From NCBI RefSeq assembly GCF_024706985.1, contig NZ_JAMCCX010000072.1, positions 1 through 64,000 on the forward strand: 64,000 nucleotides of DNA, read 5' to 3'. Below, one piece after another: positions 1-64,000 of this stretch. The position numbers and the translations under genes are program-made. The first letter of the stretch is position 1. Every line of letters begins with the position of its first letter. This DNA comes from Alicyclobacillus sp. SP_1. GTDB lineage: Bacteria > Bacillota > Bacilli > Alicyclobacillales > Alicyclobacillaceae. The notes beneath the pieces are model-generated. The model saw only the letters and a program-made list of their open reading frames with translations, ran no database searches and was not told the origin of the DNA.

Positions 1-47
1 TTTCGTCACCTACCACGATACCAGGAGGTTTTTTAATCTAGCAAATC

Positions 48-608
48 TTAAATTGCTTCATTACAGGACTGCTTAAGGGTAAAGCTACCTTCGCCGAGAA
101 ATTTGGTCAGAGTGTCCAAGCACGCTTGGTGGAACGGTCCATCGAGGTCTAATTTGGCGCAATCCTCACAAATCAAATCATCGAGTTGAACCAAAAATTC
201 CTCTTTGAAATAAATCGTCCGAGGTATCTGATACGTAATCGACTCTTTTGTCACCGAAAGCAAATTCAGGCGGTTCTGTTCGACCAACCGTTCCAACGCG
301 AGTTCGACAGCAGCGGGATGAATGGGCGTCTTTTCCAATGTCGCGAGTACATCGTCCAATTTTGCTTCTGCATGGCGCTTTTCAAGGAGAAGATGATAAA
401 AGGCCTGCATTACCAAATGCTCGCCTTCGACGTCCGACTCAGGCCAGTTGGGAAGCGCAAAGGATTGCGGGCTGCGGTGACTCGCAATGAATTGCTTCGT
501 TTCCTCGACCGTCACCTCGCCGCGGTAGTCTAAATCAAAGAGCGGCAGGTCGTATTCTTCGGCAATCTCAATGGCTTCATACCCTTTGAGCGTCCTCACT
601 CGACTCAC
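48..608 (-). CDS. hypothetical protein, 186 aa
   Basis: I do not recognise a family. The protein is soluble and rich in Asp/Glu, with no signal peptide or membrane segment. Residues about 83-128 (helices followed by an Arg-Leu-Asn-Leu-Leu strand and a Thr-Tyr-Gln-Ile strand) could form a winged-helix-like unit, but this is only an impression. Cysteines at 147, 150, 163 and 182 include a CxxC pair. The start is GTG at 608; a second in-frame GTG lies three codons further in, and neither has a strong ribosome site. It reads on the same strand as the crcB genes but is separated from them by about 220 bases, so it is probably not in their operon. Confidence 0.6.
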   Translation of the reverse strand: MSRVRTLKGYEAIEIAEEYDLPLFDLDYRGEVTVEETKQFIASHRSPQSFALPNWPESDVEGEHLVMQAFYHLLLEKRHAEAKLDDVLATLEKTPIHPAAVELALERLVEQNRLNLLSVTKESITYQIPRTIYFKEEFLVQLDDLICEDCAKLDLDGPFHQACLDTLTKFLGEGSFTLKQSCNEAI

Positions 609-832
609 TCACTTTCTCGTCATATCTGCATAACTATCTGCCCAGCTATCGGCGCCGCGGCAGGGAACACCATAGAGTACGTTGGTAAGATACGAATTCT
701 GCGGAACAATCCGATTGACGACATTATATATCGAGCCCGTTAAAGCTGCACCATGATTCGCCCCGATTCGTCACCAAACGCCTTACCTTAGCGAGTCCTG
801 CTTGAGAGAAAGCGAATGCTTCCAATCTTGAT

Positions 833-1204
833 TCACGGTCTCAACAGAAAGAGGCCTATACTGCAAAAGACCACGCCGCTGGCGAGTGAAGTACCGATGT
901 ACGTCAAACCAAGGCGAACGGATTGCTTCAAGAGTCGAACCGTCTCCACTGACATCGTAGAAAATGTCGTAAGGCCCCCGCAGAATCCCTCACCCAACAA
1001 GTCCCATATATCAACGGAGAAGTGATGGAGTAATAACTGTTCGGCAAAGATACCAATGAAAAAGCTCCCAATGGCGTTGATGATCCATGTGGCCCAAGGA
1101 AACTGAGCCTGTCCCAAGGATTCAAAGGATCGTCCAATCCAAAATCTTGCCATCGTGCCCACGATAGCGCCAGCTGCGACACAGACCAAGGCAACGCTGC
1201 TCAT
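833..1204 (-). CDS. crcB2: fluoride ion channel CrcB/FluC, second copy
   Basis: Small (123 aa) four-helix membrane protein of the CrcB/FluC family, which exports fluoride as a dual-topology dimer. Family marks visible are a GTMARF segment near the N terminus, NAIGSFFIG in the second helix and the GGLTTFSTMS segment that lines the pore with Phe side chains. The ATG at 1204 overlaps the stop of the upstream copy as ATGA, so the true start is here and not at an upstream in-frame codon. Two crcB genes side by side are usual where the channel is a heterodimer of oppositely oriented subunits. Both copies sit behind the fluoride riboswitch. Confidence 0.93.
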   Translation of the reverse strand: MSSVALVCVAAGAIVGTMARFWIGRSFESLGQAQFPWATWIINAIGSFFIGIFAEQLLLHHFSVDIWDLLGEGFCGGLTTFSTMSVETVRLLKQSVRLGLTYIGTSLASGVVFCSIGLFLLRP

Positions 1205-1614
1205 CTTCCAACACCTGCCTGTTCCGAGTCGGCAGTTTCCACCGCACGCCTGGCAGGAAACGTGGCCAGAAAATCCCCCAGATAGGCCAGAAACGGTCCA
1301 CCTATCAGACTGACCAGTGCATAAAAGACAGCCACCCATGCGTGCTGTGGTAGCAATTGCACGATATTCAAACTAAACGTCGAAAAAGTTGTATACGAAC
1401 CAATCAATCCAGTGCCAAATCCGACCCTAAGCCAGGCCGGCATCGACCGACGGCCACCTACTCCATAAAACCAGCCAAGCACCAAAGAACCCGACAAATT
1501 GATGACCAGAATGGCCATCGGCCAATGGTTGACATTCGGTATCGCCACACTTAGTGAAAAGCGCGCCAGTCCTCCAAAAATCGCACCAATTGCCAATCCG
1601 ACGTAGACCATCAT
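1201..1614 (-). CDS. crcB1: fluoride ion channel CrcB/FluC, first copy
   Basis: CrcB/FluC fluoride channel subunit, 137 aa, with four predicted membrane helices. Motifs: GGLARF at about 14-19, NLSGSLVLG at about 39-47, and GSYTTFSTFS at about 72-81, the Phe track. The ATG at 1614 (ATGATG) follows an AAGGGG site by a few bases. The gene's stop overlaps the start of crcB2 by ATGA, which indicates translational coupling and a heterodimeric channel. The leader carries a fluoride riboswitch, so expression should rise with cytoplasmic fluoride. The last 20 residues form a polar tail. A separate out-of-frame ATG with a better ribosome site lies just upstream (see findings). Confidence 0.93.
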   Translation of the reverse strand: MMVYVGLAIGAIFGGLARFSLSVAIPNVNHWPMAILVINLSGSLVLGWFYGVGGRRSMPAWLRVGFGTGLIGSYTTFSTFSLNIVQLLPQHAWVAVFYALVSLIGGPFLAYLGDFLATFPARRAVETADSEQAGVGR

Positions 1615-1674
1615 ATCGCCCCTTTTTGTACGCCGCTATTCCCATTGAATCTCCTCCACCCGCCCATACAAAAC

Positions 1675-1755
1675 GACTCCTACTAGCCGACCGCAATGGG
1701 TCGACTAGTAGGAGTCATCAGTCCATAAAGACGGTTATCGGCGAACTCCATCGCC
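1675..1755 (-). promoter_or_regulatory. fluoride riboswitch (crcB motif) with overlapping terminator
   Basis: Read on the minus strand, the leader begins at 1755 with the conserved GGCGATGGAGTTCGCC hairpin, then ATAACCG, then CTGATGACTCCTACTAG ending at 1705. These are the signature segments of the fluoride aptamer. The last twelve bases of the aptamer (1705-1716) are perfectly complementary to 1675-1686, giving a 12-bp hairpin followed by GTTTTG. That hairpin competes with the aptamer pseudoknot. The expected logic is that fluoride binding prevents the terminator and allows crcB1-crcB2 transcription. The match to the aptamer is seen directly; the ON-switch logic is inferred from the overlap. 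Confidence 0.93.
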
Positions 1756-1784
1756 ATCCTCAATTACCCTGCAGGTGTTCCGAG

Positions 1785-2156
1785 TTATATTGCGTTGTAT
1801 AAGACGCGCTTGCGAATTTCCGTAGGATAAAGAGCTTCAAAATGATGATTGGTGACACTGATGAGCGCACTGAAGAAAGCCTCTGCGCTACCTTCCACAA
1901 ACGGATTAGGTAGTACATAAGCGACTCCATCTGTAAAGTAGGCTAACTCCGCATCACCAAAAAACGAGCTGCCATCGCCGTCGCTCCAGAGAATCAGAAA
2001 TTCTCCAGACTCTCCACTGTCTTGAGAAAACCACTTGGTCAGTTCTGCGCAAACTTCATTCGCTTGATTTTGATTAAATCCAGACTCCCACATAGATGTG
2101 GAATATCCGTTATTCTCCAAAAAATTCACAAATGACGACATCCACTGCAAGCTCAC
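1785..2156 (-). CDS. hypothetical protein, 123 aa
   Basis: No family recognised. A compact acidic soluble protein with several Trp and Phe residues, no signal peptide and no membrane helix. The central part, LILWSDGDGSSFFGDAEL, alternates strands and tight turns. The start ATG at 2156 lies after a GAGCGAG-like purine stretch that is only a weak ribosome site. It ends about 30 bases before the fluoride aptamer, so the riboswitch promoter must lie at or inside its 3' end. No functional link to fluoride export is evident. Confidence 0.6.
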   Translation of the reverse strand: MSLQWMSSFVNFLENNGYSTSMWESGFNQNQANEVCAELTKWFSQDSGESGEFLILWSDGDGSSFFGDAELAYFTDGVAYVLPNPFVEGSAEAFFSALISVTNHHFEALYPTEIRKRVLYNAI

Positions 2157-2315
2157 TCGTTTCTCGCCCTCTCTATCTGAAGTGCGCCCACTGATACGGT
2201 CCCTGTAGCGCCAAGGTCACTTTGCGGACGAAATCTACGAACGTGAAGTCCCAACTCTTCCTCAATCACTATACTCTACATTGCCTCTGCTCTCAAGAAA
2301 CCAAGAGACTGCCTC

Positions 2316-2942
2316 TCAATACGTTCCCGCCTTTGACAGGTCTCGAGGAATTCCTTGCATGCCAGGCTGCCAGTCGGCCGGCGCTCCAAGGCCTGTTTTT
2401 CGATGAAATTGAATCGCTTCCATCATGCGAACTATCTCTTTCGCGCTGCGGCCAACGTCTTTCGGATAAATCAGTTTAGCAAGGATGATTCCTTCCGGAT
2501 TAATGATGACCGTAGCGCGAAACGCTGTACCTTCTTTGGTATCAAGGACGCGGTAGTCTCGACAAATCGATTGGTTATGATCACTAATCAGTGGATAGTG
2601 AACATTCTGCATTAAGGGAGACGTTTCACGGAAGACCTTGTGACTGTAAATGCTGTCCGTACTAATGCCGAGCACCTGAGTGTCTAGCTCGATAAGACGC
2701 GAATAAACGGCAGCGACCGCTGCCAATTCCGTCGGTCAGACAAAGGTGAAGTCGCTGGAATAGAAAACAAGTGCCACATAATGGCCACGCAAATCTTCCA
2801 GGTTAACGCGCTTCGATTTACCGCGAACGTAGGCTTCAGCGACGAACAAGGGGGCAACGTCATCTCGACTGGCACAAAAGTCGTTGGCAGAGTCTTGCTG
2901 ATGGCGTCTGTCGTTCCAAGTTTCATGGTCTCGGGAATCCAT
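2316..2942 (-). CDS. peroxiredoxin (AhpC/TSA type), candidate selenoprotein read through UGA at 2736-2738
   Basis: Thiol/selenol peroxidase of the AhpC/TSA family, 208 residues if UGA is read as selenocysteine. The frame gives FYSSDFTFV, UGA, PTELAAV. In the family the residue at that place is the peroxidatic Cys of the DFTFVCPTE motif, so the proposed Sec is residue 69. Homology continues on both sides: AEAYVRGKSKRVNLEDLRGHY before it, and GISTDS, FRATVIINPEG with the active-site Arg142, and DWQPGMQGIP after it. The ATG at 2942 follows GGAGG by ten bases. Oddities: the usual Pro seven residues before the active site is Ser, and the C-terminal resolving CPA is replaced by APA, so a resolving thiol would have to be Cys23 or Cys127, or come from outside. 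A SECIS-like hairpin follows the UGA. The alternative is a recent nonsense mutation. Confidence 0.75.
2701..2729 (-). promoter_or_regulatory. candidate bacterial SECIS element inside the peroxiredoxin gene
   Basis: Downstream of the UGA (2736-2738) the minus strand can fold into a 6-bp stem GGCAGC/GCTGCC (2719-2724 with 2709-2714) closed by a GGTC tetraloop (2715-2718). Below it is a second stem, GAAT/ATTC (2726-2729 with 2701-2704), with unpaired T residues between the two stems. Seventeen bases separate the UGA from the loop. Bacterial SECIS hairpins bound by SelB have a short stem, a loop with G at position one or two, bulged U, and a UGA-to-loop distance in this range. The E. coli fdhF element also shows GGUC in its loop. 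The structure was found by eye and not by energy calculation. Confidence 0.65.
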
Positions 2943-3087
2943 AACTAAAATCCCTCCATCCGATATCGAGGGATACATACGCAACCACATCAGTTTGTAT
3001 TCCAAATGTGTCCAAGCATACTCTAAACTGACTCAAGTAGATTCCAGTTTTTATGACAAAAACGTTTGATGAAAATCAACAAAACAC

Positions 3088-3116
3088 TTGTCGGGAAATA
3101 CGGAATACTTTATTCT
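3088..3116 (+). promoter_or_regulatory. candidate sigma-A promoter of the GH15 gene
   Basis: TTGTCG at 3088-3093 and TATTCT at 3111-3116 are separated by exactly 17 bases, about 60 bases before the GH15 TTG start. No other good promoter lies in this divergent region. Assignment is by consensus only. Confidence 0.45.
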
Positions 3117-3174
3117 ATGAAAGCAATCTTGAAAATTGATTGAAATAGCGTGACATTGAAAGGAGTCCTGTCGA

Positions 3175-6100
3175 TTGAGCAAGCTCGGAAAACTGATAGC
3201 TGGCTCTTTTGGGGCCACATTGCTCGCCTCGCTAGCTTTACCTCCGACGGCGTTGGCAAGCACAAACGCGCATCCTGCACCCATTCCCAACACACAAGCC
3301 ACTCCCTATTGGACAGTAGGGCGCAACGACGCAATTGTTACCGCCGATGATACCGCTTCCAAAGTGTGGTTTGCGCTGCAACGTGGTTCGATTGGGGAAA
3401 CTTTCTATCCTACCGTTAATGTCGCAGACAGCTCACAATTTCAATTTGTCGTGGTACACAATGGGCAAGTAATGCCAGAAACGACTTCCACCACCCACTC
3501 TTACTCCCTGCTCGCGACGAACGGCTTAGCTGTCAAAGTAGTAAACACCGCAAAGAATGGGTCTTTTGCACTGACGCATATCTACTATACAAACCCGAAC
3601 AACAGTTCCATTGTTGTCCGGACATGGTTCACTGTCCTTAAAGGGAATCCACAGCACTATCAGCTTTACGTCTTCAGTCATCCTCAACTGGACAATCAAG
3701 GAATCAATAACTTGGGCTGGACTGCGACAGTCGGCAACCAGAGCATGTTGGTCAGTCAAAACAATACCGTTTCTGCAGCAATTGCCAGTAAAGACGGTTT
3801 TCTCATGACGTCGACTGGGTACATGGGAAGTAACGATGGGATAACCCAGCTTGAGAAAACAGAAAAACTCATTCCCTATACATCCGCAACCGGTAACATC
3901 GGTCAGATAGGTCAACTCCCGCTGGTTCCGATGAAGAACGCGCACAGTCCACTACCGAAACCACCGATTCCAGGGTCATCGCCCGCACTCATGCCACCCG
4001 TTTTGGCACCGAGTCCCGTACCGTCGCCACCACCGGGACCGTCGCCATTTGGTCCAAAGTGGCCGAGTGTCATCGCGAACCATACCAGCACAACCTACAC
4101 TTCGCAGGTCGTCCTCAGCTATGGTAGCAGTCCAACTCGAGCAGAGTCATCGGCTACAACCACGCTTCAGACACCGTGGTTGCCAATGTTGCAGCAATTC
4201 CAAGGACAGTGGGCGAGATATTTGGCCCCCTTGTACAAGCCTGTCGGATTGCCAGTCAAACTCCAAAATGAATATTGGCTGGCACTCATGACCTTGAAGG
4301 GTGCTGAAGACAAGACCTACCGCGGCGCGATGGCGGCATCGCTATCCACTCCTTGGGGCGAGGATGAGTCAGCCGTAAGCCCGTCTGTCACGGGCTACCA
4401 CATGGTCTGGGTTCGCGACGCATACCAGATGGCCTCTGCTTTTATGGCGGCAGGCGATATGAAAACTGCCCATCAAATCCTGAACTGGTTTTTCAACGTG
4501 GATGAAGAGCCCAATGGGAACTATCCACAAAACAGTTTTGTCAATGGAACACCGTTCTGGACCGGCCAAGAACTCGATCAAAACGGATTCCCGGTCATCT
4601 TAGCGTACCAGTTGAGAGACACCGGACGAAACGTCTACCTCAAACACATTCGTCCCGAACTGCGATACATCCTGAATCATGGGCCGTGGACAGATTTAGA
4701 CCGTTGGGAAGAGGCCAGCGGATTTTCTCCTAACACCATGGCCGTGGACATCGCTGCTCTCGCACTCGGAGCAGACATCGCACAAAAAGACGGTTATGCC
4801 TCCGACGCCGCTGTCTATCGCGGTGCCGCGACTCGCTGGCTAGACCACATTGAACAATGGACCGTGACCGACAACGGGCCGCTTTCAAGCAAGCCTTACT
4901 TTGTCCGCATCAGTACCGGGCCGAACGTCAATGGCAGCGCCCTACTGACCTTGGCCAATGGAGGTGGAACCTATCCACAAAAAGACATTGTCGATATGGG
5001 CTTTTTAAGTTTGGTGCGACTTGGACTTCTGTCTCCGGACAATACCGTAGTTCGTAACTCTTTAAAAGTCATCGACAAGACGATTGAGGTGCAAACGCCC
5101 AACGGACCAGGATTTTTCCGTTATAACCACGATGGATATGGAAACTATGCCGATGGAGCGCCGTATAACGGATCGGGCGTGGGAGGCTTATGGCCCGTGC
5201 TCGCCGGGGAGCGTGGTGAATACGAACTTGCCGCCAGACTGGACGGGGTTCGTACGGCACACTCGCCACTTTACTATCTGACCACGATGGATAACATGGC
5301 CTACGGACTGGGGATGATTCCCGAACAGGTATGGCCGTTTAACACGACCATTCCTGTATCGCCTCCGGGTACCAATCCGGCCGTCGCCAGTATTGGGTTG
5401 CGTCCTGGTGTTGCGACTGGATCGGCCGCGCCTCTGGACTGGGCGATGGCTCAATACGTCCGGCTAGCGGTCGACATTTCAAAACATCGTTTAGTTGACC
5501 AGCCGCGTGCCCTCAATCGGGAATTTGCTCATACGCCGAACGGTCGTGGACCGGGAATGCCACTAGGTCCGATGGAAGCCGCAGGCCCGCTAGCCTCAAC
5601 GCAGCCGCCTCTTGGACCCAAGCCGCCTCTTGGACCCAAGCCACCAGGACAGGCAGCACTTACGCTGACCGTGGCGTTCCCTAGCGGATCGAACACCATT
5701 TCCGTCCCGAAATCTGGACCTTACAGTGTCGACAGTGGCAACATGGTCGTATCTACCACGAAACCGACTTTGACAGGAACCACTACTCCGGGAGCAAAAG
5801 TGACAGTCGGAGTGGTCAACTCGTCGGGACTCACGAGCTCAACCGTCAGGGCGGACAGCAAAGGCGATTACAGCATCCCGATTCAGGTGTCGAACGACTT
5901 GAATATGGTTTACGTAGTCGCCCACCAAGCCGGACAAACGACCACGAAAACCTACGCTGTCACATATCAGCCACCAGCGTTGGCTGAATGGAGTAATTTA
6001 CCTTTCGATGATCGCGGTCCCGGATGGTACACCTATCCAACCGGCGGCTGGTATGTGCCTGGGATGCTCAGTATGAACGATGTCTCCGTGCGCACGAACG

Positions 6101-6648
6101 CCAGCCAAGACATCATCAACGTATCGTACGACGTGATGCACAACATCTACGGTGCTCCAAATGGATTCTCTACCAAGCTGATTGAGATTTACTTGGTGAA
6201 ACCAGGTTCAACGGCGACTTCCTCATCGCCCCTTCCCTACACGAACATCGGATTTGCGCAGGGCTCCGATTGGACGTATGCCCTCCAGGTGACCGGTTAT
6301 GGTTCCGACCTGACGAATGCCACAGGGGACGTTCTATCCAGCAACTTAGGTGTATCCGCGAATCAACTGACAAAAACAGTTACGATTCGGATACCGCAGA
6401 GCCTCGTTGGCAAGTTCTCTAAGGGCTGGGGACTCGTAGTCACGACTTTGTCTCAAGATGGCTATGCTCCCGGCCAGGTGCGCCCGATTGCGCAAACGGC
6501 TGGCGCATATAACTTTGGCTATGTGTACAACGATCCTAATGGGTACCCAACCAATGTCATGGACGTTCTCGTCCCTTCCGGAACGCCACAGGAAGCACTC
6601 GACTACTTGAAAGGCCCGATTGCGCTACACGCTGTGTTCATTCCTTGA
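3175..6648 (+). CDS. secreted GH15 glucoamylase / glucodextranase-like enzyme
   Basis: Extracellular glucan exo-hydrolase of glycoside hydrolase family 15, releasing glucose from alpha-glucans (starch or dextran-type). It is 1157 aa and starts at TTG 3175 after AAGGAG. A signal peptide occupies residues 1-29, ending ALASTNA. An N-terminal glucodextranase-like beta domain follows, then the (alpha/alpha)6 catalytic barrel with MVWVRDAYQ near 410, RWEEASGF at 510-517 (catalytic acid in the WEE pair) and PEQVWP at 716-721 (base Glu717). Linker PPLGPK repeats lie at 811-822, then an Ig-like module at about 830-930, and a C-terminal DOMON/glucodextranase-C-like domain from about 940. A Pro-rich insert at about 255-298 interrupts the N-terminal domain. 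It is monocistronic between its own promoter and terminator. Exact substrate linkage cannot be read from sequence. Confidence 0.92.
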   Translation: MSKLGKLIAGSFGATLLASLALPPTALASTNAHPAPIPNTQATPYWTVGRNDAIVTADDTASKVWFALQRGSIGETFYPTVNVADSSQFQFVVVHNGQVMPETTSTTHSYSLLATNGLAVKVVNTAKNGSFALTHIYYTNPNNSSIVVRTWFTVLKGNPQHYQLYVFSHPQLDNQGINNLGWTATVGNQSMLVSQNNTVSAAIASKDGFLMTSTGYMGSNDGITQLEKTEKLIPYTSATGNIGQIGQLPLVPMKNAHSPLPKPPIPGSSPALMPPVLAPSPVPSPPPGPSPFGPKWPSVIANHTSTTYTSQVVLSYGSSPTRAESSATTTLQTPWLPMLQQFQGQWARYLAPLYKPVGLPVKLQNEYWLALMTLKGAEDKTYRGAMAASLSTPWGEDESAVSPSVTGYHMVWVRDAYQMASAFMAAGDMKTAHQILNWFFNVDEEPNGNYPQNSFVNGTPFWTGQELDQNGFPVILAYQLRDTGRNVYLKHIRPELRYILNHGPWTDLDRWEEASGFSPNTMAVDIAALALGADIAQKDGYASDAAVYRGAATRWLDHIEQWTVTDNGPLSSKPYFVRISTGPNVNGSALLTLANGGGTYPQKDIVDMGFLSLVRLGLLSPDNTVVRNSLKVIDKTIEVQTPNGPGFFRYNHDGYGNYADGAPYNGSGVGGLWPVLAGERGEYELAARLDGVRTAHSPLYYLTTMDNMAYGLGMIPEQVWPFNTTIPVSPPGTNPAVASIGLRPGVATGSAAPLDWAMAQYVRLAVDISKHRLVDQPRALNREFAHTPNGRGPGMPLGPMEAAGPLASTQPPLGPKPPLGPKPPGQAALTLTVAFPSGSNTISVPKSGPYSVDSGNMVVSTTKPTLTGTTTPGAKVTVGVVNSSGLTSSTVRADSKGDYSIPIQVSNDLNMVYVVAHQAGQTTTKTYAVTYQPPALAEWSNLPFDDRGPGWYTYPTGGWYVPGMLSMNDVSVRTNASQDIINVSYDVMHNIYGAPNGFSTKLIEIYLVKPGSTATSSSPLPYTNIGFAQGSDWTYALQVTGYGSDLTNATGDVLSSNLGVSANQLTKTVTIRIPQSLVGKFSKGWGLVVTTLSQDGYAPGQVRPIAQTAGAYNFGYVYNDPNGYPTNVMDVLVPSGTPQEALDYLKGPIALHAVFIP
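5605..5640 (+). repeat. 18-bp tandem duplication in the GH15 linker
   Basis: Two identical 18-base units (5605-5622 and 5623-5640) encode a repeated PPLGPK linker hexapeptide between the catalytic barrel and the C-terminal modules. Perfect DNA identity suggests a recent slippage duplication. Confidence 0.9.
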
Positions 6649-6746
6649 CCTTCACGGCATGCAGCATTGTTCAATTCGTCGAGCACTCGAGAAGTTGGAG
6701 TAACTGCTGACAAAGTGTCTGTACGAAACATCACACAATCGCGCAT

Positions 6747-6771
6747 GGTGAGCCTCTGGGCTCACCTTTTT
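6747..6771 (+). terminator. intrinsic terminator after the GH15 gene
   Basis: GGTGAGC (6747-6753) pairs with GCTCACC (6760-6766) and is followed by TTTTT. It lies about 100 bases after the GH15 stop codon. Confidence 0.85.
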
Positions 6772-7129
6772 CGAATTGGCGAGCCAGAAGTGCTGGTCAG
6801 CCCCCCTCACCGCCCATGCCCGCACCGGCTCCGTGAACTGAGAGCACCAGAAGTTGCCCGAATGGAACTGAGGGAATCCAGAGGCACACAAGGGAAGCCG
6901 CTTCCGCTTCTCCCCTCTGGCCTCCGGCCACCCCTCCTACTCATCCTTCAAACGCACAGAGATTGGGTTAGATTTTTAAATGAGTGAGCCAATAACCTTT
7001 CGGTAAGATTTTAGCTGAGTGATCGCGCCCTGTTTTGCCGTACGAGCGGAAGCGATATACTGTTAGATACGATAGGCAAGCTGAGGGAATACAGGCACCG
7101 TTGCGTCTCATAGGCATGGCTACTTTTCA
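6772..7129. other. gene-free stretch upstream of mscS
   Basis: No convincing gene is seen; the open frames here lack ribosome sites and recognisable sequence. A candidate promoter for mscS is TTTTGC (7033-7038), 17 bases, TATACT (7056-7061). The leader then contains a 13-base direct repeat (GGTTGATTTCGAT twice, from about 7145 to 7170) before the mscS ribosome site. Confidence 0.5.
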
Positions 7130-7246
7130 GTGCCTACTTTGCAATGGTTGATTTCGATGGTTGATTTCGATGGTTGGTGGACGTTTCCTCTCCATCGACG
7201 GGTGAGCGCTTTCTATCACCCATTCATCTCACGAGGGGGAATTCTC

Positions 7247-8197
7247 TTGAACCATGGTGGACAAAAGCGCGACGTCGACTCGTGGAAAAGAACGCTGTTT
7301 TGGATATGCCTGCTGGTTGCTGTCGGCATTGTGGTCATTACATACGTCGACACACACTCTGGTCTCGTCAAAGACATTCCCAAAGGTTGGCTCGATGTAT
7401 TAAAGGCGGCCTTGGTCCTACTCATTGGCGGAATTATCTCAGCGTTACTGGAGCGCCGTCTCTTTCGCGTTTCTGTAGATAAACTCGGGCCACAGCACTC
7501 TACGACCATTCGTTACGTTGCTCGACTACTGCTCTTTTTGACGGTCGTTGTCGCCGTACTGACCGCATTTGGAGCCGGGCTTCCCAGCGTCGTATTTGGC
7601 GGCGCATTTGTCACGGTCGTTGTCGGATTGGCTGGGCAAACAGTATTGGCAAACATCATTGGAGGTATTTGGCTAATATTTTTCCGTCCTTTTCGTATTG
7701 GAGATTCTATTGGACTTGTGGCTTGGCAATTCCCCATGTTAATGCCTTCCTTTCCTCACGAGTCGTTGCGACCCATGTACTACGGAACGGTACAGGATAT
7801 TAATTTGGTCTACACGGAGATTCAAAACGGAGATGGATATCTACAAGTCATTCCAAACGGATTGATTGCTCAGTCATTCGTGGAAAATCGTTCCCGAGAG
7901 GCGTCTCATCGTGTGCGTATGCGGTTTGACGTACCTTACGAAATCGAGCCGAACACTTTTACGGAAACCTTAAAACATGCACTTTCCGCCGAGTTTCCGG
8001 ACCCACTGAATGCAACTCCCGAAGTGCTCATCGCCGACATCTATCCCACCGCCTATTCCGTGGTGGTCATGGTCATATCCATGCAAAAAGAGGACCATGT
8101 GCGGCACAAAGTGCTTGGGCATTGTATTTGCATCATGCAAAACATGAAAACTCATGAAGAACTCAACTTGGAGACGAACCTATCCAAACTTTCCTGA
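7247..8197 (+). CDS. MscS-family small-conductance mechanosensitive channel
   Basis: Mechanosensitive or osmotic-release channel of the MscS family, 316 aa. The TTG at 7247 is chosen because GAGGGGGA lies seven bases upstream; the frame is open further upstream but without a ribosome site. N-terminal hydrophobic helices (TLFWICLLVAVGIVVITYV, then two more up to about residue 105) lead into the conserved pore helix region with GLAGQTVLANIIGGIWLIFFRPFRIGD, followed by the beta domain (VIPNGLIAQSFVENRS) and an alpha/beta C-terminal domain. It stands alone between the GH15 gene and a convergent cluster. YnaI/YkuT-like subtypes are possible. Confidence 0.88.
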   Translation: MNHGGQKRDVDSWKRTLFWICLLVAVGIVVITYVDTHSGLVKDIPKGWLDVLKAALVLLIGGIISALLERRLFRVSVDKLGPQHSTTIRYVARLLLFLTVVVAVLTAFGAGLPSVVFGGAFVTVVVGLAGQTVLANIIGGIWLIFFRPFRIGDSIGLVAWQFPMLMPSFPHESLRPMYYGTVQDINLVYTEIQNGDGYLQVIPNGLIAQSFVENRSREASHRVRMRFDVPYEIEPNTFTETLKHALSAEFPDPLNATPEVLIADIYPTAYSVVVMVISMQKEDHVRHKVLGHCICIMQNMKTHEELNLETNLSKLS

Positions 8198-8330
8198 CAT
8201 CTTTCACAGCGAGCGACGGGCAGAGTCTCCTCCACAATGGCTTTTTTGATGACAAGCCCAAGCCTCACCGTCTGACGCTTTCAACGAAAGCTCCCGAATT
8301 TTGAGTGGCGACGGTGCGCACAACCGCCGC

Positions 8331-8549
8331 TCATTGGTTTCCACTCACAACGATGCTTTGAACCCTACCGACCTTGCCATCGACAAGACGCACTTTGATG
8401 CCATGCGGATGTGTCGGTGAATTCGTCAGAATGTCTTTCACCACGCCTCGTGTCAGTCGGCCTGTCGGTTGATCCGCTTTCTGAACAACATCGACAGTTA
8501 GCCCCGGCCGAATATTTCGACGAACCGTTCCGTCACTCCCACCCGTCAT
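8331..8549 (-). CDS. ywbE: YwbE family protein
   Basis: 72-aa protein of the YwbE (DUF2196) family, whose function is unknown in Bacillus. The family core is clear: IRPGLTVDVVQKADQPTGRLTRGVV followed by ILTNSPTHPHGIKVRL and a short basic KVGRVQ tail. The ATG at 8549 overlaps the stop of the upstream 60-aa gene as ATGA, which fixes the start and implies translational coupling. The same frame is open further upstream, but that stretch is the shadow of the small gene. Confidence 0.85.
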   Translation of the reverse strand: MTGGSDGTVRRNIRPGLTVDVVQKADQPTGRLTRGVVKDILTNSPTHPHGIKVRLVDGKVGRVQSIVVSGNQ

Positions 8550-8728
8550 TCGGTGCCCTTCTTGTTTTGCTGGATTTTCTTCATGCGCTCTAATAAATCT
8601 TGCTTTCGGGACTGTGCTTGCTCTCTCTCTACAGGATTCCGAAAACTCCCGTTCTTTTGGCGCGGACCTGAACCCGCCACTCCCCCCTGCAAATTCGGTG
8701 GTTTTTTTCGATTTTCCGCTCTTGGCAC
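8546..8728 (-). CDS. small basic hydrophilic protein, 60 aa
   Basis: Not recognised as a named family. It starts at GTG 8728 with GGGGGAG five bases upstream and ends in an ATGA overlap with ywbE. The sequence is highly charged and without hydrophobic segments: a Lys/Arg/Gly-rich N-terminal half, then a helix of the form NPVEREQAQSRKQDLLERMKKIQQ. It is likely a small nucleic-acid- or ribosome-associated protein, inferred only from composition. The overlap with ywbE and the good ribosome site are the reasons to call it a gene. Confidence 0.65.
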   Translation of the reverse strand: MPRAENRKKPPNLQGGVAGSGPRQKNGSFRNPVEREQAQSRKQDLLERMKKIQQNKKGTE

Positions 8729-8774
8729 ATGAACTCCCCCATTCCTCTTGATTGTACCTCAAACATCCCCCGTG

Positions 8775-9653
8775 TCACGAAAAGAGTTTTCGAAATGCGG
8801 CTGGTATTTCCGACTCAAACCGAAGAACCTTCTCCGGTTTTGTAGGATGCAGAAAGGCCAAAGATGCGGCATGAAGCGCGAGTCGTCCAATTTCATCGCG
8901 AGTGGCCCCATAGCGTTTGTCCCCGACCACACAATGTCCAATCGACTTCATGTGAACTCGGATTTGATTCTTTCGCCCAGTATCTAACTGGCACTCCACC
9001 AAAGAATATTCGCTACTTCGCTTCAACACTCGAAAATGAGTGATAGCGCGCAATCCGTCTCCCGGCGAACTGACATACATCGTACGCGTGCTGCTCTCTT
9101 TTAGCCACGTGTCAATGACACCTTCTTGTTTTTGCACTCTACCCTCTACGACCGCAACATATCTGCGTTCTTTGACCACATCATTCCAATTGTCTTGAAG
9201 CCACTGCTGCGTCTCATAACGTTTGGCGAACAGCATGATGCCAGAAGTATCTCTGTCTAATCGATGAACGACAAAAATCCGATGTTTGGTGTCCATCTTG
9301 CGAACGTGCTCCGTGACGAGTCGATATGCGGTTAACTCAGTCTTATCTTCCGTGGCCACAGACAGCAGTCCAGCCGGTTTGTCCACAACCACTACCTCGT
9401 CATCCTCATACACAATGGACAATCTCTGCTTGGCGTGAATCGATAACTCGCCACCAGCCTTACCCATCTCAACTTGAATCTGTTGACCAGCCCGCACAGG
9501 TTGGTCATAACGCTGGACCGTCTGTTGGTCGACTTTCACTTGCCCCCGAGTCAGCCACGCTTTGACTTTATTGCGTCCGATGTGCGGAAAATGGGTGAGG
9601 AGCGTGTCCAGCAACTGTCCATCTCCACGCACTCGAACAACTCGCTCTTTCAC
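8775..9653 (-). CDS. RluA-family RNA pseudouridine synthase
   Basis: Converts specific uridines in rRNA (or tRNA) to pseudouridine. 292 aa from GTG 9653, which has GGGAGGG six bases upstream; the frame is open 41 codons further but that part lacks family similarity. An N-terminal S4 RNA-binding domain (LLDTLLTHFPHIGRNKVKAWLTRGQV) is followed by the catalytic domain with VVVDKPAGLLSV, the HRLDRDTSG motif containing the catalytic Asp, and the C-terminal LxTGRKNQIRVH motif. The RluD/YtzF/YjbO type cannot be separated by eye. It is divergent from the monooxygenase gene on the plus strand. Confidence 0.93.
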   Translation of the reverse strand: MKERVVRVRGDGQLLDTLLTHFPHIGRNKVKAWLTRGQVKVDQQTVQRYDQPVRAGQQIQVEMGKAGGELSIHAKQRLSIVYEDDEVVVVDKPAGLLSVATEDKTELTAYRLVTEHVRKMDTKHRIFVVHRLDRDTSGIMLFAKRYETQQWLQDNWNDVVKERRYVAVVEGRVQKQEGVIDTWLKESSTRTMYVSSPGDGLRAITHFRVLKRSSEYSLVECQLDTGRKNQIRVHMKSIGHCVVGDKRYGATRDEIGRLALHAASLAFLHPTKPEKVLRFESEIPAAFRKLFS

Positions 9654-9742
9654 ATTTGTCCCTCCCACTTCTTTGCCAGTCCGTTTATGCTCTCCACATT
9701 TCTCTACTGGAAAGGCGTAGAATAAAGGTGGAGGTGGTTTCA

Positions 9743-10021
9743 ATGTTTCATGCACACAACCGCATTGAATCTGCAAACGGCCAAGGATCTGACTTAGAGC
9801 AACGCTTTCAGCACGCTGCCGAACACATGAAACAGGTGCCTGGTTTTGTGAAATTCGAGATGTTGCGAGCCAGTGATGACTCCCATTATCTTGTGACGAC
9901 GGTCTGGGAGTCCGAAAAGCACTTTCACGACTGGGTCAAAAGCCCGCACTTCCGCGCCGCGCACGGCGGCAACGAGTCGGCTGGCAAAGCCACGGTGTCC
10001 ACATATCATGTTGTCATCTGA
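9743..10021 (+). CDS. ABM-domain monooxygenase, IsdG/HmoA-like
   Basis: 92-aa ferredoxin-like (antibiotic biosynthesis monooxygenase) domain. The arrangement Asn6, Trp64 and His74, in MFHAHNR and WVKSPHFRAAH, matches the catalytic triad of the heme-degrading IsdG/HmoA enzymes (Asn-Trp-His). I therefore infer heme degradation or heme handling rather than antibiotic synthesis. The ATG at 9743 lies after GGTGGAGGTGG. Members usually act as homodimers in the cytoplasm. No Isd-type transporter is nearby. Confidence 0.78.
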   Translation: MFHAHNRIESANGQGSDLEQRFQHAAEHMKQVPGFVKFEMLRASDDSHYLVTTVWESEKHFHDWVKSPHFRAAHGGNESAGKATVSTYHVVI

Positions 10022-10039
10022 TTGAAAACCAAGAAGTTC

Positions 10040-10408
10040 TCAAGAAGACTCGGCGTCCGCAGACGGTTCTTCGGAAGCGGGCGCCGATGCCTCTTCTTGA
10101 GGAACCTCAGGTTTCCCATCCAGCACTTCCGTTTGATTCTCCTGTAGCTTATCCAATTGCGCTTTGTGTTTTTCTACTTCCCGACGCAATTGGGAATTCC
10201 GCCGACGAAGTCGAAATTGAAGAACGATACCAATGAAGCCAACGACCAAACCGCCAACAAATGCAGACCCGAGAATAATTAAAACGAGCGGTACGTGGGC
10301 AGTACCGAAAAGAAAATGGATAGCTTCCACTTGAACGTTGATCACCGCGAAAACCGCCACAACTACCGCTAAAAACAACCCCACTATCAATCGCCACAGA
10401 AGTCGCAT
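10040..10408 (-). CDS. LapA-domain (DUF1049) inner-membrane protein
   Basis: 122 aa with two hydrophobic helices (residues about 5-24 and 39-63) separated by the short QVEAIHFLFGTAHVP segment, typical of LapA/YciS/YrvD proteins. After the second helix comes a basic stop (RLRRRNSQLRREVEKHK) that continues as a short coiled coil, then an acidic Glu/Pro/Ala/Ser tail. In Gram-negatives LapA assists LPS assembly; in Firmicutes the role is unknown. The gene is convergent with the IsdG-like gene 18 bases away. Confidence 0.85.
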   Translation of the reverse strand: MRLLWRLIVGLFLAVVVAVFAVINVQVEAIHFLFGTAHVPLVLIILGSAFVGGLVVGFIGIVLQFRLRRRNSQLRREVEKHKAQLDKLQENQTEVLDGKPEVPQEEASAPASEEPSADAESS

Positions 10409-10834
10409 ACGCCCATCCCCTTTCCCCCAACTTCCTAAGACTACTCGAACATATCATCGACGGTGCTGGAACACAATTGTCTATCTCCTATATGCCCATT
10501 TGTCGATATTATCTTCGTCCTACAAATTACTTTTTGTACTATAAATTATAAAAGTAGTATCTATTTTCTACAATATTCGGAGGCTCGATAAGTTTTATCC
10601 CCCCAACCATGAAAAACCCCCTTATAATGGATGACGGGTAGCCCTATCCTCCATGACAAGAGACTTTTTCATTGTTAGGGGACACAAATCACGAAATCGC
10701 ATGGACATAGTGGAAACATGCATGCAAAAGTCGTGCTCTAAAATCCCCCCGCCTAGATGTCGAGGCGAACTCTCGTCTATAATAATGAGGCTAGAATACA
10801 GACGTAGTATCGTTGAAGAGTGCGAGGTGACGAA
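10409..10834. other. intergenic region upstream of the TetR regulator
   Basis: No gene supported. An AT-rich stretch at about 10521-10570 has an imperfect palindrome built around TATAAATTATA with flanking TACT/AGTA arms, a possible operator. A TATAAT-like -10 box lies at 10778-10783, about 50 bases before the TetR start, without a good -35 box. Between them lies a small CGCCT/AGGCG hairpin near 10750-10767. Confidence 0.35.
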
Positions 10835-11509
10835 ATGGCAACCCGGAAAGAGTTGCAAATGTCGAGAATGTGGATGTACTTCGTGGACGCGACCGCCAAA
10901 ATCATAGAGGAAGAGGGAATGGAAAACGTCACCATTCGCAAGGTCGCGGATTTGGCCGGCTACACGAGCGCAACGATTTACAACTATTTTAATGAGTTGT
11001 CGCATTTAATTTTTTTTGCTTCCATGCGTTTCTTAAAGGATTATACCCAAGAACTCTCGGTATACATGTCTCGCGGCAAAGATTCCATCGAAAAGTATCT
11101 ACTGACTTGGGAATGCTTTTGTCAACACTCATTTCGAAACCCACAAGTTTTCCATGCCATTTTCATCTCAGATTTGGGAAGTCAGCCGGATGAACTTTTG
11201 AAGCGATATTATAGCGTCTATCAAAGCGATTTAACTGGTCTACCGGAAGACATTAAGCCGCTGGTTTTTGAATACAGCTTGTCGAAACGAAGCCAGGCCG
11301 TTTTGGAGAAAGCGGTTGCTGAAAACCTACTGGATGAACAAGATATCGAGTCTATTAATGAGATGACCGTTCTCATTTGGCAAGGCATGATGACCACCGT
11401 TCTCAACAATCGTCGAAACTACACTCCAGACGAAGCCTCACAACGAACGATGCGGTACATTCGAGAAGCGACGATGATTCACGTCAAAAGCGGGATGAGC
11501 CCCTCCTAG
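10835..11509 (+). CDS. TetR-family transcriptional regulator
   Basis: 224 aa from ATG 10835 (GAGGTGA seven bases upstream). The N-terminal TetR helix-turn-helix is clear: AKIIEEEGMENVTIRKVADLAGYTSATIYNYFNELSHLI. The remaining all-helical part is the ligand-binding and dimerisation domain and is not assignable to a ligand. The regulator precedes the MFS carrier and the aldehyde dehydrogenase-amidohydrolase operon, so it is a plausible regulator of that catabolic island (inference from position). A strong terminator follows directly, so it is transcribed alone. Confidence 0.9.
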   Translation: MATRKELQMSRMWMYFVDATAKIIEEEGMENVTIRKVADLAGYTSATIYNYFNELSHLIFFASMRFLKDYTQELSVYMSRGKDSIEKYLLTWECFCQHSFRNPQVFHAIFISDLGSQPDELLKRYYSVYQSDLTGLPEDIKPLVFEYSLSKRSQAVLEKAVAENLLDEQDIESINEMTVLIWQGMMTTVLNNRRNYTPDEASQRTMRYIREATMIHVKSGMSPS

Positions 11510-11520
11510 CGGACACGAAA

Positions 11521-11555
11521 ACCCCGAGCAGAGAATCGTCGCTCGGGGTCTTTTT
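11521..11555 (+). terminator. intrinsic terminator after tetR-type gene
   Basis: ACCCCGAGC (11521-11529) pairs with GCTCGGGGT (11541-11549), followed by CTTTTT. A perfect 9-bp stem just after the regulator's stop codon; it may also serve the convergent MFS gene in part. Confidence 0.9.
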
Positions 11556-11636
11556 CAGGGTCACGCAGCAGATAACAAGCAACACGTGGTGACTTTTGAC
11601 TCCCCGCACGTCTCAGCGTCCGTGAAGTCAAAGGCT

Positions 11637-13001
11637 CTAGCTTCTCACGGCCTCTTTCACTTTCGCACGTCTACTGTCCTTGTCATCGATAGAACTTGTC
11701 TCTGTCAAATTCCGCCCTTTTGTCTCCGGTGCCCACATCAGCGAGACGAGCAGTCCCAACACAGTAACGATAGTGCCAAGAATCATCGTCGTTCCAACAC
11801 CCAATTTAGTCAAGGACAATGGCATCAAGAACGTTCCCACAAATGCGCCAACGCGACTCATTGCGGTCGCCACACCGACTGCCGACGCGCGAATTTCCGT
11901 TGGAAAAATTTCATTCGGATAGATAAAGTCCAATACGTTCGGTCCTCCTGAAAATAGCGCGTAGACCACAAAACCCAGGATGATAACCCATACTGGAGCG
12001 TTCGGAAACACACCTAGGATGAGTAACCCCACTGCCATAAATACGAAACACCAGTTGAGCAAAGCTCTACGACCCATTGAGTTGCACAAATACAATGCTG
12101 GAATACACCCAATGAGGAAGATGAAATCCAATGCGGCAGAGCCCAAGTTGCCCGCATTGCCGGAGCCGAGATGAAACAGATTCAAAATCTCGGGGCCAAA
12201 CGTGTAAATTCCAAAGGCAGGGATGATGGAAAACATCCAAAATAGTCCGACAAACATGGTGCGTTTCAAATAACCCCTTTGGAACAACTTAGAGAATTTA
12301 GTGGTCACAATGGGTTCCGACAACTGAGTCAAATCCGCATCTGGACCATATACTTTCTTCAAAACTCTTTCGGCTTCTTTGACGCGGTTTTTACTCACCA
12401 ACCATCGCGGAGACTCAGGAGTCCCGAGACGCAACAGTAAAATCACCAGTGCAGGAAGGGCACTCGTCCCGAGCATCCACCGCCATGCATCCGGGCCCGC
12501 AGACATCAGAAAGTACCCGACCACATATGCTGCCGTAGCGCCTACATACCATGAAACGAGAAGACTACCGAGCATCGGTCCACGCTGTTTTTTCGGAGCG
12601 AATTCGGCTAATAAAGAAGTAGCGATAGGATAGTCCGCGCCAATGGCAATGCCTAAGATCAAGCGTAGGACAAAAAGTTCCACGGCACCGTGAACAAAAA
12701 TCTGAAGAACCGAAGCGACAATGAATATCACCAGGTCGAGCGTATACATCACTTGCCTACCGAAAATGTCGGTCACGTAACCAAACACCAAACCGCCTAA
12801 AAACACGCCACCCAGGGCGGAGGCACCGATTAACCCGTCCCAGAGTGCATTCAGATGCATCTGTGGCACAATTTGTGTCAGTGCTACACCGATAATACTA
12901 AGAACATATCCATCCAAAAACGGTCCACCGGACGAATAGATGGTTAGTTTTTTATGGAACCCTGACAAGGGCGCGTCATCTACCACAGCTTGTAACGACA
13001 T
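11637..13001 (-). CDS. MFS transporter, sugar-porter type
   Basis: 454-aa twelve-helix major facilitator carrier. The GYVTDIFGRQ loop, the RLILGIAIGADYPIA helix and TPESPRWLVSKNR after helix 6 are sugar-porter/general substrate transporter marks. Family members also carry aromatic acids, and next to an aromatic- or acyl-type catabolic operon an organic acid is as likely as a sugar. ATG 13001 follows GAGGGGGATGAAAC. It is divergent from the aldehyde dehydrogenase operon across a 437-base control region. Confidence 0.9.
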   Translation of the reverse strand: MSLQAVVDDAPLSGFHKKLTIYSSGGPFLDGYVLSIIGVALTQIVPQMHLNALWDGLIGASALGGVFLGGLVFGYVTDIFGRQVMYTLDLVIFIVASVLQIFVHGAVELFVLRLILGIAIGADYPIATSLLAEFAPKKQRGPMLGSLLVSWYVGATAAYVVGYFLMSAGPDAWRWMLGTSALPALVILLLRLGTPESPRWLVSKNRVKEAERVLKKVYGPDADLTQLSEPIVTTKFSKLFQRGYLKRTMFVGLFWMFSIIPAFGIYTFGPEILNLFHLGSGNAGNLGSAALDFIFLIGCIPALYLCNSMGRRALLNWCFVFMAVGLLILGVFPNAPVWVIILGFVVYALFSGGPNVLDFIYPNEIFPTEIRASAVGVATAMSRVGAFVGTFLMPLSLTKLGVGTTMILGTIVTVLGLLVSLMWAPETKGRNLTETSSIDDKDSRRAKVKEAVRS

Positions 13002-13206
13002 GTTTCATCCCCCTCACATCATGCTGCGAAACGCTACTTTGACTTTCCCCCTCATGCACAAACACACGAAGGCGCTTTCATTCCTCATGACTATCCACCG
13101 GGTTCTCAGCTTTCCATCACTGTTAGTCATCGATACTGTCTTTCACTTGACCACGGAAACCTCCTCATTCGTGATGTAGTTCATTTTTTGAATACGATTT
13201 CTTTGT

Positions 13207-13216
13207 AATCATGATT
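13207..13216. promoter_or_regulatory. palindrome AATCATGATT in the divergent control region
   Basis: A perfect 10-bp palindrome flanked by TTG and CAA half-matches sits between the divergent MFS and aldehyde dehydrogenase genes. It could be the operator of the nearby TetR regulator, but no second identical copy was found to support this. Confidence 0.25.
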
Positions 13217-13297
13217 TGCAAGCTATCGTAACATGCCACTAAGAGACTGTAAAGTGCGAAATCCTTAAATTTTTTGATAGGTACAGATAATTATCCG

Positions 13298-13326
13298 TTG
13301 TCGGACGACGCAAAGTATGATACGAT
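13298..13326 (+). promoter_or_regulatory. candidate sigma-A promoter of the aldehyde dehydrogenase operon
   Basis: TTGTCG (13298-13303), 17 bases, TACGAT (13321-13326), about 110 bases before the ALDH start. The rest of the 13002-13438 intergenic region holds the palindrome above and no supported gene. Confidence 0.45.
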
Positions 13327-13438
13327 GACGCAAGAAAATCGTGATAACTAAATGAGCGTGATTTAATGACGGCAAGTAGAGCTAACACATCACGTCCACA
13401 GCGTAACCGATTTTCAGTCAGAAAGGTGGATTGTCACG

Positions 13439-14920
13439 ATGAACAAAGAAAGTATCTCAAAGACTTACCTGAATTACATCAACGGCCAGTGGGTGGCCTC
13501 TCATCGCAATGAAACATCGAGCAGTGTCAATCCCGCACGTGTCGACGACGTGGTCGGTCACGTCCAACTCTCGACGGCGGAAGACGTGGCAGATGCGGTG
13601 CGCGCGGCAAAAGGTGCACAAAAAGCATGGAGCCGCATGGCGTATCCTAGTCGCGGACAGTTTTTGTATGCGGTTGCAAATCGTGTCGAAGCGCGTGCCG
13701 ATGAAATTGCACAGACGATGACCCGAGAAATGGGCAAGCCACTGTCCGAAGCCAAAGGAGAAACACTGCGCGGTGTTGCCATCTTACGCTATTACGCCGC
13801 CGAAGGGCTTCACAAAATTGGCGACGTCATTCCCTCCTTTGACGCGTCTTCTCTGATGTTTACCACGCGTTCGCCGCTTGGAGTGGTGGGAGTTATTACA
13901 CCTTGGAATTTCCCAGTGGCCATTCCTATGTGGAAGATTGCACCTGCGCTCATTTATGGTAACACCGTCGTCTTTAAACCTGCTGAGAACTCTGTTGTGA
14001 CTGCTGCCCTATTGGTGGAATGTTTCGAAGAAGCCGGACTACCAGCCGGAGTTTTGAACTATGTGACTGGCCGCGGTTCCGTCGTAGGGCAGGCCATTGT
14101 GGAGCATCGAGATGTGGCGGGAATTAGTTTTACCGGATCGGACAATGTGGGTATCAACGTCGGTATGACGGCTCTCGCTAGGGGGGCGAAGTATCAATTA
14201 GAGATGGGCGGCAAAAATCCGGTCATTGTTGCAGCTGATGCGGACCTCGACCTGGCGGTGGAAGCGACCGTCAGTGGCGGACTCCGTTCAACCGGCCAAA
14301 AATGCACTGCTACCAGTCGAGTCTTGGTAGACCGGAAAGTCTACGCGGCATTTCGAGAAAAACTGTTGTCGAAGGTCAAGTCGATTCGAGTTGGGGACGG
14401 ACTCCAACCAGAGACGTGGATGGGCCCGTGCGTCAACGACCGGCAAATGGAAACGGTCTTATCCTACGTTCAAATTGGTCTGGAAGAGGGGGCTACCCTT
14501 GCTTTCGGGGGAACCAGAGCGACCGAAGGAGACCTTTCGTCAGGCTATTTTGTGGAACCAACGGTGTTTGAGAACGTCACTTCTGGCATGAGGATTGCAC
14601 AAGAAGAAATTTTCGGACCCGTTTTGGCACTCATTCCTTTTGAGAACCTGACGGAGGCGTTGGAAATTGCCAACGACAGTAAGTTTGGATTGAGTGCATC
14701 CATCTTCACCAAAAACATCGGTCACATGATGAGCTTCATTCAAGACATGGATGCAGGTCTCGTGCGTATCAACGCCGAGAGCGCAGGAGTCGAGTTGCAA
14801 GCTCCGTTTGGAGGCATGAAACATTCCGGTTCACACTCTCGCGAACAGGGGCAGTCAGCCATCGAGTTTTTTACCGAGATCAAAACCGTGTTTATTAAAG
14901 ACGGTGGAATGTATGGCTGA
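13439..14920 (+). CDS. NAD(P)-dependent aldehyde dehydrogenase
   Basis: 493-aa member of the ALDH superfamily that oxidises an aldehyde to a carboxylic acid. Visible landmarks are [21 protein letters not shown], the cofactor-binding FTGSDNVG, the general base Glu in [11 protein letters not shown], the catalytic Cys in [12 protein letters not shown] and [13 protein letters not shown]. It resembles the 2,5-dioxovalerate/succinate-semialdehyde-like branch, but the substrate is not certain. ATG 13439 has AGGTGG upstream. It heads the plus-strand catabolic run, 133 bases before the amidohydrolase. Confidence 0.92.
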
Positions 14921-15053
14921 ACGTTCTGATGTTGAATCATCAAAGAACATAAAGGCACAAGTTTGACGCGCGTCAGCTGTCAACTGTAAGCGTTCTCAGC
15001 GCGTGACAGGTAGAGAAGGCAAGCTCGGGGAAACAACAGAGGAGGTCTCCACC

Positions 15054-16181
15054 ATGGCGATAGTCGACCCACAGGTACCGGTGGACAGAGAGACGGTGAC
15101 GGACATTATCGACTGCGACGTTCACCCCTACCTTAATTCACTGGAAGAGTTAACGCCCTACATGGACGAGTCAATCCAACGCCTCATGAACATCGGTCGC
15201 TTTGAAAAGAAAATGTTAAAAAATATGAATGCCGGGGCTTTTGATTTTCCAAAGTCCCGCTACAACAACCCGAACTACGTGCTTCGACTCGACGCGGTTA
15301 CGCCAGATGGCGGCGTTCCTGGTTCAGACCCGGAATTTTTGACCCAAGACTTATTCGACCGATTTCACACGAAATACGGCATTCTCAACGTTGGACACGG
15401 TAGCATGAGCGCTTATCACAACGTGGACATGGCCATTTCTTACAGTTCAGCTTGCAACGACTGGCTTTATGACACTTGGGTGGAGTCGGATCCACGATAC
15501 AAAATGACAATGGTGGTCCCAACCTTGGACCCGACCGCCACGGTGAGGGAAATTGAACGAGTTGGCCAGAAATCCGGAATTGTCGGAATCAATCTTCAAA
15601 ACGTCAACATTCCCTTGGGTAATCGCTTCTTCTGGCCTGTCTATCAAATCGCCGAGGAGTATGGCTTGCCCATCGTTCTTCACCCAGATGCCGAAGGTTC
15701 CGGCGAATACGCGCCAACTCAGTCGGTGGGACCAGCTTCAACCTATACCGAATGGCACACGACCCTGTCTTTGGTTGCGCAGCGCCAGATTATGAGTCTC
15801 GTCTGTGAGGGTGTCTTAGAAAAGTTCCCAAAGTTAAAGTTTGTCTTTGTCGAATATGGGTTTGCATGGCTACCGTCCGTCATGTGGCGATTGGATAAAA
15901 ACTGGAAGGGGCTTCGAGATGAAATCCCTTGGGTGAAAATGTTACCGAGCGACTACATTCGGCGCAACATCCGTCTTGGCACGCAACCGATGGAAGAATC
16001 GTTCCATCCAAAGGACATCGTTTCCCTCGTTCAAATGGCGAAAGCGGAGGACATGCTCGTCTTTGCCAGCGACTATCCGCACTGGGACGGCGAATACAGC
16101 CCGAAAGTTTTTGCAGCCTTTCCAGACGATATGAAACGAAAAATCTTCTATGACAACGCAAGTCAAGCGTACCGACTTTGA
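15054..16181 (+). CDS. metal-dependent amidohydrolase-2 family hydrolase/decarboxylase
   Basis: 375-aa TIM-barrel enzyme of the Amidohydrolase_2 (ACMSD-like) family, whose members hydrolyse or decarboxylate aromatic and ring-cleavage compounds using a divalent metal. Metal ligands are seen in IDCDVHPYL (DxH), VLHPDAEGS (His) and FASDYPHWDG (Asp). ATG 15054 is chosen for the GAGGAGG seven bases upstream; the frame is open 17 codons earlier without a ribosome site. It is followed after 17 bases by the Rieske gene, so the two are probably co-translated partners in one pathway. The substrate is unknown. Confidence 0.87.
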   Translation: MAIVDPQVPVDRETVTDIIDCDVHPYLNSLEELTPYMDESIQRLMNIGRFEKKMLKNMNAGAFDFPKSRYNNPNYVLRLDAVTPDGGVPGSDPEFLTQDLFDRFHTKYGILNVGHGSMSAYHNVDMAISYSSACNDWLYDTWVESDPRYKMTMVVPTLDPTATVREIERVGQKSGIVGINLQNVNIPLGNRFFWPVYQIAEEYGLPIVLHPDAEGSGEYAPTQSVGPASTYTEWHTTLSLVAQRQIMSLVCEGVLEKFPKLKFVFVEYGFAWLPSVMWRLDKNWKGLRDEIPWVKMLPSDYIRRNIRLGTQPMEESFHPKDIVSLVQMAKAEDMLVFASDYPHWDGEYSPKVFAAFPDDMKRKIFYDNASQAYRL

Positions 16182-16198
16182 CAGAAGGTGGGATATCC

Positions 16199-16612
16199 GT
16201 GAGTACACCCTTACTGGCCCCCGTCATGGTTCGTGTCTGCCCTGTGGACGAATTGCCACCAGGACGTCGATTGCTGATTGAAGCAGACCGATTGCAAATT
16301 GTCATAACCAACGTGGATGGTCGTCTCTATGCATTTCGGAATGTATGCCCACATCAAGGTGCTCCGCTGATGTGCGGACCTATCACAGGAACGATGGTGG
16401 CATCAGTACCCCATCAATACGAATACGGCTGCGACAACGAGATTGTCCGCTGTCCCTTGCATGGCTGGGAATTTCATATGGCAACGGGAAAATCTGTTGC
16501 TCAGCGAGATACCGTGTCCATAAAGACTTATCCGGTGGAGACAAACGAAGAACACATTTTGATTCAGTTGCCACGTCAACCAGAAAGTTTCGCAGTACAC
16601 ACTGCACGTTAA
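16199..16612 (+). CDS. Rieske-type [2Fe-2S] ferredoxin-like protein
   Basis: 137-aa single-domain Rieske protein. Cluster ligands are visible as CPHQGAPL and CPLHGWEF (CxH and CxxH). Between them is a longer loop than in typical Rieske ferredoxins, containing SVPHQYEYGCDNE with an extra Cys. The start is GTG 16199 with AAGGTGG upstream rather than the earlier in-frame TTG. No oxygenase alpha subunit is present in the operon, so it may act as an electron carrier for the flavoenzyme or as an accessory to the amidohydrolase. That pairing is inference. Confidence 0.88.
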   Translation: MSTPLLAPVMVRVCPVDELPPGRRLLIEADRLQIVITNVDGRLYAFRNVCPHQGAPLMCGPITGTMVASVPHQYEYGCDNEIVRCPLHGWEFHMATGKSVAQRDTVSIKTYPVETNEEHILIQLPRQPESFAVHTAR

Positions 16613-16651
16613 ACGTCATCTCAAGCATCCGAAAATTTGAGGAGGATAACC

Positions 16652-17002
16652 ATGGAGCATCTCGTACACATCATTCACGGCAACGACATTCAATTCGAGG
16701 ACATGGGCGTAGACGGGGATTTGGCAGAAATCGCTTCCCCTATCCATAAACTGTCCAAGACCATGGGCGGTGGCATCTGTCGTATGAAGAAGAGCGCCTT
16801 CGAATGGCAGTTGCACTATGACGAAGCGATTTACGTCATTTCTGGTAGCATGTACATCGGCTATGAAGGAGAAAAAATACAAGCTGTAGCCGGTGACATC
16901 TATTTTATGAAGGATGGCGCAAAAATTACGTACGGAACGGATGAAGAGGTCGAATTCTTCTTTTCCATGTATCCAGTGAACTGGAAAGAACTTCAGAAGT
17001 AA
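16652..17002 (+). CDS. cupin-domain protein, EutQ-like
   Basis: 116-aa single cupin barrel resembling EutQ-type cupins: FEWQLHYDEAIYVISGSMYIGYEG, followed by VAGDIYFMKDGAKITYGTDEEVEFFFSMYPVNW. In eut operons EutQ is an acetate kinase-like or structural factor, but no other eut genes are here. In this setting it more likely binds or isomerises an acidic metabolite of the pathway. ATG 16652 follows GAGGAGG. It lies 39 bases after the Rieske gene and 64 before the flavoenzyme. Confidence 0.8.
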   Translation: MEHLVHIIHGNDIQFEDMGVDGDLAEIASPIHKLSKTMGGGICRMKKSAFEWQLHYDEAIYVISGSMYIGYEGEKIQAVAGDIYFMKDGAKITYGTDEEVEFFFSMYPVNWKELQK

Positions 17003-17066
17003 ACTTTCATCGACGTATTTCCCATACCTCTCGCAACCAGATGATGAGATGATGGAGGTTATTCCC

Positions 17067-19028
17067 GTGGCGCACTTTAAACATCTCTTTGAGCCTCTCA
17101 CGGTTGGCAACACGACGCTTCACAACCGTATACTCAGCACGGCTCATCAAACCAACCATGTTCACGACGGCATTCCTACATCAGGAATGCTCGCCTACCA
17201 TCTGGCCCGAGCGCGCGGTGGCGCTGGTCTTATCATTTTGGAAGCAGCTGCCGTGCACATATCGGGAATGCTGACCACGCATACCATCGCCGGCTACGAC
17301 GAAAAAGTCATCCCAGCCTATGCCACCATTGCAAGGACACTGCACGAGCATGGCACTGCCGTGTTCACACAGCTCTTTCACGGAGGCAGAGAAGTCGTCT
17401 CGAGCGACTATCGCCATGCGGCGCTTGCTCCGTCAGCGGAACCGAGTTTACGTTTCGGAGTGATGCCCCGTCCCATGAGCCAGTCGGAGATTCACGACAT
17501 CATTCGCGGATTCGCCCACTCGGCGCGAATCGCTCAAGAAGCGGGACTGGACGGAGTGGAAGTATGCTGCTCTCACGGCTATTTGCCGGCCCAATTCTGG
17601 TCTCCACACGTGAATCATCGGACCGATGAATATGGTGGACCGTTTGAAAATCGTATGCGCTTTATCGTCGAAGTACTCGAATCCATCTGGTCCGAAGTAG
17701 GAGAAGACTTTACCGTTGGCATTCGAATGAGTTCGAATGAGATGACCATGGATGGCGCTACCATCAAGGATGCCGTGGAGATAGTCGACTATTTGGTCGA
17801 TCGCGTTCGACTCGACTTCATCAACGTCACCGCGGGAGAATCCAGCACGTACGCAGGCTCGACCCATATCGTACCGCCTTCGCCCATCAAACACGCATAC
17901 GTAGCTGCGGATGGATTCAAAATTCGTATGGCTGGCGCAGTTCCAGTCTTCGTGGGCTCCCGCATTGTCGACCCGGCCGAGGCGGAAAAGATTGTCTCCA
18001 CGGGCCAGGCAGACGCAGTCGCGATGACCCGGGCGCTTATCGTCGACCCACAGATGCCCAACAAGGCACATCGCGGCGAGTTGCAAACCATCGACGCGTG
18101 CATCGGCTGCCTGCAAGCTTGCATTGGACACTATCACCGCAACCTACCCATTGGATGCGTTCAAAATCCGGTAGCTGGTCAAGAAGAAGCGTTGCAGCCC
18201 TTATTTGAACGAGATCGCCCCAAAAAGCGCGTGGTGATTGTCGGGGCGGGTCCGGCTGGACTTCAAGCCGCGGTCACCGCCGATGCCCTCGGACACGAAG
18301 TCATCCTGCTCGAGGAGGGGAACGCACTGGGAGGACTGTTGCGGACGATGCGCTGTGCCCCTATGCGGCGGGAGTTGGCAGAAAGTATGCTGGACAACTA
18401 CACGCGCAAACTCGCTCAAAGCCAAGTCGATGTGCGCCTCGGTCAGCGGGCCACACGCGAGTCGGTGCGTTTGCTGGAGCCCGATGCAATCGTGTGTGCG
18501 GTCGGGTCCAGCCCTTATATGCCCCGCGTTCCGGGTATGGGCGATAGCCGGGTAGTGCAAGTCGGGTCTGTCTTCGGAAATGCTGTAGAAGACATGGGCG
18601 AACGTGTTGTTATCATGGACTATGTGGGGGACTGGCAAGCCATAGAGGCTGCCATTCACTTGGCAGAGAGGCGGCGTAAGGTCACGCTCGTCTGTTCCAA
18701 GCTGTTCGTAGGAGAAGAGGTTCACCAATTCTTGCGCAATGAGTACATGAAGCGACTCTATGAACTCTCCGTGGAGATTCGCATGCATTACGACTTTGGC
18801 GGTATTGTGGAAGACAAGCTGAAAATCCGCCACGTGTTTGCTCAGTCCGTAGAGGACATATCCGAGTGGGACCAAGTCGTTCTCTCGATGGGACGTGTGC
18901 CTAACACGGACTTATACGAGGAACTTCAACCAGTCGCCGAAAACATCTATCAAATTGGAGATTGCTTGGCACCCAGAACGCTCGAAGAGGCGACGTACGA
19001 AGGCATGATGACCTCGCTTCAATTATAG
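17067..19028 (+). CDS. NADH:flavin oxidoreductase / 2,4-dienoyl-CoA reductase-like iron-sulfur flavoenzyme
   Basis: 653 aa, GTG start at 17067 after GGAGG. The N-terminal old-yellow-enzyme TIM barrel (FEPLTVGNTTLHNRI to about residue 365) binds FMN; QLFHGGRE and CCSHGYLPAQFWSPHVNHRTDEYGG-type segments are typical. A 4Fe-4S site is formed by CIGCLQACIGHYHRNLPIGC, and a C-terminal FAD/NAD(P) half starts at VVIVGAGPAGLQAA. This is the layout of FadH, trimethylamine dehydrogenase and bile-acid or enoate reductases. In this operon it likely reduces an alpha,beta-unsaturated or ring substrate (inference). Confidence 0.9.
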   Translation: MAHFKHLFEPLTVGNTTLHNRILSTAHQTNHVHDGIPTSGMLAYHLARARGGAGLIILEAAAVHISGMLTTHTIAGYDEKVIPAYATIARTLHEHGTAVFTQLFHGGREVVSSDYRHAALAPSAEPSLRFGVMPRPMSQSEIHDIIRGFAHSARIAQEAGLDGVEVCCSHGYLPAQFWSPHVNHRTDEYGGPFENRMRFIVEVLESIWSEVGEDFTVGIRMSSNEMTMDGATIKDAVEIVDYLVDRVRLDFINVTAGESSTYAGSTHIVPPSPIKHAYVAADGFKIRMAGAVPVFVGSRIVDPAEAEKIVSTGQADAVAMTRALIVDPQMPNKAHRGELQTIDACIGCLQACIGHYHRNLPIGCVQNPVAGQEEALQPLFERDRPKKRVVIVGAGPAGLQAAVTADALGHEVILLEEGNALGGLLRTMRCAPMRRELAESMLDNYTRKLAQSQVDVRLGQRATRESVRLLEPDAIVCAVGSSPYMPRVPGMGDSRVVQVGSVFGNAVEDMGERVVIMDYVGDWQAIEAAIHLAERRRKVTLVCSKLFVGEEVHQFLRNEYMKRLYELSVEIRMHYDFGGIVEDKLKIRHVFAQSVEDISEWDQVVLSMGRVPNTDLYEELQPVAENIYQIGDCLAPRTLEEATYEGMMTSLQL

Positions 19029-19073
19029 AACAGGAGTAAGAAGATATTTCGAAAACAAGGCGGTGAATGGAGC

Positions 19074-19430
19074 ATGCAATCAGAACCCTTTGAGAACAGT
19101 CAAACTGCATATCAGGACTGGTTGCCTGCTCATTCGACAGCCGCAGAAGTCCGTCAGCTTCTACAGTCCGGCCATTGTGTTGTGCTCGATGGTCACCCTC
19201 AGTTGGTCGATCCGCTGTTGCAAATGATAGCCTCTACCATTCGAAACGACCCGTTGGTCTCAGCCGTTGAAAAAGAGCGCTTGCTCTCGAGACTCTCGTC
19301 TCGAGATGCTTGGCCGGAATGCCGATTCGTCTCCAAAGATTCGCGTCGCACCCTGTATCGAGTCTCCGTCTCCGTGCAAGTGGACATCCACGCACTACAG
19401 GGTGCCACGCACTGGGCAACGCCAAAGTAG
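19074..19430 (+). CDS. hypothetical protein at the end of the catabolic operon, 118 aa
   Basis: No family recognised. Soluble, with no signal peptide; an N-terminal Gln/Glu-rich helix, then SGHCVVLDGHPQLVDPLLQMIAS and a charged C-terminal half. ATG 19074 lies eight bases after AAGGCGGTG, 45 bases downstream of the flavoenzyme, so it is probably the last gene of the operon. Two cysteines and several His could suggest metal binding, but this is weak. Confidence 0.55.
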   Translation: MQSEPFENSQTAYQDWLPAHSTAAEVRQLLQSGHCVVLDGHPQLVDPLLQMIASTIRNDPLVSAVEKERLLSRLSSRDAWPECRFVSKDSRRTLYRVSVSVQVDIHALQGATHWATPK

Positions 19431-19514
19431 GCAGCTTTTACGGGGCACACAGATGCAACGTTTGGCTGCCGGCGTTCCGATTGCAGTGACTTGCTCTTCA
19501 AGACGGAAATCTCG

Positions 19515-20369
19515 CTACTTCCCCTTGCGCGTCATTTCCGCAAGTAAGTCCCATTGTTCTTCACTCACTTCTGTCAGTTCGTTGAATTCACCCGCCCCTT
19601 GCAGCCACTCTCCACCATCAATCGTGACGACTTCCCCGTTGACATACGCAGCAAAATCGGAAACGAGATATGCGGCCAAATTAGCCAACTCCTGTTTCTC
19701 CCCAACGCGCTTGAGAGGAATTCTTTCGATCATCTTGTCACTCAGTTCGGGTGTCGGAGATAAGCGTGACCATGCGCCTTCCGTCGGAAAAGGACCCGGC
19801 GCAATGGCCACCTGGCGGATGCCATAACGGGCCCACTCCACCGCGAGGGAGCGCGTCAACGCCAAAACGCCCGCTTTAGCGGCAGCGGAAGGAACAACAA
19901 AGCCCGACCCAGTCCAGGCATATGAGGTCACAATGTTCAGCATGGTTCCCGCCTTTTTCTGCTCAATCCAGCGCTTGCCGACTTCTAATGTTGTGTAGAA
20001 TGTGCCATGCAACACAATATTAAGAACCGCGTCCACCGCTCGTGGCGAAAGCCGTTCGGTCGGGCTGATGAAATTGCCCGCCGCATTATTTACAAGAATG
20101 TCCAATTGTCCAAACTGATCCTCCACGGCTTGGACCAAGTCTGCAATCTGTTCCGGGCTACGAATGTCGCAGCCCTTCCAAAATACTTTCGCTGGCGAAG
20201 CGTTTTGTGCAAGTTCTTTAGCCGTCTCTTCGAGTACCTCTGTCCTTCGACCCGTGATGGCGACGGCAGCTCCCAGTTCTAAAAATCGCTCCGCCATCGA
20301 ACGCCCCAGGCCCGTACCGCCACCGGTAACGAGAATCACCTTGTCTTTTAGCAATCCACTCTCAAACAT
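19515..20369 (-). CDS. fadH: short-chain dehydrogenase of the 2,4-dienoyl-CoA reductase type
   Basis: 284-aa Rossmann SDR: VTGGGTGLGRSMAERF cofactor motif, NNAAGNFISPTERLS, and IAPGPFPTEGAWSRL. The usual YxxxK is SxxxK here (SAAAK), with a Tyr eleven residues before the Ser. That Tyr-11-Ser-4-Lys spacing matches 2,4-dienoyl-CoA reductases (DECR/Bacillus FadH type), so I infer reduction of dienoyl-CoA in unsaturated fatty acid or ring-derived acyl-CoA degradation. ATG 20369 has AGAGAGGGA upstream. It lies downstream of, and on the same strand as, the MFS carrier, and convergent with the flavoenzyme operon. Confidence 0.85.
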   Translation of the reverse strand: MFESGLLKDKVILVTGGGTGLGRSMAERFLELGAAVAITGRRTEVLEETAKELAQNASPAKVFWKGCDIRSPEQIADLVQAVEDQFGQLDILVNNAAGNFISPTERLSPRAVDAVLNIVLHGTFYTTLEVGKRWIEQKKAGTMLNIVTSYAWTGSGFVVPSAAAKAGVLALTRSLAVEWARYGIRQVAIAPGPFPTEGAWSRLSPTPELSDKMIERIPLKRVGEKQELANLAAYLVSDFAAYVNGEVVTIDGGEWLQGAGEFNELTEVSEEQWDLLAEMTRKGK

Positions 20370-20453
20370 CGTTGTCCCTCTCTTTCTGTGCTGCACAAAC
20401 TTAGTTATGGCCGAATGGTACTTCTATGGGTCATTCCTGCATATAGTGACAGC

Positions 20454-20577
20454 GAGACCTGGAGGAATGTTTGGAATTGTCTGTTTGGATGACTTTGTGA
20501 ATTGGACACTCACAGTTTGAGCTCGCATTTAGTGCTCGATGAAATTTTGAACGGCAGCCTTAGTTCCTCCAGGTCTC
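20454..20577. repeat. 14-bp inverted repeat between SDR and MFS genes
   Basis: GAGACCTGGAGGAA at 20454-20467 and its exact reverse complement at 20564-20577, with 96 bases between. The right arm runs into the MFS stop codon. No terminator T-run and no insertion sequence is seen between the arms. Confidence 0.7.
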
Positions 20578-21793
20578 AACCAAGTGAATCTTTCTTCCCC
20601 TGTATCGCCGCAAACCAACTGAGCGATGCAGCCACCCCTAAAACCAAAGACAACATCCACCACCCAAATGCGAAATGATGAGACGTATCCACAATCCAGC
20701 CAAACAGCGGCGGAAAGACGGAAGACCCTAAAAATACAACGGAACCCGTGAGGCTCATGGCCATTCCGCTATGCGAAGGCGGGACTGTCTCGCCCGCCCA
20801 TGTTAAAGCAAGAGCGTTCCAACCTACTGCACCAAACCCGAAAACGGTCCACAGGACAAATAGCAAGAAAACCGGTACATGGACAGGCAGAAAGCCAATG
20901 ACCAGCGCGAGTGCGGCGGCAACCGTGCCCGCAATAGCCAGCACTGGAGCTCGCGCCTGCCCCATCCGGTCGCTGATTTGGCCGAGCAAAATGCGACCTA
21001 CTCCACCTCCAAGCTGGCTGACGGCGAGAATGATTCCGGCCGTCGCCAAGCTCAAATGATGCTGACGATGGAGGTCCACGATGGAATAAGTCAGCAGGAT
21101 GTACTGACCCGACACCATCAAGAACGCTACGCCGACAGGCCGAGCCAGGAGGCGCCAGTGCTTTTTCTCCAGGCGGACACGTAGAGACTTGGCGGCCGCG
21201 CGTTGAAAATGCGGAATGAATAAAGAAAACGCAAAGCCAACGACCAGCAGTTCCAGAGCAAACACGACGTAGGTGAGGTTCAATCCCACGTGTGGCACCA
21301 TTTGTGGCAGTAGCCATGCTGCCAGAGCTGCCCCTACAGGAACGCCCGTCTGCCGAATCCCCATGACAAGGCCGCGCGGACGATTCGAAAATGCTGTAAA
21401 GACTGCCTTTGTGCCGGCTGCAGGAACAATCGCCAAACTCACTCCGACGAAAAACAACGTCAAGAGAAGAATGTCAAACGAATGTACCTGCGTCAACATG
21501 AGGCCAAAGAGGGCCATCAACAGTGTGCCATAGAACAGCACCACTCTTGGTCCCAAACGGTCTACCGCAATGCCGGCAAACACCATGCTACACATGACAC
21601 CAAGAGACAGCGCCGTCGTCACAAAGCCGAGTTCGGTCAGGCTCAAGTGATACACTGCTAACAAAAACGTCCCCAGAATGACTAAACCTTGTTGAACAAA
21701 GGACATGCCGGTTTGCGACGTAAACGCTAAGCCCAGGTATGAAACAGGGCCGATACGTGCAGGGAACCCATCTTTGTCAAACGGTTTCTGCAT
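20576..21793 (-). CDS. MFS transporter
   Basis: 405-aa major facilitator with twelve hydrophobic helices, a DRLGPRVVLFYGTL loop after helix 2 and an NRPRGLVMGIRQTGVPVGAAL segment typical of the organic-acid/nitrate-like MFS_1 group. ATG 21793 has GAGGAGGGAAG upstream; the frame is open further but without support. It is in line with the CocE-like hydrolase upstream (121 bases) and the dienoyl-CoA reductase downstream, suggesting uptake of a compound handled by these enzymes. Confidence 0.88.
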   Translation of the reverse strand: MQKPFDKDGFPARIGPVSYLGLAFTSQTGMSFVQQGLVILGTFLLAVYHLSLTELGFVTTALSLGVMCSMVFAGIAVDRLGPRVVLFYGTLLMALFGLMLTQVHSFDILLLTLFFVGVSLAIVPAAGTKAVFTAFSNRPRGLVMGIRQTGVPVGAALAAWLLPQMVPHVGLNLTYVVFALELLVVGFAFSLFIPHFQRAAAKSLRVRLEKKHWRLLARPVGVAFLMVSGQYILLTYSIVDLHRQHHLSLATAGIILAVSQLGGGVGRILLGQISDRMGQARAPVLAIAGTVAAALALVIGFLPVHVPVFLLFVLWTVFGFGAVGWNALALTWAGETVPPSHSGMAMSLTGSVVFLGSSVFPPLFGWIVDTSHHFAFGWWMLSLVLGVAASLSWFAAIQGKKDSLG

Positions 21794-21913
21794 ATCTTCC
21801 CTCCTCCCGAACCGCATCTTTTCCATCATCGGCGTCCTCGGCAACAGACCGTCTCGGCTGACCAGCAGGCACGTCATGACCACTCAGTCCGATGCCGCTC
21901 GATTCGGGGGAGA

Positions 21914-23644
21914 CTATGCTAACGGTACGACCGGGAGTATCAGGTGCGACGGATGATCCGAGTCGTGCAGCACGCGCTGCGTCGCCGTGATAAACTCCGC
22001 CGTGGTCTCGTTGGACTCCCCGGTGTTCAAATTGCGATTCCAGCGCGGAAAGCAACTGCTGGTCACTTGGACGCGGACCCGATGTCCAGCAAGAAAAACG
22101 TTGCTCGTTGCCCACAAGTCGACGAGAATCTCGTAGACTTCATGCGGGTTCATCCACGCAACGGAATCCTGCCCTTGGCGATGGCGCATGCGCACAATTC
22201 CATCCGCCAAATTGTAAGAACTTCCATCCGGATGAACATCCGTCAAACGAACAACAAAGTCTGTATCTTTCGCCGAACTTTGCACCCACAACTTAGCAAC
22301 AATTGGGCCTGTCACTTCCACTGGCTCCGCGAACGGTTCCGAGGTGAAGACCAACACGTCCTCGCGCATTTCTGTTTCGGTCTGTTCCTTCGGTCCAGCC
22401 GGGTAGGCAGCCGTCATTAAGACATTGCCGCCAAGCGTCTTGACCGGATCGGCCGGATTATAGACGTACTCATCGGCGGGCTCTGCAGTCGGCGGGACTT
22501 CAGACAGCGTGCCATCTCCGCTGCGCGTGCTCGCATTGCCCTGGCTGTGGAGATACCACGGTCGATACTCCGTGTTGGGAAGCGGCCACTCACTCGCCAA
22601 TCGCCAACGATTGATTCCCATCACAAAAATCTCTACCGGCGGTTCGGCTTCCAGACCTCGACCCACGCCCTTTAACTCCTCATCAAACCAACGCTGATGC
22701 CGCAGAGTGGGGTCCTCTTTTAAATTGAGCAAAGCACTGTTCGCGGCCATCCCAAAGTCCAAATCCCCGACCGCACTTCCCTGATTTCCGTGAGTCCACG
22801 GCCCCAGAGTTAAGCGGACTTTCTTGCCTGCCGCTTTAAGACTCTCGTAACTGACGAGGGTCGGGTGTAAAAACACGTCATACCATCCCCCCGTGAGAGA
22901 CGCGCTGACGTTCATTGTGGCGTAATGTGGGCGAATATTGAGCCGATTCCGGTGGCGCACATCGGTATTGCTCGTCATCTCCTCAAAAAAGTCGGGCAGA
23001 AGCCCCGTCCGACGAAGAGGAGCGAACTCGGACAGTGGCAACTGATAATAGCCCTCGTGAGAAAGCCGGTCAGCATCGTTGACGAGTTGCACGAATTCGA
23101 GTGGAAATCCTGGCTCTCGGCCGCGCAACCTGGCCAATTGCGGCAGCGCCAGCGCAGTCAGGTACCATGATGCCATGGTTCCCCACTCCAACGCACCGCC
23201 GCGAAAGGTCACTCCATCCCACGGGTCGTCCAGGGGGACCGTTGGCGCGACCGTCGTTAGCGCAGGATGGCCAGAGACTGCAGCCGCCCACTGCGTGAAC
23301 CCAAAGTAGGAAGCGCCGTACATGCCAACCTTTCCGTTCGATCCCGGTAATTTCGATGCCCACTCGACGGTATCATAGCCATCGTCGAACTCTTGATAAA
23401 ATCCGCCATACACGCCCTCCGAAGCGAAACAGCCGCGCACATCTTGAATCACGACCATATAGCCTGCTTCCGCGAGCCGGACCGGGTCGAGCAACAAATA
23501 CGCGAAAGAAGTATCTTTGCCATACGGTAGGCGCGTGAGCACAACCGGGTAACCGTCCCCTTCTTCGGGACGAAACAGATTCGCCCGAAGCGTTACGCCA
23601 TCTCGCATGGTGCACGCAACATTGCGTTCAAACAGCACTTTCAT
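21914..23644 (-). CDS. CocE/NonD family hydrolase (X-Pro dipeptidyl-peptidase S15-like)
   Basis: 576-aa serine hydrolase. The alpha/beta-hydrolase core carries the nucleophile in GMYGASYFG (GxSxxG) and the catalytic His in LGPWTHGN. A C-terminal jelly-roll domain starts near VTGPIVAKLWVQSSAKDTDFVVRLTDV. The family hydrolyses esters (cocaine esterase), acyl amides (glutaryl-7-ACA acylase) or X-Pro dipeptides. With an adjacent MFS importer it may free an acid from an ester or amide. ATG 23644 has GAGGAGAGATG upstream. Cytoplasmic; no signal peptide. Confidence 0.9.
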   Translation of the reverse strand: MKVLFERNVACTMRDGVTLRANLFRPEEGDGYPVVLTRLPYGKDTSFAYLLLDPVRLAEAGYMVVIQDVRGCFASEGVYGGFYQEFDDGYDTVEWASKLPGSNGKVGMYGASYFGFTQWAAAVSGHPALTTVAPTVPLDDPWDGVTFRGGALEWGTMASWYLTALALPQLARLRGREPGFPLEFVQLVNDADRLSHEGYYQLPLSEFAPLRRTGLLPDFFEEMTSNTDVRHRNRLNIRPHYATMNVSASLTGGWYDVFLHPTLVSYESLKAAGKKVRLTLGPWTHGNQGSAVGDLDFGMAANSALLNLKEDPTLRHQRWFDEELKGVGRGLEAEPPVEIFVMGINRWRLASEWPLPNTEYRPWYLHSQGNASTRSGDGTLSEVPPTAEPADEYVYNPADPVKTLGGNVLMTAAYPAGPKEQTETEMREDVLVFTSEPFAEPVEVTGPIVAKLWVQSSAKDTDFVVRLTDVHPDGSSYNLADGIVRMRHRQGQDSVAWMNPHEVYEILVDLWATSNVFLAGHRVRVQVTSSCFPRWNRNLNTGESNETTAEFITATQRVLHDSDHPSHLILPVVPLA

Positions 23645-23716
23645 GAATCATCTCTCCTCTGCCATGAATCGAAGGCGAGCGTACTCGCCCGTGTCTTGTC
23701 GAACGTGCGGTCGCCA

Positions 23717-24727
23717 CTATACTCTGTTTTGCGAGCGCGATTCATAGGCGGCAATCAGACTGTCCATCTGGTGATTCCATTCCTCGTCCGTCACCTGATA
23801 TTCCGGCTGTTCCAAAAACCACTGGAGCGTTCGGCGCATCCCCTCTGCAAAGGAAACCGTCGCTTGAAACCCAGGCACGAATTTTTTAATTTTACTGTTG
23901 TCAAAGACATAACTGATAGACTTGTCACCGAGTAGCCCGCCTCGCAACTCGGGAATCTGTTCGGCGATGAATTCGGAGGCAATGTGCAGCGTAGTTGCCT
24001 CCACTCCAGCTGCCGCTGCAATGGTTTCATGAATTTGATTCCAATTTAAGACTTCGTCTGACGTGATGTGAAACGCATGGCCAACGGCTAGAGCATTGCC
24101 CATCAACCCCAGAAAACCCCGTGCGAAATCGGTATTGTGAGTCATGGTCCAAAGCGACGTTCCATCTCCATGAATGACCGTTTTTAACCCCTGCTTCATC
24201 CGCTGCACCAAGGACCACGGATGCTTCGAGCTATTCAGAGCGGCAGGAATCATCGTGTTACCGTACGTAAACGAGGGTCGCACAACGGTGACGGGAAATC
24301 CCATCACGCGATAAGCTTGCATCAGATGTTCTTCGCAAGCGATTTTATCTCTCGAGTACTTCCAGAATGGATTCGCAAGCGGCGTGGACTCGGTCACCAA
24401 ATAGTGTGTGGGCGGTTTTTGATATGCAGATGCACTGCTGATAAATATGTATTGACCCACCTTCCCGCGAAACAGTTGAAGGTCCGCTTCCACGTGCTCC
24501 TTGGTATACGCAATCCAGTCCACAACGACGTCAAACTGATGCTCCTTGAGGACAACTTGACACCTATCCACATCACGAATATCCGCCCGAATTTGCTGGA
24601 CCCCCTCGGGAGCAAAAACAGTGTGTTGCCCGCGATTGAGCAGAAATAACTCCACTTTGTTTTCCACCGCCAGACGAGACACGGCTTGACTAATGAGACC
24701 AGTACCGCCAATGAACAAGACTTTCAT
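23717..24727 (-). CDS. NAD-dependent epimerase/dehydratase family protein
   Basis: 336-aa extended SDR. Rossmann motif LFIGGTGLISQAV at the N terminus and a conserved FISSASAYQKP, with Ser/Tyr and a later WKYSRDKIACE carrying the YxxxK (YSRDK) catalytic pair. It resembles the chloroplast CSP41/isoflavone-reductase-like epimerases found in many Bacilli, with the substrate unknown. ATG 24727 follows GGAGGGGGTTTAGC. It is separated from the CocE gene by about 70 bases on the same strand. Confidence 0.85.
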   Translation of the reverse strand: MKVLFIGGTGLISQAVSRLAVENKVELFLLNRGQHTVFAPEGVQQIRADIRDVDRCQVVLKEHQFDVVVDWIAYTKEHVEADLQLFRGKVGQYIFISSASAYQKPPTHYLVTESTPLANPFWKYSRDKIACEEHLMQAYRVMGFPVTVVRPSFTYGNTMIPAALNSSKHPWSLVQRMKQGLKTVIHGDGTSLWTMTHNTDFARGFLGLMGNALAVGHAFHITSDEVLNWNQIHETIAAAAGVEATTLHIASEFIAEQIPELRGGLLGDKSISYVFDNSKIKKFVPGFQATVSFAEGMRRTLQWFLEQPEYQVTDEEWNHQMDSLIAAYESRSQNRV

Positions 24728-24842
24728 GCTAAACCCCCTCCAAAGTCGCGATACATTTTACTCTACACTTGCGAATGCCAAGATGAAAGTCGAAGCGCCT
24801 AACAAAGCGCCATCGAGATTTTGAAGATTGGGCATTTGCCTC

Positions 24843-24871
24843 TTGACGGTCGAAGACAGTCGGTGTAAAGT
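24843..24871 (+). promoter_or_regulatory. candidate promoter for the T-box leader
   Basis: TTGACG (24843-24848), 17 bases, TAAAGT (24866-24871), just upstream of the T-box Stem I. A good -35 and a fair -10 box. Confidence 0.4.
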
Positions 24872-24894
24872 GTGAGAAAATTCAATAGAAAACG

Positions 24895-25134
24895 GCTATG
24901 ACAGAGAGAGTACGTTTCAGCATCCACTCAGAGAGTCGGCGGACGGTGCGAGCCGATGGCATGCTGTTGCCGAAGTTCACTCTGGAGCCGCTGGGTGAAC
25001 CAATAGTAGCCTATGCCGGCATCTCGGATATCGTCTGAGATGTACCGTTATCTGAATGAAGTGAGAGGCTTATGCCTTTCCTTTAGGGTGGTACCGCGAG
25101 AAAACTCGTCCCTATGTGGGGCGAGTTTTCTTTT
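24895..25134 (+). promoter_or_regulatory. T-box riboswitch, probable Phe (UUC) specificity, with terminator
   Basis: The leader has the T-box landmarks in order. AGAGAG segments and GGTGCGAGCC (24945-24954) form the distal Stem I loop. The specifier region GAAGTTCACTCTGGAGC (near 24972-24988) follows, then Stem III (CATCTC/GAGATG), and the T-box sequence AGGGTGGTACCGCG at 25085-25098. The triplet TTC followed by A fits a Phe specifier, which agrees with the chorismate mutase gene downstream. The terminator is AGAAAACTCG (25099-25108) with CGAGTTTTCT (25122-25131), then TTT. Uncharged tRNA-Phe should favour read-through. The specifier is aligned by eye. Confidence 0.88.
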
Positions 25135-25170
25135 GTAGAAAGAGCGCCTTATTGGAAAAGAAGGCAGAAT

Positions 25171-25230
25171 CGACCTCTCCTTTAGGGTGGTACCGCGAGC
25201 AGCCTCGTCCCTATGGACGAGGCTGCTTTG
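25171..25230 (+). promoter_or_regulatory. second T-box antiterminator/terminator module without its own Stem I
   Basis: A second AGGGTGGTACCGCG at 25184-25197, preceded by the same CTCTCCTTT context, overlaps a second terminator: GCAGCCTCGTCC (25199-25210) with GGACGAGGCTGC (25215-25226), then TTTG. Only about 50 bases separate it from the first terminator, too few for a separate Stem I. It looks like a duplicated expression platform in series with the first. Confidence 0.85.
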
Positions 25231-25290
25231 CATTCAGAAGAAGACGGGCCGGTTCACATTCCCAGATAACTAGGAGGAGGAGAAAAACGC

Positions 25291-25602
25291 ATGAACGACA
25301 CATCTTCAACCATGGAACTTTACCGGCATCAAATCGATGAATTAGACGAACAATTGATGGACTGCTTGCGCCGTCGAGCCCACTGCGTGCGCTTAATCGC
25401 AAAACTCAAGAGACAAAGCGGCTTCAGTGTGGTTCAAAGCCATCGCGCGGAAGCAGTCGCCAGGCACTTCCGGGAACTGGCATCCGCTCACCAACTTCGT
25501 CCCGAGTTTGCACAGAGACTGTTTGACCTCATTCACGAAGAGTCCTGCAGAGAGCAAACAAACTGGATATCCACGGCGGCGGACGGCGCTGCCGACGCAT
25601 GA
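25291..25602 (+). CDS. aroQ: chorismate mutase, AroQ class
   Basis: 103-aa all-helical chorismate mutase that converts chorismate to prephenate, the branch point to Phe and Tyr. The AroQ helix-1 pattern RHQIDELDEQLMDCLRRR is followed by IAKLKRQSG (active-site Lys) and VQSHRAEAV. ATG 25291 is preceded by AGGAGGAGGAG. It stands directly behind the double T-box leader, so expression should respond to tRNA-Phe charging. No other aromatic biosynthesis gene follows. The C-terminal 15 residues are Ala/Asp-rich and probably disordered. Confidence 0.9.
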   Translation: MNDTSSTMELYRHQIDELDEQLMDCLRRRAHCVRLIAKLKRQSGFSVVQSHRAEAVARHFRELASAHQLRPEFAQRLFDLIHEESCREQTNWISTAADGAADA

Positions 25603-25703
25603 ATCCTTCACTCGGTTGGCATCTTAGACATATCGCGGTCGTCCCGTGTTGACTTCTTGAAACGAGATTGACTGCCATTTGCCGACAAAGCGGGGGAACT
25701 AAG

Positions 25704-25838
25704 TTGGAGCCAGTCAAAGGCAAAACCACGCGCCGCAACGTGCGCATCGGGTTCATCATTGGAGCACTCTTTCTTTTGGGGTTTGCTGGCTGGCGCCTTG
25801 TAGGATTTTTGCACCAGCCCTTATCCATGCCCCAATGA
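25704..25838 (+). CDS. small single-pass membrane protein, 44 aa
   Basis: Short open frame starting at TTG 25704 with GCGGGGGAAC upstream. A basic N-terminus (KGKTTRRNVR) is followed by one hydrophobic helix (IGFIIGALFLLGFAGWRLVGFL) and a short Pro-containing tail. The positive-inside arrangement suggests a type I-like single-span protein with its N terminus in the cytoplasm. No family recognised. It lies 100 bases after the chorismate mutase gene and could be read from the same transcript. Confidence 0.5.
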   Translation: MEPVKGKTTRRNVRIGFIIGALFLLGFAGWRLVGFLHQPLSMPQ

Positions 25839-25884
25839 TTCCACTCCGAGTGGTCGACCGCCGCGCCGCCACGCAGAGTTTGGG

Positions 25885-27579
25885 TCAGTCCGGGAGCGTG
25901 ACGAAGGTTTGCACGCTTCCTGCCCGTCCCCCTTCAAACATCACACGTACCTGACTGCCCCTTGCTGCCCGAAAGACCCACTCCACATGACCGCGTTGCG
26001 GGTGGTTGGGTGCATAAGTCCGTTGACTCCCATATCCATCCAGGTGGCCGATAATCACGGGAGTTTGACCGGACACCATCTCCACGTCCCCTTCGAGATG
26101 CGCTCGAATCCCTTCGAGCAAGAGCGACTTCCCTTTCTCAGTACTCGACGTAGGCAGAAATCCAGCATTCGACACCTCCGCCACCAGACGGAACAGATGG
26201 TGGTCGAGCGACTCGACCGTGATCGACGGAATGGTCAAGACGGGCGTAGACAACCCCAGTTTCGTCAAAAACGCAGTCACGCCACGACATTCCTCTTCAA
26301 GAAATGCGAGTGGTGGGTTCTGCACGACAAATTTCGTGTCCATGCCGCCTACCTCCACAGAGCCGAAGTCCGGATGCTCAAACGGCTTCCAGGAGAGTAC
26401 GGCATCCGGAGAAGCTTCTCGCATCGCCCAGTCGTGTATTTTGCGCTCATCCTCCATCCGCTCTGCGGGCGTCAGAGCCATCATTTTCCGCATGCCCAGC
26501 TCCCCGTAGCTACGCGCTCCAGCCCGTTTCGCCACATCCCACACCTCAATCGTGAAACTAAGCACCCCGTGATGGTCGTACATCCAATCGTCTGCCGCGC
26601 CCGGCATCAGTACTTGTTCATGGCCCGTCGCAAAGACATCATAGTTCGACCCGGCAAAATACCCGCTGACTTCAGCCCCCATCTCGGCCATGCGACTGAA
26701 GAGGTGGCGATCCATCTGCGACAAAACCGTATCGCCCCCCGTCGACGGTTGCCTCAAAATCACCCCTCCTGACGTATGCACAGCTGCATACGCTGCCACA
26801 TTGCGACGCTTCATAAGAAACTCGGCTAAAGCGCGCAGCTCTGGTTCAGAAAGTGGATAAGGTCCAGCACCAGGCTGTCCTGACTCGCCCGCCCAGCGAA
26901 TTGGAAAATTGCGATTGAAGTCCATTTCGGAACGCCTCGCTCGGCTGGCTTTAGCGAAGGCAGGAAAGTTACCTGTTTGCGAACGGCGGTCGACTCTACC
27001 TTCGGGAAACACGTGATAATAAGTCCCGCCGATTTCGCCCGGCTTGCGTGGCCGCATGACGTCTGGCCGCTCGCTGTCTACCGCAAAGCCTCCATCTTCG
27101 GCCTCTACGCGCAGGAGACGGATGTGTCCATCGCCGTCAACGTCTTCAGGAACATAGCCTTCTGGAGGTTCTGAATACGGATACGTGTGCGAACTCGACC
27201 GATAGCGGCTCGGTGTGGTCAGGTATTCTTCAGCGCCATCCACGGCAATGCGCGGCACCACGTAGACTGTGTGCTGGTCGAGAAGCGTGGTTGCCTCTGG
27301 GTCCCGCCCATAGTTTTCGAGACACCAAGACATCCAGTACATCGCAACCGCGTTTGTTGCCACTTCGCCCGCATGAATGTTGGCATCGACAAACACGGCC
27401 GACTTGTCTTCCGGGCGGCCAGTCTCTCGATGGGTCAAAGTGACCGCAGCAATGTCTCGCCCTTGACGGCTCTGTCCAATAACCTCGACGCTCATCCACT
27501 GCGAATACGTTCTTTGCCACGTATTCAGCGCGTCCCACATCTCTTGATACGTCCAATACTTAGTGAACAATGCCGTCAC
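25885..27579 (-). CDS. M14 family zinc carboxypeptidase
   Basis: 564-aa peptidase with the M14 zinc site: NIHAGEV (HxxE), then a His in AAVHTSGG, and the catalytic Glu in LSFTIEVWD. Substrate-binding Asn/Arg occur in MDFNRNFP. No signal peptide is visible, so it is probably cytoplasmic or non-classically located. The C-terminal region from about residue 400 is a beta-rich accessory domain. ATG 27579 overlaps the stop of the alpha-galactosidase gene as ATGA, so it is translationally coupled to it. This suggests processing of a peptide- or amino-acid-linked compound, but the substrate is not known. Confidence 0.88.
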   Translation of the reverse strand: MTALFTKYWTYQEMWDALNTWQRTYSQWMSVEVIGQSRQGRDIAAVTLTHRETGRPEDKSAVFVDANIHAGEVATNAVAMYWMSWCLENYGRDPEATTLLDQHTVYVVPRIAVDGAEEYLTTPSRYRSSSHTYPYSEPPEGYVPEDVDGDGHIRLLRVEAEDGGFAVDSERPDVMRPRKPGEIGGTYYHVFPEGRVDRRSQTGNFPAFAKASRARRSEMDFNRNFPIRWAGESGQPGAGPYPLSEPELRALAEFLMKRRNVAAYAAVHTSGGVILRQPSTGGDTVLSQMDRHLFSRMAEMGAEVSGYFAGSNYDVFATGHEQVLMPGAADDWMYDHHGVLSFTIEVWDVAKRAGARSYGELGMRKMMALTPAERMEDERKIHDWAMREASPDAVLSWKPFEHPDFGSVEVGGMDTKFVVQNPPLAFLEEECRGVTAFLTKLGLSTPVLTIPSITVESLDHHLFRLVAEVSNAGFLPTSSTEKGKSLLLEGIRAHLEGDVEMVSGQTPVIIGHLDGYGSQRTYAPNHPQRGHVEWVFRAARGSQVRVMFEGGRAGSVQTFVTLPD

Positions 27580-29798
27580 TCTCCCCGAGTTTCGTCCAAA
27601 CGCTCAAGCCGCCACATCCAGCTTTGGAAGTCCCCACGCACCACCGGCAGCAAGATGCCAATTTGCATCAGTTCTGACCCGGACCGAACGACGCTCGCCC
27701 CGTCCATCTCCTCTAACCGATAGCGGGCCTCGCGCTCGAGTGCGGTCAGGCAGAGACGCCGCGCAGCATCGTTAGCAATCGCCAACACGTGAACGTACGT
27801 CACCACGCCGACGCGCCCGTCTGTGGACAGATACATCCACGCGGAGTCGTTGCCCTCACCCTCAAAAGGGCTCTTCAGTGGATAGTAGTCTCCAAACTGA
27901 ACCACAGGGCGAATTGTCTTGTACCACTCAATCTGCGACCGAATTTCCCTCAAATCGGACTTTGGCAGTGCGGTCAAATCCAACTCGTAGCCAAAATTTC
28001 CGGCCATCGCCACGTGGGCTCGCGTCCTCAAATCGGTCATGCGACCCACCTGGTGATTGGGCACCGCCGATACATGCGCCCCCGCCGTCACCGCTGGATA
28101 CACCAAACTCGTTCCATACTGAATGCGCAGGCGTGCCACCGCATCGGTGTTGTCACTGGTCCACGTTTGCGGCATGTAGTAGAGCATCCCCGGGTCAAAG
28201 CGACCACCTCCGCCTGAACAGCTCTCCATTAAAACATGCGGAAATCGCTCGGTCAGCGTCTCGAGGACCCGATAGAGGCCGAGCATGTATCGGTGAGCCG
28301 TCTCACGCTGGCGATGTGCAGGCAATGCCAAGGACCCCACCTCGGTCATATGGCGATTCATATCCCACTTCACATAATCAATCGGTCCGCTCGCGAGCAC
28401 GTTTCCAACGCGCTCAATTAAATGGTCACAGACATCGGGTCGGCTGAGGTCGAGCACCAACTGATGCCGTCCTTCCGACTGTGGGCGGTTCTGCACCTGT
28501 AACGTCCACTCCGGATGCGCCCGGTACAAGGCGCTGTCGGGAGACACCATCTCGGGCTCAAACCACAGGCCAAACTTCATACCAAGCCCATGCACGCGTT
28601 CAGCCAACCCAACAATCCCATTCGGCAATTTTTCGAGATTGACATCCCAGTCGCCGAGCGAGCTACGGTCGGAGTCGCGCTTTCCAAACCAGCCATCGTC
28701 GAGTACGAACAGTTCCGCACCAACCTCTGCAGCAACTCCAGCTAGGTCTAGCAATGTGTCCTCATCGAACTGAAAATACGTCGCTTCCCAATTATTTACC
28801 AAAATAGGCCGTTCCGTGTCACGATGGGTTCCCCGCAACAAGTGTTTGCGGTAGAAGCGGTGAAACGCCTGAGCCATTCCCGTCAAACCATCACTGCTCT
28901 CCACCATCACGCATTCCGGTGCTTGAAAAGTCTCCCCCGGTTCCAAGTACCAGTGAAAGTCAAATGGGTTGATCCCGATTTGCGCCCGAGCCTGGGCAAA
29001 CGCATCGACTTCAACACTCGCCAGAAAGCTTCCGCTGTAAACCAGATTGAACGCGAACACTTGCCCATGCCGCAAAGTTGTTCCCGATTCAGCCAACGCG
29101 AAAAATGGATTTTGCTGATGGCTACTGGCTCCACGCCGGCTTTCAATAGACTGCGTACCGGGTACCAAGCGGCGAGTGACAACGTCCCGCTCCCGCCCCC
29201 ACGTTCCGGACAACTGAATGAGGTCATACGCAGAGTCTGGGAAATCAACCGATGCGGACAGAATGCGGCGAAGAAGGACTGGCTCCGCACCACCGTTTTG
29301 CACGGAGACGGAACGAACGAGTACATCATGCTCCGTAAAAACCGTATACAGAAGAGTGGCCGACAGTTGACTGACCGGATCGACCAAATCGACCTCGAGA
29401 GAAACCGCGTCCTCGTTCGTCTCAACATACGTCGCAGGCAGTCCGGTGAGTTTCGGCTTACCGCGATGAATGCGATAACCTACAAACTCGAGATGAGTCA
29501 CACTCGACCCATCCGCAAACTCCACCTCGAGTGCCGGACTTCGAAAGTCCGTGTCGCCATAGCCAGGAAACTCGCGCGGCAACTGGTCGTAGCTGAGGTT
29601 TGTGTCCTCTGGAAGGGGGTTGGGCGAAAAACTGCCACGGTGTATGTATTGTGGCAAGTAGTCCAACGCGCTGGTTTCCAACCGCGGCCCCCAATAGCAG
29701 TGGGCCAACTGATTCCCTCGAACAACTCGCAAAAGGTAGGACATGTGCTTCGTCTGGAGATGAAACATGTGTTGGTCTTCGAGATAGTCAATGTTCAC
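27576..29798 (-). CDS. GH36 alpha-galactosidase
   Basis: 740-aa alpha-galactosidase of family GH36, hydrolysing terminal alpha-1,6-galactose from melibiose- and raffinose-type sugars. An N-terminal beta-supersandwich is followed by the TIM barrel with LDDGWFGKRD, LWFEPEMVSPDS, the nucleophile Asp in DYVKWDMNR (about residue 477) and the acid/base in TSDNTDA (about 547). No signal peptide, so intracellular. The start is GTG 29798 with AGAGGCGG upstream, overlapping the end of the isochorismatase-like gene by 11 bases; an upstream in-frame TTG is less likely. Tightly coupled to both neighbours. Confidence 0.92.
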   Translation of the reverse strand: MNIDYLEDQHMFHLQTKHMSYLLRVVRGNQLAHCYWGPRLETSALDYLPQYIHRGSFSPNPLPEDTNLSYDQLPREFPGYGDTDFRSPALEVEFADGSSVTHLEFVGYRIHRGKPKLTGLPATYVETNEDAVSLEVDLVDPVSQLSATLLYTVFTEHDVLVRSVSVQNGGAEPVLLRRILSASVDFPDSAYDLIQLSGTWGRERDVVTRRLVPGTQSIESRRGASSHQQNPFFALAESGTTLRHGQVFAFNLVYSGSFLASVEVDAFAQARAQIGINPFDFHWYLEPGETFQAPECVMVESSDGLTGMAQAFHRFYRKHLLRGTHRDTERPILVNNWEATYFQFDEDTLLDLAGVAAEVGAELFVLDDGWFGKRDSDRSSLGDWDVNLEKLPNGIVGLAERVHGLGMKFGLWFEPEMVSPDSALYRAHPEWTLQVQNRPQSEGRHQLVLDLSRPDVCDHLIERVGNVLASGPIDYVKWDMNRHMTEVGSLALPAHRQRETAHRYMLGLYRVLETLTERFPHVLMESCSGGGGRFDPGMLYYMPQTWTSDNTDAVARLRIQYGTSLVYPAVTAGAHVSAVPNHQVGRMTDLRTRAHVAMAGNFGYELDLTALPKSDLREIRSQIEWYKTIRPVVQFGDYYPLKSPFEGEGNDSAWMYLSTDGRVGVVTYVHVLAIANDAARRLCLTALEREARYRLEEMDGASVVRSGSELMQIGILLPVVRGDFQSWMWRLERLDETRGE

Positions 29799-30354
29799 GG
29801 CGAACCGCCTCTGCAAAAGCGTCGGATGTCAGTACTTCAGCTTGACGCGGGAAAACTTTTTGAGTGAGCACCGCGTGTACTTCCGGATCGCCATCTAAGC
29901 AAGCGTCTGAGAGAACCTTTAGGTGGTAATCGAGATCGGCCGCTTGACGAAGCGTCGACAGGACCACGCCACTCGTTGCAATCCCTGTGAGAACGAGTGT
30001 ATCGACTTGCAGAGCGCGCAGTACGACGTCGAGGTCGCTCCCGGAAAAGGCACTGACGCGGCGCTTTACAACCATGATGTCACCAGGTTCTGGAGCAACG
30101 GCTGGGTGAATTGACGTGGCGTCGTCCAACTCGGTGAATCCACCTTGACCAGCAATAGCCGAAAAGGAGCGGTTGTTGGGACTCACTTCCGGATATCCCG
30201 CGCGAAACGCCACGCGCACATACACGATGGGCATGTTCACGCCTCGAGCGGCGTCAATGGCTGTCTGAAACGGCTTTAAAACATTTGCAGAAGTCGCATA
30301 GCGCTCGACGATACCGCGCTGTACATCCATCACCAACAAGGCACTTTGGGTCAC
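29788..30354 (-). CDS. isochorismatase-fold protein lacking the catalytic Cys
   Basis: 188-aa cysteine-hydrolase (isochorismatase) fold: LLVMDVQRG with the first catalytic Asp, VKRRVSAFSGSDL with the Lys, and TGIATSGVVLSTLRQAADLDY. In active amidases and nicotinamidases the last motif is ATxxCV; here the position of the Cys is Val, so the triad is incomplete. A clade with this ATSGVV pattern occurs in bacteria and its activity is unclear to me. I prefer the GTG at 30354, nine bases after GGGAGG; an ATG pair three codons earlier abuts the ribosome site. First gene of the coupled trio with GH36 and M14. Confidence 0.85.
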   Translation of the reverse strand: MTQSALLVMDVQRGIVERYATSANVLKPFQTAIDAARGVNMPIVYVRVAFRAGYPEVSPNNRSFSAIAGQGGFTELDDATSIHPAVAPEPGDIMVVKRRVSAFSGSDLDVVLRALQVDTLVLTGIATSGVVLSTLRQAADLDYHLKVLSDACLDGDPEVHAVLTQKVFPRQAEVLTSDAFAEAVRREH

Positions 30355-30526
30355 CCTCATCATCCTCCCAATTCATTCTGCTGCATGGACATTTGCATGA
30401 AAAGCCTGGTGCGACACCCGTGCGGACCACATATTGGAGCAGAGGCGGGACCATGTGCTTCCACTGTCCATCATAGAGGATTCCCAGCCGTGTTGAAACC
30501 GCATCGCGACCTATGCCCGTCGGCAG

Positions 30527-30570
30527 TACGACAAGTGGGAGCCCCACTCCGGGAACTCCCACTTGTCGTA
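30527..30570. terminator. 15-bp perfect hairpin at the 3' side of groEL
   Basis: TACGACAAGTGGGAG (30527-30541) and its reverse complement (30556-30570) enclose a 14-base loop. It lies about 50 bases after the groEL stop. No T-run follows on either strand, so it may be a factor-assisted terminator or an mRNA 3'-end stabiliser. Confidence 0.5.
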
Positions 30571-30616
30571 AGTGTTACTTAGCGTTTGCCTCTGCAGCTT
30601 GAGCGAGGGATGCCCA

Positions 30617-32251
<1,635 letters not shown>

Positions 32252-32263
32252 TTAGTGAATGTC

Positions 32264-32566
32264 TCACTCGACAATCGCTAGAATGTCAGACTCGCGCAGA
32301 ATCAGGACTTCTTCACCGTCCAACTTAATTTCAGTCCCTGAATACTTGGAATACACAATCTTTTGGCCCACAGTCACGTCCATCGGCAGGCGTTTGCCTT
32401 CCTCGTAGCGCCCCGGCCCAACTGCAATGACCTCCGCCTCCTGCGGCTTTTCCTTTGCATTTTCCGGCAAATAGAGGCCGCCCGCCGTCTTCTCCTCACG
32501 CTTCAGCGGACGCACGACAACCCTATCCGCCATTGGGCGCAAGATGGTTTTTGTAGCAGTCGTCAT
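32264..32566 (-). CDS. groS: co-chaperonin GroES (10 kDa)
   Basis: 100-aa GroES; the heptameric lid of Gro[28 protein letters not shown] contains the mobile loop, and [24 protein letters not shown] is the conserved C-terminal beta barrel. ATG 32566 is preceded by TAAGGAGG. First gene of the groES-groEL operon. Confidence 0.98.
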
Positions 32567-32599
32567 GGGATGGTACCTCCTTACAGAGTCTCAAGTTTG

Positions 32600-32626
32600 T
32601 TAGCACTCTATGGCATCGAGTGCTAA
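32600..32626. promoter_or_regulatory. CIRCE operator (HrcA binding site)
   Basis: TTAGCACTC, nine bases, GAGTGCTAA: a perfect match to the CIRCE inverted repeat bound by the heat-shock repressor HrcA. It lies just downstream of the groE promoter -10 box and before the groES ribosome site. hrcA itself is not in the window. Confidence 0.98.
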
Positions 32627-32636
32627 CCACACCGTT

Positions 32637-32665
32637 ATTGTAGTCAGCGAAATCCTTCACATCAA
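32637..32665 (-). promoter_or_regulatory. sigma-A promoter of groES-groEL
   Basis: On the minus strand TTGATG (32660-32665), 17 bases, TACAAT (32637-32642), followed directly by CIRCE. This is the standard vegetative promoter-operator layout of HrcA-controlled groE operons. The remaining part of the gap, up to 32908, shows no gene. Confidence 0.88.
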
Positions 32666-32908
32666 GCCCCTTCCGCCGAATTTCACAAAAAAATTTAGGC
32701 GATAGCATCTTGACCCAACGACATAAACTATGGAAAGCCTCGTCGGTTTGTAACCGAGAACCTGGTTTCACAGTATAGCAGGCGGACGAATTGTTGGAGC
32801 CGTTGGTTTCCTGCAACATGCTTGACCAAGAGGGGGAGTATTCGCTAATTTGAAGACAACATCTTCGATTTCACGGGCTTTTCAGAGCCTGGAAGTGGAG
32901 GGGTTTAC

Positions 32909-33406
32909 ATGTATACGGCCACGAATATCCTAGTTTGCGAACAAGACGAAGCCTACACCGTGCTGAACCGCTACAATCCAAAGACGCACACATTCGAAGG
33001 TGAATACTCGCTGCTACACAATGCATATTCCCAAAATTCGTACTTTCTGTCCCGCTTTCTCATGGACCACCGGGGGCACTCGCTCATGCTTATTGACAGT
33101 GAAGACGAGCGGTACTTCCACATTCGCCGCACGTATCGGCACGAGCGAGAAGAGGACATTGAGCGATATATGGAGGAACAAAGTGAGCAGCGCAAAGAAG
33201 AAGAGAACGATTTGACAGCAAAGCAAAGCATTGGCCAATTGCAGCTGCTGGTCGTCAAGAAAATGATTGAACAGCAGCGAGAAAGCATACAAAATCAAGA
33301 GTCTCATACCGAACGAGATACGTACGTCTTACTCGGCCAAGACTTTGCATACGGCTGGTCCGTGAACACCATTAACCGGATTGTCGACTTTGGCAACATC
33401 AGTTGA
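32909..33406 (+). CDS. hypothetical protein with charged coiled-coil segment, 165 aa
   Basis: No family recognised. N-terminal alpha/beta part (MYTATNILVCEQDEAYTVL), then a region very rich in Glu/Arg (about residues 78-130) predicted as a long helix or coiled coil, and a short C-terminal GQDFAYGWSVNTINRIVDF. Soluble; no signal peptide. ATG 32909 follows GTGGAGGGG. It is divergent from groES, about 240 bases from the groE promoter, and stands alone. Confidence 0.65.
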   Translation: MYTATNILVCEQDEAYTVLNRYNPKTHTFEGEYSLLHNAYSQNSYFLSRFLMDHRGHSLMLIDSEDERYFHIRRTYRHEREEDIERYMEEQSEQRKEEENDLTAKQSIGQLQLLVVKKMIEQQRESIQNQESHTERDTYVLLGQDFAYGWSVNTINRIVDFGNIS

Positions 33407-33555
33407 TGGATTAGATTAGGTACTCGAACATCGCCACCCCAAGTGTCAGAAGGTGCATCGTCCCACTCGATATACAATCTACAAATGCGGTCCCGCCCGC
33501 GTTGGAGTAGCATCCAGCCCGGGCCACGGGACCACAAAACAAGAAGGCTTGATTA

Positions 33556-34401
33556 TCAATACTCGTAAAATCCGCGTCCCGATTTTCGGCCAAGTCTACC
33601 AGCCGCCACATACTTCTCCAGAATCGGCGCAGGTCGATACGTCTCTCCCAGTTTCTCATAAAGATATTGCATGTTTTTCAGCCTGGCGTCCAAACCAACT
33701 AAATCCGCTAATTCTAGCGGCCCCATCGGATGATGCAATCCAAGTTTGATGGCTTTGTCAATGTCTTCTGCACTAGCTACCCCTTCCTGCAACATGCGCA
33801 TGGCCTCGTTGCCAATCAGACAGTTCATCCGACTCGTAATAAAACCCGGGTATTCGTTCACTTCAACCGTCTCTTTGCCCATGCGTTCAGCAACATGACG
33901 GGTGGCTTCATACGTCGCATCGGACGTATCTAGTCCGCGGACAATCTCTACCAGCTTCATGCGCGGAACGGGATTGAAAAAGTGCATGGCAATCACTCGA
34001 TGCGGAGATTTTGTCGCAGCTCCAATTTGAGTCGGACTCATCGTTGAAGTATTCGTCGCCAGAATGGCGTCGGCCTTGCAAATGGCGTCTAAATGTGCGA
34101 AGAGTTCTTGCTTCCATTCCAAAATTTCCGGTATTGCTTCGATGACAAAGTCGGCGGACGCCGCAACGTGAAGCGAATCACTTGTGCCGATCCGCTGAAG
34201 CACTCTCCGTTTCTCTTCTTCCGTCACTTTGTTACGCCGAATACCCTCTTCTAAGTCCGCCTCAATGGCCTGCAATGCGGTTTGCAACTGAGTTGGACTG
34301 GTGTCATGGAGTAGCACCTGATATCCTGCAGCCGCCGCACTCTGTGCAATTCCACGGCCCATCACTCCGGACCCAATCATGGCGATGGTCTCAATATTCA
34401 T
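33556..34401 (-). CDS. 3-hydroxyacyl-CoA (3-hydroxybutyryl-CoA) dehydrogenase
   Basis: 281-aa NAD-dependent enzyme oxidising 3-hydroxyacyl-CoA to 3-ketoacyl-CoA, or the reverse reaction in butyrate-type synthesis. Rossmann motif AMIGSGVMGRGIAQ, the conserved VIEAIPEILEWKQELF, the catalytic His in VIAMHFFNPVPRMKLVE, and the helical C-terminal half with NEAMRMLQEGVASAEDIDKA and HPMGPLELADLVGLD. Length fits the single-domain Hbd/PaaH type. ATG 34401 is chosen because homology begins there; GGGAG lies twelve bases upstream. No other beta-oxidation gene is adjacent. Confidence 0.92.
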   Translation of the reverse strand: MNIETIAMIGSGVMGRGIAQSAAAAGYQVLLHDTSPTQLQTALQAIEADLEEGIRRNKVTEEEKRRVLQRIGTSDSLHVAASADFVIEAIPEILEWKQELFAHLDAICKADAILATNTSTMSPTQIGAATKSPHRVIAMHFFNPVPRMKLVEIVRGLDTSDATYEATRHVAERMGKETVEVNEYPGFITSRMNCLIGNEAMRMLQEGVASAEDIDKAIKLGLHHPMGPLELADLVGLDARLKNMQYLYEKLGETYRPAPILEKYVAAGRLGRKSGRGFYEY

Positions 34402-34525
34402 CTTCAAGCACACTCCCTGCACCAGCTTCTCTAACTTGAAACGCAACATCACCGCGCGGAAAAAGTGGAGTCGGTGGAACCGCAACTCCTGCGCCTCATG
34501 CTCAATCCCCGTCTCTCGCATTTAG

Positions 34526-35284
34526 CCCAGTACTCATTGTATCACGGCATTCCTGCGCAGTCCTGTTATCGAACGACAACAACGAAAAACGCCCTCACTT
34601 GAAGGCGGCGCGGAGCAGTTCCTATCACTGGAGTCGAACTGGCCAAACTTGTACGAATGCGAATCAAACCAGGTAACCATTGCGTTAGATGACTCTTTCG
34701 AAATGTATGGCAAAAGCTATCCAAAACAATATGTACTCGCGGACATCCTGTCGGTCGAGCAGGGAGATAGCTGCCCACATTGCGGTAACCCATTGGAAAT
34801 TTCGCGAGCGATAGAGGCCGGAAATATCTTTCAATTAGGAACCCAGTACACGTCGCCGATGCACGCAAATTTTTCGGGAATGGACGGCACCTCGCAACCT
34901 CTGTGGATGGGATGTTATGGAATTGGCATGAGCAGAATGCTCGCTTGCGTTATCGAAGAAAACCACGATGCAAAAGGCATCGTATTCCCTGAGTCGATTG
35001 CACCCTTTCCGTATCACTTGGTTACAGTGGGTCGAAATGCCGATGTCATAGCAGCAGCAGAGCGAATATACGAGTCGTTGGGCTCAGACCATGTACTGTT
35101 TGACGATCGTGATGTACATGCGGGCGTCAAGTTCATCGATGCTGACCTACTTGGATTACCAGACCGCATCACGGTTAGTAAGAGAACTGTTGAAACAGGT
35201 CAAGTAGAGTGCAGGAACCGAAAAACGGGAAACAGTACATTCATTTCTATCGACGAACTCGGCGCGTCTGCTCACCGTCTATAG
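34526..35284 (+). pseudogene. 5'-truncated prolyl-tRNA synthetase remnant
   Basis: From about 34640 the frame matches the C-terminal part of bacterial ProRS: the end of the editing insertion (GDSCPHCGNPLEISRAIEAGNIFQLGTQYT), class II motif 3 (MGCYGIGMSRMLACVIEENHD) and the anticodon-binding domain (FPYHLVTVGRN to FIDADLLGLPDRITVS). The N-terminal catalytic core with motifs 1 and 2 is missing. The open frame begins after a stop at 34523-34525 with no ATG and no ribosome site; the first TTG is at 34649. It is therefore a decayed copy or a transferred fragment. A complete proS should exist elsewhere in the genome. Confidence 0.82.
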
Positions 35285-35368
35285 CACGCCACCGGCACAT
35301 TTGGACAATCGGTCACTAGGCAATAATGAGGAACTTTGATACAATTTTCATATAAGGAGGTTGTATCC

Positions 35369-35587
35369 ATGTCTCAAGTTGGAACTTTTCTGTTTGGCCT
35401 AGGCATTCTCGTCATGGCTGTAGAATTGACGGCAAACATCGCCTCCCTTATCCAATTAAGCTCGATTCATTCCACAGGAGTATATGTGGGTTCGGAAATC
35501 GTTCTGTTATGCGGCGCTTTCTTTCAAGGTGGCACTCTCATGGGAGTGGGTCGAGTGATTCAGCTGTTATCGAGGAATACCGGATGA
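35369..35587 (+). CDS. small two-helix membrane protein, 72 aa
   Basis: Two hydrophobic stretches (FLFGLGILVMAVELTANIASL and VGSEIVLLCGAFFQGGTLMGV) separated by a short polar loop; no recognised family. ATG 35369 is chosen for the AAGGAGG seven bases upstream. It stands alone behind the ProRS remnant. Confidence 0.65.
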   Translation: MSQVGTFLFGLGILVMAVELTANIASLIQLSSIHSTGVYVGSEIVLLCGAFFQGGTLMGVGRVIQLLSRNTG

Positions 35588-35666
35588 AACCACTCGCTAG
35601 GAGCCATACTATACTGCCATTCGACCCTTTCTTTCCATTCCTGGTCCACTCATCAATCTGAGTGGC

Positions 35667-35688
35667 ACTGGGGCCACAGGGCCCCAGT
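35667..35688. terminator. hairpin between the small membrane protein and rsgA
   Basis: ACTGGGGCC (35667-35675) pairs with GGCCCCAGT (35680-35688) over a four-base loop. It lies between convergent genes and could serve both directions; no clear T-run follows. Confidence 0.45.
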
Positions 35689-35739
35689 CGGAGAAGCGTT
35701 AAAACAAGAGATGCACCACACCTTGCACCGATTGTGTGC

Positions 35740-36873
35740 TCACCGTAATCGATGCCGCGGACTCCGTTGGCGAGCTTCTTTCGTCAACTTTTTCCAACGA
35801 TTACGCTCTTCCTGCATCTGCTGTGCATTTTGCTTTCGAGCAACATATGCCAATTCCGCCAGCATCTTAACGTAGTTTTTGAATCGCATGTCGCTAAGTT
35901 GTCCTTGCTGTACCGCTTGCTGAACCGCACATCCGGGCTCTGCGGTATGTCGACAATCACGGTACGTACAAGCCTGTGCTAATTGCGCGATGTCTTCAAA
36001 GGCATCGTCCAAGTTGGCTTCTCCGTCCCACAGAGCAAGCTCACGCATACCGGGCGTATCAATGACCATGGCTCCCCCCGGAAGCAAAAACAAGGTTCTC
36101 CTAGTCGTCGTGTGGCGCCCTCGCCCATCTTGCTTGCGCGTTTCTCCTACGCGTTGCAGATTATCACCCATAAAACAGTTCAACAAGGTCGATTTACCCG
36201 CACCGGAAGACCCAAGCAAAGCAATCGTCTGACCAGGCGACAAATGCGGCACAAGCTCGTCTAGGCCAACACGACTGGTGACACTGACTCCATAGACTTC
36301 ACATCCCAGCCCGATGTTCCGGACCGACTCGAGTACCTCTTTTCCGGTATCCTCCAGCAAATCGACTTTGGAAACAACAACCACGGGAACCGCTTGACTT
36401 TCATGCGCCACGGCCAAATATCGTTCCAATCGCCGTGCATTCACGTCTGTAGCGGAGCAGACAATGAAGACACGATTCACATTCGCAGCTACCACTTGCG
36501 CTTCAAATTCTCTTCCAGACACCTTGCGCACAAAGGCGCTGCTCCGCGGCAGCACAGCGCGAATGACAACCTTATCCATCATCGCGGCATCTGCAGCAAG
36601 ATTGGACGTAAATTCCAGCGATAGTTCTTCCAACGATGCACCGGGTACGGAAACGAGCACCCAATCACCGACTGCTGGAAAGTCAGAGCGACTCTGAACC
36701 CGGTGGCGAAATCGTCCAGACACCGTCCCCACACATTCGCCAACCGCCCATTGCAGACGATACCATCCAGAGCCGGATACCTCGAGAACGCGTGCTGGTT
36801 CTAGACCCGGAGCCTCTGCTTTTTCCCATTTTTCTTGCCAGGACTCATCCCAGCCATAACGATACAAATCCAA
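35740..36873 (-). CDS. rsgA: ribosome small subunit-dependent GTPase RsgA
   Basis: 377-aa circularly permuted GTPase that checks late 30S ribosome assembly. Order seen: an N-terminal OB-fold (VGTVSGRFRHRVQSRSDFPAVGDW), then G4 (VVVVSKVDL), G1 (LLGSSGAGKSTLLN), G3 (VIDTPGMREL) and the zinc knuckle CxxxxCxHxxxxxC (CTYRDCRHTAEPGC). This permutation is diagnostic. The C-terminal tail is Lys/Arg-rich. Longer than the 300-aa YloQ type, it is closer to the second-paralog RsgA2 group; another rsgA may exist near prpC/prkC elsewhere. Confidence 0.95.
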   Translation of the reverse strand: MDLYRYGWDESWQEKWEKAEAPGLEPARVLEVSGSGWYRLQWAVGECVGTVSGRFRHRVQSRSDFPAVGDWVLVSVPGASLEELSLEFTSNLAADAAMMDKVVIRAVLPRSSAFVRKVSGREFEAQVVAANVNRVFIVCSATDVNARRLERYLAVAHESQAVPVVVVSKVDLLEDTGKEVLESVRNIGLGCEVYGVSVTSRVGLDELVPHLSPGQTIALLGSSGAGKSTLLNCFMGDNLQRVGETRKQDGRGRHTTTRRTLFLLPGGAMVIDTPGMRELALWDGEANLDDAFEDIAQLAQACTYRDCRHTAEPGCAVQQAVQQGQLSDMRFKNYVKMLAELAYVARKQNAQQMQEERNRWKKLTKEARQRSPRHRLR

Positions 36874-36902
36874 TCGCTTTACCTCCTCGACCCTTGTCTG
36901 TT

Positions 36903-36944
36903 GGTCGCAGGAGTATCCATCAAACTACTTCTGTCCCTGCGACC
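36903..36944. terminator. hairpin between the phosphoesterase and rsgA
   Basis: GGTCGCAGG (36903-36911) and CCTGCGACC (36936-36944) form a 9-bp stem with a 24-base loop. Position suggests an end signal for the upstream phosphoesterase transcript; no T-run, so support is moderate. Confidence 0.4.
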
Positions 36945-37055
36945 TAATTCCGCTTAACTTTCCACACAACAAGGACGTTCGCCATAAAACATCACTCCGT
37001 TCGCGGCAGCGGTCCCGAAGAACCTCCGCAGATTGTCTCCCAGTATAGTCCATTT

Positions 37056-37826
37056 CTACAGATGATGCACGGTCACTTCGCTACGCACAAAAAAACGGTA
37101 GTTCACACCCGATTGTCCTATTCCTTTGGAAATATAAAATAGTCCGAGTGGACACTCATGCAGTCCCTGATAGACTCCAGACGCGGCCAAGGGTCCCATG
37201 TCCATCCACTGAAACAGCCACGGAATGTTGAATTGTTTGCCGTGAAGATGTCCAGCAAAAAGATAGTCGAATGAATGCTTCATCTCAAGTACCACGGTCG
37301 GGTCGTGTGTCATCACAATGACGGGAGTTCCTCGCTGCACCGTATCGAAAGCAGTCTCGTCGTGATGTTCCGTACAAAAATCATCCACACCGACCAACTG
37401 AAACGATGGGAGATGTACGGTCTCGTTCCTCAAAACCCGCACACCATACTCCTCCAGAAGCTCCTTTAAGGAACCGACATTCGCGAGCCGATAGTCGTGA
37501 TTGCCAAAGACCGCGTACATTGGAACTCCCGTGCTCTGCAGGAGGCGCAGCACAGGGACCAATCGAAGAAGGGAACTTTGCGTATCGAGAAAATCCCCTG
37601 TCAGACAGAGTAAATCTGGTTTTTCTTGCTCGATTTTCTCTTTTACTTGGTACCAGCGAATTCGGTTTCGTTCCACATGCAAGTCGCTTATTTGAAAAAT
37701 TTTCACTCCAAGACCCAGTGGGATTGACACATGTTCCACTTTCAACCATCGCGTGGGAACCACAAACAGCAGGTACCCTAAAGCCCACGCCAGAACGATG
37801 ACCAGAATGAGATACACGAACGGCAT
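37056..37826 (-). CDS. membrane-anchored metallophosphoesterase
   Basis: 256-aa calcineurin-like phosphoesterase with an N-terminal membrane anchor (residues about 3-24). Metal-binding signatures are visible in order: FQISDLHVERN (DxH), LTGDFLDT (GD), FGNHDYR (GNHD), VMTHDP and FAGHLHG (GHxH). The layout fits the YkuE/YaeI group that acts at the outer membrane face, in Gram-negatives on lipid substrates (UDP-diacylglucosamine). ATG 37826 follows AAGGAG by eight bases. It lies 79 bases after the ABC exporter genes on the same strand. Confidence 0.9.
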   Translation of the reverse strand: MPFVYLILVIVLAWALGYLLFVVPTRWLKVEHVSIPLGLGVKIFQISDLHVERNRIRWYQVKEKIEQEKPDLLCLTGDFLDTQSSLLRLVPVLRLLQSTGVPMYAVFGNHDYRLANVGSLKELLEEYGVRVLRNETVHLPSFQLVGVDDFCTEHHDETAFDTVQRGTPVIVMTHDPTVVLEMKHSFDYLFAGHLHGKQFNIPWLFQWMDMGPLAASGVYQGLHECPLGLFYISKGIGQSGVNYRFFVRSEVTVHHL

Positions 37827-37905
37827 TCCATCGACTCCTTGCCGACCCACTGACTTGCCACGGACTTCTTACCGGCCTGTTCACGAAATCGTCCAAATGT
37901 CTAGC

Positions 37906-39786
37906 TCACGACTCCAGTCCTACGGCCACTCCACTGTCTTCCCGCATCATCCGGTACTGCGCGTCGACCAGTTCCCGATACACTCCGCGTGCTGCCAACA
38001 GACTGTCATGGTTGCCACGCTCCACGATTTTCCCTTGAGCGAAGACAAGTATCTGGTCTGCGTGGCGGATGGTCGAAAGTCGGTGCGCAACAACGAACGC
38101 GGTCCGACCCGCGAGCAATCGCGCAAGCCCCCGCTGAATCAGTTCTTCCGTCTGCGTGTCAATGCTGGCAGTCGCTTCGTCCAAAACGAGAATTCTTGGG
38201 TCAGCCAACAACGCCCGGGCAAAGGACAGCAACTGGCGCTGTCCCATCGACAGCGAAGAACCTCTCTCCCGAACTTCCGTGTGATATCCTTGCGGCAACG
38301 CTTCAATGAAAGTATCCGCATGGACCGCACGAGCTGCTGCTCGCACTTCCTCATCCGTCGCGCCAGGCCGACTGAAGCGGATGTTGTCGAGGATCGATCC
38401 GGTGAAGATAAACGTGTCCTGCAACACCACGCCGATGCGCGAGCGCAAGGATTCTACTGTAAAGGAGCGAATGTCCTGACCATCGACCAAAACCGCCCCA
38501 TCGGTGACATCGTAGAAGCGCGACAGGAGATTGATGACGGTACTTTTCCCCGCGCCCGTGTGGCCAACCAAAGCTACTGTTTGCCCGGGGGTGACGGAGA
38601 AGCTCACGTCATCCAAAGCTGGTCTACCCGAATCATAAGCAAAAGTTACGTTGCGAAACTCAACACGGCCCTCAATCGTTTCGGGGGCTATGGCTTGGTC
38701 CGAGTCGGCCACAGTTTGCGCAGTGTCTAGGTACTGGAAGATGCGTTCCGACGAGGCCATCGCAACCAGCAGTTGGTTGTAGACTTGACCGAGCTGCGCA
38801 ATCGGCGTCCAAAAGTTCCCGAGATAGTTGGCGAATGCAACCAATAGTCCAACGGTCACCAAGCCCGCTCTCAACTCCACCACGCCGTATCCAAACAGAA
38901 CTGCAGAACCGATGGCCCCTGTCAAGTCGACGAGCGGACCGAACATAATGCTGCGCCTCTGTGCTCCGAGAAAGACCCGCCGGTACTCCCCATTCACTCC
39001 ACGAAAAAATTCCTCATTCTCCGCTTGACGTGCGTAGGCTTCGGTCACACGCATACCTTGAATGCTTTCTGCAAGGTGAGCATTCATGCGGGAGAGACGT
39101 AGCCGCACCAACTGCCAAGAGCGTCGAATTTGAATCGTCAGTCGCGTAGACAAGAGAAACATGAATGGAACCACAATCATACACAGTATGGCCAGCTTCC
39201 AATTGAGAACGAGCATGATGATGATAATCCCAACCAATGTAAAGAGGTTGGTAATCGTGTTGATGACGCCGTTTGTAAAGAGGTCCTGCATCGAGTTTAC
39301 GTCGTTCATGATGCGGACCAGAACCGACCCAGCGGGACGCTCATCAAAAAATTTCAACGAGAGAAACTGCACGTGATGGAACAGCTGTTCACGGATGTGC
39401 TGAATGACGCTTTGGCCCAATAAGTTGGTGTAGTATATGCGAAACCTCGTCGCAAAAAAGTTGAGAGCGTAGAGTACAATCAGAACGGCACAGTACTCGA
39501 GCAGTGTATTCGGGTGCTTGTCACCGACTGCTACATTGATGGCCTTACCCACTAAATAAGGAGCCGCGAGTGTCACGAGAATTCCCAGCGTCGTCGCCAC
39601 AAGGGAAAACACAATCAGTCGCGGATGCAGACGCAGATACGACATCAGGCGGCGCACCTGGCGTCCATCAAACTTCTTTTCCAACGCCTCGTCTTCACGA
39701 TAGATAAACGGCGACCGCAAGTCTGCGTTCGAGTTGTCCGTCTGCCCACTGCGGTCGTTCATCTGAGAACTCTTCACGCACCCCAC
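37906..39786 (-). CDS. ABC exporter half-transporter (canonical ATP site subunit)
   Basis: 626-aa fusion of a six-helix membrane domain and an ATPase domain. Walker A GHTGAGKST, signature SLSMGQRQL, Walker B ILVLDEATASID with the catalytic Glu, and H-loop VAHRLS. The signature and the long N-terminus match the YheH/BmrD/TM288 side of heterodimeric exporters. The GTG at 39786 has AGGAG seven bases upstream and overlaps the end of the partner gene by 13 bases; an internal ATG at 39762 is an alternative. Substrate probably a drug or lipid-like compound. Confidence 0.93.
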   Translation of the reverse strand: MGCVKSSQMNDRSGQTDNSNADLRSPFIYREDEALEKKFDGRQVRRLMSYLRLHPRLIVFSLVATTLGILVTLAAPYLVGKAINVAVGDKHPNTLLEYCAVLIVLYALNFFATRFRIYYTNLLGQSVIQHIREQLFHHVQFLSLKFFDERPAGSVLVRIMNDVNSMQDLFTNGVINTITNLFTLVGIIIIMLVLNWKLAILCMIVVPFMFLLSTRLTIQIRRSWQLVRLRLSRMNAHLAESIQGMRVTEAYARQAENEEFFRGVNGEYRRVFLGAQRRSIMFGPLVDLTGAIGSAVLFGYGVVELRAGLVTVGLLVAFANYLGNFWTPIAQLGQVYNQLLVAMASSERIFQYLDTAQTVADSDQAIAPETIEGRVEFRNVTFAYDSGRPALDDVSFSVTPGQTVALVGHTGAGKSTVINLLSRFYDVTDGAVLVDGQDIRSFTVESLRSRIGVVLQDTFIFTGSILDNIRFSRPGATDEEVRAAARAVHADTFIEALPQGYHTEVRERGSSLSMGQRQLLSFARALLADPRILVLDEATASIDTQTEELIQRGLARLLAGRTAFVVAHRLSTIRHADQILVFAQGKIVERGNHDSLLAARGVYRELVDAQYRMMREDSGVAVGLES

Positions 39787-41561
39787 CCCCTATCTCCTCC
39801 AGAACTTGCCCACAGCGAGCGTGCAAACTCATCTCCCTGCGCCGCATCCGCAAATTGTTTGCGAAATATGTCGCGATACAGACCGGGTTGACTGAGCAAC
39901 TCATCGTGCGAGCCTCGCGCGACAATCCGCCCATCCGCCAAAACAACAATGAAGTCTGCCCGCTTCAAGGTAGAGATGCGGTGCGCAATCACAAAGGTCG
40001 TGCACCCTCGCAGGTGCTCATCCAGTGCGCGCTGAATGCGAAATTCGGTCTCCATGTCGACCGCGCTTGTGGCATCGTCGAGAATCAGCACGGACGGATT
40101 CATCAAGATGGCACGCGCCAGTGCCAGTCTCTGTTTTTGCCCGCCTGAAAGCCCCAGTCCGCGTTCCCCAACCAGCGTGCTGTACCCCTCTGGGAGGCGT
40201 TCAATGAACTCTGCTGCATCCGCCAAGGCGGCGGCCCGTTCCACCTCGGCGACCGTCGCGTCCGGCTTCCCGTAGGCTATATTCGCAAAAATTGTCGTCG
40301 AAAAGAGAAATGGTTCCTGAAAAACCACCGCTACTTCCCGACGTAAGCGGTCGAGTGACCATTCGCGAACATCAACACCATCCAATAAAACTTGGCCAGA
40401 GAGCGGATCGTAAAAACGTGGTATCAGTTGGACGAGGCTCGATTTGCCGGATCCGGTCAGGCCAAGCAACGCAACCGTTTGCCCGGCTTCCACGTCTAGG
40501 TCAATATTGGTCAGCACCGCGCGTCCGCCAAATCCTGCTGAGACGTTGCAAAAACTCACCCGCCCGCGCGCTGCCGGCGCCTCGGACTGCGAAGTATTCG
40601 CAATCGCCTGCGGTGCGCTCAGCACTTCATCCAAGCGTTTTGCAGCAGCACTCGCTTGCGTCATGTTGTTTAAGAAGTAACCTAACTGAGACATGGGCCA
40701 TATCATAAACCAAACGATACTGAGAAATGCCACTAAATTTCCAAGGCTGGTCGCATGGGTCATTACCAAATATCCACCCACACCGAGAACGAGGACTACA
40801 CCTACATTGCCCACCAGTTCAATATAGGGGAAGAATTTTTTCCAAAGTACGGCTGCTTCCATGTTCGACGTGAAATACAGGCCATTGTTTCCGTTGAATT
40901 TTCCAATCTCACGATTTTCTTGCGCGAACGACTTGACCGTGCGCACGCCCATGACATTCTCTTGAACACCCGAGTTCAAAGTCGAGAGATTTTCTCGGAT
41001 GGTGCGATAAATCGGCCGCAATTTCGTGTCGAAACGGATGGCGATGACGGCTAAAAATGGCATAAGGATGAGAATGACCGTGGCCAAAATAGCGTTCATG
41101 CTGTACATATAGGCAATTCCGAAGACCACAATCAGGCCAAGTCCCACCAAATTGTTGATACCAAACGCCAAAAACATCCGGAAGGCGTCAAGGTCGAGCG
41201 TCAGCCGCGACATCAAGTCGCCTGTGTGGGTTTCGTCGTAGTAAGAGAAGGGCAACCAATTTAATTTATGGTAGATGGCGTTGCGCAGCCCAAAGGCTGT
41301 GTTGCTGCCAAACTTTTGCGCCAAATACCCTTGACCAAAGTTAAACGCCCCTTTGGCAACGGCGGCTCCGAGCATCGCCGCCAACAGCCACGGCAACTCT
41401 CCGTATTCATGAGCAACAATGACCCGGTTGACAATCAAGTCCAACAAATAGGGATATGCTAGGCTCAGTGCATTGGCGAAAATCAGACAAAATAGACCCC
41501 ACAGCAAGAAACTGCGATGATCTTTATAGTACGGGTAGAGCTTTCGAATGGATTCAGGCAC
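39774..41561 (-). CDS. ABC exporter half-transporter (degenerate ATP site subunit)
   Basis: 595-aa partner of the downstream gene, YheI/BmrC-like. Six membrane helices, then Walker A GLTGSGKSS, signature LSGGQKQR and Walker B ILILDDATSAVD. The usual catalytic Glu after Walker B is Asp, so this chain supplies the degenerate site typical of heterodimeric exporters. The GTG at 41561 follows GCGAGGTGAAAC; the frame is open to 41627 without homology. The 3' end overlaps the second half-transporter gene, indicating coupled synthesis of the two halves. Confidence 0.92.
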   Translation of the reverse strand: MPESIRKLYPYYKDHRSFLLWGLFCLIFANALSLAYPYLLDLIVNRVIVAHEYGELPWLLAAMLGAAVAKGAFNFGQGYLAQKFGSNTAFGLRNAIYHKLNWLPFSYYDETHTGDLMSRLTLDLDAFRMFLAFGINNLVGLGLIVVFGIAYMYSMNAILATVILILMPFLAVIAIRFDTKLRPIYRTIRENLSTLNSGVQENVMGVRTVKSFAQENREIGKFNGNNGLYFTSNMEAAVLWKKFFPYIELVGNVGVVLVLGVGGYLVMTHATSLGNLVAFLSIVWFMIWPMSQLGYFLNNMTQASAAAKRLDEVLSAPQAIANTSQSEAPAARGRVSFCNVSAGFGGRAVLTNIDLDVEAGQTVALLGLTGSGKSSLVQLIPRFYDPLSGQVLLDGVDVREWSLDRLRREVAVVFQEPFLFSTTIFANIAYGKPDATVAEVERAAALADAAEFIERLPEGYSTLVGERGLGLSGGQKQRLALARAILMNPSVLILDDATSAVDMETEFRIQRALDEHLRGCTTFVIAHRISTLKRADFIVVLADGRIVARGSHDELLSQPGLYRDIFRKQFADAAQGDEFARSLWASSGGDRGWGA

Positions 41562-41723
41562 TGTTGTTTCACCTCGCTGATAGTGAGTCGCACAGGCGAC
41601 TCGTTCGCGGCTTGTTAAATCAGCCACTCAGCGATTGAACCACATTCCAACTCGGAACAGAATACACAATCCGCTTAAAAGTTGTCGAATTCAGCTATTT
41701 TCTTCGCAAGATGCCGATGGGAC

Positions 41724-42539
41724 TTAACTGAGAGAACGAAACTGTTTGGGACTCACGCCAAAGCGAGACCGAAATGCCCTATGAAAGTAGGAATACGTGG
41801 AAAAGCCAGACCTGTCTGCTATTTCCTCCAAACTCAACTTTGTCAGCCGTATGCCCTTACATGCCAACCGCAGGCGAACGTCCAGGGTGTGTTGCATGAT
41901 GCTCACACCATAGGCCTGCTTGAACAGATGACTTGCCCGTGAGGGGCTGAGTCCCACATGCTGAGCCACATCGGAGACCGTGAACCTCTGCCGAGCGCGT
42001 TGCTCAACGAACTCTTTCATCTGCTGCACGACCAGTTTGTCCGTCCCACGCTCGGTCGTGGTCGCTAGTAAAATAGCGCGATCCGCCGTGAGACAAAGCG
42101 CCTGCAGCAAATAGGTCGAAATATCTGCGGCTAACCAGCGGTGTTGCCCGCACTCCTCGACAAGCAATTTACACAGGTCCATGAGCTGCAAATCTTGGCC
42201 TACATGCACGCACGATGGACGCGCCTTCTCCTCCCACCATTCGTCAATCCACACTCCGCGCGCGTAGATGTAAAAATCGGAACTCGGACCTTCCGCTGCA
42301 ATCGAAGAGGCGGGAATCTCAATTTGGTATGCTTCTTTAGGTGACATCACGAGCAAATCCCCTGCTCGCATGAGTGTCCACTCCCGATTCATGCGGGTAT
42401 GGGCAACTCCCTCTGTCTGTAGACGAAATAAGTAACAACCGAGCGGGTTGTGCAATGGACTGCGATACGGTTCCTCATGAACCGCATAGCCCGCATATAA
42501 AACCTGCGCCGCGACCGTCTGGGAACGCTCGACACACAT
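41724..42539 (-). CDS. AraC-family transcriptional regulator
   Basis: 271-aa regulator. N-terminal cupin-like sensing domain (PLGCYLFRLQTEGVAHTRMNREWTLMRAGDLLVM) and C-terminal double helix-turn-helix: FTVSDVAQHVGLSPSRASHLFKQ and LSLEEIADRSGFSTYSYFHRAFRSRFGVSPKQFR. This arrangement is typical of sugar-responsive activators. No sugar transporter is adjacent; the flippase is divergent (91 bases) and the ABC exporter lies downstream on the same strand, so the target is open. ATG 42539 is the only start without a good ribosome site in view. Confidence 0.9.
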   Translation of the reverse strand: MCVERSQTVAAQVLYAGYAVHEEPYRSPLHNPLGCYLFRLQTEGVAHTRMNREWTLMRAGDLLVMSPKEAYQIEIPASSIAAEGPSSDFYIYARGVWIDEWWEEKARPSCVHVGQDLQLMDLCKLLVEECGQHRWLAADISTYLLQALCLTADRAILLATTTERGTDKLVVQQMKEFVEQRARQRFTVSDVAQHVGLSPSRASHLFKQAYGVSIMQHTLDVRLRLACKGIRLTKLSLEEIADRSGFSTYSYFHRAFRSRFGVSPKQFRSLS

Positions 42540-42630
42540 CAGCCACCCTCCAATCCAGCATCACACTCGCGTCACTCGGACAATGGACTATAATAAACAT
42601 CACAGCTTTGAAGAAAAGAGGTCACGTTTC

Positions 42631-44094
42631 ATGAATCACAACCAGACCGACCTCTCGCCACAGCGGTATCTTCTCCACAACGTGGCGATTTCCTTCGTCG
42701 GATTGTTCATCAACCAATCGGTCGCAACCATCGGCATGGGCATTGTGGCGAGAACCGTACCCAATAAGACTCTGTTTGGTGAAATCAATTTGCTCCTACA
42801 AATCATCGGAATTGCTGGGGTTTTTCTGAATCTCGGACTTAATTCTTCGATTACCTACCTCGCATCGCGCCATGGACGCAAAGTGATGGCTCCCCTTTTC
42901 GGTATGGCGGCCTTGGCGAGTGTCGGCATTGGATTCGCTCTGGCGGCCCTGCTCGGGGCGTTTGCCTCTGTCCTCGCACAAGGATACGGACATCCGCACC
43001 TGGCACCAGCCATCCTCATTTGCACGCTCACTCTCTTATTGTACTCGCTTGTGAACATTGGCGTTGCCGCATTTTCAGGAATGCGTCGTTTCAGTGCGCA
43101 GATGACGTTTATGGTGTTGTCGAACATTTTCTCAACAACGGCGATTGTCATCGGAGCCGTCGTGGGTCATGGCCAACCACGCACTTTGTGGTGGACTGCC
43201 TTATGTATTGTCATCGCCGATGCACTCACAGCAATCATCGTGCTCTGGCGCGCGCGCCGTGATTACCACGTGCGCTTGTTGTTGTGGCCGCGGCGCCGCC
43301 TTATGCTCCGGATGATTCGCTACGGAGTACCCATGTGGGCTGGAAACATTGCGAAGTCCTGCCAGCAGTCTTATTTGGTCATTGTCATGGGCACCGTGTC
43401 GCTCGTAGCCAGTGGATATCTGAGCAATGGACTAAAAATCGCTGGATTTTTGAACATTGTCACTTGGGCATTCAACATTGTCGCCCTGCCATTTTTATCA
43501 AAAGTAATTCATCAGCCGAGAGAAGCTTCACACCGCGCGACGCTCTGTTTTCGCTACAACAACTATATTCTTTTTCCGTTGACCCTGATGACGTGCCTGT
43601 TCGCTCGTCCCATCACCGAATTCGCCTTCGGAACCACTTACACCAATTCCCAATCCGTTCTCTATGTCATCCTTCTCTCTCTGGGCATTCTCAGTTCGTC
43701 CATTCCGCGCCTCGGGGGGACCATGCTCGCTGGACTCGGCCGCACGCGAGCTAACTTCTGGACGATGGTCATCTCCGGAGTGCCTCTCTACCTGTTGGTG
43801 CCGTTCTTCGCCAGCGACGGCCGCTGGATTGCCCCATTCATCTACCTACTGGGCTGGTCTGTTGCAGCTGTAGCCCTGTTTTGGTACCTTCGCCACGATG
43901 GCCTGCCGTTACAGTGGCGCCGCGCTTTTGTCGATCCGCTGATACCAGCACTCGCGAGTTCTATTCCTTTCGCCCTGGCAGCCTGGACGACTGACCTCAC
44001 CCTGCGCTGGTCACTGGTGTTTCTTGGGCTTGGTCTATTAGTGCTCGTCACCTGGATGCTCGAACACTCATCCAAACGCCGCCAGTATGCATAG
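42631..44094 (+). CDS. polysaccharide/lipid flippase-like membrane protein (MOP superfamily)
   Basis: 487-aa protein with about 12-14 hydrophobic helices, resembling Wzx/RfbX-type flippases. The N-terminal pattern VAISFVGLFINQSVATIGMGIVARTV and the later GVPMWAGNIAKSCQQSYLVIVMG resemble the polysaccharide biosynthesis protein family. It likely moves an undecaprenyl-linked glycan across the membrane. ATG 42631 has AAGAGGT nine bases upstream. No glycosyltransferase genes are next to it. Its 3' end is convergent with the L,D-transpeptidase gene, seven bases away. Confidence 0.83.
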   Translation: MNHNQTDLSPQRYLLHNVAISFVGLFINQSVATIGMGIVARTVPNKTLFGEINLLLQIIGIAGVFLNLGLNSSITYLASRHGRKVMAPLFGMAALASVGIGFALAALLGAFASVLAQGYGHPHLAPAILICTLTLLLYSLVNIGVAAFSGMRRFSAQMTFMVLSNIFSTTAIVIGAVVGHGQPRTLWWTALCIVIADALTAIIVLWRARRDYHVRLLLWPRRRLMLRMIRYGVPMWAGNIAKSCQQSYLVIVMGTVSLVASGYLSNGLKIAGFLNIVTWAFNIVALPFLSKVIHQPREASHRATLCFRYNNYILFPLTLMTCLFARPITEFAFGTTYTNSQSVLYVILLSLGILSSSIPRLGGTMLAGLGRTRANFWTMVISGVPLYLLVPFFASDGRWIAPFIYLLGWSVAAVALFWYLRHDGLPLQWRRAFVDPLIPALASSIPFALAAWTTDLTLRWSLVFLGLGLLVLVTWMLEHSSKRRQYA

Positions 44095-44101
44095 TCCTAA
44101 G

Positions 44102-44779
44102 TCATTCTATCAATCCGAGCGCGCGATAGTCGCGTTCGCTGACCACTCCATCCACGGGAAGTCCTAGCTTTTGTTCAAAAGCCTTAACCGCTGCAATCGT
44201 CGCCTCGTCATAGCGACCATGCAGTGGTCCGTGATAAAAGCCGAGTCGCCATAGACGGTCTTGCACGAGCCGCACATCCGCGCCCACATGGCCATCCTCG
44301 AGAGAGCGCAGCGGATAGAGCGGATCGCCCAAAATGGAGACGGGCGTCCCAATTCGAACGCGCTCGTAGACCTCTTCCACATCCGAATTGTGCATGCGGA
44401 TACAGCCTCCACTCGCCAAGTGCCCAATGGAGGTCGGCCGATTTGTACCATGAATCCCATAAATCCCCCACGGAACATTGAGGCCGAGCCAACGCGTTCC
44501 AAAACCGGATCCCCAATCGCGTCCTCTTTGAATTATTATCCAATTACCGACGGGTGTGGGGGTGGTGTCTTTCCCAAGCGCCACCGGATACGTGTGAAAC
44601 AATCGATGATGGACATATAAATTCAGGGTTTTCGTCTTCGTGTCAATGACAATGGAAACCGATGGACGCGAGGGCACCCGTGACGTGGAGGTAGCCTCCA
44701 CGTTTCGTCCGGACGCGAGAAAGAGCCAGGAGACGCAGAGACACGTGCAGACTGTGGTCAGAGTAGGCTTAGTCTTCAT
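44102..44779 (-). CDS. secreted L,D-transpeptidase with peptidoglycan-binding domain
   Basis: 225 aa. A signal peptide (MKTKPTLTTVCTCLCVSWLFLASG) is followed by a YkuD catalytic domain with the HGTNRPTSIGHLASGGCIRM motif carrying the catalytic His and Cys, and a C-terminal peptidoglycan-binding domain (VGADVRLVQDRLWRLGFYHGPLHGRYDEATIAAVKAFQ-like). It cross-links or modifies cell-wall peptides, perhaps in spore or stationary walls. ATG 44779 follows AAAGGAG; the frame is open nine codons earlier. Possible lipid-box Cys in the signal, but not a clear one. Confidence 0.93.
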   Translation of the reverse strand: MKTKPTLTTVCTCLCVSWLFLASGRNVEATSTSRVPSRPSVSIVIDTKTKTLNLYVHHRLFHTYPVALGKDTTPTPVGNWIIIQRGRDWGSGFGTRWLGLNVPWGIYGIHGTNRPTSIGHLASGGCIRMHNSDVEEVYERVRIGTPVSILGDPLYPLRSLEDGHVGADVRLVQDRLWRLGFYHGPLHGRYDEATIAAVKAFEQKLGLPVDGVVSERDYRALGLIE

Positions 44780-44934
44780 CGGCACTCCTTTAGGGGCGAA
44801 CACGCTTCGTTCACCCGCAGAAAAATGATTGCCGGTGCAGGGGGACGGATGGTTGCTTCCCCCTGTCCAGATGAAAGCATCCCTGTTAGTCTGCGCCCGT
44901 GGCTCGTTCTCATGTACGGGGTCTAAATTTGTGC

Positions 44935-46383
44935 TTAGCCGTGGACGGCGGAGAATCCGGGCACCCCGTCAAAAGTATAGAGATTCTCCGACTTGATAAT
45001 GTCGAATCCTGCCTCCAACACGCGCCGCTGCAACTCAACCACTTGCGTGGGCGTCACTGTGCTCTCACTGGCACTGCGAAAACGGCACCGCCAGTGGTCT
45101 GTACAAAACGTTTCCGGCAGCCCATTCGGCCAGACTTTGATGCCACGGTTAGTAATCACTTCCAAGCGAAGGTCGTCTACTGACACTTTTCGAAGCGCTT
45201 CCCCGAGATGATCCGGCAAACCTGGTCCCCAGTCCAAAAACAAGTCGGTACCAACTAACTGCTTCACTTCCACTTTGGACGCAATTTTGCTTTCTGTATG
45301 GCTCATCCGTTCGTTGGACGTAGCCGTGTACGTCACCGGCTTGAGATGTGAGGGAAGTTTGCCAAGCCGTTCAATGACGGCTTCCGCGAATTGACTGGTG
45401 CCTACCCGGACGCGACTTGCTCCCTCGCGATACACATCCTCCGTGTGAACCCCCTCTTCGAGGGTAGTTAGCCACGCGTTGTGAACCTTGGTCGCCACAT
45501 CCGGCTGCCCAATGTGCACTAACATCATCACGGCCGCCAGCAGCAAACCGGATGGATTGGCCACATTCTGCCCGGCCAAAACCGGTGCAGAACCATGAAT
45601 CGCTTCGAACATCGCATAGTGGTCGCCCATGTTGGCGGAAGGTGCCAGACCAACAGAACCAGACATTTGTGCCGTCACGTCCGACAGCACATCCCCGTAC
45701 AGATTGGGCATGACAATCACGTCAAATGCCTCCGGAGTCGTTGCCAGCCGCGCTGCGCCAATGTCGACAATCCACGCATCATGTTCAATCTCTGGGTATT
45801 CTTTGGCAACTTCATCAAACACATGGTGAAACAGTCCGTCGGTCAGTTTCATGATGTTGTCCTTGACAAAGCATGTCACGCGCTTGCGGCCGTGACGCTT
45901 GGCGTATTCAAATGCATATCGAATGACTCTTTCCGATCCCGGTTGGGTAATGAGTTTCAGGCACTGATACACCTGCTTGGTTTGCCGGTGCTCAATGCCT
46001 GCGTACAAGTCCTCTTCGTTCTCGCGGACAATCACCACATCCATTTTGGGATGCTTTGTTTCGACGAACGGGCTGTAGGAAATCGCTGGACGAACGTTTG
46101 CATACAGGTTAAAGGCCTTGCGTGCGGTGACGTTAAGACTCTTGTATCCGCCACCTTGAGGGGTCGTGATAGGAGCTTTGAGAAACACTTTCGTCCTTTG
46201 CAAACTTTCCCATGCACCCGGATGAATTCCCGTATCGACCCCACTTTGATAGACCTTCTCGCCAATTTGAATCTCCTCAATCTCCAACTGCGCTCCGGCA
46301 GCTTCGAGAATCGCAAGGGTGGCTTTCATAATCTCCGGTCCAATACCGTCTCCGTACGCCACACTGATGGGTGTTTTGCTCAT
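44935..46383 (-). CDS. icd: isocitrate dehydrogenase (NADP), Thermus/alpha-proteobacterial type
   Basis: 482-aa beta-decarboxylating dehydrogenase: SVAYGDGIGPEI, KAPITTPQGGGYKSLNV, VRENEEDLYAGIEHRQT, IVMPNLYGDVLSD and EAIHGSAPVLAGQNVANPSG. The core (about 340 residues) looks like isopropylmalate/isocitrate dehydrogenases, and the extra 130-residue C-terminal domain is characteristic of the Thermus-type isocitrate dehydrogenase of the TCA cycle. ATG 46383 follows TTAGGAGG. Monocistronic. A homoisocitrate or tartrate enzyme is less likely given the C-terminal extension. Confidence 0.88.
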   Translation of the reverse strand: MSKTPISVAYGDGIGPEIMKATLAILEAAGAQLEIEEIQIGEKVYQSGVDTGIHPGAWESLQRTKVFLKAPITTPQGGGYKSLNVTARKAFNLYANVRPAISYSPFVETKHPKMDVVIVRENEEDLYAGIEHRQTKQVYQCLKLITQPGSERVIRYAFEYAKRHGRKRVTCFVKDNIMKLTDGLFHHVFDEVAKEYPEIEHDAWIVDIGAARLATTPEAFDVIVMPNLYGDVLSDVTAQMSGSVGLAPSANMGDHYAMFEAIHGSAPVLAGQNVANPSGLLLAAVMMLVHIGQPDVATKVHNAWLTTLEEGVHTEDVYREGASRVRVGTSQFAEAVIERLGKLPSHLKPVTYTATSNERMSHTESKIASKVEVKQLVGTDLFLDWGPGLPDHLGEALRKVSVDDLRLEVITNRGIKVWPNGLPETFCTDHWRCRFRSASESTVTPTQVVELQRRVLEAGFDIIKSENLYTFDGVPGFSAVHG

Positions 46384-46510
46384 GTTATCAACCTCCTAAA
46401 AATGATGAACTACCTCGAAGCGCAATCGGCATCCTGGATTTCCTGACTAGTATTCAACCATTTCATCTCCGTCAATCCGCCGAGCGAACCGCCCGCAACG
46501 CACCCTTGAC

Positions 46511-46563
46511 AACAACAAAACCGGAGTCGTCACGTACCCTCGATGGGCACCCGACGCTCCGGT
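46511..46563 (-). terminator. intrinsic terminator after the DUF2294 gene
   Basis: Read on the minus strand, ACCGGAG (46557-46563) and CTCCGGT (46520-46526) close a long imperfect hairpin with an inner GACG/CGTC-type pairing, followed by TTTGTTGTTGT. It lies about 60 bases after the DUF2294 stop. Confidence 0.75.
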
Positions 46564-46625
46564 ATACTTTCGGCTTCCCCACAGATGGGGATTCCTAATG
46601 GTCGACCGTCATTGGCGAACAAAGA

Positions 46626-46979
46626 CTAGACAATATTCAGTGGCTCCTCAAGCAGAAAAACCATGACCCGTTCTCCAGTGCGCGTGCTGATATCTGTGAA
46701 AAAACTGGCAACACCGACTCCCGTGGCATCTTCCACCAACTTACGAAGTTGCGGTTCACCCGACGCCACCAAATCCGCCCGCATGCGCTTTATGGACAGC
46801 AGACCTTCCAACGTCCGCGCCAACTGTTGCTCCGCAGGTGTCAGAATGCCTTTCAGCACGACAACGACCATATTCCGCAAAATGTCCGTTTTCACCAACA
46901 GCGGACCACGGCCAAGGTACTCTTTTTCCCATTGCGTGAGTGCCTTGCTGATGCTGTCTTCAATTTCGCCTTTCGACAA
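46626..46979 (-). CDS. DUF2294 family protein
   Basis: 117 aa. The family pattern is visible: LLVKTDILRNMVVVVLKGILTPAEQQLARTLEG followed by RMRADLV and VEDATGVGVASFFTDIST. DUF2294 proteins are common in Bacillales with no assigned role. The start is TTG 46979, seven bases after GGAGG (within GGAGGTGGAAGT); the frame is open to 47069 without homology. Transcribed away from the PIG-L gene. Confidence 0.8.
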   Translation of the reverse strand: MSKGEIEDSISKALTQWEKEYLGRGPLLVKTDILRNMVVVVLKGILTPAEQQLARTLEGLLSIKRMRADLVASGEPQLRKLVEDATGVGVASFFTDISTRTGERVMVFLLEEPLNIV

Positions 46980-47199
46980 ACTTCCACCTCCACACAAAAA
47001 ATCGGCTCCCCCCTTGAACGTGGAGTGTAAGACCGATGTCCTTTCACAGCTGCACTCTCTGCTCCCCACTCTCCGTTCCTTCGTCCTTCTTCGGCCGCTG
47101 AAACGTCTAGCTCACAGAGGTGATTCTGCCCGTCCATCCCTCGGTAATCCGCCGTGTTCCAGTATAACAACTGGGGTCTAGGAGTCAATAGAAGGATGA

Positions 47200-47260
47200 C
47201 GAAGCGCTTCGACAGGATTTCTATAAGGCCAGCCCGAATATATAATCCGTAAGCGCTTAC
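47200..47260. promoter_or_regulatory. pair of palindromic LacI/CcpA-like operators around a promoter
   Basis: Two perfect 12-bp palindromes share the core AAGCGCTT: CGAAGCGCTTCG (47200-47211) and GTAAGCGCTTAC (47249-47260), with centres 49 bases apart. TATAAT at 47241-47246 lies between them, right before the second site. The core resembles catabolite-responsive elements and LacI-family operators. Together they likely control the PIG-L deacetylase and sugar transporter genes. The rest of the 46980-47340 gap shows no gene. Confidence 0.65.
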
Positions 47261-47340
47261 TTTATCGTTTGTCTCTTGCCGACTCAGACTCTGTACGAAA
47301 AAATGTGCTTACTGTCAACATCGATTAGGAGGTTACGGGT

Positions 47341-48105
47341 GTGAACTTGCGAGACCTATTGGCACTGCCGAGTATTTTAGACGTGAAACGAGTTATCGCC
47401 GTTCAGCCACACCCGGATGACAACGAAGTGAACGCTGCCGGAACCCTGATGAAGCTTAGTCGAGCGGGATGCGAAGTCATCTATGTAACGGTGACGGACG
47501 GCCGCGCGGGAGGCTGGCCAAGTGTGCAGAATCCGGAAGAGATTGTCCGTGTCCGGACCGAGGAAAAGCGCGAGGCTGGCTTAAAAATTGGCGTGGCGAA
47601 GCATATCGACCTTGGCTTTCCAGACGGTGGTGACTACTCTGGCGAAGAGGTGACCTTGCGACTGGTGGAAATTTTTCGCCAAGAACGACCGGAACTCGTT
47701 TTCTGTGTTGACCCATGGATGCCGTATGAGGCGCACCCGGACCACATCAAAGTCGGTCACGCCGTGGCGAAAGCAATTCTGTTTTCCAACAATGCGATAC
47801 TTTATCCGCCGTCCGCCGACTGCTCGGCCAGCCCATACCAAGTTCCGCAAATCGCATGGTATGCGACCAGTTACCCAAATACACACGTTGACATCACAAA
47901 CGAATTTGAAGAAAAGTTAGAATCCATACTGGCTCATCGCAGTCAATTTGACAACGAGACCTGGCCTTTGGTGAAACAGTATTTTGAATTGTCTGCAGAA
48001 TCAGCATTCCAGCTCTTGAGCCCTTCATCCAAAGGGCGTGCAGAGTCGTTTAAAGTTCTGTCCAACTTAGAATTACACTCAATTCCAAGCACGATTTTCA
48101 GCTAA
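47341..48105 (+). CDS. PIG-L family deacetylase (LmbE/BshB-like)
   Basis: 254-aa zinc N-acetylglucosaminyl deacetylase fold. AVQPHPDDNEV carries the HPDD zinc motif, VTVTDGRAGG follows, and EAHPDHIKVGHAV supplies the second His. Such enzymes remove acetyl groups from GlcNAc derivatives (bacillithiol BshB, chitobiose deacetylases, lipid-linked sugars). Start GTG 47341, eight bases after AGGAGG. Followed 12 bases later by a sugar-type symporter, so the substrate is probably an imported N-acetylated sugar (inference). Confidence 0.88.
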   Translation: MNLRDLLALPSILDVKRVIAVQPHPDDNEVNAAGTLMKLSRAGCEVIYVTVTDGRAGGWPSVQNPEEIVRVRTEEKREAGLKIGVAKHIDLGFPDGGDYSGEEVTLRLVEIFRQERPELVFCVDPWMPYEAHPDHIKVGHAVAKAILFSNNAILYPPSADCSASPYQVPQIAWYATSYPNTHVDITNEFEEKLESILAHRSQFDNETWPLVKQYFELSAESAFQLLSPSSKGRAESFKVLSNLELHSIPSTIFS

Positions 48106-48117
48106 GGAGATGTCCAG

Positions 48118-49479
48118 ATGGTCTCTCTCAAAAAGCGCCTGGCATACAGCAGCAACCAGATTGGCGTCAACTTACTGTGGCAAGCATTCAATACGGTCGC
48201 CGTCTTTTTCTACGTCACGCATCTGCACGTCTCCGCCACTCTGATTTCTGCAGGTCTGATTGTTTATGGCATCATCAACGCGTTCCTCAACCTCATAGCA
48301 GGACATATCAGTGACCGAACCAATCTCCGAATGGGGCGCCGAATTCCTTACATCGTCTTCGGCGGCCTGCCGCTGGTCGTTCTGTTCTATCTGCTTTTTC
48401 ATCCGCTTGTTCACAGTAGAGAAGCGCTGCTCTATTACTTTTTGATAGTCACGCTCTTATTCGACCTGTGCTACACCTTCGTCGCTCTGAACATCGGGGC
48501 GCTCTTTCCGGAGATGTATCCATCTGCGAAAGAACGTTCTAGTGTCGTCGCCTTGCAGCAGTTTTTCGGAATTGTCGGTCTAATCCTCGGGGTTGCCCTC
48601 TCCAAATCGCTCGGTCAGTCCGTCGGCTGGTCAGCTATGGCCATTCTCTTTGCGGCGATCACTGTCATCACTATCTACATCTCACTGTATGGCTCTTTTG
48701 AGAACCCTGCGTATCGAAAAACCTCCCTACGCCTCAGAGAAGCCGTGCGCGAGACATTCCGCAACAAACAGTTTGTGTACTATGTCCTTGCCAGTCTCTT
48801 CATTCAATTGACGACGACGATGTTCGTCACCGATTCATCGTTTTATAGCCAATACGTAGTTCGACTGAGCCCTCTGCAAAGTTCGCTATTTCTCGGTTCC
48901 ATGTTCATCGTGGCCATCCCACTCTCGTTTGTGTGGTCTCGAATCGCTCTAAAAACCGCAAATATTCACGGTACGATGCTTGCCACCGTCTTGTTCGGAC
49001 TGATTTCGATAGCTTTTTATTTCGACCGTACATCAATTGCGGTCATTCTGACTGGGACATGTCTCGGGGTAGGTATTGCCGGATTTCTCGTCATGATGAA
49101 CCTACTGTTAGCGGAAGTCATCGACAACGACGCACGCACAACAGGCAAACGGCGTGAAGGTATGTACTACGGCATGAACGGCTTCATTGTCCGCATTGGC
49201 ATGTCGCTTCAATATGCCATTATGGGCATTTTCTTCTGGTGGACCGGATTTCAGTCGACTCGACCCGTTCCCACCGGTCGAACCATCCTCGGCTTTCGTC
49301 TGTTGATGGGAGGACTCCCTCTGTTGCTTCTCATGATTGCCTTTCTGTTTTTGATGATGTATCGGCACGACTGGAAGAAAGGAGGAGATTCACGACCGTC
49401 TGCGTCTCATCCAAACTCTCTCATTCTTCCAGGCCCAACTTCTCCATCTCCTGTTGAAACAACTTCTGAAGGCGTGTGA
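48118..49479 (+). CDS. GPH-family (sodium-galactoside-type) MFS symporter
   Basis: 453-aa carrier with about 12 helices. The ISDRTNLRMGRRIPYIVFGG loop is the GPH/melibiose symporter signature. ATG 48118 follows AAGGAGATG. Co-transcribed with the PIG-L deacetylase, which suggests uptake of a glycoside or acetylated disaccharide. The C-terminal tail (about 25 Ser/Pro/Thr residues) overlaps the convergent uracil-DNA-glycosylase-like gene by 59 bases. Confidence 0.9.
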   Translation: MVSLKKRLAYSSNQIGVNLLWQAFNTVAVFFYVTHLHVSATLISAGLIVYGIINAFLNLIAGHISDRTNLRMGRRIPYIVFGGLPLVVLFYLLFHPLVHSREALLYYFLIVTLLFDLCYTFVALNIGALFPEMYPSAKERSSVVALQQFFGIVGLILGVALSKSLGQSVGWSAMAILFAAITVITIYISLYGSFENPAYRKTSLRLREAVRETFRNKQFVYYVLASLFIQLTTTMFVTDSSFYSQYVVRLSPLQSSLFLGSMFIVAIPLSFVWSRIALKTANIHGTMLATVLFGLISIAFYFDRTSIAVILTGTCLGVGIAGFLVMMNLLLAEVIDNDARTTGKRREGMYYGMNGFIVRIGMSLQYAIMGIFFWWTGFQSTRPVPTGRTILGFRLLMGGLPLLLLMIAFLFLMMYRHDWKKGGDSRPSASHPNSLILPGPTSPSPVETTSEGV

Positions 49480-50131
49480 CGACCGATTGGTAAGCAGGCT
49501 TGCTCCAATTGTTGTAGGACGGATGCGGTACGTCCGAGAGTACGGTCCAGTGCTTCGAGGAGACATTCGCGAGCCCAAAAAATTTCTGTGCAAAACGCCC
49601 GCACGGCACTATCACCAGGGTCCGATTCGAGAGAGCCTGCAACCGCTTCTGCAGGCTCTCTACCAAAATCTCTTGCACAATGGACCAGTCTTCGTCACGA
49701 TAAGCCACTGAACCGCCAGCTGTACGCAAATGGCCGAGGATGGACAGCAGCGCAGCATGCTCTTCTGCCAGTGCTGAATTTCCATAGGCAATCCGCTGCA
49801 TGGGAATCGGGCATACGTTCATTAATCCCACTCGCTGGATGGCGAGTGAGCTTGTGCGCTGCTCAACCTTCTGTCCGACCAATATTCCTAAAGCTACATG
49901 ACCGTACGCGTCCCCAAAGAGATGTTGAGTCATCGCTGCTCCCGAAGCTCCGCAAACAGGCGCACCGTACCTTAACTCCTGAATGTGAGGGCTCTCGAGT
50001 AGAAAGAGAAAGGTCGCAGAAGACGGCACAACGTCCCGCACTCGAAACTGCACAGCCAAGGCATTGCACTCTTGACGAAACAACTCTTTTTTACGGCGCC
50101 CCCAGTCGAATTCCACCTCCTGGTTCTCCAT
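49421..50131 (-). CDS. uracil-DNA-glycosylase-superfamily-like protein
   Basis: 236 aa. FLLESPHIQELRYGAPVCGASGAAM near the N terminus and SDVPHPSYNNWSK near the C terminus resemble the UDG fold (motif A region and the HPSxxN loop with catalytic-type His). VGLMNVCPIPMQRIAY lies between. Substrate not predictable. It has been seen by me only as a conserved-looking hypothetical; the UDG assignment is tentative. ATG 50131 follows AGGAGGCCCGTCTG. The gene end overlaps the convergent transporter gene by 59 bases. Confidence 0.7.
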   Translation of the reverse strand: MENQEVEFDWGRRKKELFRQECNALAVQFRVRDVVPSSATFLFLLESPHIQELRYGAPVCGASGAAMTQHLFGDAYGHVALGILVGQKVEQRTSSLAIQRVGLMNVCPIPMQRIAYGNSALAEEHAALLSILGHLRTAGGSVAYRDEDWSIVQEILVESLQKRLQALSNRTLVIVPCGRFAQKFFGLANVSSKHWTVLSDVPHPSYNNWSKPAYQSVVTRLQKLFQQEMEKLGLEE

Positions 50132-50219
50132 CAGACGGGCCTCCTAGCCAAAAGCCAAACATTGATTCAACAGTTTCCGTCAAATTCACTGCACCCTGTC
50201 ATTCGAAACTACTTCATTA

Positions 50220-51881
50220 CTACTTCATTGGATACGAACTTTTCAACGACACAATCTGATTGAAAACTTTACGGTCCGACCGAAAATCCTTCGGGTCTGC
50301 TTGGAAATACCCTTGCCGAACAAATTGAAACTTGTCATATGCCGCCACTTTTTCAAGGTCTTTGCCGACAAAACCGTGAAGTACTTCCAACGACTTGGGA
50401 TTGAGTCGACTCTTCAGGTCCACAGATGGCGACAACTCCTCTTCTGTGCCTTTCAGCAATGCTTCATACAGACGAAACTCTGCAGGAATCGCCGTATGGC
50501 CGTCAACCCAATGAATAGTCCCTTTCACCTTTCTCCCAGAAAAACCACTTCCACTTTTCGTCTCCGGGTCATACGTGCAATGGATTTCGACGACTCGTCC
50601 AAACTCGTCCTTGACAACATCCTCACAGCGGATGAAGTACGCATTCCGCAGACGAACCTCATTGCCTGGAAACAACCGAAAATATTTCGGCGGTGGAACT
50701 TCCATGAAGTCTTCCTGTTCAATGTAAATTTCTCGGGAGAAAGGAATTTGTTTGGTTCCCATCGACTCGTCTTCCGGATTAACTTCGGCATCCATCATCT
50801 CGACCCGTCCCTCTGGGTAGTTGGTGATGATGACCTTCAACGGGCGCAATACGGCCATCGCCCGTGGCACCTTGGGGCTCAAATCTTGGCGAATGTGATG
50901 TTCCAGCAACTTGTAATCAACTTCTCCTCCAGCGACAGTCACCCCTAGTTCACGCACAAACGAGCGGATAGCCTCTGGTGTAAACCCACGCCGGCGCAAT
51001 CCAGAGATAGTTGGCATGCGCGGGTCATCCCAACCGTCCACCAGGCCTTCGTCCACCAACTGCTTGAGCGAACGCTTGCTCATGATGGTATCCGTCAAAT
51101 TCAAACGACCGAATTCATATTGGCGAGGCACATGAGGCATTTCACACTCTCGGACGACCCAGTCATAGAGAGGCCGTTGGTCTTTAAACTCAAGCGTGCA
51201 GAGAGAATGTGACACGCCCTCGATGGCATCCTCCAAAGGGTGTGCGAAAGCATACATCGGATAGATGCACCACGTATCGCCCGTATTGTGGTGAAGGGCG
51301 TGGGAGATGCGATACAATACTGGGTCGCGCAAGTTCAGATTGGGCGACGCCATGTCCATCTTAGCCCTCAGTACCTTAGCGCCATCTGCAAATTGACCAT
51401 GACGCATCTGTTCGAACAGAACCAAATTCTCTTCGACTGGGCGAGAGCGAAATGGGCTGTTCAATCCCGGCTCGGTGAGCGTTCCTCGCGTCTCGCGAAT
51501 TTCGTCGGCCGACTGGTCATCGACGTACGCCAGTCCTTTTTGAATAAGGAGTACAGCACGCTGATACATCTCCTCAAAGTAGTCGGAAGCAAAAAACATC
51601 CCATCCCATTGATAACCGAGCCATTGCACATCTTCTTGAATGGCCTTCACGTATTCAGCGTCTTCCTTGAGTGGGTTCGTATCGTCAAACCGCAAATTGG
51701 TCTTTCCACCAAACTCTCTAGCAATCTCGAAATTGATAAAAATCGATTTTGCGTGACCAATGTGCAAATAGCCGTTTGGCTCAGGTGGAAACCGCGTGAC
51801 CACTTGCCGCACACGCCCACCTTTCACATCGTCACGAACGATTTCTCGAATAAAATCAGAGGCATTGAATGCTTCTTCCAT
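50220..51881 (-). CDS. glnS: glutaminyl-tRNA synthetase
   Basis: 553-aa class I synthetase that charges tRNA-Gln with Gln. [16 protein letters not shown] holds the HIGH motif, [15 protein letters not shown] the MSK motif, and [16 protein letters not shown] is specific for GlnRS. The C-terminal anticodon-binding beta barrels follow from about residue 340. Most Bacilli lack GlnRS and make Gln-tRNA through GatCAB, so its presence here is informative; GluRS confusion is unlikely because the GlnRS-specific DTNP and beta-barrel regions are complete. ATG 51881 follows AAAGGTTGATACG. Confidence 0.94.
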
Positions 51882-52030
51882 CGTATCAACCTTTCCACAA
51901 AATCACGGTAAAATCATTTTGTCCATCATACCAGATGTCTGCACCAGAAAGGAGTTCTCTGACGCCTTGGCGAAAGAGAAAATCAAACATCACGTCAACC
52001 CTGCCCGTCCCTGAGAAAGGAATGATCCTC

Positions 52031-54034
52031 TTGCCCAAAATTGAAGATATTTTCTCCATGCCCATATGGGGGCAGTTAGAATTTGATACCGTTCGTCCCC
52101 GTCTGTACTTCAGTGAATCGCAGGCAGACAAGCGGTCAAACCGAACGCACCACCGAATCGTCATGATGGAAAAGCGCCATGGAGACACCCATGTTGTGCC
52201 GTTGACCTCCGGTCCGCACGATGTGCGTCCCATACCCTCGCCAGACGGAGAGTGGCTGATGTTTTTATCCCGCCGCTCTGGGAGTTCTCAAGTCTGGCGA
52301 CTCCCACTCAATGGTGGAGAACCGAGTCAGGTGACCTTTTTGCAGGGAGGTGTCAAAGACTTCGCATTTGCCCCTGACAGTTCCGGCTTGGTCGTGGTGG
52401 CACACGTGACCGCTTCGCGACTGGAGAAGGAGCAGGCCCTCGCGGAACCCGCGGTCGATGCCCCCGATGAAGCTTGGAATACCTACTACAACCGCGACGT
52501 CAAGCACATCCATCATGCATACTACAAACTGGACGGCGAAGGCTTCTTTGACCAAGGACGAGACCAGCTGGTCTGGGTGTCGCCGGGCGACTCAAACAGT
52601 GAGCCCGTACTGCTGACGAACGGCGAAGACATGTACTCAAGCCCAGTCTTTTCGGCGGATGGAAAATTCTTATTCTGCCTGCAGCGAGTCTACCAACCGA
52701 ACGACAGTCACCCGTCCATTACCCGCGTCAGACGACTGAATTGGTCGACACGCGAGTGGACGACTCTGGCTCTGCCGAATTGGTCCATCCATGACCTGCA
52801 GCCTTCTCCGGATGGACAATGGCTAGCCTTTTGTGCGAGCAAGCCTGAGGAACACGGCTATGGGCTCACCTCCCTCTATCAATGGAGCATCGCAAACGAA
52901 ACCTGGACCGACCTCTCCAGTGCAACCGACCGACCCGTCGGAGATGAGAGCGGATCGGACGTACCAGCGAGCTCCTCGGCCCGACCAGTTTGGAAAAACG
53001 GGCGATTGCTGATGCTTCTATCGGACGAAGGCAAGGTCGTCCTTACCGAATTCGACACACGCGGAGACGATAAGCCCCAGCGCCACTGGGAGGGTCGACA
53101 GGTGGTCTACGACTTCGCTGTGCGCGGAGACGAAGTTGCACTAGCCATTTCCGACCCAACGCACCCGTCTTGCATCGCTTGGAGAACTTTCGGAGATGAG
53201 GATGGACCCGTGACCTTCGCCCCCACGCCGTGGGACGACGGCAAAGACAGCGCCCCCACTAATCCGCAAGAAATCTGGGCGACCGAGTCGGACGGCAGCA
53301 AAGTTCACACGTGGTGCATGCAGCCCACCACTCCCGGGCCGCATCCTACCGTTCTGGAAATTCACGGCGGACCCATGTCGATGTACGGATACCGTTATTT
53401 CCATGAATTCCAATGCCTCGTGAATGCGGGGTATGCGGTCGTGTACACCAATCCACGCGGGTCTCAAGGCTACGGCAAAAGCTTCGGGGACGCGATTGTC
53501 GGAAAGTGGGGAGACAAAGACTACCGGGACGTCATGGCTGGTCTCGAATCAGCCCTCCACGCATGGCCAGCGCTCGACGCAGACCGCCTTGCCGTGGCAG
53601 GCGGTAGCTACGGAGGATTCATGGTCAACTGGATTATTTCCCATGATCAGCGCTTTAAAGCGGCTATCACGATGCGTTCCGTCGTCAATCGCTTCAGTGC
53701 GATGGGTTCGAGCGACATGGGTTGGCTCCGCGTGCCCCAGTATGGCACGAAGCCCTGGTGGGAAGAGCCCGAGCCTTATTGGCAGCAGTCGCCGTTGCGA
53801 TATGCATCCAACATTCACACGCCTCTCCTGATTGAGCATCAAGAGAAAGACTATCGACTGCCCATTGAGCAAGCAGAGCAGTTGTTTAGTGCACTGAAAT
53901 ACTTAGGCCGATCCGTCGAGATGGTCCTCTACCCGGAGGAGTCGCACGGTATGAGTCGAACGGGACGACCTTGGCACCGCGTGCATCGCTTGCTGACGAA
54001 CACGGCCTTCTTGGACCGCCACCTCAAAGAGTGA
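52031..54034 (+). CDS. S9 family prolyl oligopeptidase-like peptidase (acylaminoacyl peptidase type)
   Basis: 667 aa. An N-terminal beta-propeller with repeated PSPDGEWLMFLSRRSGSSQVW-type blades is followed by an alpha/beta hydrolase with the nucleophile in VAGGSYGGFMVNW (GxSxGG), Asp in IEHQEKDYRLP and His in PEESHGMSR. Cytoplasmic peptide hydrolase. TTG 52031 is preferred (GAAAGGA nine bases upstream); an ATG at 52022 is too close to that site. Divergent from glnS. Confidence 0.9.
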   Translation: MPKIEDIFSMPIWGQLEFDTVRPRLYFSESQADKRSNRTHHRIVMMEKRHGDTHVVPLTSGPHDVRPIPSPDGEWLMFLSRRSGSSQVWRLPLNGGEPSQVTFLQGGVKDFAFAPDSSGLVVVAHVTASRLEKEQALAEPAVDAPDEAWNTYYNRDVKHIHHAYYKLDGEGFFDQGRDQLVWVSPGDSNSEPVLLTNGEDMYSSPVFSADGKFLFCLQRVYQPNDSHPSITRVRRLNWSTREWTTLALPNWSIHDLQPSPDGQWLAFCASKPEEHGYGLTSLYQWSIANETWTDLSSATDRPVGDESGSDVPASSSARPVWKNGRLLMLLSDEGKVVLTEFDTRGDDKPQRHWEGRQVVYDFAVRGDEVALAISDPTHPSCIAWRTFGDEDGPVTFAPTPWDDGKDSAPTNPQEIWATESDGSKVHTWCMQPTTPGPHPTVLEIHGGPMSMYGYRYFHEFQCLVNAGYAVVYTNPRGSQGYGKSFGDAIVGKWGDKDYRDVMAGLESALHAWPALDADRLAVAGGSYGGFMVNWIISHDQRFKAAITMRSVVNRFSAMGSSDMGWLRVPQYGTKPWWEEPEPYWQQSPLRYASNIHTPLLIEHQEKDYRLPIEQAEQLFSALKYLGRSVEMVLYPEESHGMSRTGRPWHRVHRLLTNTAFLDRHLKE

Positions 54035-54116
54035 CGGTCCCGCCACCAACTTCGCGCTCCGCCAGCTTTGCGGGTCGCATCAACTTCGCGTTCCACCCAT
54101 TTACATGGAGCGCCGC

Positions 54117-55409
54117 TTAACCGATGAGAGTCACCCACAAGTAGAGTCCGGACAGAGTGACAAACAAGGTGGGAATGGTCAGTAGTATGCCCGTTTTAAA
54201 GTAGCGTCCCCAGGTGATGGTGATGCCTCTCTTGCGCAACACGTGAAGCCAGAGCAACGTTGCGAGAGACCCAATTGGGGTGATTTTGGGACCGAGGTCG
54301 CATCCAACGACATTGGCATAGACCATCATCTGGTGCATGGCGCTGGTCACATGCGCGGCATGGATGGAAAGCGCATCAAACATGACGGTCGGCATGTTGT
54401 TCATGATGCTGGAAAGAATCGCGGCGACAAACCCGGTGGCGAGCGTCCCGACGTAGAGACCGCCATGCGTAGAGGTCTGCAAAGCATGCCCAAGGTTGGC
54501 AGTCAGGCCGACATTACGCAAACCATAGACGACCACATACATGCCGATGGAAAAGACCACAATGGCCCAAGGCGCATCCCGAATGACGCTCCATGAACGA
54601 ATCACTTTGGTCCGTTGGCCTAAAATAAGGAACACAATGGCAATCGTTCCCGCCACAAACGAGACAGGAATGTGCAGAAGCTCTGTCAGCATGTAGCCAA
54701 CCATCAAGATACCAAGTATCCACCACGACGCGCGAAACAAACCGCCGTGAACAATCGCGTCTTTAGGGGCCGGTAAATTAGCCGGATTATATGTCTTTGG
54801 GATATCTTTGTGAAAGAACCCGTAGAGAACGACGATGCTGATGCCGAGTGAAAATAAATCAGGCACAATCATGTGGACCGCATAGTTCAGAAACCCAATG
54901 CGGAAGTACCCGGCAGACACAATATTGACCAAGTTGCTGACCATCAAGGGTAAAGACGTGGTGTCGGCGATGAAGCCGCTGGCCATGATAAACGGGATCA
55001 TCCTCTTCATGTCGAATTTCAGGAGATGAACCTTTTCCAGAACAATCGGAGTGAGAATTAACGCGGCGCCGTCGTTCGCAAAAAACGCGGAGACGAGCGC
55101 GCCGAGCAAGATGACGTAAAGAAATACGCGACGGCCATCTCCTTTGGCCGCGTGGGCCATTTTCAGCGCGGCCCACTCAAAGAAGCCAATCTTGTCCAAT
55201 ATCGTCGATATGATAATGATGGCCACGAATGTGAGCGTGGCATCCCAGACGATTTTTGTCACCGACCAGACATTGTGGAGCGAATCGACCCCGAACAAGA
55301 GCGCGAGGATAGCGCCACCCATTGCGCTCCATCCGATAGATAGGCCGCGTGGCTGCCAGATGACAAAAATTAATGTGACAATAAATATGCCTATTGCCAA
55401 GTAAATCAT
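54117..55409 (-). CDS. arsB: arsenite efflux permease ArsB
   Basis: 430-aa membrane carrier of the ArsB/NhaD superfamily with about 12 helices. ANDGAALILTPIVLEK, MASGFIADTTSLPLMVSNLVNI and NNMPTVMFDALSIHA are typical ArsB segments. It exports arsenite or antimonite using the membrane potential. ATG 55409 overlaps the arsR stop (ATGA), so arsR-arsB form one coupled operon under ArsR control. No arsC or arsA gene is nearby. Confidence 0.95.
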   Translation of the reverse strand: MIYLAIGIFIVTLIFVIWQPRGLSIGWSAMGGAILALLFGVDSLHNVWSVTKIVWDATLTFVAIIIISTILDKIGFFEWAALKMAHAAKGDGRRVFLYVILLGALVSAFFANDGAALILTPIVLEKVHLLKFDMKRMIPFIMASGFIADTTSLPLMVSNLVNIVSAGYFRIGFLNYAVHMIVPDLFSLGISIVVLYGFFHKDIPKTYNPANLPAPKDAIVHGGLFRASWWILGILMVGYMLTELLHIPVSFVAGTIAIVFLILGQRTKVIRSWSVIRDAPWAIVVFSIGMYVVVYGLRNVGLTANLGHALQTSTHGGLYVGTLATGFVAAILSSIMNNMPTVMFDALSIHAAHVTSAMHQMMVYANVVGCDLGPKITPIGSLATLLWLHVLRKRGITITWGRYFKTGILLTIPTLFVTLSGLYLWVTLIG

Positions 55410-55786
55410 GAAACCGTGTCACGCTCCTCGCTTGACTGGACCGGAGAACAGACTCGAAGTCCTTTGGCAGCCAGTTGTTGAATCTCCGCAGAACAATCAG
55501 GGAGTTCCTCCAAAATGCTTGCAAAGACGGGCACATGTTCTCCGTCCAATCGATAGAACACCCACTGGGCAAATTTTCTCTCCGCCACCAAGCCAGCTTG
55601 CCTCAATTTTCGCAGGTGTTGCGAAATGCCGGGCTGAGTGATGTCCAGCACTTCCACCAACTCACAAACGCATAACTCGTCGTACTTAAGCAAAGCTAAG
55701 ATGTGCAGTCTCGTCTTATCGGCCAGTGCTTTGTACACGTCCGCCCACTCATCCAAGGACCTCGGTACCTCATTCATGGTTTTCAC
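55406..55786 (-). CDS. arsR: ArsR-family metalloregulatory repressor
   Basis: 126-aa winged-helix repressor. ELCVCELVEVLDITQPGISQHLRKLRQAGLV is the ArsR helix-turn-helix with the CVC pair at the start of the recognition region, the As(III) sensing site of the classic ArsR. Additional Cys near the C terminus may complete a three-Cys site. ATG 55786 has GAGGAGTG upstream. It represses its own operon; the operator candidate lies upstream at 55858-55880. Confidence 0.95.
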   Translation of the reverse strand: MKTMNEVPRSLDEWADVYKALADKTRLHILALLKYDELCVCELVEVLDITQPGISQHLRKLRQAGLVAERKFAQWVFYRLDGEHVPVFASILEELPDCSAEIQQLAAKGLRVCSPVQSSEERDTVS

Positions 55787-55857
55787 TCCTCCTCAGATTG
55801 GCGAGAGTTTTTTGTAAGTGGCCTTCAAAAAATCTACCCGCATCTTTACATGATCAT

Positions 55858-55904
55858 ATAATAATTAGCTTATGTATTATAGCGCACCGCCTTGTGTTCC
55901 TCAA
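55858..55904 (-). promoter_or_regulatory. arsR-arsB promoter and candidate ArsR operator
   Basis: On the minus strand TTGAGG (55899-55904), 17 bases, TATAAT (55876-55881) form a near-consensus promoter. An inverted repeat ATAATA (55858-55863) and TATTAT (55875-55880), with an 11-base spacer, overlaps the -10 box, the usual place for an ArsR operator. Confidence 0.8.
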
Positions 55905-55956
55905 GTAGTGAATTCTTCGTCTCATCGTTATGATAATGAGCAAGAGAGGAATGGCG

Positions 55957-56580
55957 ATGATGACCGGAAACGGACCAAACCAAGAACCTTATTACGAAAA
56001 GCTCCTTCATATCAGAACAGGCGGTAGCCAAGAATCGCACATGGGCTTTCATTACTATCGTTACGAACCCACTCCGTACTTTGCACTAGAGCAGTTGTTT
56101 GGACAATACGACGTGTCAGGCGCCCATCAATTTGTGGATTTCGGATGTGGAAAAGGTCGATTCCCCTTTTTTGTACACCATTTTTTAGAAATGCGGACAA
56201 TCGGTATAGAAATGAATGACTCTCTCTACCAGCGCGCGCAAGAGAATTTAAAAAATTACACGGTAAAGAACCACTTGACCCCTGGACACATTCAGTTTTA
56301 CCACTGCTTAGCCGAAGACTATCGCGTTCGGTCGACCGATGACCGATTCTATTTCTTCAATCCATTTTCCGTCCAAATTTTCATGAGGGTCGTAGGCAAT
56401 ATCCTCAAGTCTTTTGAAGACAGTCAGCGCGAGATGCATCTTATCCTCTATTATCCATCGGACGACTACACGTTTTTTCTAGATCATCGCACTGCTTTTC
56501 AACTTCAGACAGAGATTCTGTTGCAGGACGAATTTTTTCGAAATCCAAACGAGCGGTTCTTGATTTACGGAATTCGTTAA
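55957..56580 (+). CDS. class I SAM-dependent methyltransferase-like protein
   Basis: 207 aa. HQFVDFGCGKGRFPFFVHH is motif I of the SAM-binding fold, IGIEMNDSLYQRA motif II and FYFFNPFSVQIFM the motif IV region. Substrate unknown; the N-terminal GSQESHMGFHYYRYEPT segment resembles small-molecule or protein methyltransferases of the YtqB-like group, without certainty. ATG 55957 is chosen because GAGAGGA lies six bases upstream; several earlier in-frame ATGs exist. Divergent from arsR. Confidence 0.82.
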   Translation: MMTGNGPNQEPYYEKLLHIRTGGSQESHMGFHYYRYEPTPYFALEQLFGQYDVSGAHQFVDFGCGKGRFPFFVHHFLEMRTIGIEMNDSLYQRAQENLKNYTVKNHLTPGHIQFYHCLAEDYRVRSTDDRFYFFNPFSVQIFMRVVGNILKSFEDSQREMHLILYYPSDDYTFFLDHRTAFQLQTEILLQDEFFRNPNERFLIYGIR

Positions 56581-56583
56581 GCG

Positions 56584-56628
56584 TCGCACAGGACCGATAT
56601 AGTTTCCGACAATCTCCGTCCTGTGCGA
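56584..56628 (+). terminator. hairpin after the methyltransferase gene
   Basis: TCGCACAGGAC (56584-56594) and GTCCTGTGCGA (56618-56628) form an 11-bp stem with a 23-base loop right after the stop codon. No T-run follows, so the terminator role is likely but not proven. Confidence 0.55.
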
Positions 56629-56783
56629 GGCAAAACCTTCCTCACATGTGGTAAGATAAAGTCGCGCGATGATCACCAAGTTTCCCATTTTTCTGCATCC
56701 AATTCAATTCTTGAGACGTGAGTAGATGAACACATTTGGAATTTCTCACAGCTTGACAGTGGATTTTACAGGGGGTAAGGCAG

Positions 56784-57683
56784 ATGTATAAATTAAAGAA
56801 ACATCATACGATTTACAAAATGTCCGCAAATAATTCACCTGCACTGCAAGTCCCCAGCGGAAGCGCCATCGTCTTCGACACTTGCGATTGCTTCGAAGAC
56901 CAAATCTCTTTAGAGGATAGTGATTTTTCGGGAATCGATTGGAATCACATCAATCCAGCGACCGGACCGCTCTATGTCGAGGGGGCTCAACCGGGAGACC
57001 TGCTGCTCGTCCATATTGACAGCATCGAAGTCGCTACGACTGGCGTGATGACCACGGGTCCCCGACTTGGCGTATTTGGAGATGAACTGGAACACAATTA
57101 TTTAAAGCACATCTCCGTCGAAAACGACCACCTTCACTTCTCCAAACATATCACCCTGCCCATCCGACCCATGGTGGGTGTCATCGGCACGGCTCCGGCT
57201 GACGGTGAGTCCGTGCCCTGCGGAACTCCTGGACAACATGGCGGAAACATGGACTGTCGCCGAATTACCACCGGGTCCACTTTGGTCCTTCCCGTCTCCG
57301 TGTCGGGCGCATTGCTAGCTATTGGCGACTTGCACGCTACCATGGGGGACGGTGAAGTCGCCGTGTGTGGAGTAGAAATTGCCGGGTCCGTGACAGTTCG
57401 GGTCGAAGTCCTGAAAGGCAAGTCCTGGCCAGTTCCAATGCTGTTTGACTCAGAGCGCATTGTCACCATAGCTTCTGCACAAACCCTCGATGAAGCGTCC
57501 ACAATCGCAGCGGCAAATATGGTGGAATGGCTCACAAGCGAGTGTCAAATGGCCAAGGAGGAAGCAATTTTCTTACTCTCAGCCGTGGCCGATGTACGCA
57601 TTTGCCAAATGGTCGATCCGCTGCGAACGGCGCGGGTCGAACTTCCACGTTCTTCTCTCGCTTCTTATTCGCTACCACTCTAA
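56784..57683 (+). CDS. acetamidase/formamidase family amidohydrolase
   Basis: 299-aa FmdA/AmdA family enzyme that releases ammonia from short amides. NPATGPLYVEGAQPGDLLLVHI and GGNMDCRRITTGSTLVLPVSV with LLAIGDLHATMGDGEV are the family signatures, including the metal ligands in GDLHA. ATG 56784 follows AGGGGGTAAGGC. Single gene, probably used in nitrogen scavenging. No urease or nitrile hydratase genes nearby. Confidence 0.93.
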   Translation: MYKLKKHHTIYKMSANNSPALQVPSGSAIVFDTCDCFEDQISLEDSDFSGIDWNHINPATGPLYVEGAQPGDLLLVHIDSIEVATTGVMTTGPRLGVFGDELEHNYLKHISVENDHLHFSKHITLPIRPMVGVIGTAPADGESVPCGTPGQHGGNMDCRRITTGSTLVLPVSVSGALLAIGDLHATMGDGEVAVCGVEIAGSVTVRVEVLKGKSWPVPMLFDSERIVTIASAQTLDEASTIAAANMVEWLTSECQMAKEEAIFLLSAVADVRICQMVDPLRTARVELPRSSLASYSLPL

Positions 57684-57741
57684 TCATGACAAATCCGCCT
57701 TCGATGAAGGCGATGAGGGCTGTCTAACCAGCCGAGGTGCC

Positions 57742-57786
57742 AAGGTGGCCGATACGAGGTTCTGTCTCGTAGGTCACCTTATTTTT
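57742..57786 (+). terminator. intrinsic terminator after the acetamidase gene
   Basis: AAGGTGGCC...GATACGAG pairs with CTCGTAGGTCACCTT, ending at 57780, followed by ATTTTT. A shorter GCCTTCGATGAAGGC hairpin precedes it. The rest of the 57684-58022 gap has no supported gene. Confidence 0.75.
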
Positions 57787-58022
57787 CTTCCTAAAATCAG
57801 CCTTAATGACATTTCCGTTGTATCCCGCAGAAGCGTCTCGCACAGAAAGAGTTCCAAGTACACCCAATCAAATCCACGAAACTCGATTATCTCTCCTAGA
57901 CGAACAAATTGCAATTGATTTCAATTCACAAGAGATGCACGTAAAATTTACCGATACTTTACAGAGTATAAACACTTTCATGCTATCAATGAAGAGTCAC
58001 ATCAGACGGATGGAAGAGCGGA

Positions 58023-58664
58023 ATGAAGTGGAGCGCGCTTGCGATGGACGTCATCAGTCACGGAAGCTATTCGCTGTCTCCAGTTCTCGTCTATAATCCG
58101 AACTCGTACGAGCCGATTGGTAAAGTGACCGCTGCAAAAGTGGTTTCTCTCTCGACCCTCGTCAATAACGTCAGAGCCTACTTGCACCATGATGTTCAAA
58201 TCCAAGACGGAGTCGTAAGCGCCGTGTATTCGGGCGGATCGAACCTCTATCTTGAAGCTGGCGACAAGGGCATGCGTGTCTACCTACCAGCGGACATCAA
58301 AATTCCGGTTCAAGCTGGAGATGAACTGGATGTGTCTGGGACGGTCAGCATGTACGACGGCACGCCCGAAATCGACCCCACGCTGAAACCAACGATCGTC
58401 GGTCACATTGCCGCTCCCGCTCCCATAGCCATCTCAGTCAGCCAAGTTTCCGATGCTTATCTCGAAGGGTATGTGAGCTTACATGGTACCGTCTCTCATG
58501 TTACGGACGAGACGTTCCAACTGTCCGACAGCACTGGAACCATCTCTATTTATGAACCGAGTGGTACGCTGCCGACAGCTGGTCAGACGGTCACCGTTGC
58601 CGGAGTGGTCACCTTGTACAAAGGTCACTATCAAATAGAGACGTCTAACGTGACGCAGGGGTAA
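58023..58664 (+). CDS. OB-fold-like repeat protein, possibly 5'-shortened
   Basis: 213 aa with two similar beta-barrel-like units: VRAYLHHDVQIQDGVVSAVYSGGSNLYLEAGDKGMRVYLP and SLHGTVSHVTDETFQLSDSTGTISIYEPSG, each with an ITVAGVVTLY or LDVSGTVSMY strand. This resembles OB-fold domains found in extracellular nuclease or surface proteins. The N-terminus has no clean signal peptide and begins in the middle of a region that reads like a linker, so it may be a remnant of a longer secreted protein. ATG 58023 follows GGAAGAGCGGA. Confidence 0.6.
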   Translation: MKWSALAMDVISHGSYSLSPVLVYNPNSYEPIGKVTAAKVVSLSTLVNNVRAYLHHDVQIQDGVVSAVYSGGSNLYLEAGDKGMRVYLPADIKIPVQAGDELDVSGTVSMYDGTPEIDPTLKPTIVGHIAAPAPIAISVSQVSDAYLEGYVSLHGTVSHVTDETFQLSDSTGTISIYEPSGTLPTAGQTVTVAGVVTLYKGHYQIETSNVTQG

Positions 58665-58724
58665 ATTTCGTTCCATGATATCTCGGCGGACAGCGCCGAG
58701 GCCGCATTGGCTAGCCATACGCGA

Positions 58725-58763
58725 GAGTAGCCCGCAGACGAAAAACTCTTCTGCGGGCTACTC
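58725..58763. terminator. 14-bp hairpin between convergent genes
   Basis: GAGTAGCCCGCAGA (58725-58738) and TCTGCGGGCTACTC (58750-58763) form a perfect 14-bp stem around an 11-base loop. It lies between the OB-fold-like gene and the convergent SDR gene and may end both. Confidence 0.7.
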
Positions 58764-58830
58764 TTCATCGGGTAAGATTTTTCCTGAATGCTTCAGTGTC
58801 GGCCAGTTTGGCAAATTGACCAATTCCCGT

Positions 58831-59580
58831 TTAATCCATCGCCATGCCGCCGTTGACAGGCACGTACGATCCGGTCACGAAACAGCAGTCCTCGCCTGTA
58901 TACATAGCGATGGCGTGGGCAACGTCTTCCGGAGTCGCCACGTGCCCGAGCGGCGTCATTCGGGCCACACGCTGCAAATTCTCCTCCGGTTGAAAACGGG
59001 TGGCATCGGTCTGCACTAACCCAGGAGAAATAATGTTAGCAACAATCCCTTGCGGGCCGTATTCTGCGGCCACATACTTGGCAAATTGGACAAGAGCCGC
59101 TTTTGCAGTTCCATGTGCCGCCATGTGCGGTCCCGGGCGTCTAGCAAGACCGCTCGCCACATAGACAATACGGCCGTATTGGGCTGCCGCCATGTGCGGG
59201 GTCACCTGTTGGGTCAAGAGAAATGCAGATTTCACTTCGTCGTTCAACTTTTGCGCAAACTCCTCCCAGGTGAAATCAGCAATCGACTTCATCTGAAATG
59301 CCATACTGGCGTTGCTGACGAGAATGTCCAATTTACCCCAACGGCCCAGCACTGCATCCACCATTTTGTGAACTTGGTGGGCATCGCGGACATCTGCCTG
59401 AATGGACATGGCTTCTCCACCCGCAGCCTGGATATCCAATAAGACCTCCCTCGCAGCCTCCTCATTCGAAGCATAATTGACGGCCACTGCGATGTTGCGT
59501 TTGGCAAGCAGTCTTGCTGTAGCGGCGCCAATCCCTCGACTGCCTCCGGTGACGAGCGCCACGCGTCCGTCAAAACTCAT
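58831..59580 (-). CDS. SDR-family oxidoreductase with His in place of the catalytic Tyr
   Basis: 249-aa Rossmann SDR of the FabG-like classical type: VTGGSRGIGAATARLL, SNASMAFQMKSIADFTWEE and the PG motif in IISPGLVQTDATRFQP. At the catalytic site the usual YxxxK reads HGTAK, so His replaces Tyr. The Ser of YVASGL is present. Activity may be altered or depend on the His. ATG 59580 follows GGAGGAGGTTCACCAC. Head of a minus-strand stretch. Confidence 0.85.
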   Translation of the reverse strand: MSFDGRVALVTGGSRGIGAATARLLAKRNIAVAVNYASNEEAAREVLLDIQAAGGEAMSIQADVRDAHQVHKMVDAVLGRWGKLDILVSNASMAFQMKSIADFTWEEFAQKLNDEVKSAFLLTQQVTPHMAAAQYGRIVYVASGLARRPGPHMAAHGTAKAALVQFAKYVAAEYGPQGIVANIISPGLVQTDATRFQPEENLQRVARMTPLGHVATPEDVAHAIAMYTGEDCCFVTGSYVPVNGGMAMD

Positions 59581-59640
59581 GTGGTGAACCTCCTCCGCGA
59601 ACCCAATTTAAAGCTAGGCTTTCAAGACAGTAAACTGCGG

Positions 59641-60954
59641 TTAACTCGAACTTTCCGCGGAACTCGCTTCCAATTCGAGTATCGCAGTAGAGGCGATGTT
59701 CTTCCTGGAGCGGACCCCGAACAAAGTGACCCCGCCCACCAGAAAGAACACGAATGTACTCCCATACAAACCGCGATAAGCGTTCATGAGGGAGAGGTGA
59801 TGAAAGACCGATGACAACATAATACCTGCATACAGCGTTCCAAACATAATTCCGATGTTATAAGACATTTGCCACAATCCGAAACTTTTCGCCGCCGCCT
59901 CTTTATTGGGCTGAACATCCAGCAACAAAGCTCGTTCTGTCCCTTGATACATGCCATAGCCAATGCCATAAAAAAAACTCATCACATAAATGACATAGAG
60001 GCCGAGCGAAGCGACCAAAGCGAAAGCCAATGCGCTGGCAGCCATGACCATACTGCCAGCAAACGTCACCCATTTACGGTTGTGTACTCGGTCTGAAACT
60101 GCCCCTGCAATGACGTTTGCAACGACTGCGCCGATGGTGGTTGCAACGAGATCGACATCAATGGCAGACCCCGGATTGCTCAAATGTTCAACGAATTCGA
60201 GATAGTAGTACAAGTAGGTATAGACGACAGCAAATCCGGTCATGGCGGCGACGCGAGATGCGAAGACCCACCACCAATTGGGGTTTTCACGTGGTGAAAT
60301 CAAGAGTCCGGAGAAGAAATTTCTCAAGGCATGGGGGGCGCGCTGTGCATGGCTCTCGCGAGTAAGCGCCTTCTCTTGGCGAACTGTGACAAGTGTGGTC
60401 AACAAACCCAATAACTGAAGAAGAATAAGTGCGATGTATACCTGTGGCAAAGTGAGGAGCGATGCGAGAATGACACCAGCCAAATTCGCAAATTGTGACA
60501 TCATACCGAGCAACCCCGTGACAAACCCACTTCTTTCTGGTGCCACATAGTCGGACAACAGGCCTTCATACGGTATGGACGCCATGGCGTGCACGACCTG
60601 TAAAATAAGAAAGAAAATCGTCAACCAAATAATTTCTCTGAAAAACAACGTCCCAAACAAGAACAAAAACGACACAAAAATGCCGACCACCATGAATGGG
60701 CGGCGGCGCCCAAAGCGACTTTTGGACCGGTCTGACCAATGCCCCATGATGGGGTAAGCTAGAGCCCCGACCAGTGCCGCAGCAGCTGAAATATAGGCTA
60801 ACCAACTACCCGATTGCGACGGGCCAACAATCATGAGAACAATCTTTGCCAACAAAACGACGCTAAGTGCAGTATTCTCTACATTTTTGGAGAACCAATA
60901 GAAAGTGAATAACAAGTCATGCCACAAAGTCGGCTTTCCAACTTGGTCCAACAA
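59641..60954 (-). CDS. MFS transporter, GPH/SLC45-like
   Basis: 437-aa major facilitator. MGHWSDRSKSRFGRRRPFMVVG is the GPH/SLC45-type loop, and the N-terminal half has the hydrophobic helices expected of twelve-helix carriers. Substrate probably a sugar or glycoside. Start TTG 60954 with AAGGGGGA five bases upstream. It is followed downstream by the SDR gene (about 60 bases), so the two may be linked. Divergent from the DrrA-like ATPase gene across an AT-rich 202-base region with weak promoter-like boxes. Confidence 0.85.
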   Translation of the reverse strand: MLDQVGKPTLWHDLLFTFYWFSKNVENTALSVVLLAKIVLMIVGPSQSGSWLAYISAAAALVGALAYPIMGHWSDRSKSRFGRRRPFMVVGIFVSFLFLFGTLFFREIIWLTIFFLILQVVHAMASIPYEGLLSDYVAPERSGFVTGLLGMMSQFANLAGVILASLLTLPQVYIALILLQLLGLLTTLVTVRQEKALTRESHAQRAPHALRNFFSGLLISPRENPNWWWVFASRVAAMTGFAVVYTYLYYYLEFVEHLSNPGSAIDVDLVATTIGAVVANVIAGAVSDRVHNRKWVTFAGSMVMAASALAFALVASLGLYVIYVMSFFYGIGYGMYQGTERALLLDVQPNKEAAAKSFGLWQMSYNIGIMFGTLYAGIMLSSVFHHLSLMNAYRGLYGSTFVFFLVGGVTLFGVRSRKNIASTAILELEASSAESSS

Positions 60955-61156
60955 GAAATCCCCCTTTTCAGATATCTTGGCACGATACTACCACAAAGCG
61001 GTCGCTAAATCTCCAGTATTTCGGAGTCTGCGAGCCAATAATTTGGAGTCTAAAGAATACACTGAATTTTATTTTTTTATTATATTATACCATTAGGTTA
61101 ATTATATGTTGTAGAATGGCGATAGGATTCAGATTGCATCTAAAGGAGGGGCAACG

Positions 61157-62116
61157 ATGACCACGGAACCTACGAGCAATCAAGCCATTCGGGTAGCAAA
61201 CCTTCGCAAGCGCTACGGCGACGTGGAAGCACTCCGCGGGATTGACCTCAGCGTGGAATGGGGAGAACTGTACGGTTTTCTTGGGCCAAACGGGGCTGGG
61301 AAAAGCACCGCCATTCAAATTCTCACCACATTAATTTTGCCTACTGAAGGGTCAGCTCAAGTCGGCGGTGCAGATGTCGTTCGTCATCCCGAGATGGTCC
61401 GCTTCCGCATTGGTGTAGCACTCCAGGACACGGGCGTAGACCCGCTCCTGACGGGTCGCGAGTTACTGACCATTCAAGGGCGACTCTTTGGGTTGCGGAA
61501 GCAGGAGTCCCGCAATCGCGCTACGGAGTTGCTCAACCAGTTTAACCTTCAAGAAGCAGCAGACCGGCGCGTCAAGACCTACAGTGGTGGCATGCGCCGC
61601 AGACTGGACTTGGCTCTAGCACTGGTACATCGACCGTCCATCTTGTTTCTCGATGAACCAACCACTGGACTTGACCCAGTCAATCGCATCGCGCTCTGGG
61701 ACCTGTTGCGACAAGTCAACGAAGAGACTGGAACCACCATCTTTATGACGACGCAATATTTAGAGGAAGCTGATGCGCTCTGTCAACGAATCGCCATTAT
61801 GGACCGGGGGAAAATTGTTGCGGAAGACACTCCTACAGGACTCAAACGTCGACTCCAACGTGATGTCATTGAACTCGACCCAGAGCACCCCGAAGAAGCC
61901 GCTCATATTGCCGAAACTTTGCGCACTGCGGGCTTTGACGCAGTGGCGGACAAAGACCTCATCCGCGTCTTCAGTGCGAACGGAGCGCACTCCATCGGAG
62001 GAGTATTACAGCATCTGGAATCGAAAAGTGTGGGTATCGCCGGACTTCGCGTGACGCAACCCTCGCTTGACGATGTCTTTTTGCAACTGACGACGGCCTC
62101 TGTCAATGAAGGCTGA
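61157..62116 (+). CDS. ABC transporter ATP-binding protein, DrrA-like
   Basis: 319 aa. Walker A GPNGAGKST, signature YSGGMRRRLDLA and Walker B ILFLDEPTTGLD. The DrrA/CcmA-type C-terminal extension (ELDPEHPEEAAHIAETLRTAGF to VTQPSLDDVFLQLT) is present, which ends in the DDVFL motif of drug-resistance ATPases. Exports a drug or lipid-like compound together with the permease downstream. ATG 61157 follows AAAGGAGGGGC. Confidence 0.95.
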   Translation: MTTEPTSNQAIRVANLRKRYGDVEALRGIDLSVEWGELYGFLGPNGAGKSTAIQILTTLILPTEGSAQVGGADVVRHPEMVRFRIGVALQDTGVDPLLTGRELLTIQGRLFGLRKQESRNRATELLNQFNLQEAADRRVKTYSGGMRRRLDLALALVHRPSILFLDEPTTGLDPVNRIALWDLLRQVNEETGTTIFMTTQYLEEADALCQRIAIMDRGKIVAEDTPTGLKRRLQRDVIELDPEHPEEAAHIAETLRTAGFDAVADKDLIRVFSANGAHSIGGVLQHLESKSVGIAGLRVTQPSLDDVFLQLTTASVNEG

Positions 62117-62204
62117 CCATCCTCGGGATGTGCGTGTAAATTTTAAAGCCACAGCCTAGAAGCGTCGTTAACACCCAGGAGTCCTTGACAAGGGAGGAAC
62201 TTTC

Positions 62205-63017
62205 ATGACGGTAGTTATGAATGCCATCGGTCCGACTTATCGTCGTTCGTTTTGGCGCGACTTATTCGTTTTGACTGGACGTTCCATCAAAGTTACGTGG
62301 AGATTGCCTTTTGCAGTCATCCCTAATTTAGCCATCAGCCTCTTCTTCCTCCTCGTCTACCAAGGAGGGTTGAGTGGAATTTCGGCCTTGCCCGCTTTTG
62401 GCGGAGCTCATTATCTAAACTTCATCGTTCCCGTTGCCGTGGTCTCGGGAGCAGTAGGTGGTGCGGGTGGGTCCGGGCAGGCATTGATTCGCGATTTAGA
62501 AAGTCGATATTTCACCAAATTGCGCCTGACGCCTGCCTCGCCTACCGCCTTTGTGCTCGCACCGATGATAGCTGGCATGCTGCAGTTAATCGTTCAGACT
62601 ATCTTGATTCTCGTCGTCGCGGCCGCTATGGGACTGAGTGTCCCAACAGGTTTCGTAGGCTTACTCGTCGTCGTTCTACTGGCAGCTGGCTGGGGGCTTG
62701 CATTTGCCGGATATGCGGTGGCCATCGCCCTCCGCTCGGGCAATAGCCAAACGGCCCAGGCGGCAACTTTCGTCTTCTTTCCACTGCTGTTTCTGAGCGA
62801 CACCTTTGTGCCACTCTCGCTCATTGGCGCAGCGTGGCTCAAAGTAGCTGCCCGCATAAACCCGACGACGTATGTCTTTGGCGCGATGCGTGAAGTACTC
62901 ATGTATGGTTGGAAGTCTCGACCCATTCTCGAGGGCATATTGGCTATCGTCATTCTTTCGGCGATCACGCTAGGATGGGCGGTATTCACAGCACGCAGAA
63001 CGCTTCGCCGGAAATGA
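62205..63017 (+). CDS. ABC-2 type permease, DrrB-like
   Basis: 270-aa membrane protein with six hydrophobic helices. The ABC-2 pattern (PVAVVSGAVGGAGGSGQALIRDLESRYFTKLRLTPASP) followed by SDTFVPLSLIGAAWLKVAARINPTTYVFGAMREVL is typical of DrrB. ATG 62205 has AGGGAGG upstream. It lies 88 bases after its ATPase and completes the exporter. Confidence 0.93.
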   Translation: MTVVMNAIGPTYRRSFWRDLFVLTGRSIKVTWRLPFAVIPNLAISLFFLLVYQGGLSGISALPAFGGAHYLNFIVPVAVVSGAVGGAGGSGQALIRDLESRYFTKLRLTPASPTAFVLAPMIAGMLQLIVQTILILVVAAAMGLSVPTGFVGLLVVVLLAAGWGLAFAGYAVAIALRSGNSQTAQAATFVFFPLLFLSDTFVPLSLIGAAWLKVAARINPTTYVFGAMREVLMYGWKSRPILEGILAIVILSAITLGWAVFTARRTLRRK

Positions 63018-63219
63018 CACCGAGGGCGAGATGAGTACACCTCACTGTGGTCGACGCGAACTTTGCTGTGCGAGCTGCCAAACGGACGTCTGTCTCGTTT
63101 TCTCCCTCCACCATCGAGCACAAAATAAGCCATTATCCTCTACAGCCATTGTGCTTTGAACATACCCTGTACCAACGGGCAACAAGAGAGCGTGAAAGCC
63201 GATAAGGGTGGTGAGGGAG

Positions 63220-63465
63220 ATGCAGACCCCATTGCGTCAAGCCAACTGGCTTGACGCTGAAGCGGCAGCGAGTCGAGGCCTATTCACATTTTTGCTCTTA
63301 TTCACACTGACTGGAATGGATATTATGAGCCGCCCGGCCGACCAGCAGGCAGAGGCTACCAAAGACTGGGTCTTATGGGGCGTAGTATTCATCCTGCTGG
63401 CATTTTTCATCATTGCTCCAGAACAAGAACGTGCTACAGCACAAACAACAAAGAAAATAAGATAG
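63220..63465 (+). CDS. small single-pass membrane protein, 81 aa
   Basis: One hydrophobic segment GLFTFLLLFTLTGMDIM and a second WGVVFILLAFFII separated by a short charged loop, then a Thr/Lys-rich tail. No recognised family. Start ambiguous: ATG 63220 or the GTG codons at 63208 and 63211, which share one purine-rich region (AAGGGTGGTGAGGGAG). It lies 200 bases behind the DrrB-like gene. Confidence 0.5.
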   Translation: MQTPLRQANWLDAEAAASRGLFTFLLLFTLTGMDIMSRPADQQAEATKDWVLWGVVFILLAFFIIAPEQERATAQTTKKIR

Positions 63466-63591
63466 AATACGATTTACAAGAGCCCATCTTCATGTTATCC
63501 TTGACTCAAATAGGAATCATTCTTGTTTGCGGTAGAGCTAAGTGATTTGTCAGCACTCCGCTGCACGAGGGTCAAGGAGGCGTGAAAGTTC

Positions 63592-64000
63592 ATGAGTCAA
63601 AGCAATAACTTACGGTCTGACTCTGTGAGTTTTTGGGGGTTGGTCAGTCAGAGCATCAGCGGCATGGCCCCCACGTGTGACGTGGTCGCCTTTATGACTG
63701 CGGGAGCCGCTTTTGCGCTGGCTGCCCTTCCTCTGTCGTATTTGCTGGCTTTTTTGGTCATGTTCATCGAAGTCAACACCATTTATCATCTTTCCAAGCA
63801 CCGCACCTCGGCAGGCGGTTACTACAGTTACGTCGCCGCAGGCATTGGTCCCAAGTCGGCCGTTTTTACTGCGTTTATGGTGATTTTCTATCAAATCGTC
63901 AGTGTTGCAGGCATTCCTGTCTACATTGGTGGCGTCTTTTTACCCGGTCTTCTGGCCAGTCTTCACATCACATTGCCTTCGTGGTTCTGGATTGCAACCG
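63592..64000 (+). CDS. APC superfamily amino acid permease, 5' part
   Basis: Open to the window end: 136 codons without a stop, so the gene continues outside. ATG 63592 follows AAGGAGG by eleven bases. The sequence FWGLVSQSISGMAPTCDVVAFMTAGAAFALAALPLSYLLAF and later HRTSAGGYYSYVAAGIGPKSAVFTAF is typical of the first helices of amino-acid/polyamine permeases; the GG and YxY segments match the substrate pocket region. Substrate not predictable from this part. Confidence 0.9.
   Translation, partial: MSQSNNLRSDSVSFWGLVSQSISGMAPTCDVVAFMTAGAAFALAALPLSYLLAFLVMFIEVNTIYHLSKHRTSAGGYYSYVAAGIGPKSAVFTAFMVIFYQIVSVAGIPVYIGGVFLPGLLASLHITLPSWFWIAT

Follow-up and report, generated by a model that had tools for sequence, protein, structure and literature searches.

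The first selenocysteine (Sec)-containing peroxiredoxin to be characterized came from a strict anaerobe, Eubacterium acidaminophilum. It is known as PrxU (Sohling et al. 2001, as cited in PMC13188914), and the 2026 review of Sec peroxiredoxins in which it is cited gives the active-site motif as PxxxTxxU (PMC13188914). Twelve Sec peroxiredoxins were counted in 2006 (PMC1794560), and 91, from 78 organisms, in 2016 (PMC5029168). A selenocysteine-containing PrxU is also reported to be up-regulated in the proteome of Sulfobacillus thermotolerans (PMC7409299), an acidophilic Gram-positive organism in which it is linked to oxidative stress; its likeness to the protein considered here is one of name only and not of compared sequences. 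Peroxiredoxins are also listed in a paper on a selenium-tolerant Bacillus (PMC11076775), of which UGA decoding is not the subject. We found nothing relevant in the literature on selenocysteine in Alicyclobacillus and, within incomplete coverage, no paper on the Bacilli clade described below, on its missing resolving Cys or on its N-terminal Cys. In RefSeq, an ortholog from Cytobacillus spongiae is annotated as one 'peroxiredoxin' CDS running through the UGA. Given that Sec peroxiredoxins are established and that this ortholog is already annotated, the finding reported here is therefore real, but not categorically new.

The gene lies in a stretch of 64,000 nucleotides from Alicyclobacillus sp. 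SP_1 (contig NZ_JAMCCX010000072.1), referred to as the window, and its features are collected in Table 1. The minus-strand frame reads DFTFV-UGA-PTELAAV and continues for 139 further codons to the terminal stop, which is also UGA; the internal UGA occupies the peroxidatic position of the motif DFTFVCPTE. With translation table 11, the gene is called as two same-frame ORFs of 89 and 136 aa, and this split, taken by itself, would suit a pseudogene, in which a recent nonsense mutation or a sequencing error had struck an otherwise normal AhpC gene at its Cys codon. Nevertheless, the Pfam AhpC-TSA match (residues 28-154) extends across the UGA with an E value of 8e-30 and 103.8 bits, against a cut-off of 26.

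Table 1. Features of the Sec-peroxiredoxin locus, in window coordinates
Feature	Position	Strand	Details
Sec-peroxiredoxin gene	2316..2942	(-)	ATG 2940-2942, stop UGA 2316-2318; 208 residues, Sec at 69; orthologs known
In-frame UGA at the peroxidatic position	2736..2738	(-)	residue 69, probably read as selenocysteine
Bacterial SECIS-like hairpin	2709..2724	(-)	6-bp stem GGCAGC/GCUGCC, GGUC loop; overlaps codons Leu-Ala-Ala-Val-Ala-Ala
Shine-Dalgarno-like GGAGGG	2952..2957	(-)	9 nt 5' of ATG; basis: sequence
Cys23 codon	2874..2876	(-)	candidate resolving residue; basis: conservation only
Ala187 codon	2382..2384	(-)	at the place of the Prx1/AhpC C-terminal resolving Cys (APADW versus CPANW)

The comparison with relatives bears most directly on the integrity of the gene. 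Orthologs are present in the genomes of six other family members (54-64% identity) and in two genomes of the same order (39-42% identity), each with only one stop, a UGA at the same codon. Similarly, all 80 of the nearest named loci carry UGA at the equivalent codon (76 were recognized by a TGA motif pattern and the other four, which read NFTFV, by eye); they include Alicyclobacillus, Bacillus, Mesobacillus, Cytobacillus, Neobacillus, Rossellomorea, Fictibacillus, Ammoniphilus and others, and every record is titled as one of the Bacilli or the Bacillota, with two exceptions (Chryseobacterium sp. ISL-80 and Pseudomonas sp. ISL-84), both probably mislabelled. When 399 genomes were sampled evenly across the class, 18 strong matches (E <= 1e-55) were obtained, each with exactly one TGA and none free of it; from these two surveys, therefore, no Cys variant of the clade has been seen. 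The Cys-type AhpC relatives belong to a separate clade, which reads CPANW. Moreover, the median dN/dS is 0.060 on the 3' side of the UGA (186 pairs) and 0.045 on the 5' side, values that point to purifying selection on both sides and to strong selection downstream. A nonsense mutation or sequencing error is thus refuted by the conservation of the UGA across independent genomes, and we regard its probability as negligible; despite the apparent stop, the gene is almost certainly intact.

These results bear out several claims of the preliminary description, namely, that the UGA replaces the peroxidatic Cys of an AhpC/Prx1-type peroxiredoxin, that homology runs without interruption past it to a normal stop, and that the gene is a candidate selenoprotein. 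Of the observations that it had named as telling against the last of these (a genome devoid of sel genes, a Cys codon in the closest relatives, or a lack of in-frame conservation downstream in other strains), none was made: the alignment of homologs has UGA and no Cys codon in the closest relatives, the downstream frame is conserved in other genomes, and the sel genes are accounted for below. It had also considered a Sec form to be unusual in an Alicyclobacillaceae-like Bacillus, an expectation that the 80 loci contradict, Sec forms being common in both the Bacillaceae and the Alicyclobacillaceae.

How the codon is decoded is a separate question, as readthrough of the frame is all that the sequence itself establishes: a near-cognate tRNA could insert Trp or Cys, or UGA could be generally reassigned. 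The 3.4 Mb assembly (about 100% complete) nonetheless encodes the complete Sec apparatus: SelA (E 1.4e-143), SelB above its NCBIfam cut-off, SelD above its own, and a tRNA-Sec with a UCA anticodon that exceeds the Rfam cut-off and is also called by ARAGORN. The selD gene itself contains a UGA, in the context KAGUGCK (C105:60558-61487). A second match to the selB family, on contig C15 and with one TGA, was discarded as an ordinary EF-Tu gene, the stop lying at one end of its open stretch. Across 37 genomes of the family, SelA (defined as true at E below 1e-100) occurs in 13, and these include all seven that have the Sec peroxiredoxin (p about 2e-4 by a hypergeometric count); a genome of the same genus that lacks SelA (G001) has no such peroxiredoxin. 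This restriction to SelA-positive genomes, the coincidence of the residue with the catalytic Cys position, and a covarying hairpin of bacterial SECIS type at the expected distance all argue against other modes of decoding, which we consider very unlikely.

The hairpin had been noted in the preliminary description as starting 17 bases after the UGA. Its presence stands, but the distance applies to the GGUC loop: the stem begins 11 nt, and the loop 17 nt, after the UGA. Taken singly, the window hairpin is a modest outlier (folding z -2.0, with 6 of 200 shuffles folding equally well), and no Rfam family matches it. Among 69 distinct sequences, 98.6% of the pair cells are standard, and three of the six stem pairs show changes on both sides. 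The central pair, which falls at the synonymous third positions of two Ala codons, is A-U in 39 sequences, G-C in 22, G-U in seven and U-A in one, with no mismatch in any of the 69. The ends of the loop switch together, being G..C in 58 sequences and A..U in 11 (giving a GGUC or an AGUU loop), whereas the GU between them (G22, T23) is invariant, consistent with bacterial SECIS elements. The covariation exceeds that in all 500 shuffles and in all slid controls, although the sequences are related, which overstates the significance, and the shuffle counts are therefore not to be taken as probabilities. As judged by comparison among relatives, chance is excluded as the origin of the hairpin.

The explanation that we favour, and hold to be very probably correct, is that the gene encodes a full-length peroxiredoxin of the AhpC/Prx1 fold, in which the UGA at codon 69 would be decoded as selenocysteine by SelB and Sec-tRNA(UCA), guided by the hairpin just 3' to it. 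The predicted fold model (pLDDT 87; poor at residues 1-20) has AhpC and Prx1-class proteins as its best structural matches, with TM values that, scaled by target length, reach about 0.95. Pro70, Glu72, Asp96, Arg142 and Trp191 are invariant in 29 sequences, throughout which position 66 is either Thr or Ser; the window protein retains Thr66 and the catalytic Arg142 of the active-site pattern PxxxT/SxxC(U). Peroxidase function would follow from membership of the family: the selenol would most likely reduce H2O2 or organic peroxides and be converted to a selenenic acid. We infer Sec insertion, this activity and the resolving thiol alike from sequence.

Two departures from the usual active-site arrangement had been reported as signs of a distinct subfamily, and both are present as described: the Pro of PxxxTxxC is Ser, and the C-terminal resolving Cys is absent (APA for CPA). 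The position of the Pro is variable within the clade (in 81 Sec forms: Pro 33, Ser 27, Ala 11, Gly 8 and Leu 2), and so Ser at this position does not define a subfamily. The loss of the C-terminal Cys, by contrast, is clade-wide: the residue preceding PxxW is Val, Ile, Ala or Thr, and never Cys, in all 82 readable Sec rows (a few loci being counted twice), whereas it is Cys in 18 of 18 readable Cys-type relatives.

With no resolving Cys at the C terminus, the enzyme would have to draw on another thiol for resolution: that of Cys23, within one subunit or from an adjacent one, or a thiol supplied from outside, for example by thioredoxin or bacillithiol. Of 81 Sec forms, 70 share an N-terminal Cys in a single aligned column, at a distance from Sec that is mostly 46 or 48 residues; the retention of this Cys within a poorly conserved N-terminal tail suggests a function, and argues against a one-selenol mechanism, in which bacillithiol/bacilliredoxin or thioredoxin would reduce the selenenic acid directly and Cys23 would have no catalytic part. 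On the other side, the Cys is missing from the remaining 11 forms (about one in eight), which weakens the case for it as a universal resolving residue, no Sec form with a readable site has the C-terminal Cys, and bshA is found in the genome. The one-selenol mechanism is consequently a real possibility, to which we would give somewhat less than even weight. Resolution through Cys23 would also be part of a broader proposal, that the Bacilli proteins form a separate, apparently Sec-only subfamily that gave up the C-terminal resolving Cys and resolves via the N-terminal one, and that the selenoproteome of this organism serves mainly peroxide defence; this proposal we advance tentatively, as possible but rather less than probable.

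With respect to the described families, the window protein shares its fold, active-site residues and length with AhpC (TIGR03137), a typical 2-Cys, Prx1-class enzyme, but has Sec in place of Cys at CP and lacks the C-terminal resolving Cys. It scores 148.2 bits against the AhpC equivalog, for which the curated cut-off is 272, and reads APADW instead of CPANW; against the PrxU equivalog (NF040737) it scores 145.5 bits, where the cut-off is 270. In a broad sense it would nevertheless be PrxU-like, given its predicted Sec at CP, its lack of the C-terminal resolving Cys and its SECIS-like element in the equivalent position. NF040737, which exceeds its cut-off in 48 of 398 genomes sampled from the phylum, belongs to the same Prx1/AhpC fold family, and its members resemble the Bacilli clade in three respects: the peroxidatic codon is UGA, the residue ahead of the C-terminal PxxW is not Cys, and an equivalent UGA-proximal hairpin has an AGUU or GGUC loop. 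In 17 of 30 NF040737 forms the N-terminal tail also has a Cys, in a GCxxP motif; its distance to Sec is mostly 73-74 residues, against 46-48 in the Bacilli clade. Some NF040737 matches (for example, G660:C55, G714:C1 and G754:C35) list additional in-frame TAA/TGA codons, which are perhaps match ends or decayed copies. In the tree, 30 Bacilli Sec forms make up one well supported group (100/97) and 30 NF040737 forms another (100/98); a constraint uniting the two as a single Sec clade is neither rejected (p-AU 0.38) nor shown, and long branches make the deeper branching order unsure. On this comparison of sequences, what is new is a Bacilli clade apart from clostridial PrxU and below the NCBIfam cut-offs, the members of which lack the resolving Cys at the C terminus and mostly carry a Cys in the N-terminal tail, with no Cys-for-Sec member here.

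A search of the genome with the AhpC model found four peroxiredoxins, none of them above the AhpC cut-off, and three of the four have UGA at the catalytic codon, as read in this one genome. Besides the window gene, there is a PrxQ/AhpE-like gene on the minus strand of C17 (169500-172000), with UGA in FYPLDWTPVUGAQ, and a BCP-type peroxiredoxin (C28:89394-89801), the peroxidatic codon of which is UGA (TPGUTKEAC), both likewise read in this genome only. On the same strand and 3' of the C17 peroxiredoxin is a GrdB-like gene (PF07355) that has UGA in LLTAGUPLC together with a GGUC hairpin; the locus also has a divergently oriented gene for a Fur-family regulator. Formate dehydrogenase is the commonest bacterial selenoprotein; the single strong match to it in this genome (C28:150784-152790) contains no in-frame UGA, and the selenoproteome as read includes three putative Sec peroxiredoxins, with no Sec formate dehydrogenase found in this genome.

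Around the window gene, a minus-strand ORF of 123 aa (1785-2156), which has no Pfam match, lies on the 3' side, followed by two adjacent minus-strand ORFs for small membrane proteins (833-1339 and 1201-1614), a pair that we take, by eye, to resemble tandem CrcB/FluC fluoride channels. Divergently, on the plus strand (3175-6648), there is a gene for a large glucodextranase/GH15-type enzyme.

Annotation with translation table 11 only would halve genes of this kind and miss what is likely to be an active enzyme. The Sec peroxiredoxins of the Bacillaceae and Alicyclobacillaceae form a large conserved clade, among the close members of which no Cys substitute was found, and they offer a tractable test both of why peroxide defence keeps selenium and of how a peroxiredoxin that lacks the usual resolving Cys is recycled.

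Follow-up and report, generated by a model that had tools for sequence, protein, structure and literature searches.

The question raised by this locus is whether a peroxiredoxin gene with a stop codon at its catalytic position is translated through that codon, and whether the short hairpin that follows it provides the signal to do so. A SECIS hairpin is the RNA signal by which selenocysteine (Sec), the 21st amino acid, is placed at a stop codon, and its mechanism is known. The gene lies on the minus strand at 2316..2942 of the window, meaning the whole 64,000-nucleotide stretch of DNA analyzed here, and encodes an AhpC/TSA peroxiredoxin (PF00578, 1e-29) within a frame that runs from 3005 to 2316 and contains a single internal UGA. 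Judging from the sequence, translation probably starts at the ATG at 2942-2940, which has a GGAGG about 10 nt upstream, and the stop codon is a TGA at 2318-2316, a terminator found in 3 of the 30 genes of the clade described below. The internal UGA, at 2736..2738 on the minus strand, is presumed to be a selenocysteine codon. Alignment with solved peroxiredoxins places it at the catalytic (peroxidatic) Cys (TFV-U-PTE), and with both the PF00578 domain and a TxxU motif, in which U is the presumed reading of UGA, the protein belongs with the Sec-containing peroxiredoxins in the broad sense. We consider the hairpin to be a bacterial SECIS element that lies within the coding sequence of a selenium-containing peroxiredoxin, with Sec predicted to be inserted at the catalytic UGA, and we put the probability of this reading at about 0.96.

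The minus strand of 2701-2738 reads UGA-CCGACGGAAUU-GGCAGC-GGUC-GCUGCC-GUUUAUUC. The 5' strand of the stem (GGCAGC, 2719..2724) is separated from the UGA by an 11-nt spacer (2725..2735), and the apical loop (GGUC, 2715..2718) and 3' strand (GCUGCC, 2709..2714) follow. The distance from UGA to loop is 17 nt, with identical spacing in 34 ungapped rows of the comparison below. The initial annotation thus described the stem length (6 bp), the loop (GGUC), and the distance (17 nt) correctly. The bSECIS model is given as a loop of 3-9 nt on an upper stem of 4-16 bp, at least one G in loop positions 1-2, mostly in the arrangement N1 G(G/U) N N2 with N1 and N2 paired, a distance of 16-37 nt from UGA to loop, and a free energy of at most -7.5 kcal/mol (PMC13188914). 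The window hairpin falls within every limit printed there (PMC13188914): it resembles the model in its 4-nt loop, 6-bp stem, early loop G followed by G or U, 17-nt distance, and N1-N2 pair, and within the GGUC loop G2 and U3 are invariant and positions 1 and 4 are paired in 34/34 genes. The genome also carries selA, selB, selC, and selD. The 48 nt downstream of the UGA fold at -19.7 kcal/mol (z of -2.89, with 2 of 200 shuffles as good), and 35 nt alone fold at -12.0 kcal/mol with a z of only -1.48 (18 of 200 shuffles as good). Folding energy by itself is therefore moderate evidence, and the case rests on comparison.

That comparison draws on two alignments, a gap-free set of 20 genes from Bacilli and an ungapped set of 34 UGA-bearing genes from Bacillota (A3), the latter scored over seven pairs, namely the stem and the loop-closing pair. 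A3 omits L176, a contig fragment (V-UGA-PTELAAVAARYDEF), as well as five UGA genes in which the hairpin is displaced or of another form (L165, L166, L178, L182, and L184), since these could not be aligned in register. Across the 20 Bacilli genes, 99.2% of the cells of the 6-bp stem are paired, and 12 cells carry two-sided compensated changes against 3.8 (sd 1.5) in shuffled alignments, none of 500 shuffles being as high; the covariation score is 0.398, compared with 0.195 after shuffling and no more than 0.142 after sliding. Among the 34 genes, 95.8% of cells are paired and 31 are two-sided compensated changes against 7.7 shuffled, with no shuffle out of 500 as high in paired cells, two-sided cells, or score. 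The check proposed by the initial annotation, covariation of the stem bases, therefore returned compensated variation in both sets.

Two-sided change affects both strands of the stem and reaches 5 of the 7 pairs. At columns 18-27 A-U, G-C, U-A, and C-G all occur, and the first and last bases of the loop covary as G-C in 22 genes, A-U in 6, and C-G in 6 around the fixed central GU. The identical six stem pairs are recovered by RNAalifold, unaided. When the hairpin peptide is excluded from tree building, the loop-closing pair is seen to have changed six times, as have its left base and its right base (six each), and its independent contrasts all point in the same direction (3/3); pooled over pairs, the tree-based contrasts run 8.6 the same way and 1.0 the opposite way, with too few per pair for significance. 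Seven genes (L149, L168, L173, L174, L175, L180, and L181) keep 5/6 stem pairs, and L172 keeps 3/6. The hairpin is real, and it is almost certainly a bacterial SECIS element.

The comparison also delimits what belongs to the element. The SECIS stem of Escherichia coli fdhF contains a bulged U, and the initial annotation had proposed a counterpart here. In the window, however, the stem is unbroken. The U preceding it, which occupies the second position of a Leu codon, is replaced by G in L150, where the codon encodes Trp; in 14 of the 20 genes this position pairs with A or G. Selection for a bulge is therefore not apparent, and a functional bulged U of the fdhF type is left without support. The pairs of the outer GAAT/ATTC stem are present in the window, but across the 20 homologues 56.3% of its cells are paired and no two-sided change is seen, so that it looks accidental, and we reject it as a conserved structure. 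An 8-bp version of the stem that adds pair 14-31, broken in 6 of the 20 genes, is likewise not claimed.

As the hairpin lies within codons, it could be regarded as a by-product of the peptide LAAVAA, whose self-complementary GCN codons would generate a stem with no RNA element behind it. The Ala codons GCN GCN .. GCN GCN do dictate 4 of the 6 pairs, and three of the six are invariant in the 20-gene set; the caution of the initial annotation, that part of the fit may be coincidental, was sound to this extent. It does not account for the remainder, since the wobble positions covary, and when the codons of these peptides are replaced at random by synonyms, complete six-pair stems arise in 2.7-3.0 of 20 genes, against 19 of 20 observed. 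In the LSAVAD genes (L112 and L113), moreover, a G-C pair has been swapped for U-A through a change of both amino acids. The motif ELAAVAAVY had been called typical of the family, which is wrong for the Cys relatives: LAAVAA was sought in the Cys homologues and is absent from them, the commonest peptides at the site being LGDLAD and ITALSD. Nor do homologues with a Cys codon keep the hairpin, an observation that had been named in advance as counting against the element; none of 114 has a GGTC loop, and none exceeds 4 of the 6 pairs (114 of 116 loci matched, L160 and L018 being the exceptions, with 112 distinct DNA sequences), a control that includes 80 loci from genome contigs which are Cys by design because most were retrieved with a peptide pattern that contains Cys. 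Finally, the paralogues L165 and L166, with the peptide CACIAV at this site, have an 8-9 bp hairpin elsewhere, with its loop 24 nt past the UGA. An origin of the hairpin from the peptide alone is accordingly very improbable. It appears, rather, that LAAVAA is a footprint of the RNA, the peptide having been set by the RNA and not the reverse.

Two further explanations concern the UGA itself, and we regard each as more improbable still. The codon could be a true stop or a sequencing error, leaving a pseudogene or a restart at an internal TTG, and such a TTG is present at 2726; the terminator of the gene is also TGA, so UGA presumably stops translation in this genome. A stop or an error is difficult to reconcile with the occurrence of TGA at the equivalent codon in all 39 UGA genes, the window included, which come from many families. 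In a plasmid of Cytobacillus spongiae (NZ_CP089998.1), where the same hairpin is present, the RefSeq peroxiredoxin WP_225003809.1 spans the equivalent TGA. The distribution of the gene points the same way. It was found in 6 of 40 other genomes of the family at E <1e-40, with one TGA each, and in two further genomes of the order; SelA scores above its cut-off in 9/9 carriers in the order, that of the window among them, against 29/59 genomes overall, and the other genome belonging to this genus lacks both the UGA gene and SelA. Alternatively, the UGA might be read by another route, such as a near-cognate tRNA or a reassigned codon, with the hairpin merely slowing termination, and stop codon read-through can indeed depend on downstream structure. 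Against this, the genome encodes a tRNA-Sec with the anticodon UCA (64 bits, above the Rfam cut-off), SelB with its C-terminal winged-helix domain PF09107 (375 bits), SelA (544 bits), and SelD (392 bits), and the spacing, loop, and stem of the hairpin fit the bSECIS model. The residue concerned is also the catalytic Cys position, and the gene ends in TGA, so that one mRNA would need to discriminate between two UGAs. We therefore retain selenocysteine insertion as the reading of the catalytic codon. Under this reading, SelB with Sec-tRNA-Sec would bind, just past the UGA, to the apical loop together with the upper stem, selenocysteine would be inserted at the catalytic position without termination, and the enzyme would then be expected to reduce peroxides via its selenol.

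Other genes of this genome also contain in-frame UGA codons. The SelD gene (L109, from 1531, plus strand) has its own, followed by a 7-bp stem with a GGG loop after 17 nt. Locus L019 (594-1331 / 1471-1980, minus strand) encodes a PrdB-like protein with UGA (TAGUPLC), where a 7-bp stem carries a GGUC loop 20 nt past the UGA, and a nearby second, PrxU-like peroxiredoxin with UGA (TPVUG), for which there is a weak 4-bp hairpin candidate only. A Bcp-type peroxiredoxin (L020, 1423-1917, plus strand) has UGA at the catalytic position (DTPGU); a simple hairpin of the window type was sought after this UGA and none was found. A covariance model of the window hairpin, searched against its own genome, returned the window copy at 1.2e-12 with the next E at 0.55 and, having found its own copy alone, revealed no other selenoproteins. 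Elsewhere in the window, a fluoride riboswitch (RF01734, 59.2 bits, 1702-1764, minus strand) precedes two tandem crcB fluoride channel genes (1201-1614 and 833-1339, minus strand), and a T-box leader lies at 24889-25116 on the plus strand (110.3 bits).

Placing the protein among named relatives gives additional insight. PrxU is a selenocysteine peroxiredoxin reportedly described by Soehling et al. in 2001. The window protein shares with it the AhpC-type fold family, Sec at TxxU, and a SECIS directly after the UGA, which in the PrxU members L179 and L183 occupies the same place as in the window. It differs from PrxU in belonging to another clade, in having Ser for the Pro of PxxxTxxU, and in scoring below the cut-off of the PrxU model NF040737 (145.7 bits against 270). 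Compared with AhpC and the typical 2-Cys peroxiredoxins, the domain and the active-site motif DFTFV(C/U)PTE are alike, whereas the window has Sec for Cys, lacks the resolving Cys before the C-terminal PxxW, and again falls short of the model cut-off (TIGR03137, 147.8 bits against 272). Two SECIS positions are seen among the UGA peroxiredoxins, within one enzyme family, as the PrxU-like or paralogous L165, L166, L178, and L182 have their hairpin further downstream (at the +24 loop already mentioned in L165 and L166; a 7-bp hairpin by RNAfold in L178 and L182).

In a tree that included 72 Cys rows, the window gene falls into a clade of 30 genes (clade I), all of them with Sec (30/30; support 100/98), while a further nine Sec genes group separately (clade II), the two of these tested being PrxU by NF040737 (L179, 359.2 bits; L178, 347.4 bits). 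The Sec label requires two changes on this tree, and a single origin appears in 0% of 200 bootstrap trees; because the bootstrap is unsettled and L150 (whose C-terminal frame is odd), L173, and L177 have long branches, convergence is only suggested. Profile searches of 398 genomes from the class and 398 from the phylum returned, at E better than 1e-55, nothing but TGA-bearing genes. Of the 30 clade I genes, 6 retain the Pro of PxxxTxxC (the window has Ser), against 114 of 114 Cys homologues, and 0 have a Cys ahead of the C-terminal PxxW (one lacking a match to the motif), against 103 of 114. Conversely, 16 of the 30 and 3 of the 114 Cys homologues have a Cys at a distance of 37-46 residues on the N-terminal side of the active site, and this Cys may serve as the resolving thiol.

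Whether these features amount to a separate, permanently Se-dependent peroxiredoxin branch in Bacilli and other Bacillota is, in our judgment, evenly balanced. Such a branch would have no Cys member, none having been found, its SECIS would have fixed LAAVAA, and the hairpin would have been acquired at the same site here and in PrxU; the branch would also have lost the resolving Cys and, in most of its genes, the active-site Pro that is supposed to be universal, so that its catalytic cycle may differ. The kind of enzyme is already known, since RefSeq annotates one member. A search for literature on selenocysteine in Alicyclobacillus or selenoproteins in Alicyclobacillaceae returned nothing on this gene by title or opening of the abstract. 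One report describes a protein called PrxU as upregulated in Sulfobacillus thermotolerans grown on ore (PMC7409299). A gene annotated as prxU, a selenocysteine-containing peroxiredoxin, is also recorded in Microcystis phage MaAM05 (MW495066.1, H25, 40481-40975).

In conclusion, the element is ordinary in kind, its support is unusually clear, and the peroxiredoxin branch is less familiar. For Bacilli, the analysis contributes a selenoprotein with good support, together with a SECIS whose compensatory changes are clear, and offers a clean example of an RNA signal in a coding region shaping the protein sequence. As the NCBI PrxU model misses this clade at its cut-off, genes of this type are at risk of annotation as broken genes. 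That the clade lacks the resolving Cys, and mostly the Pro, poses a testable question about selenium-based peroxide chemistry.
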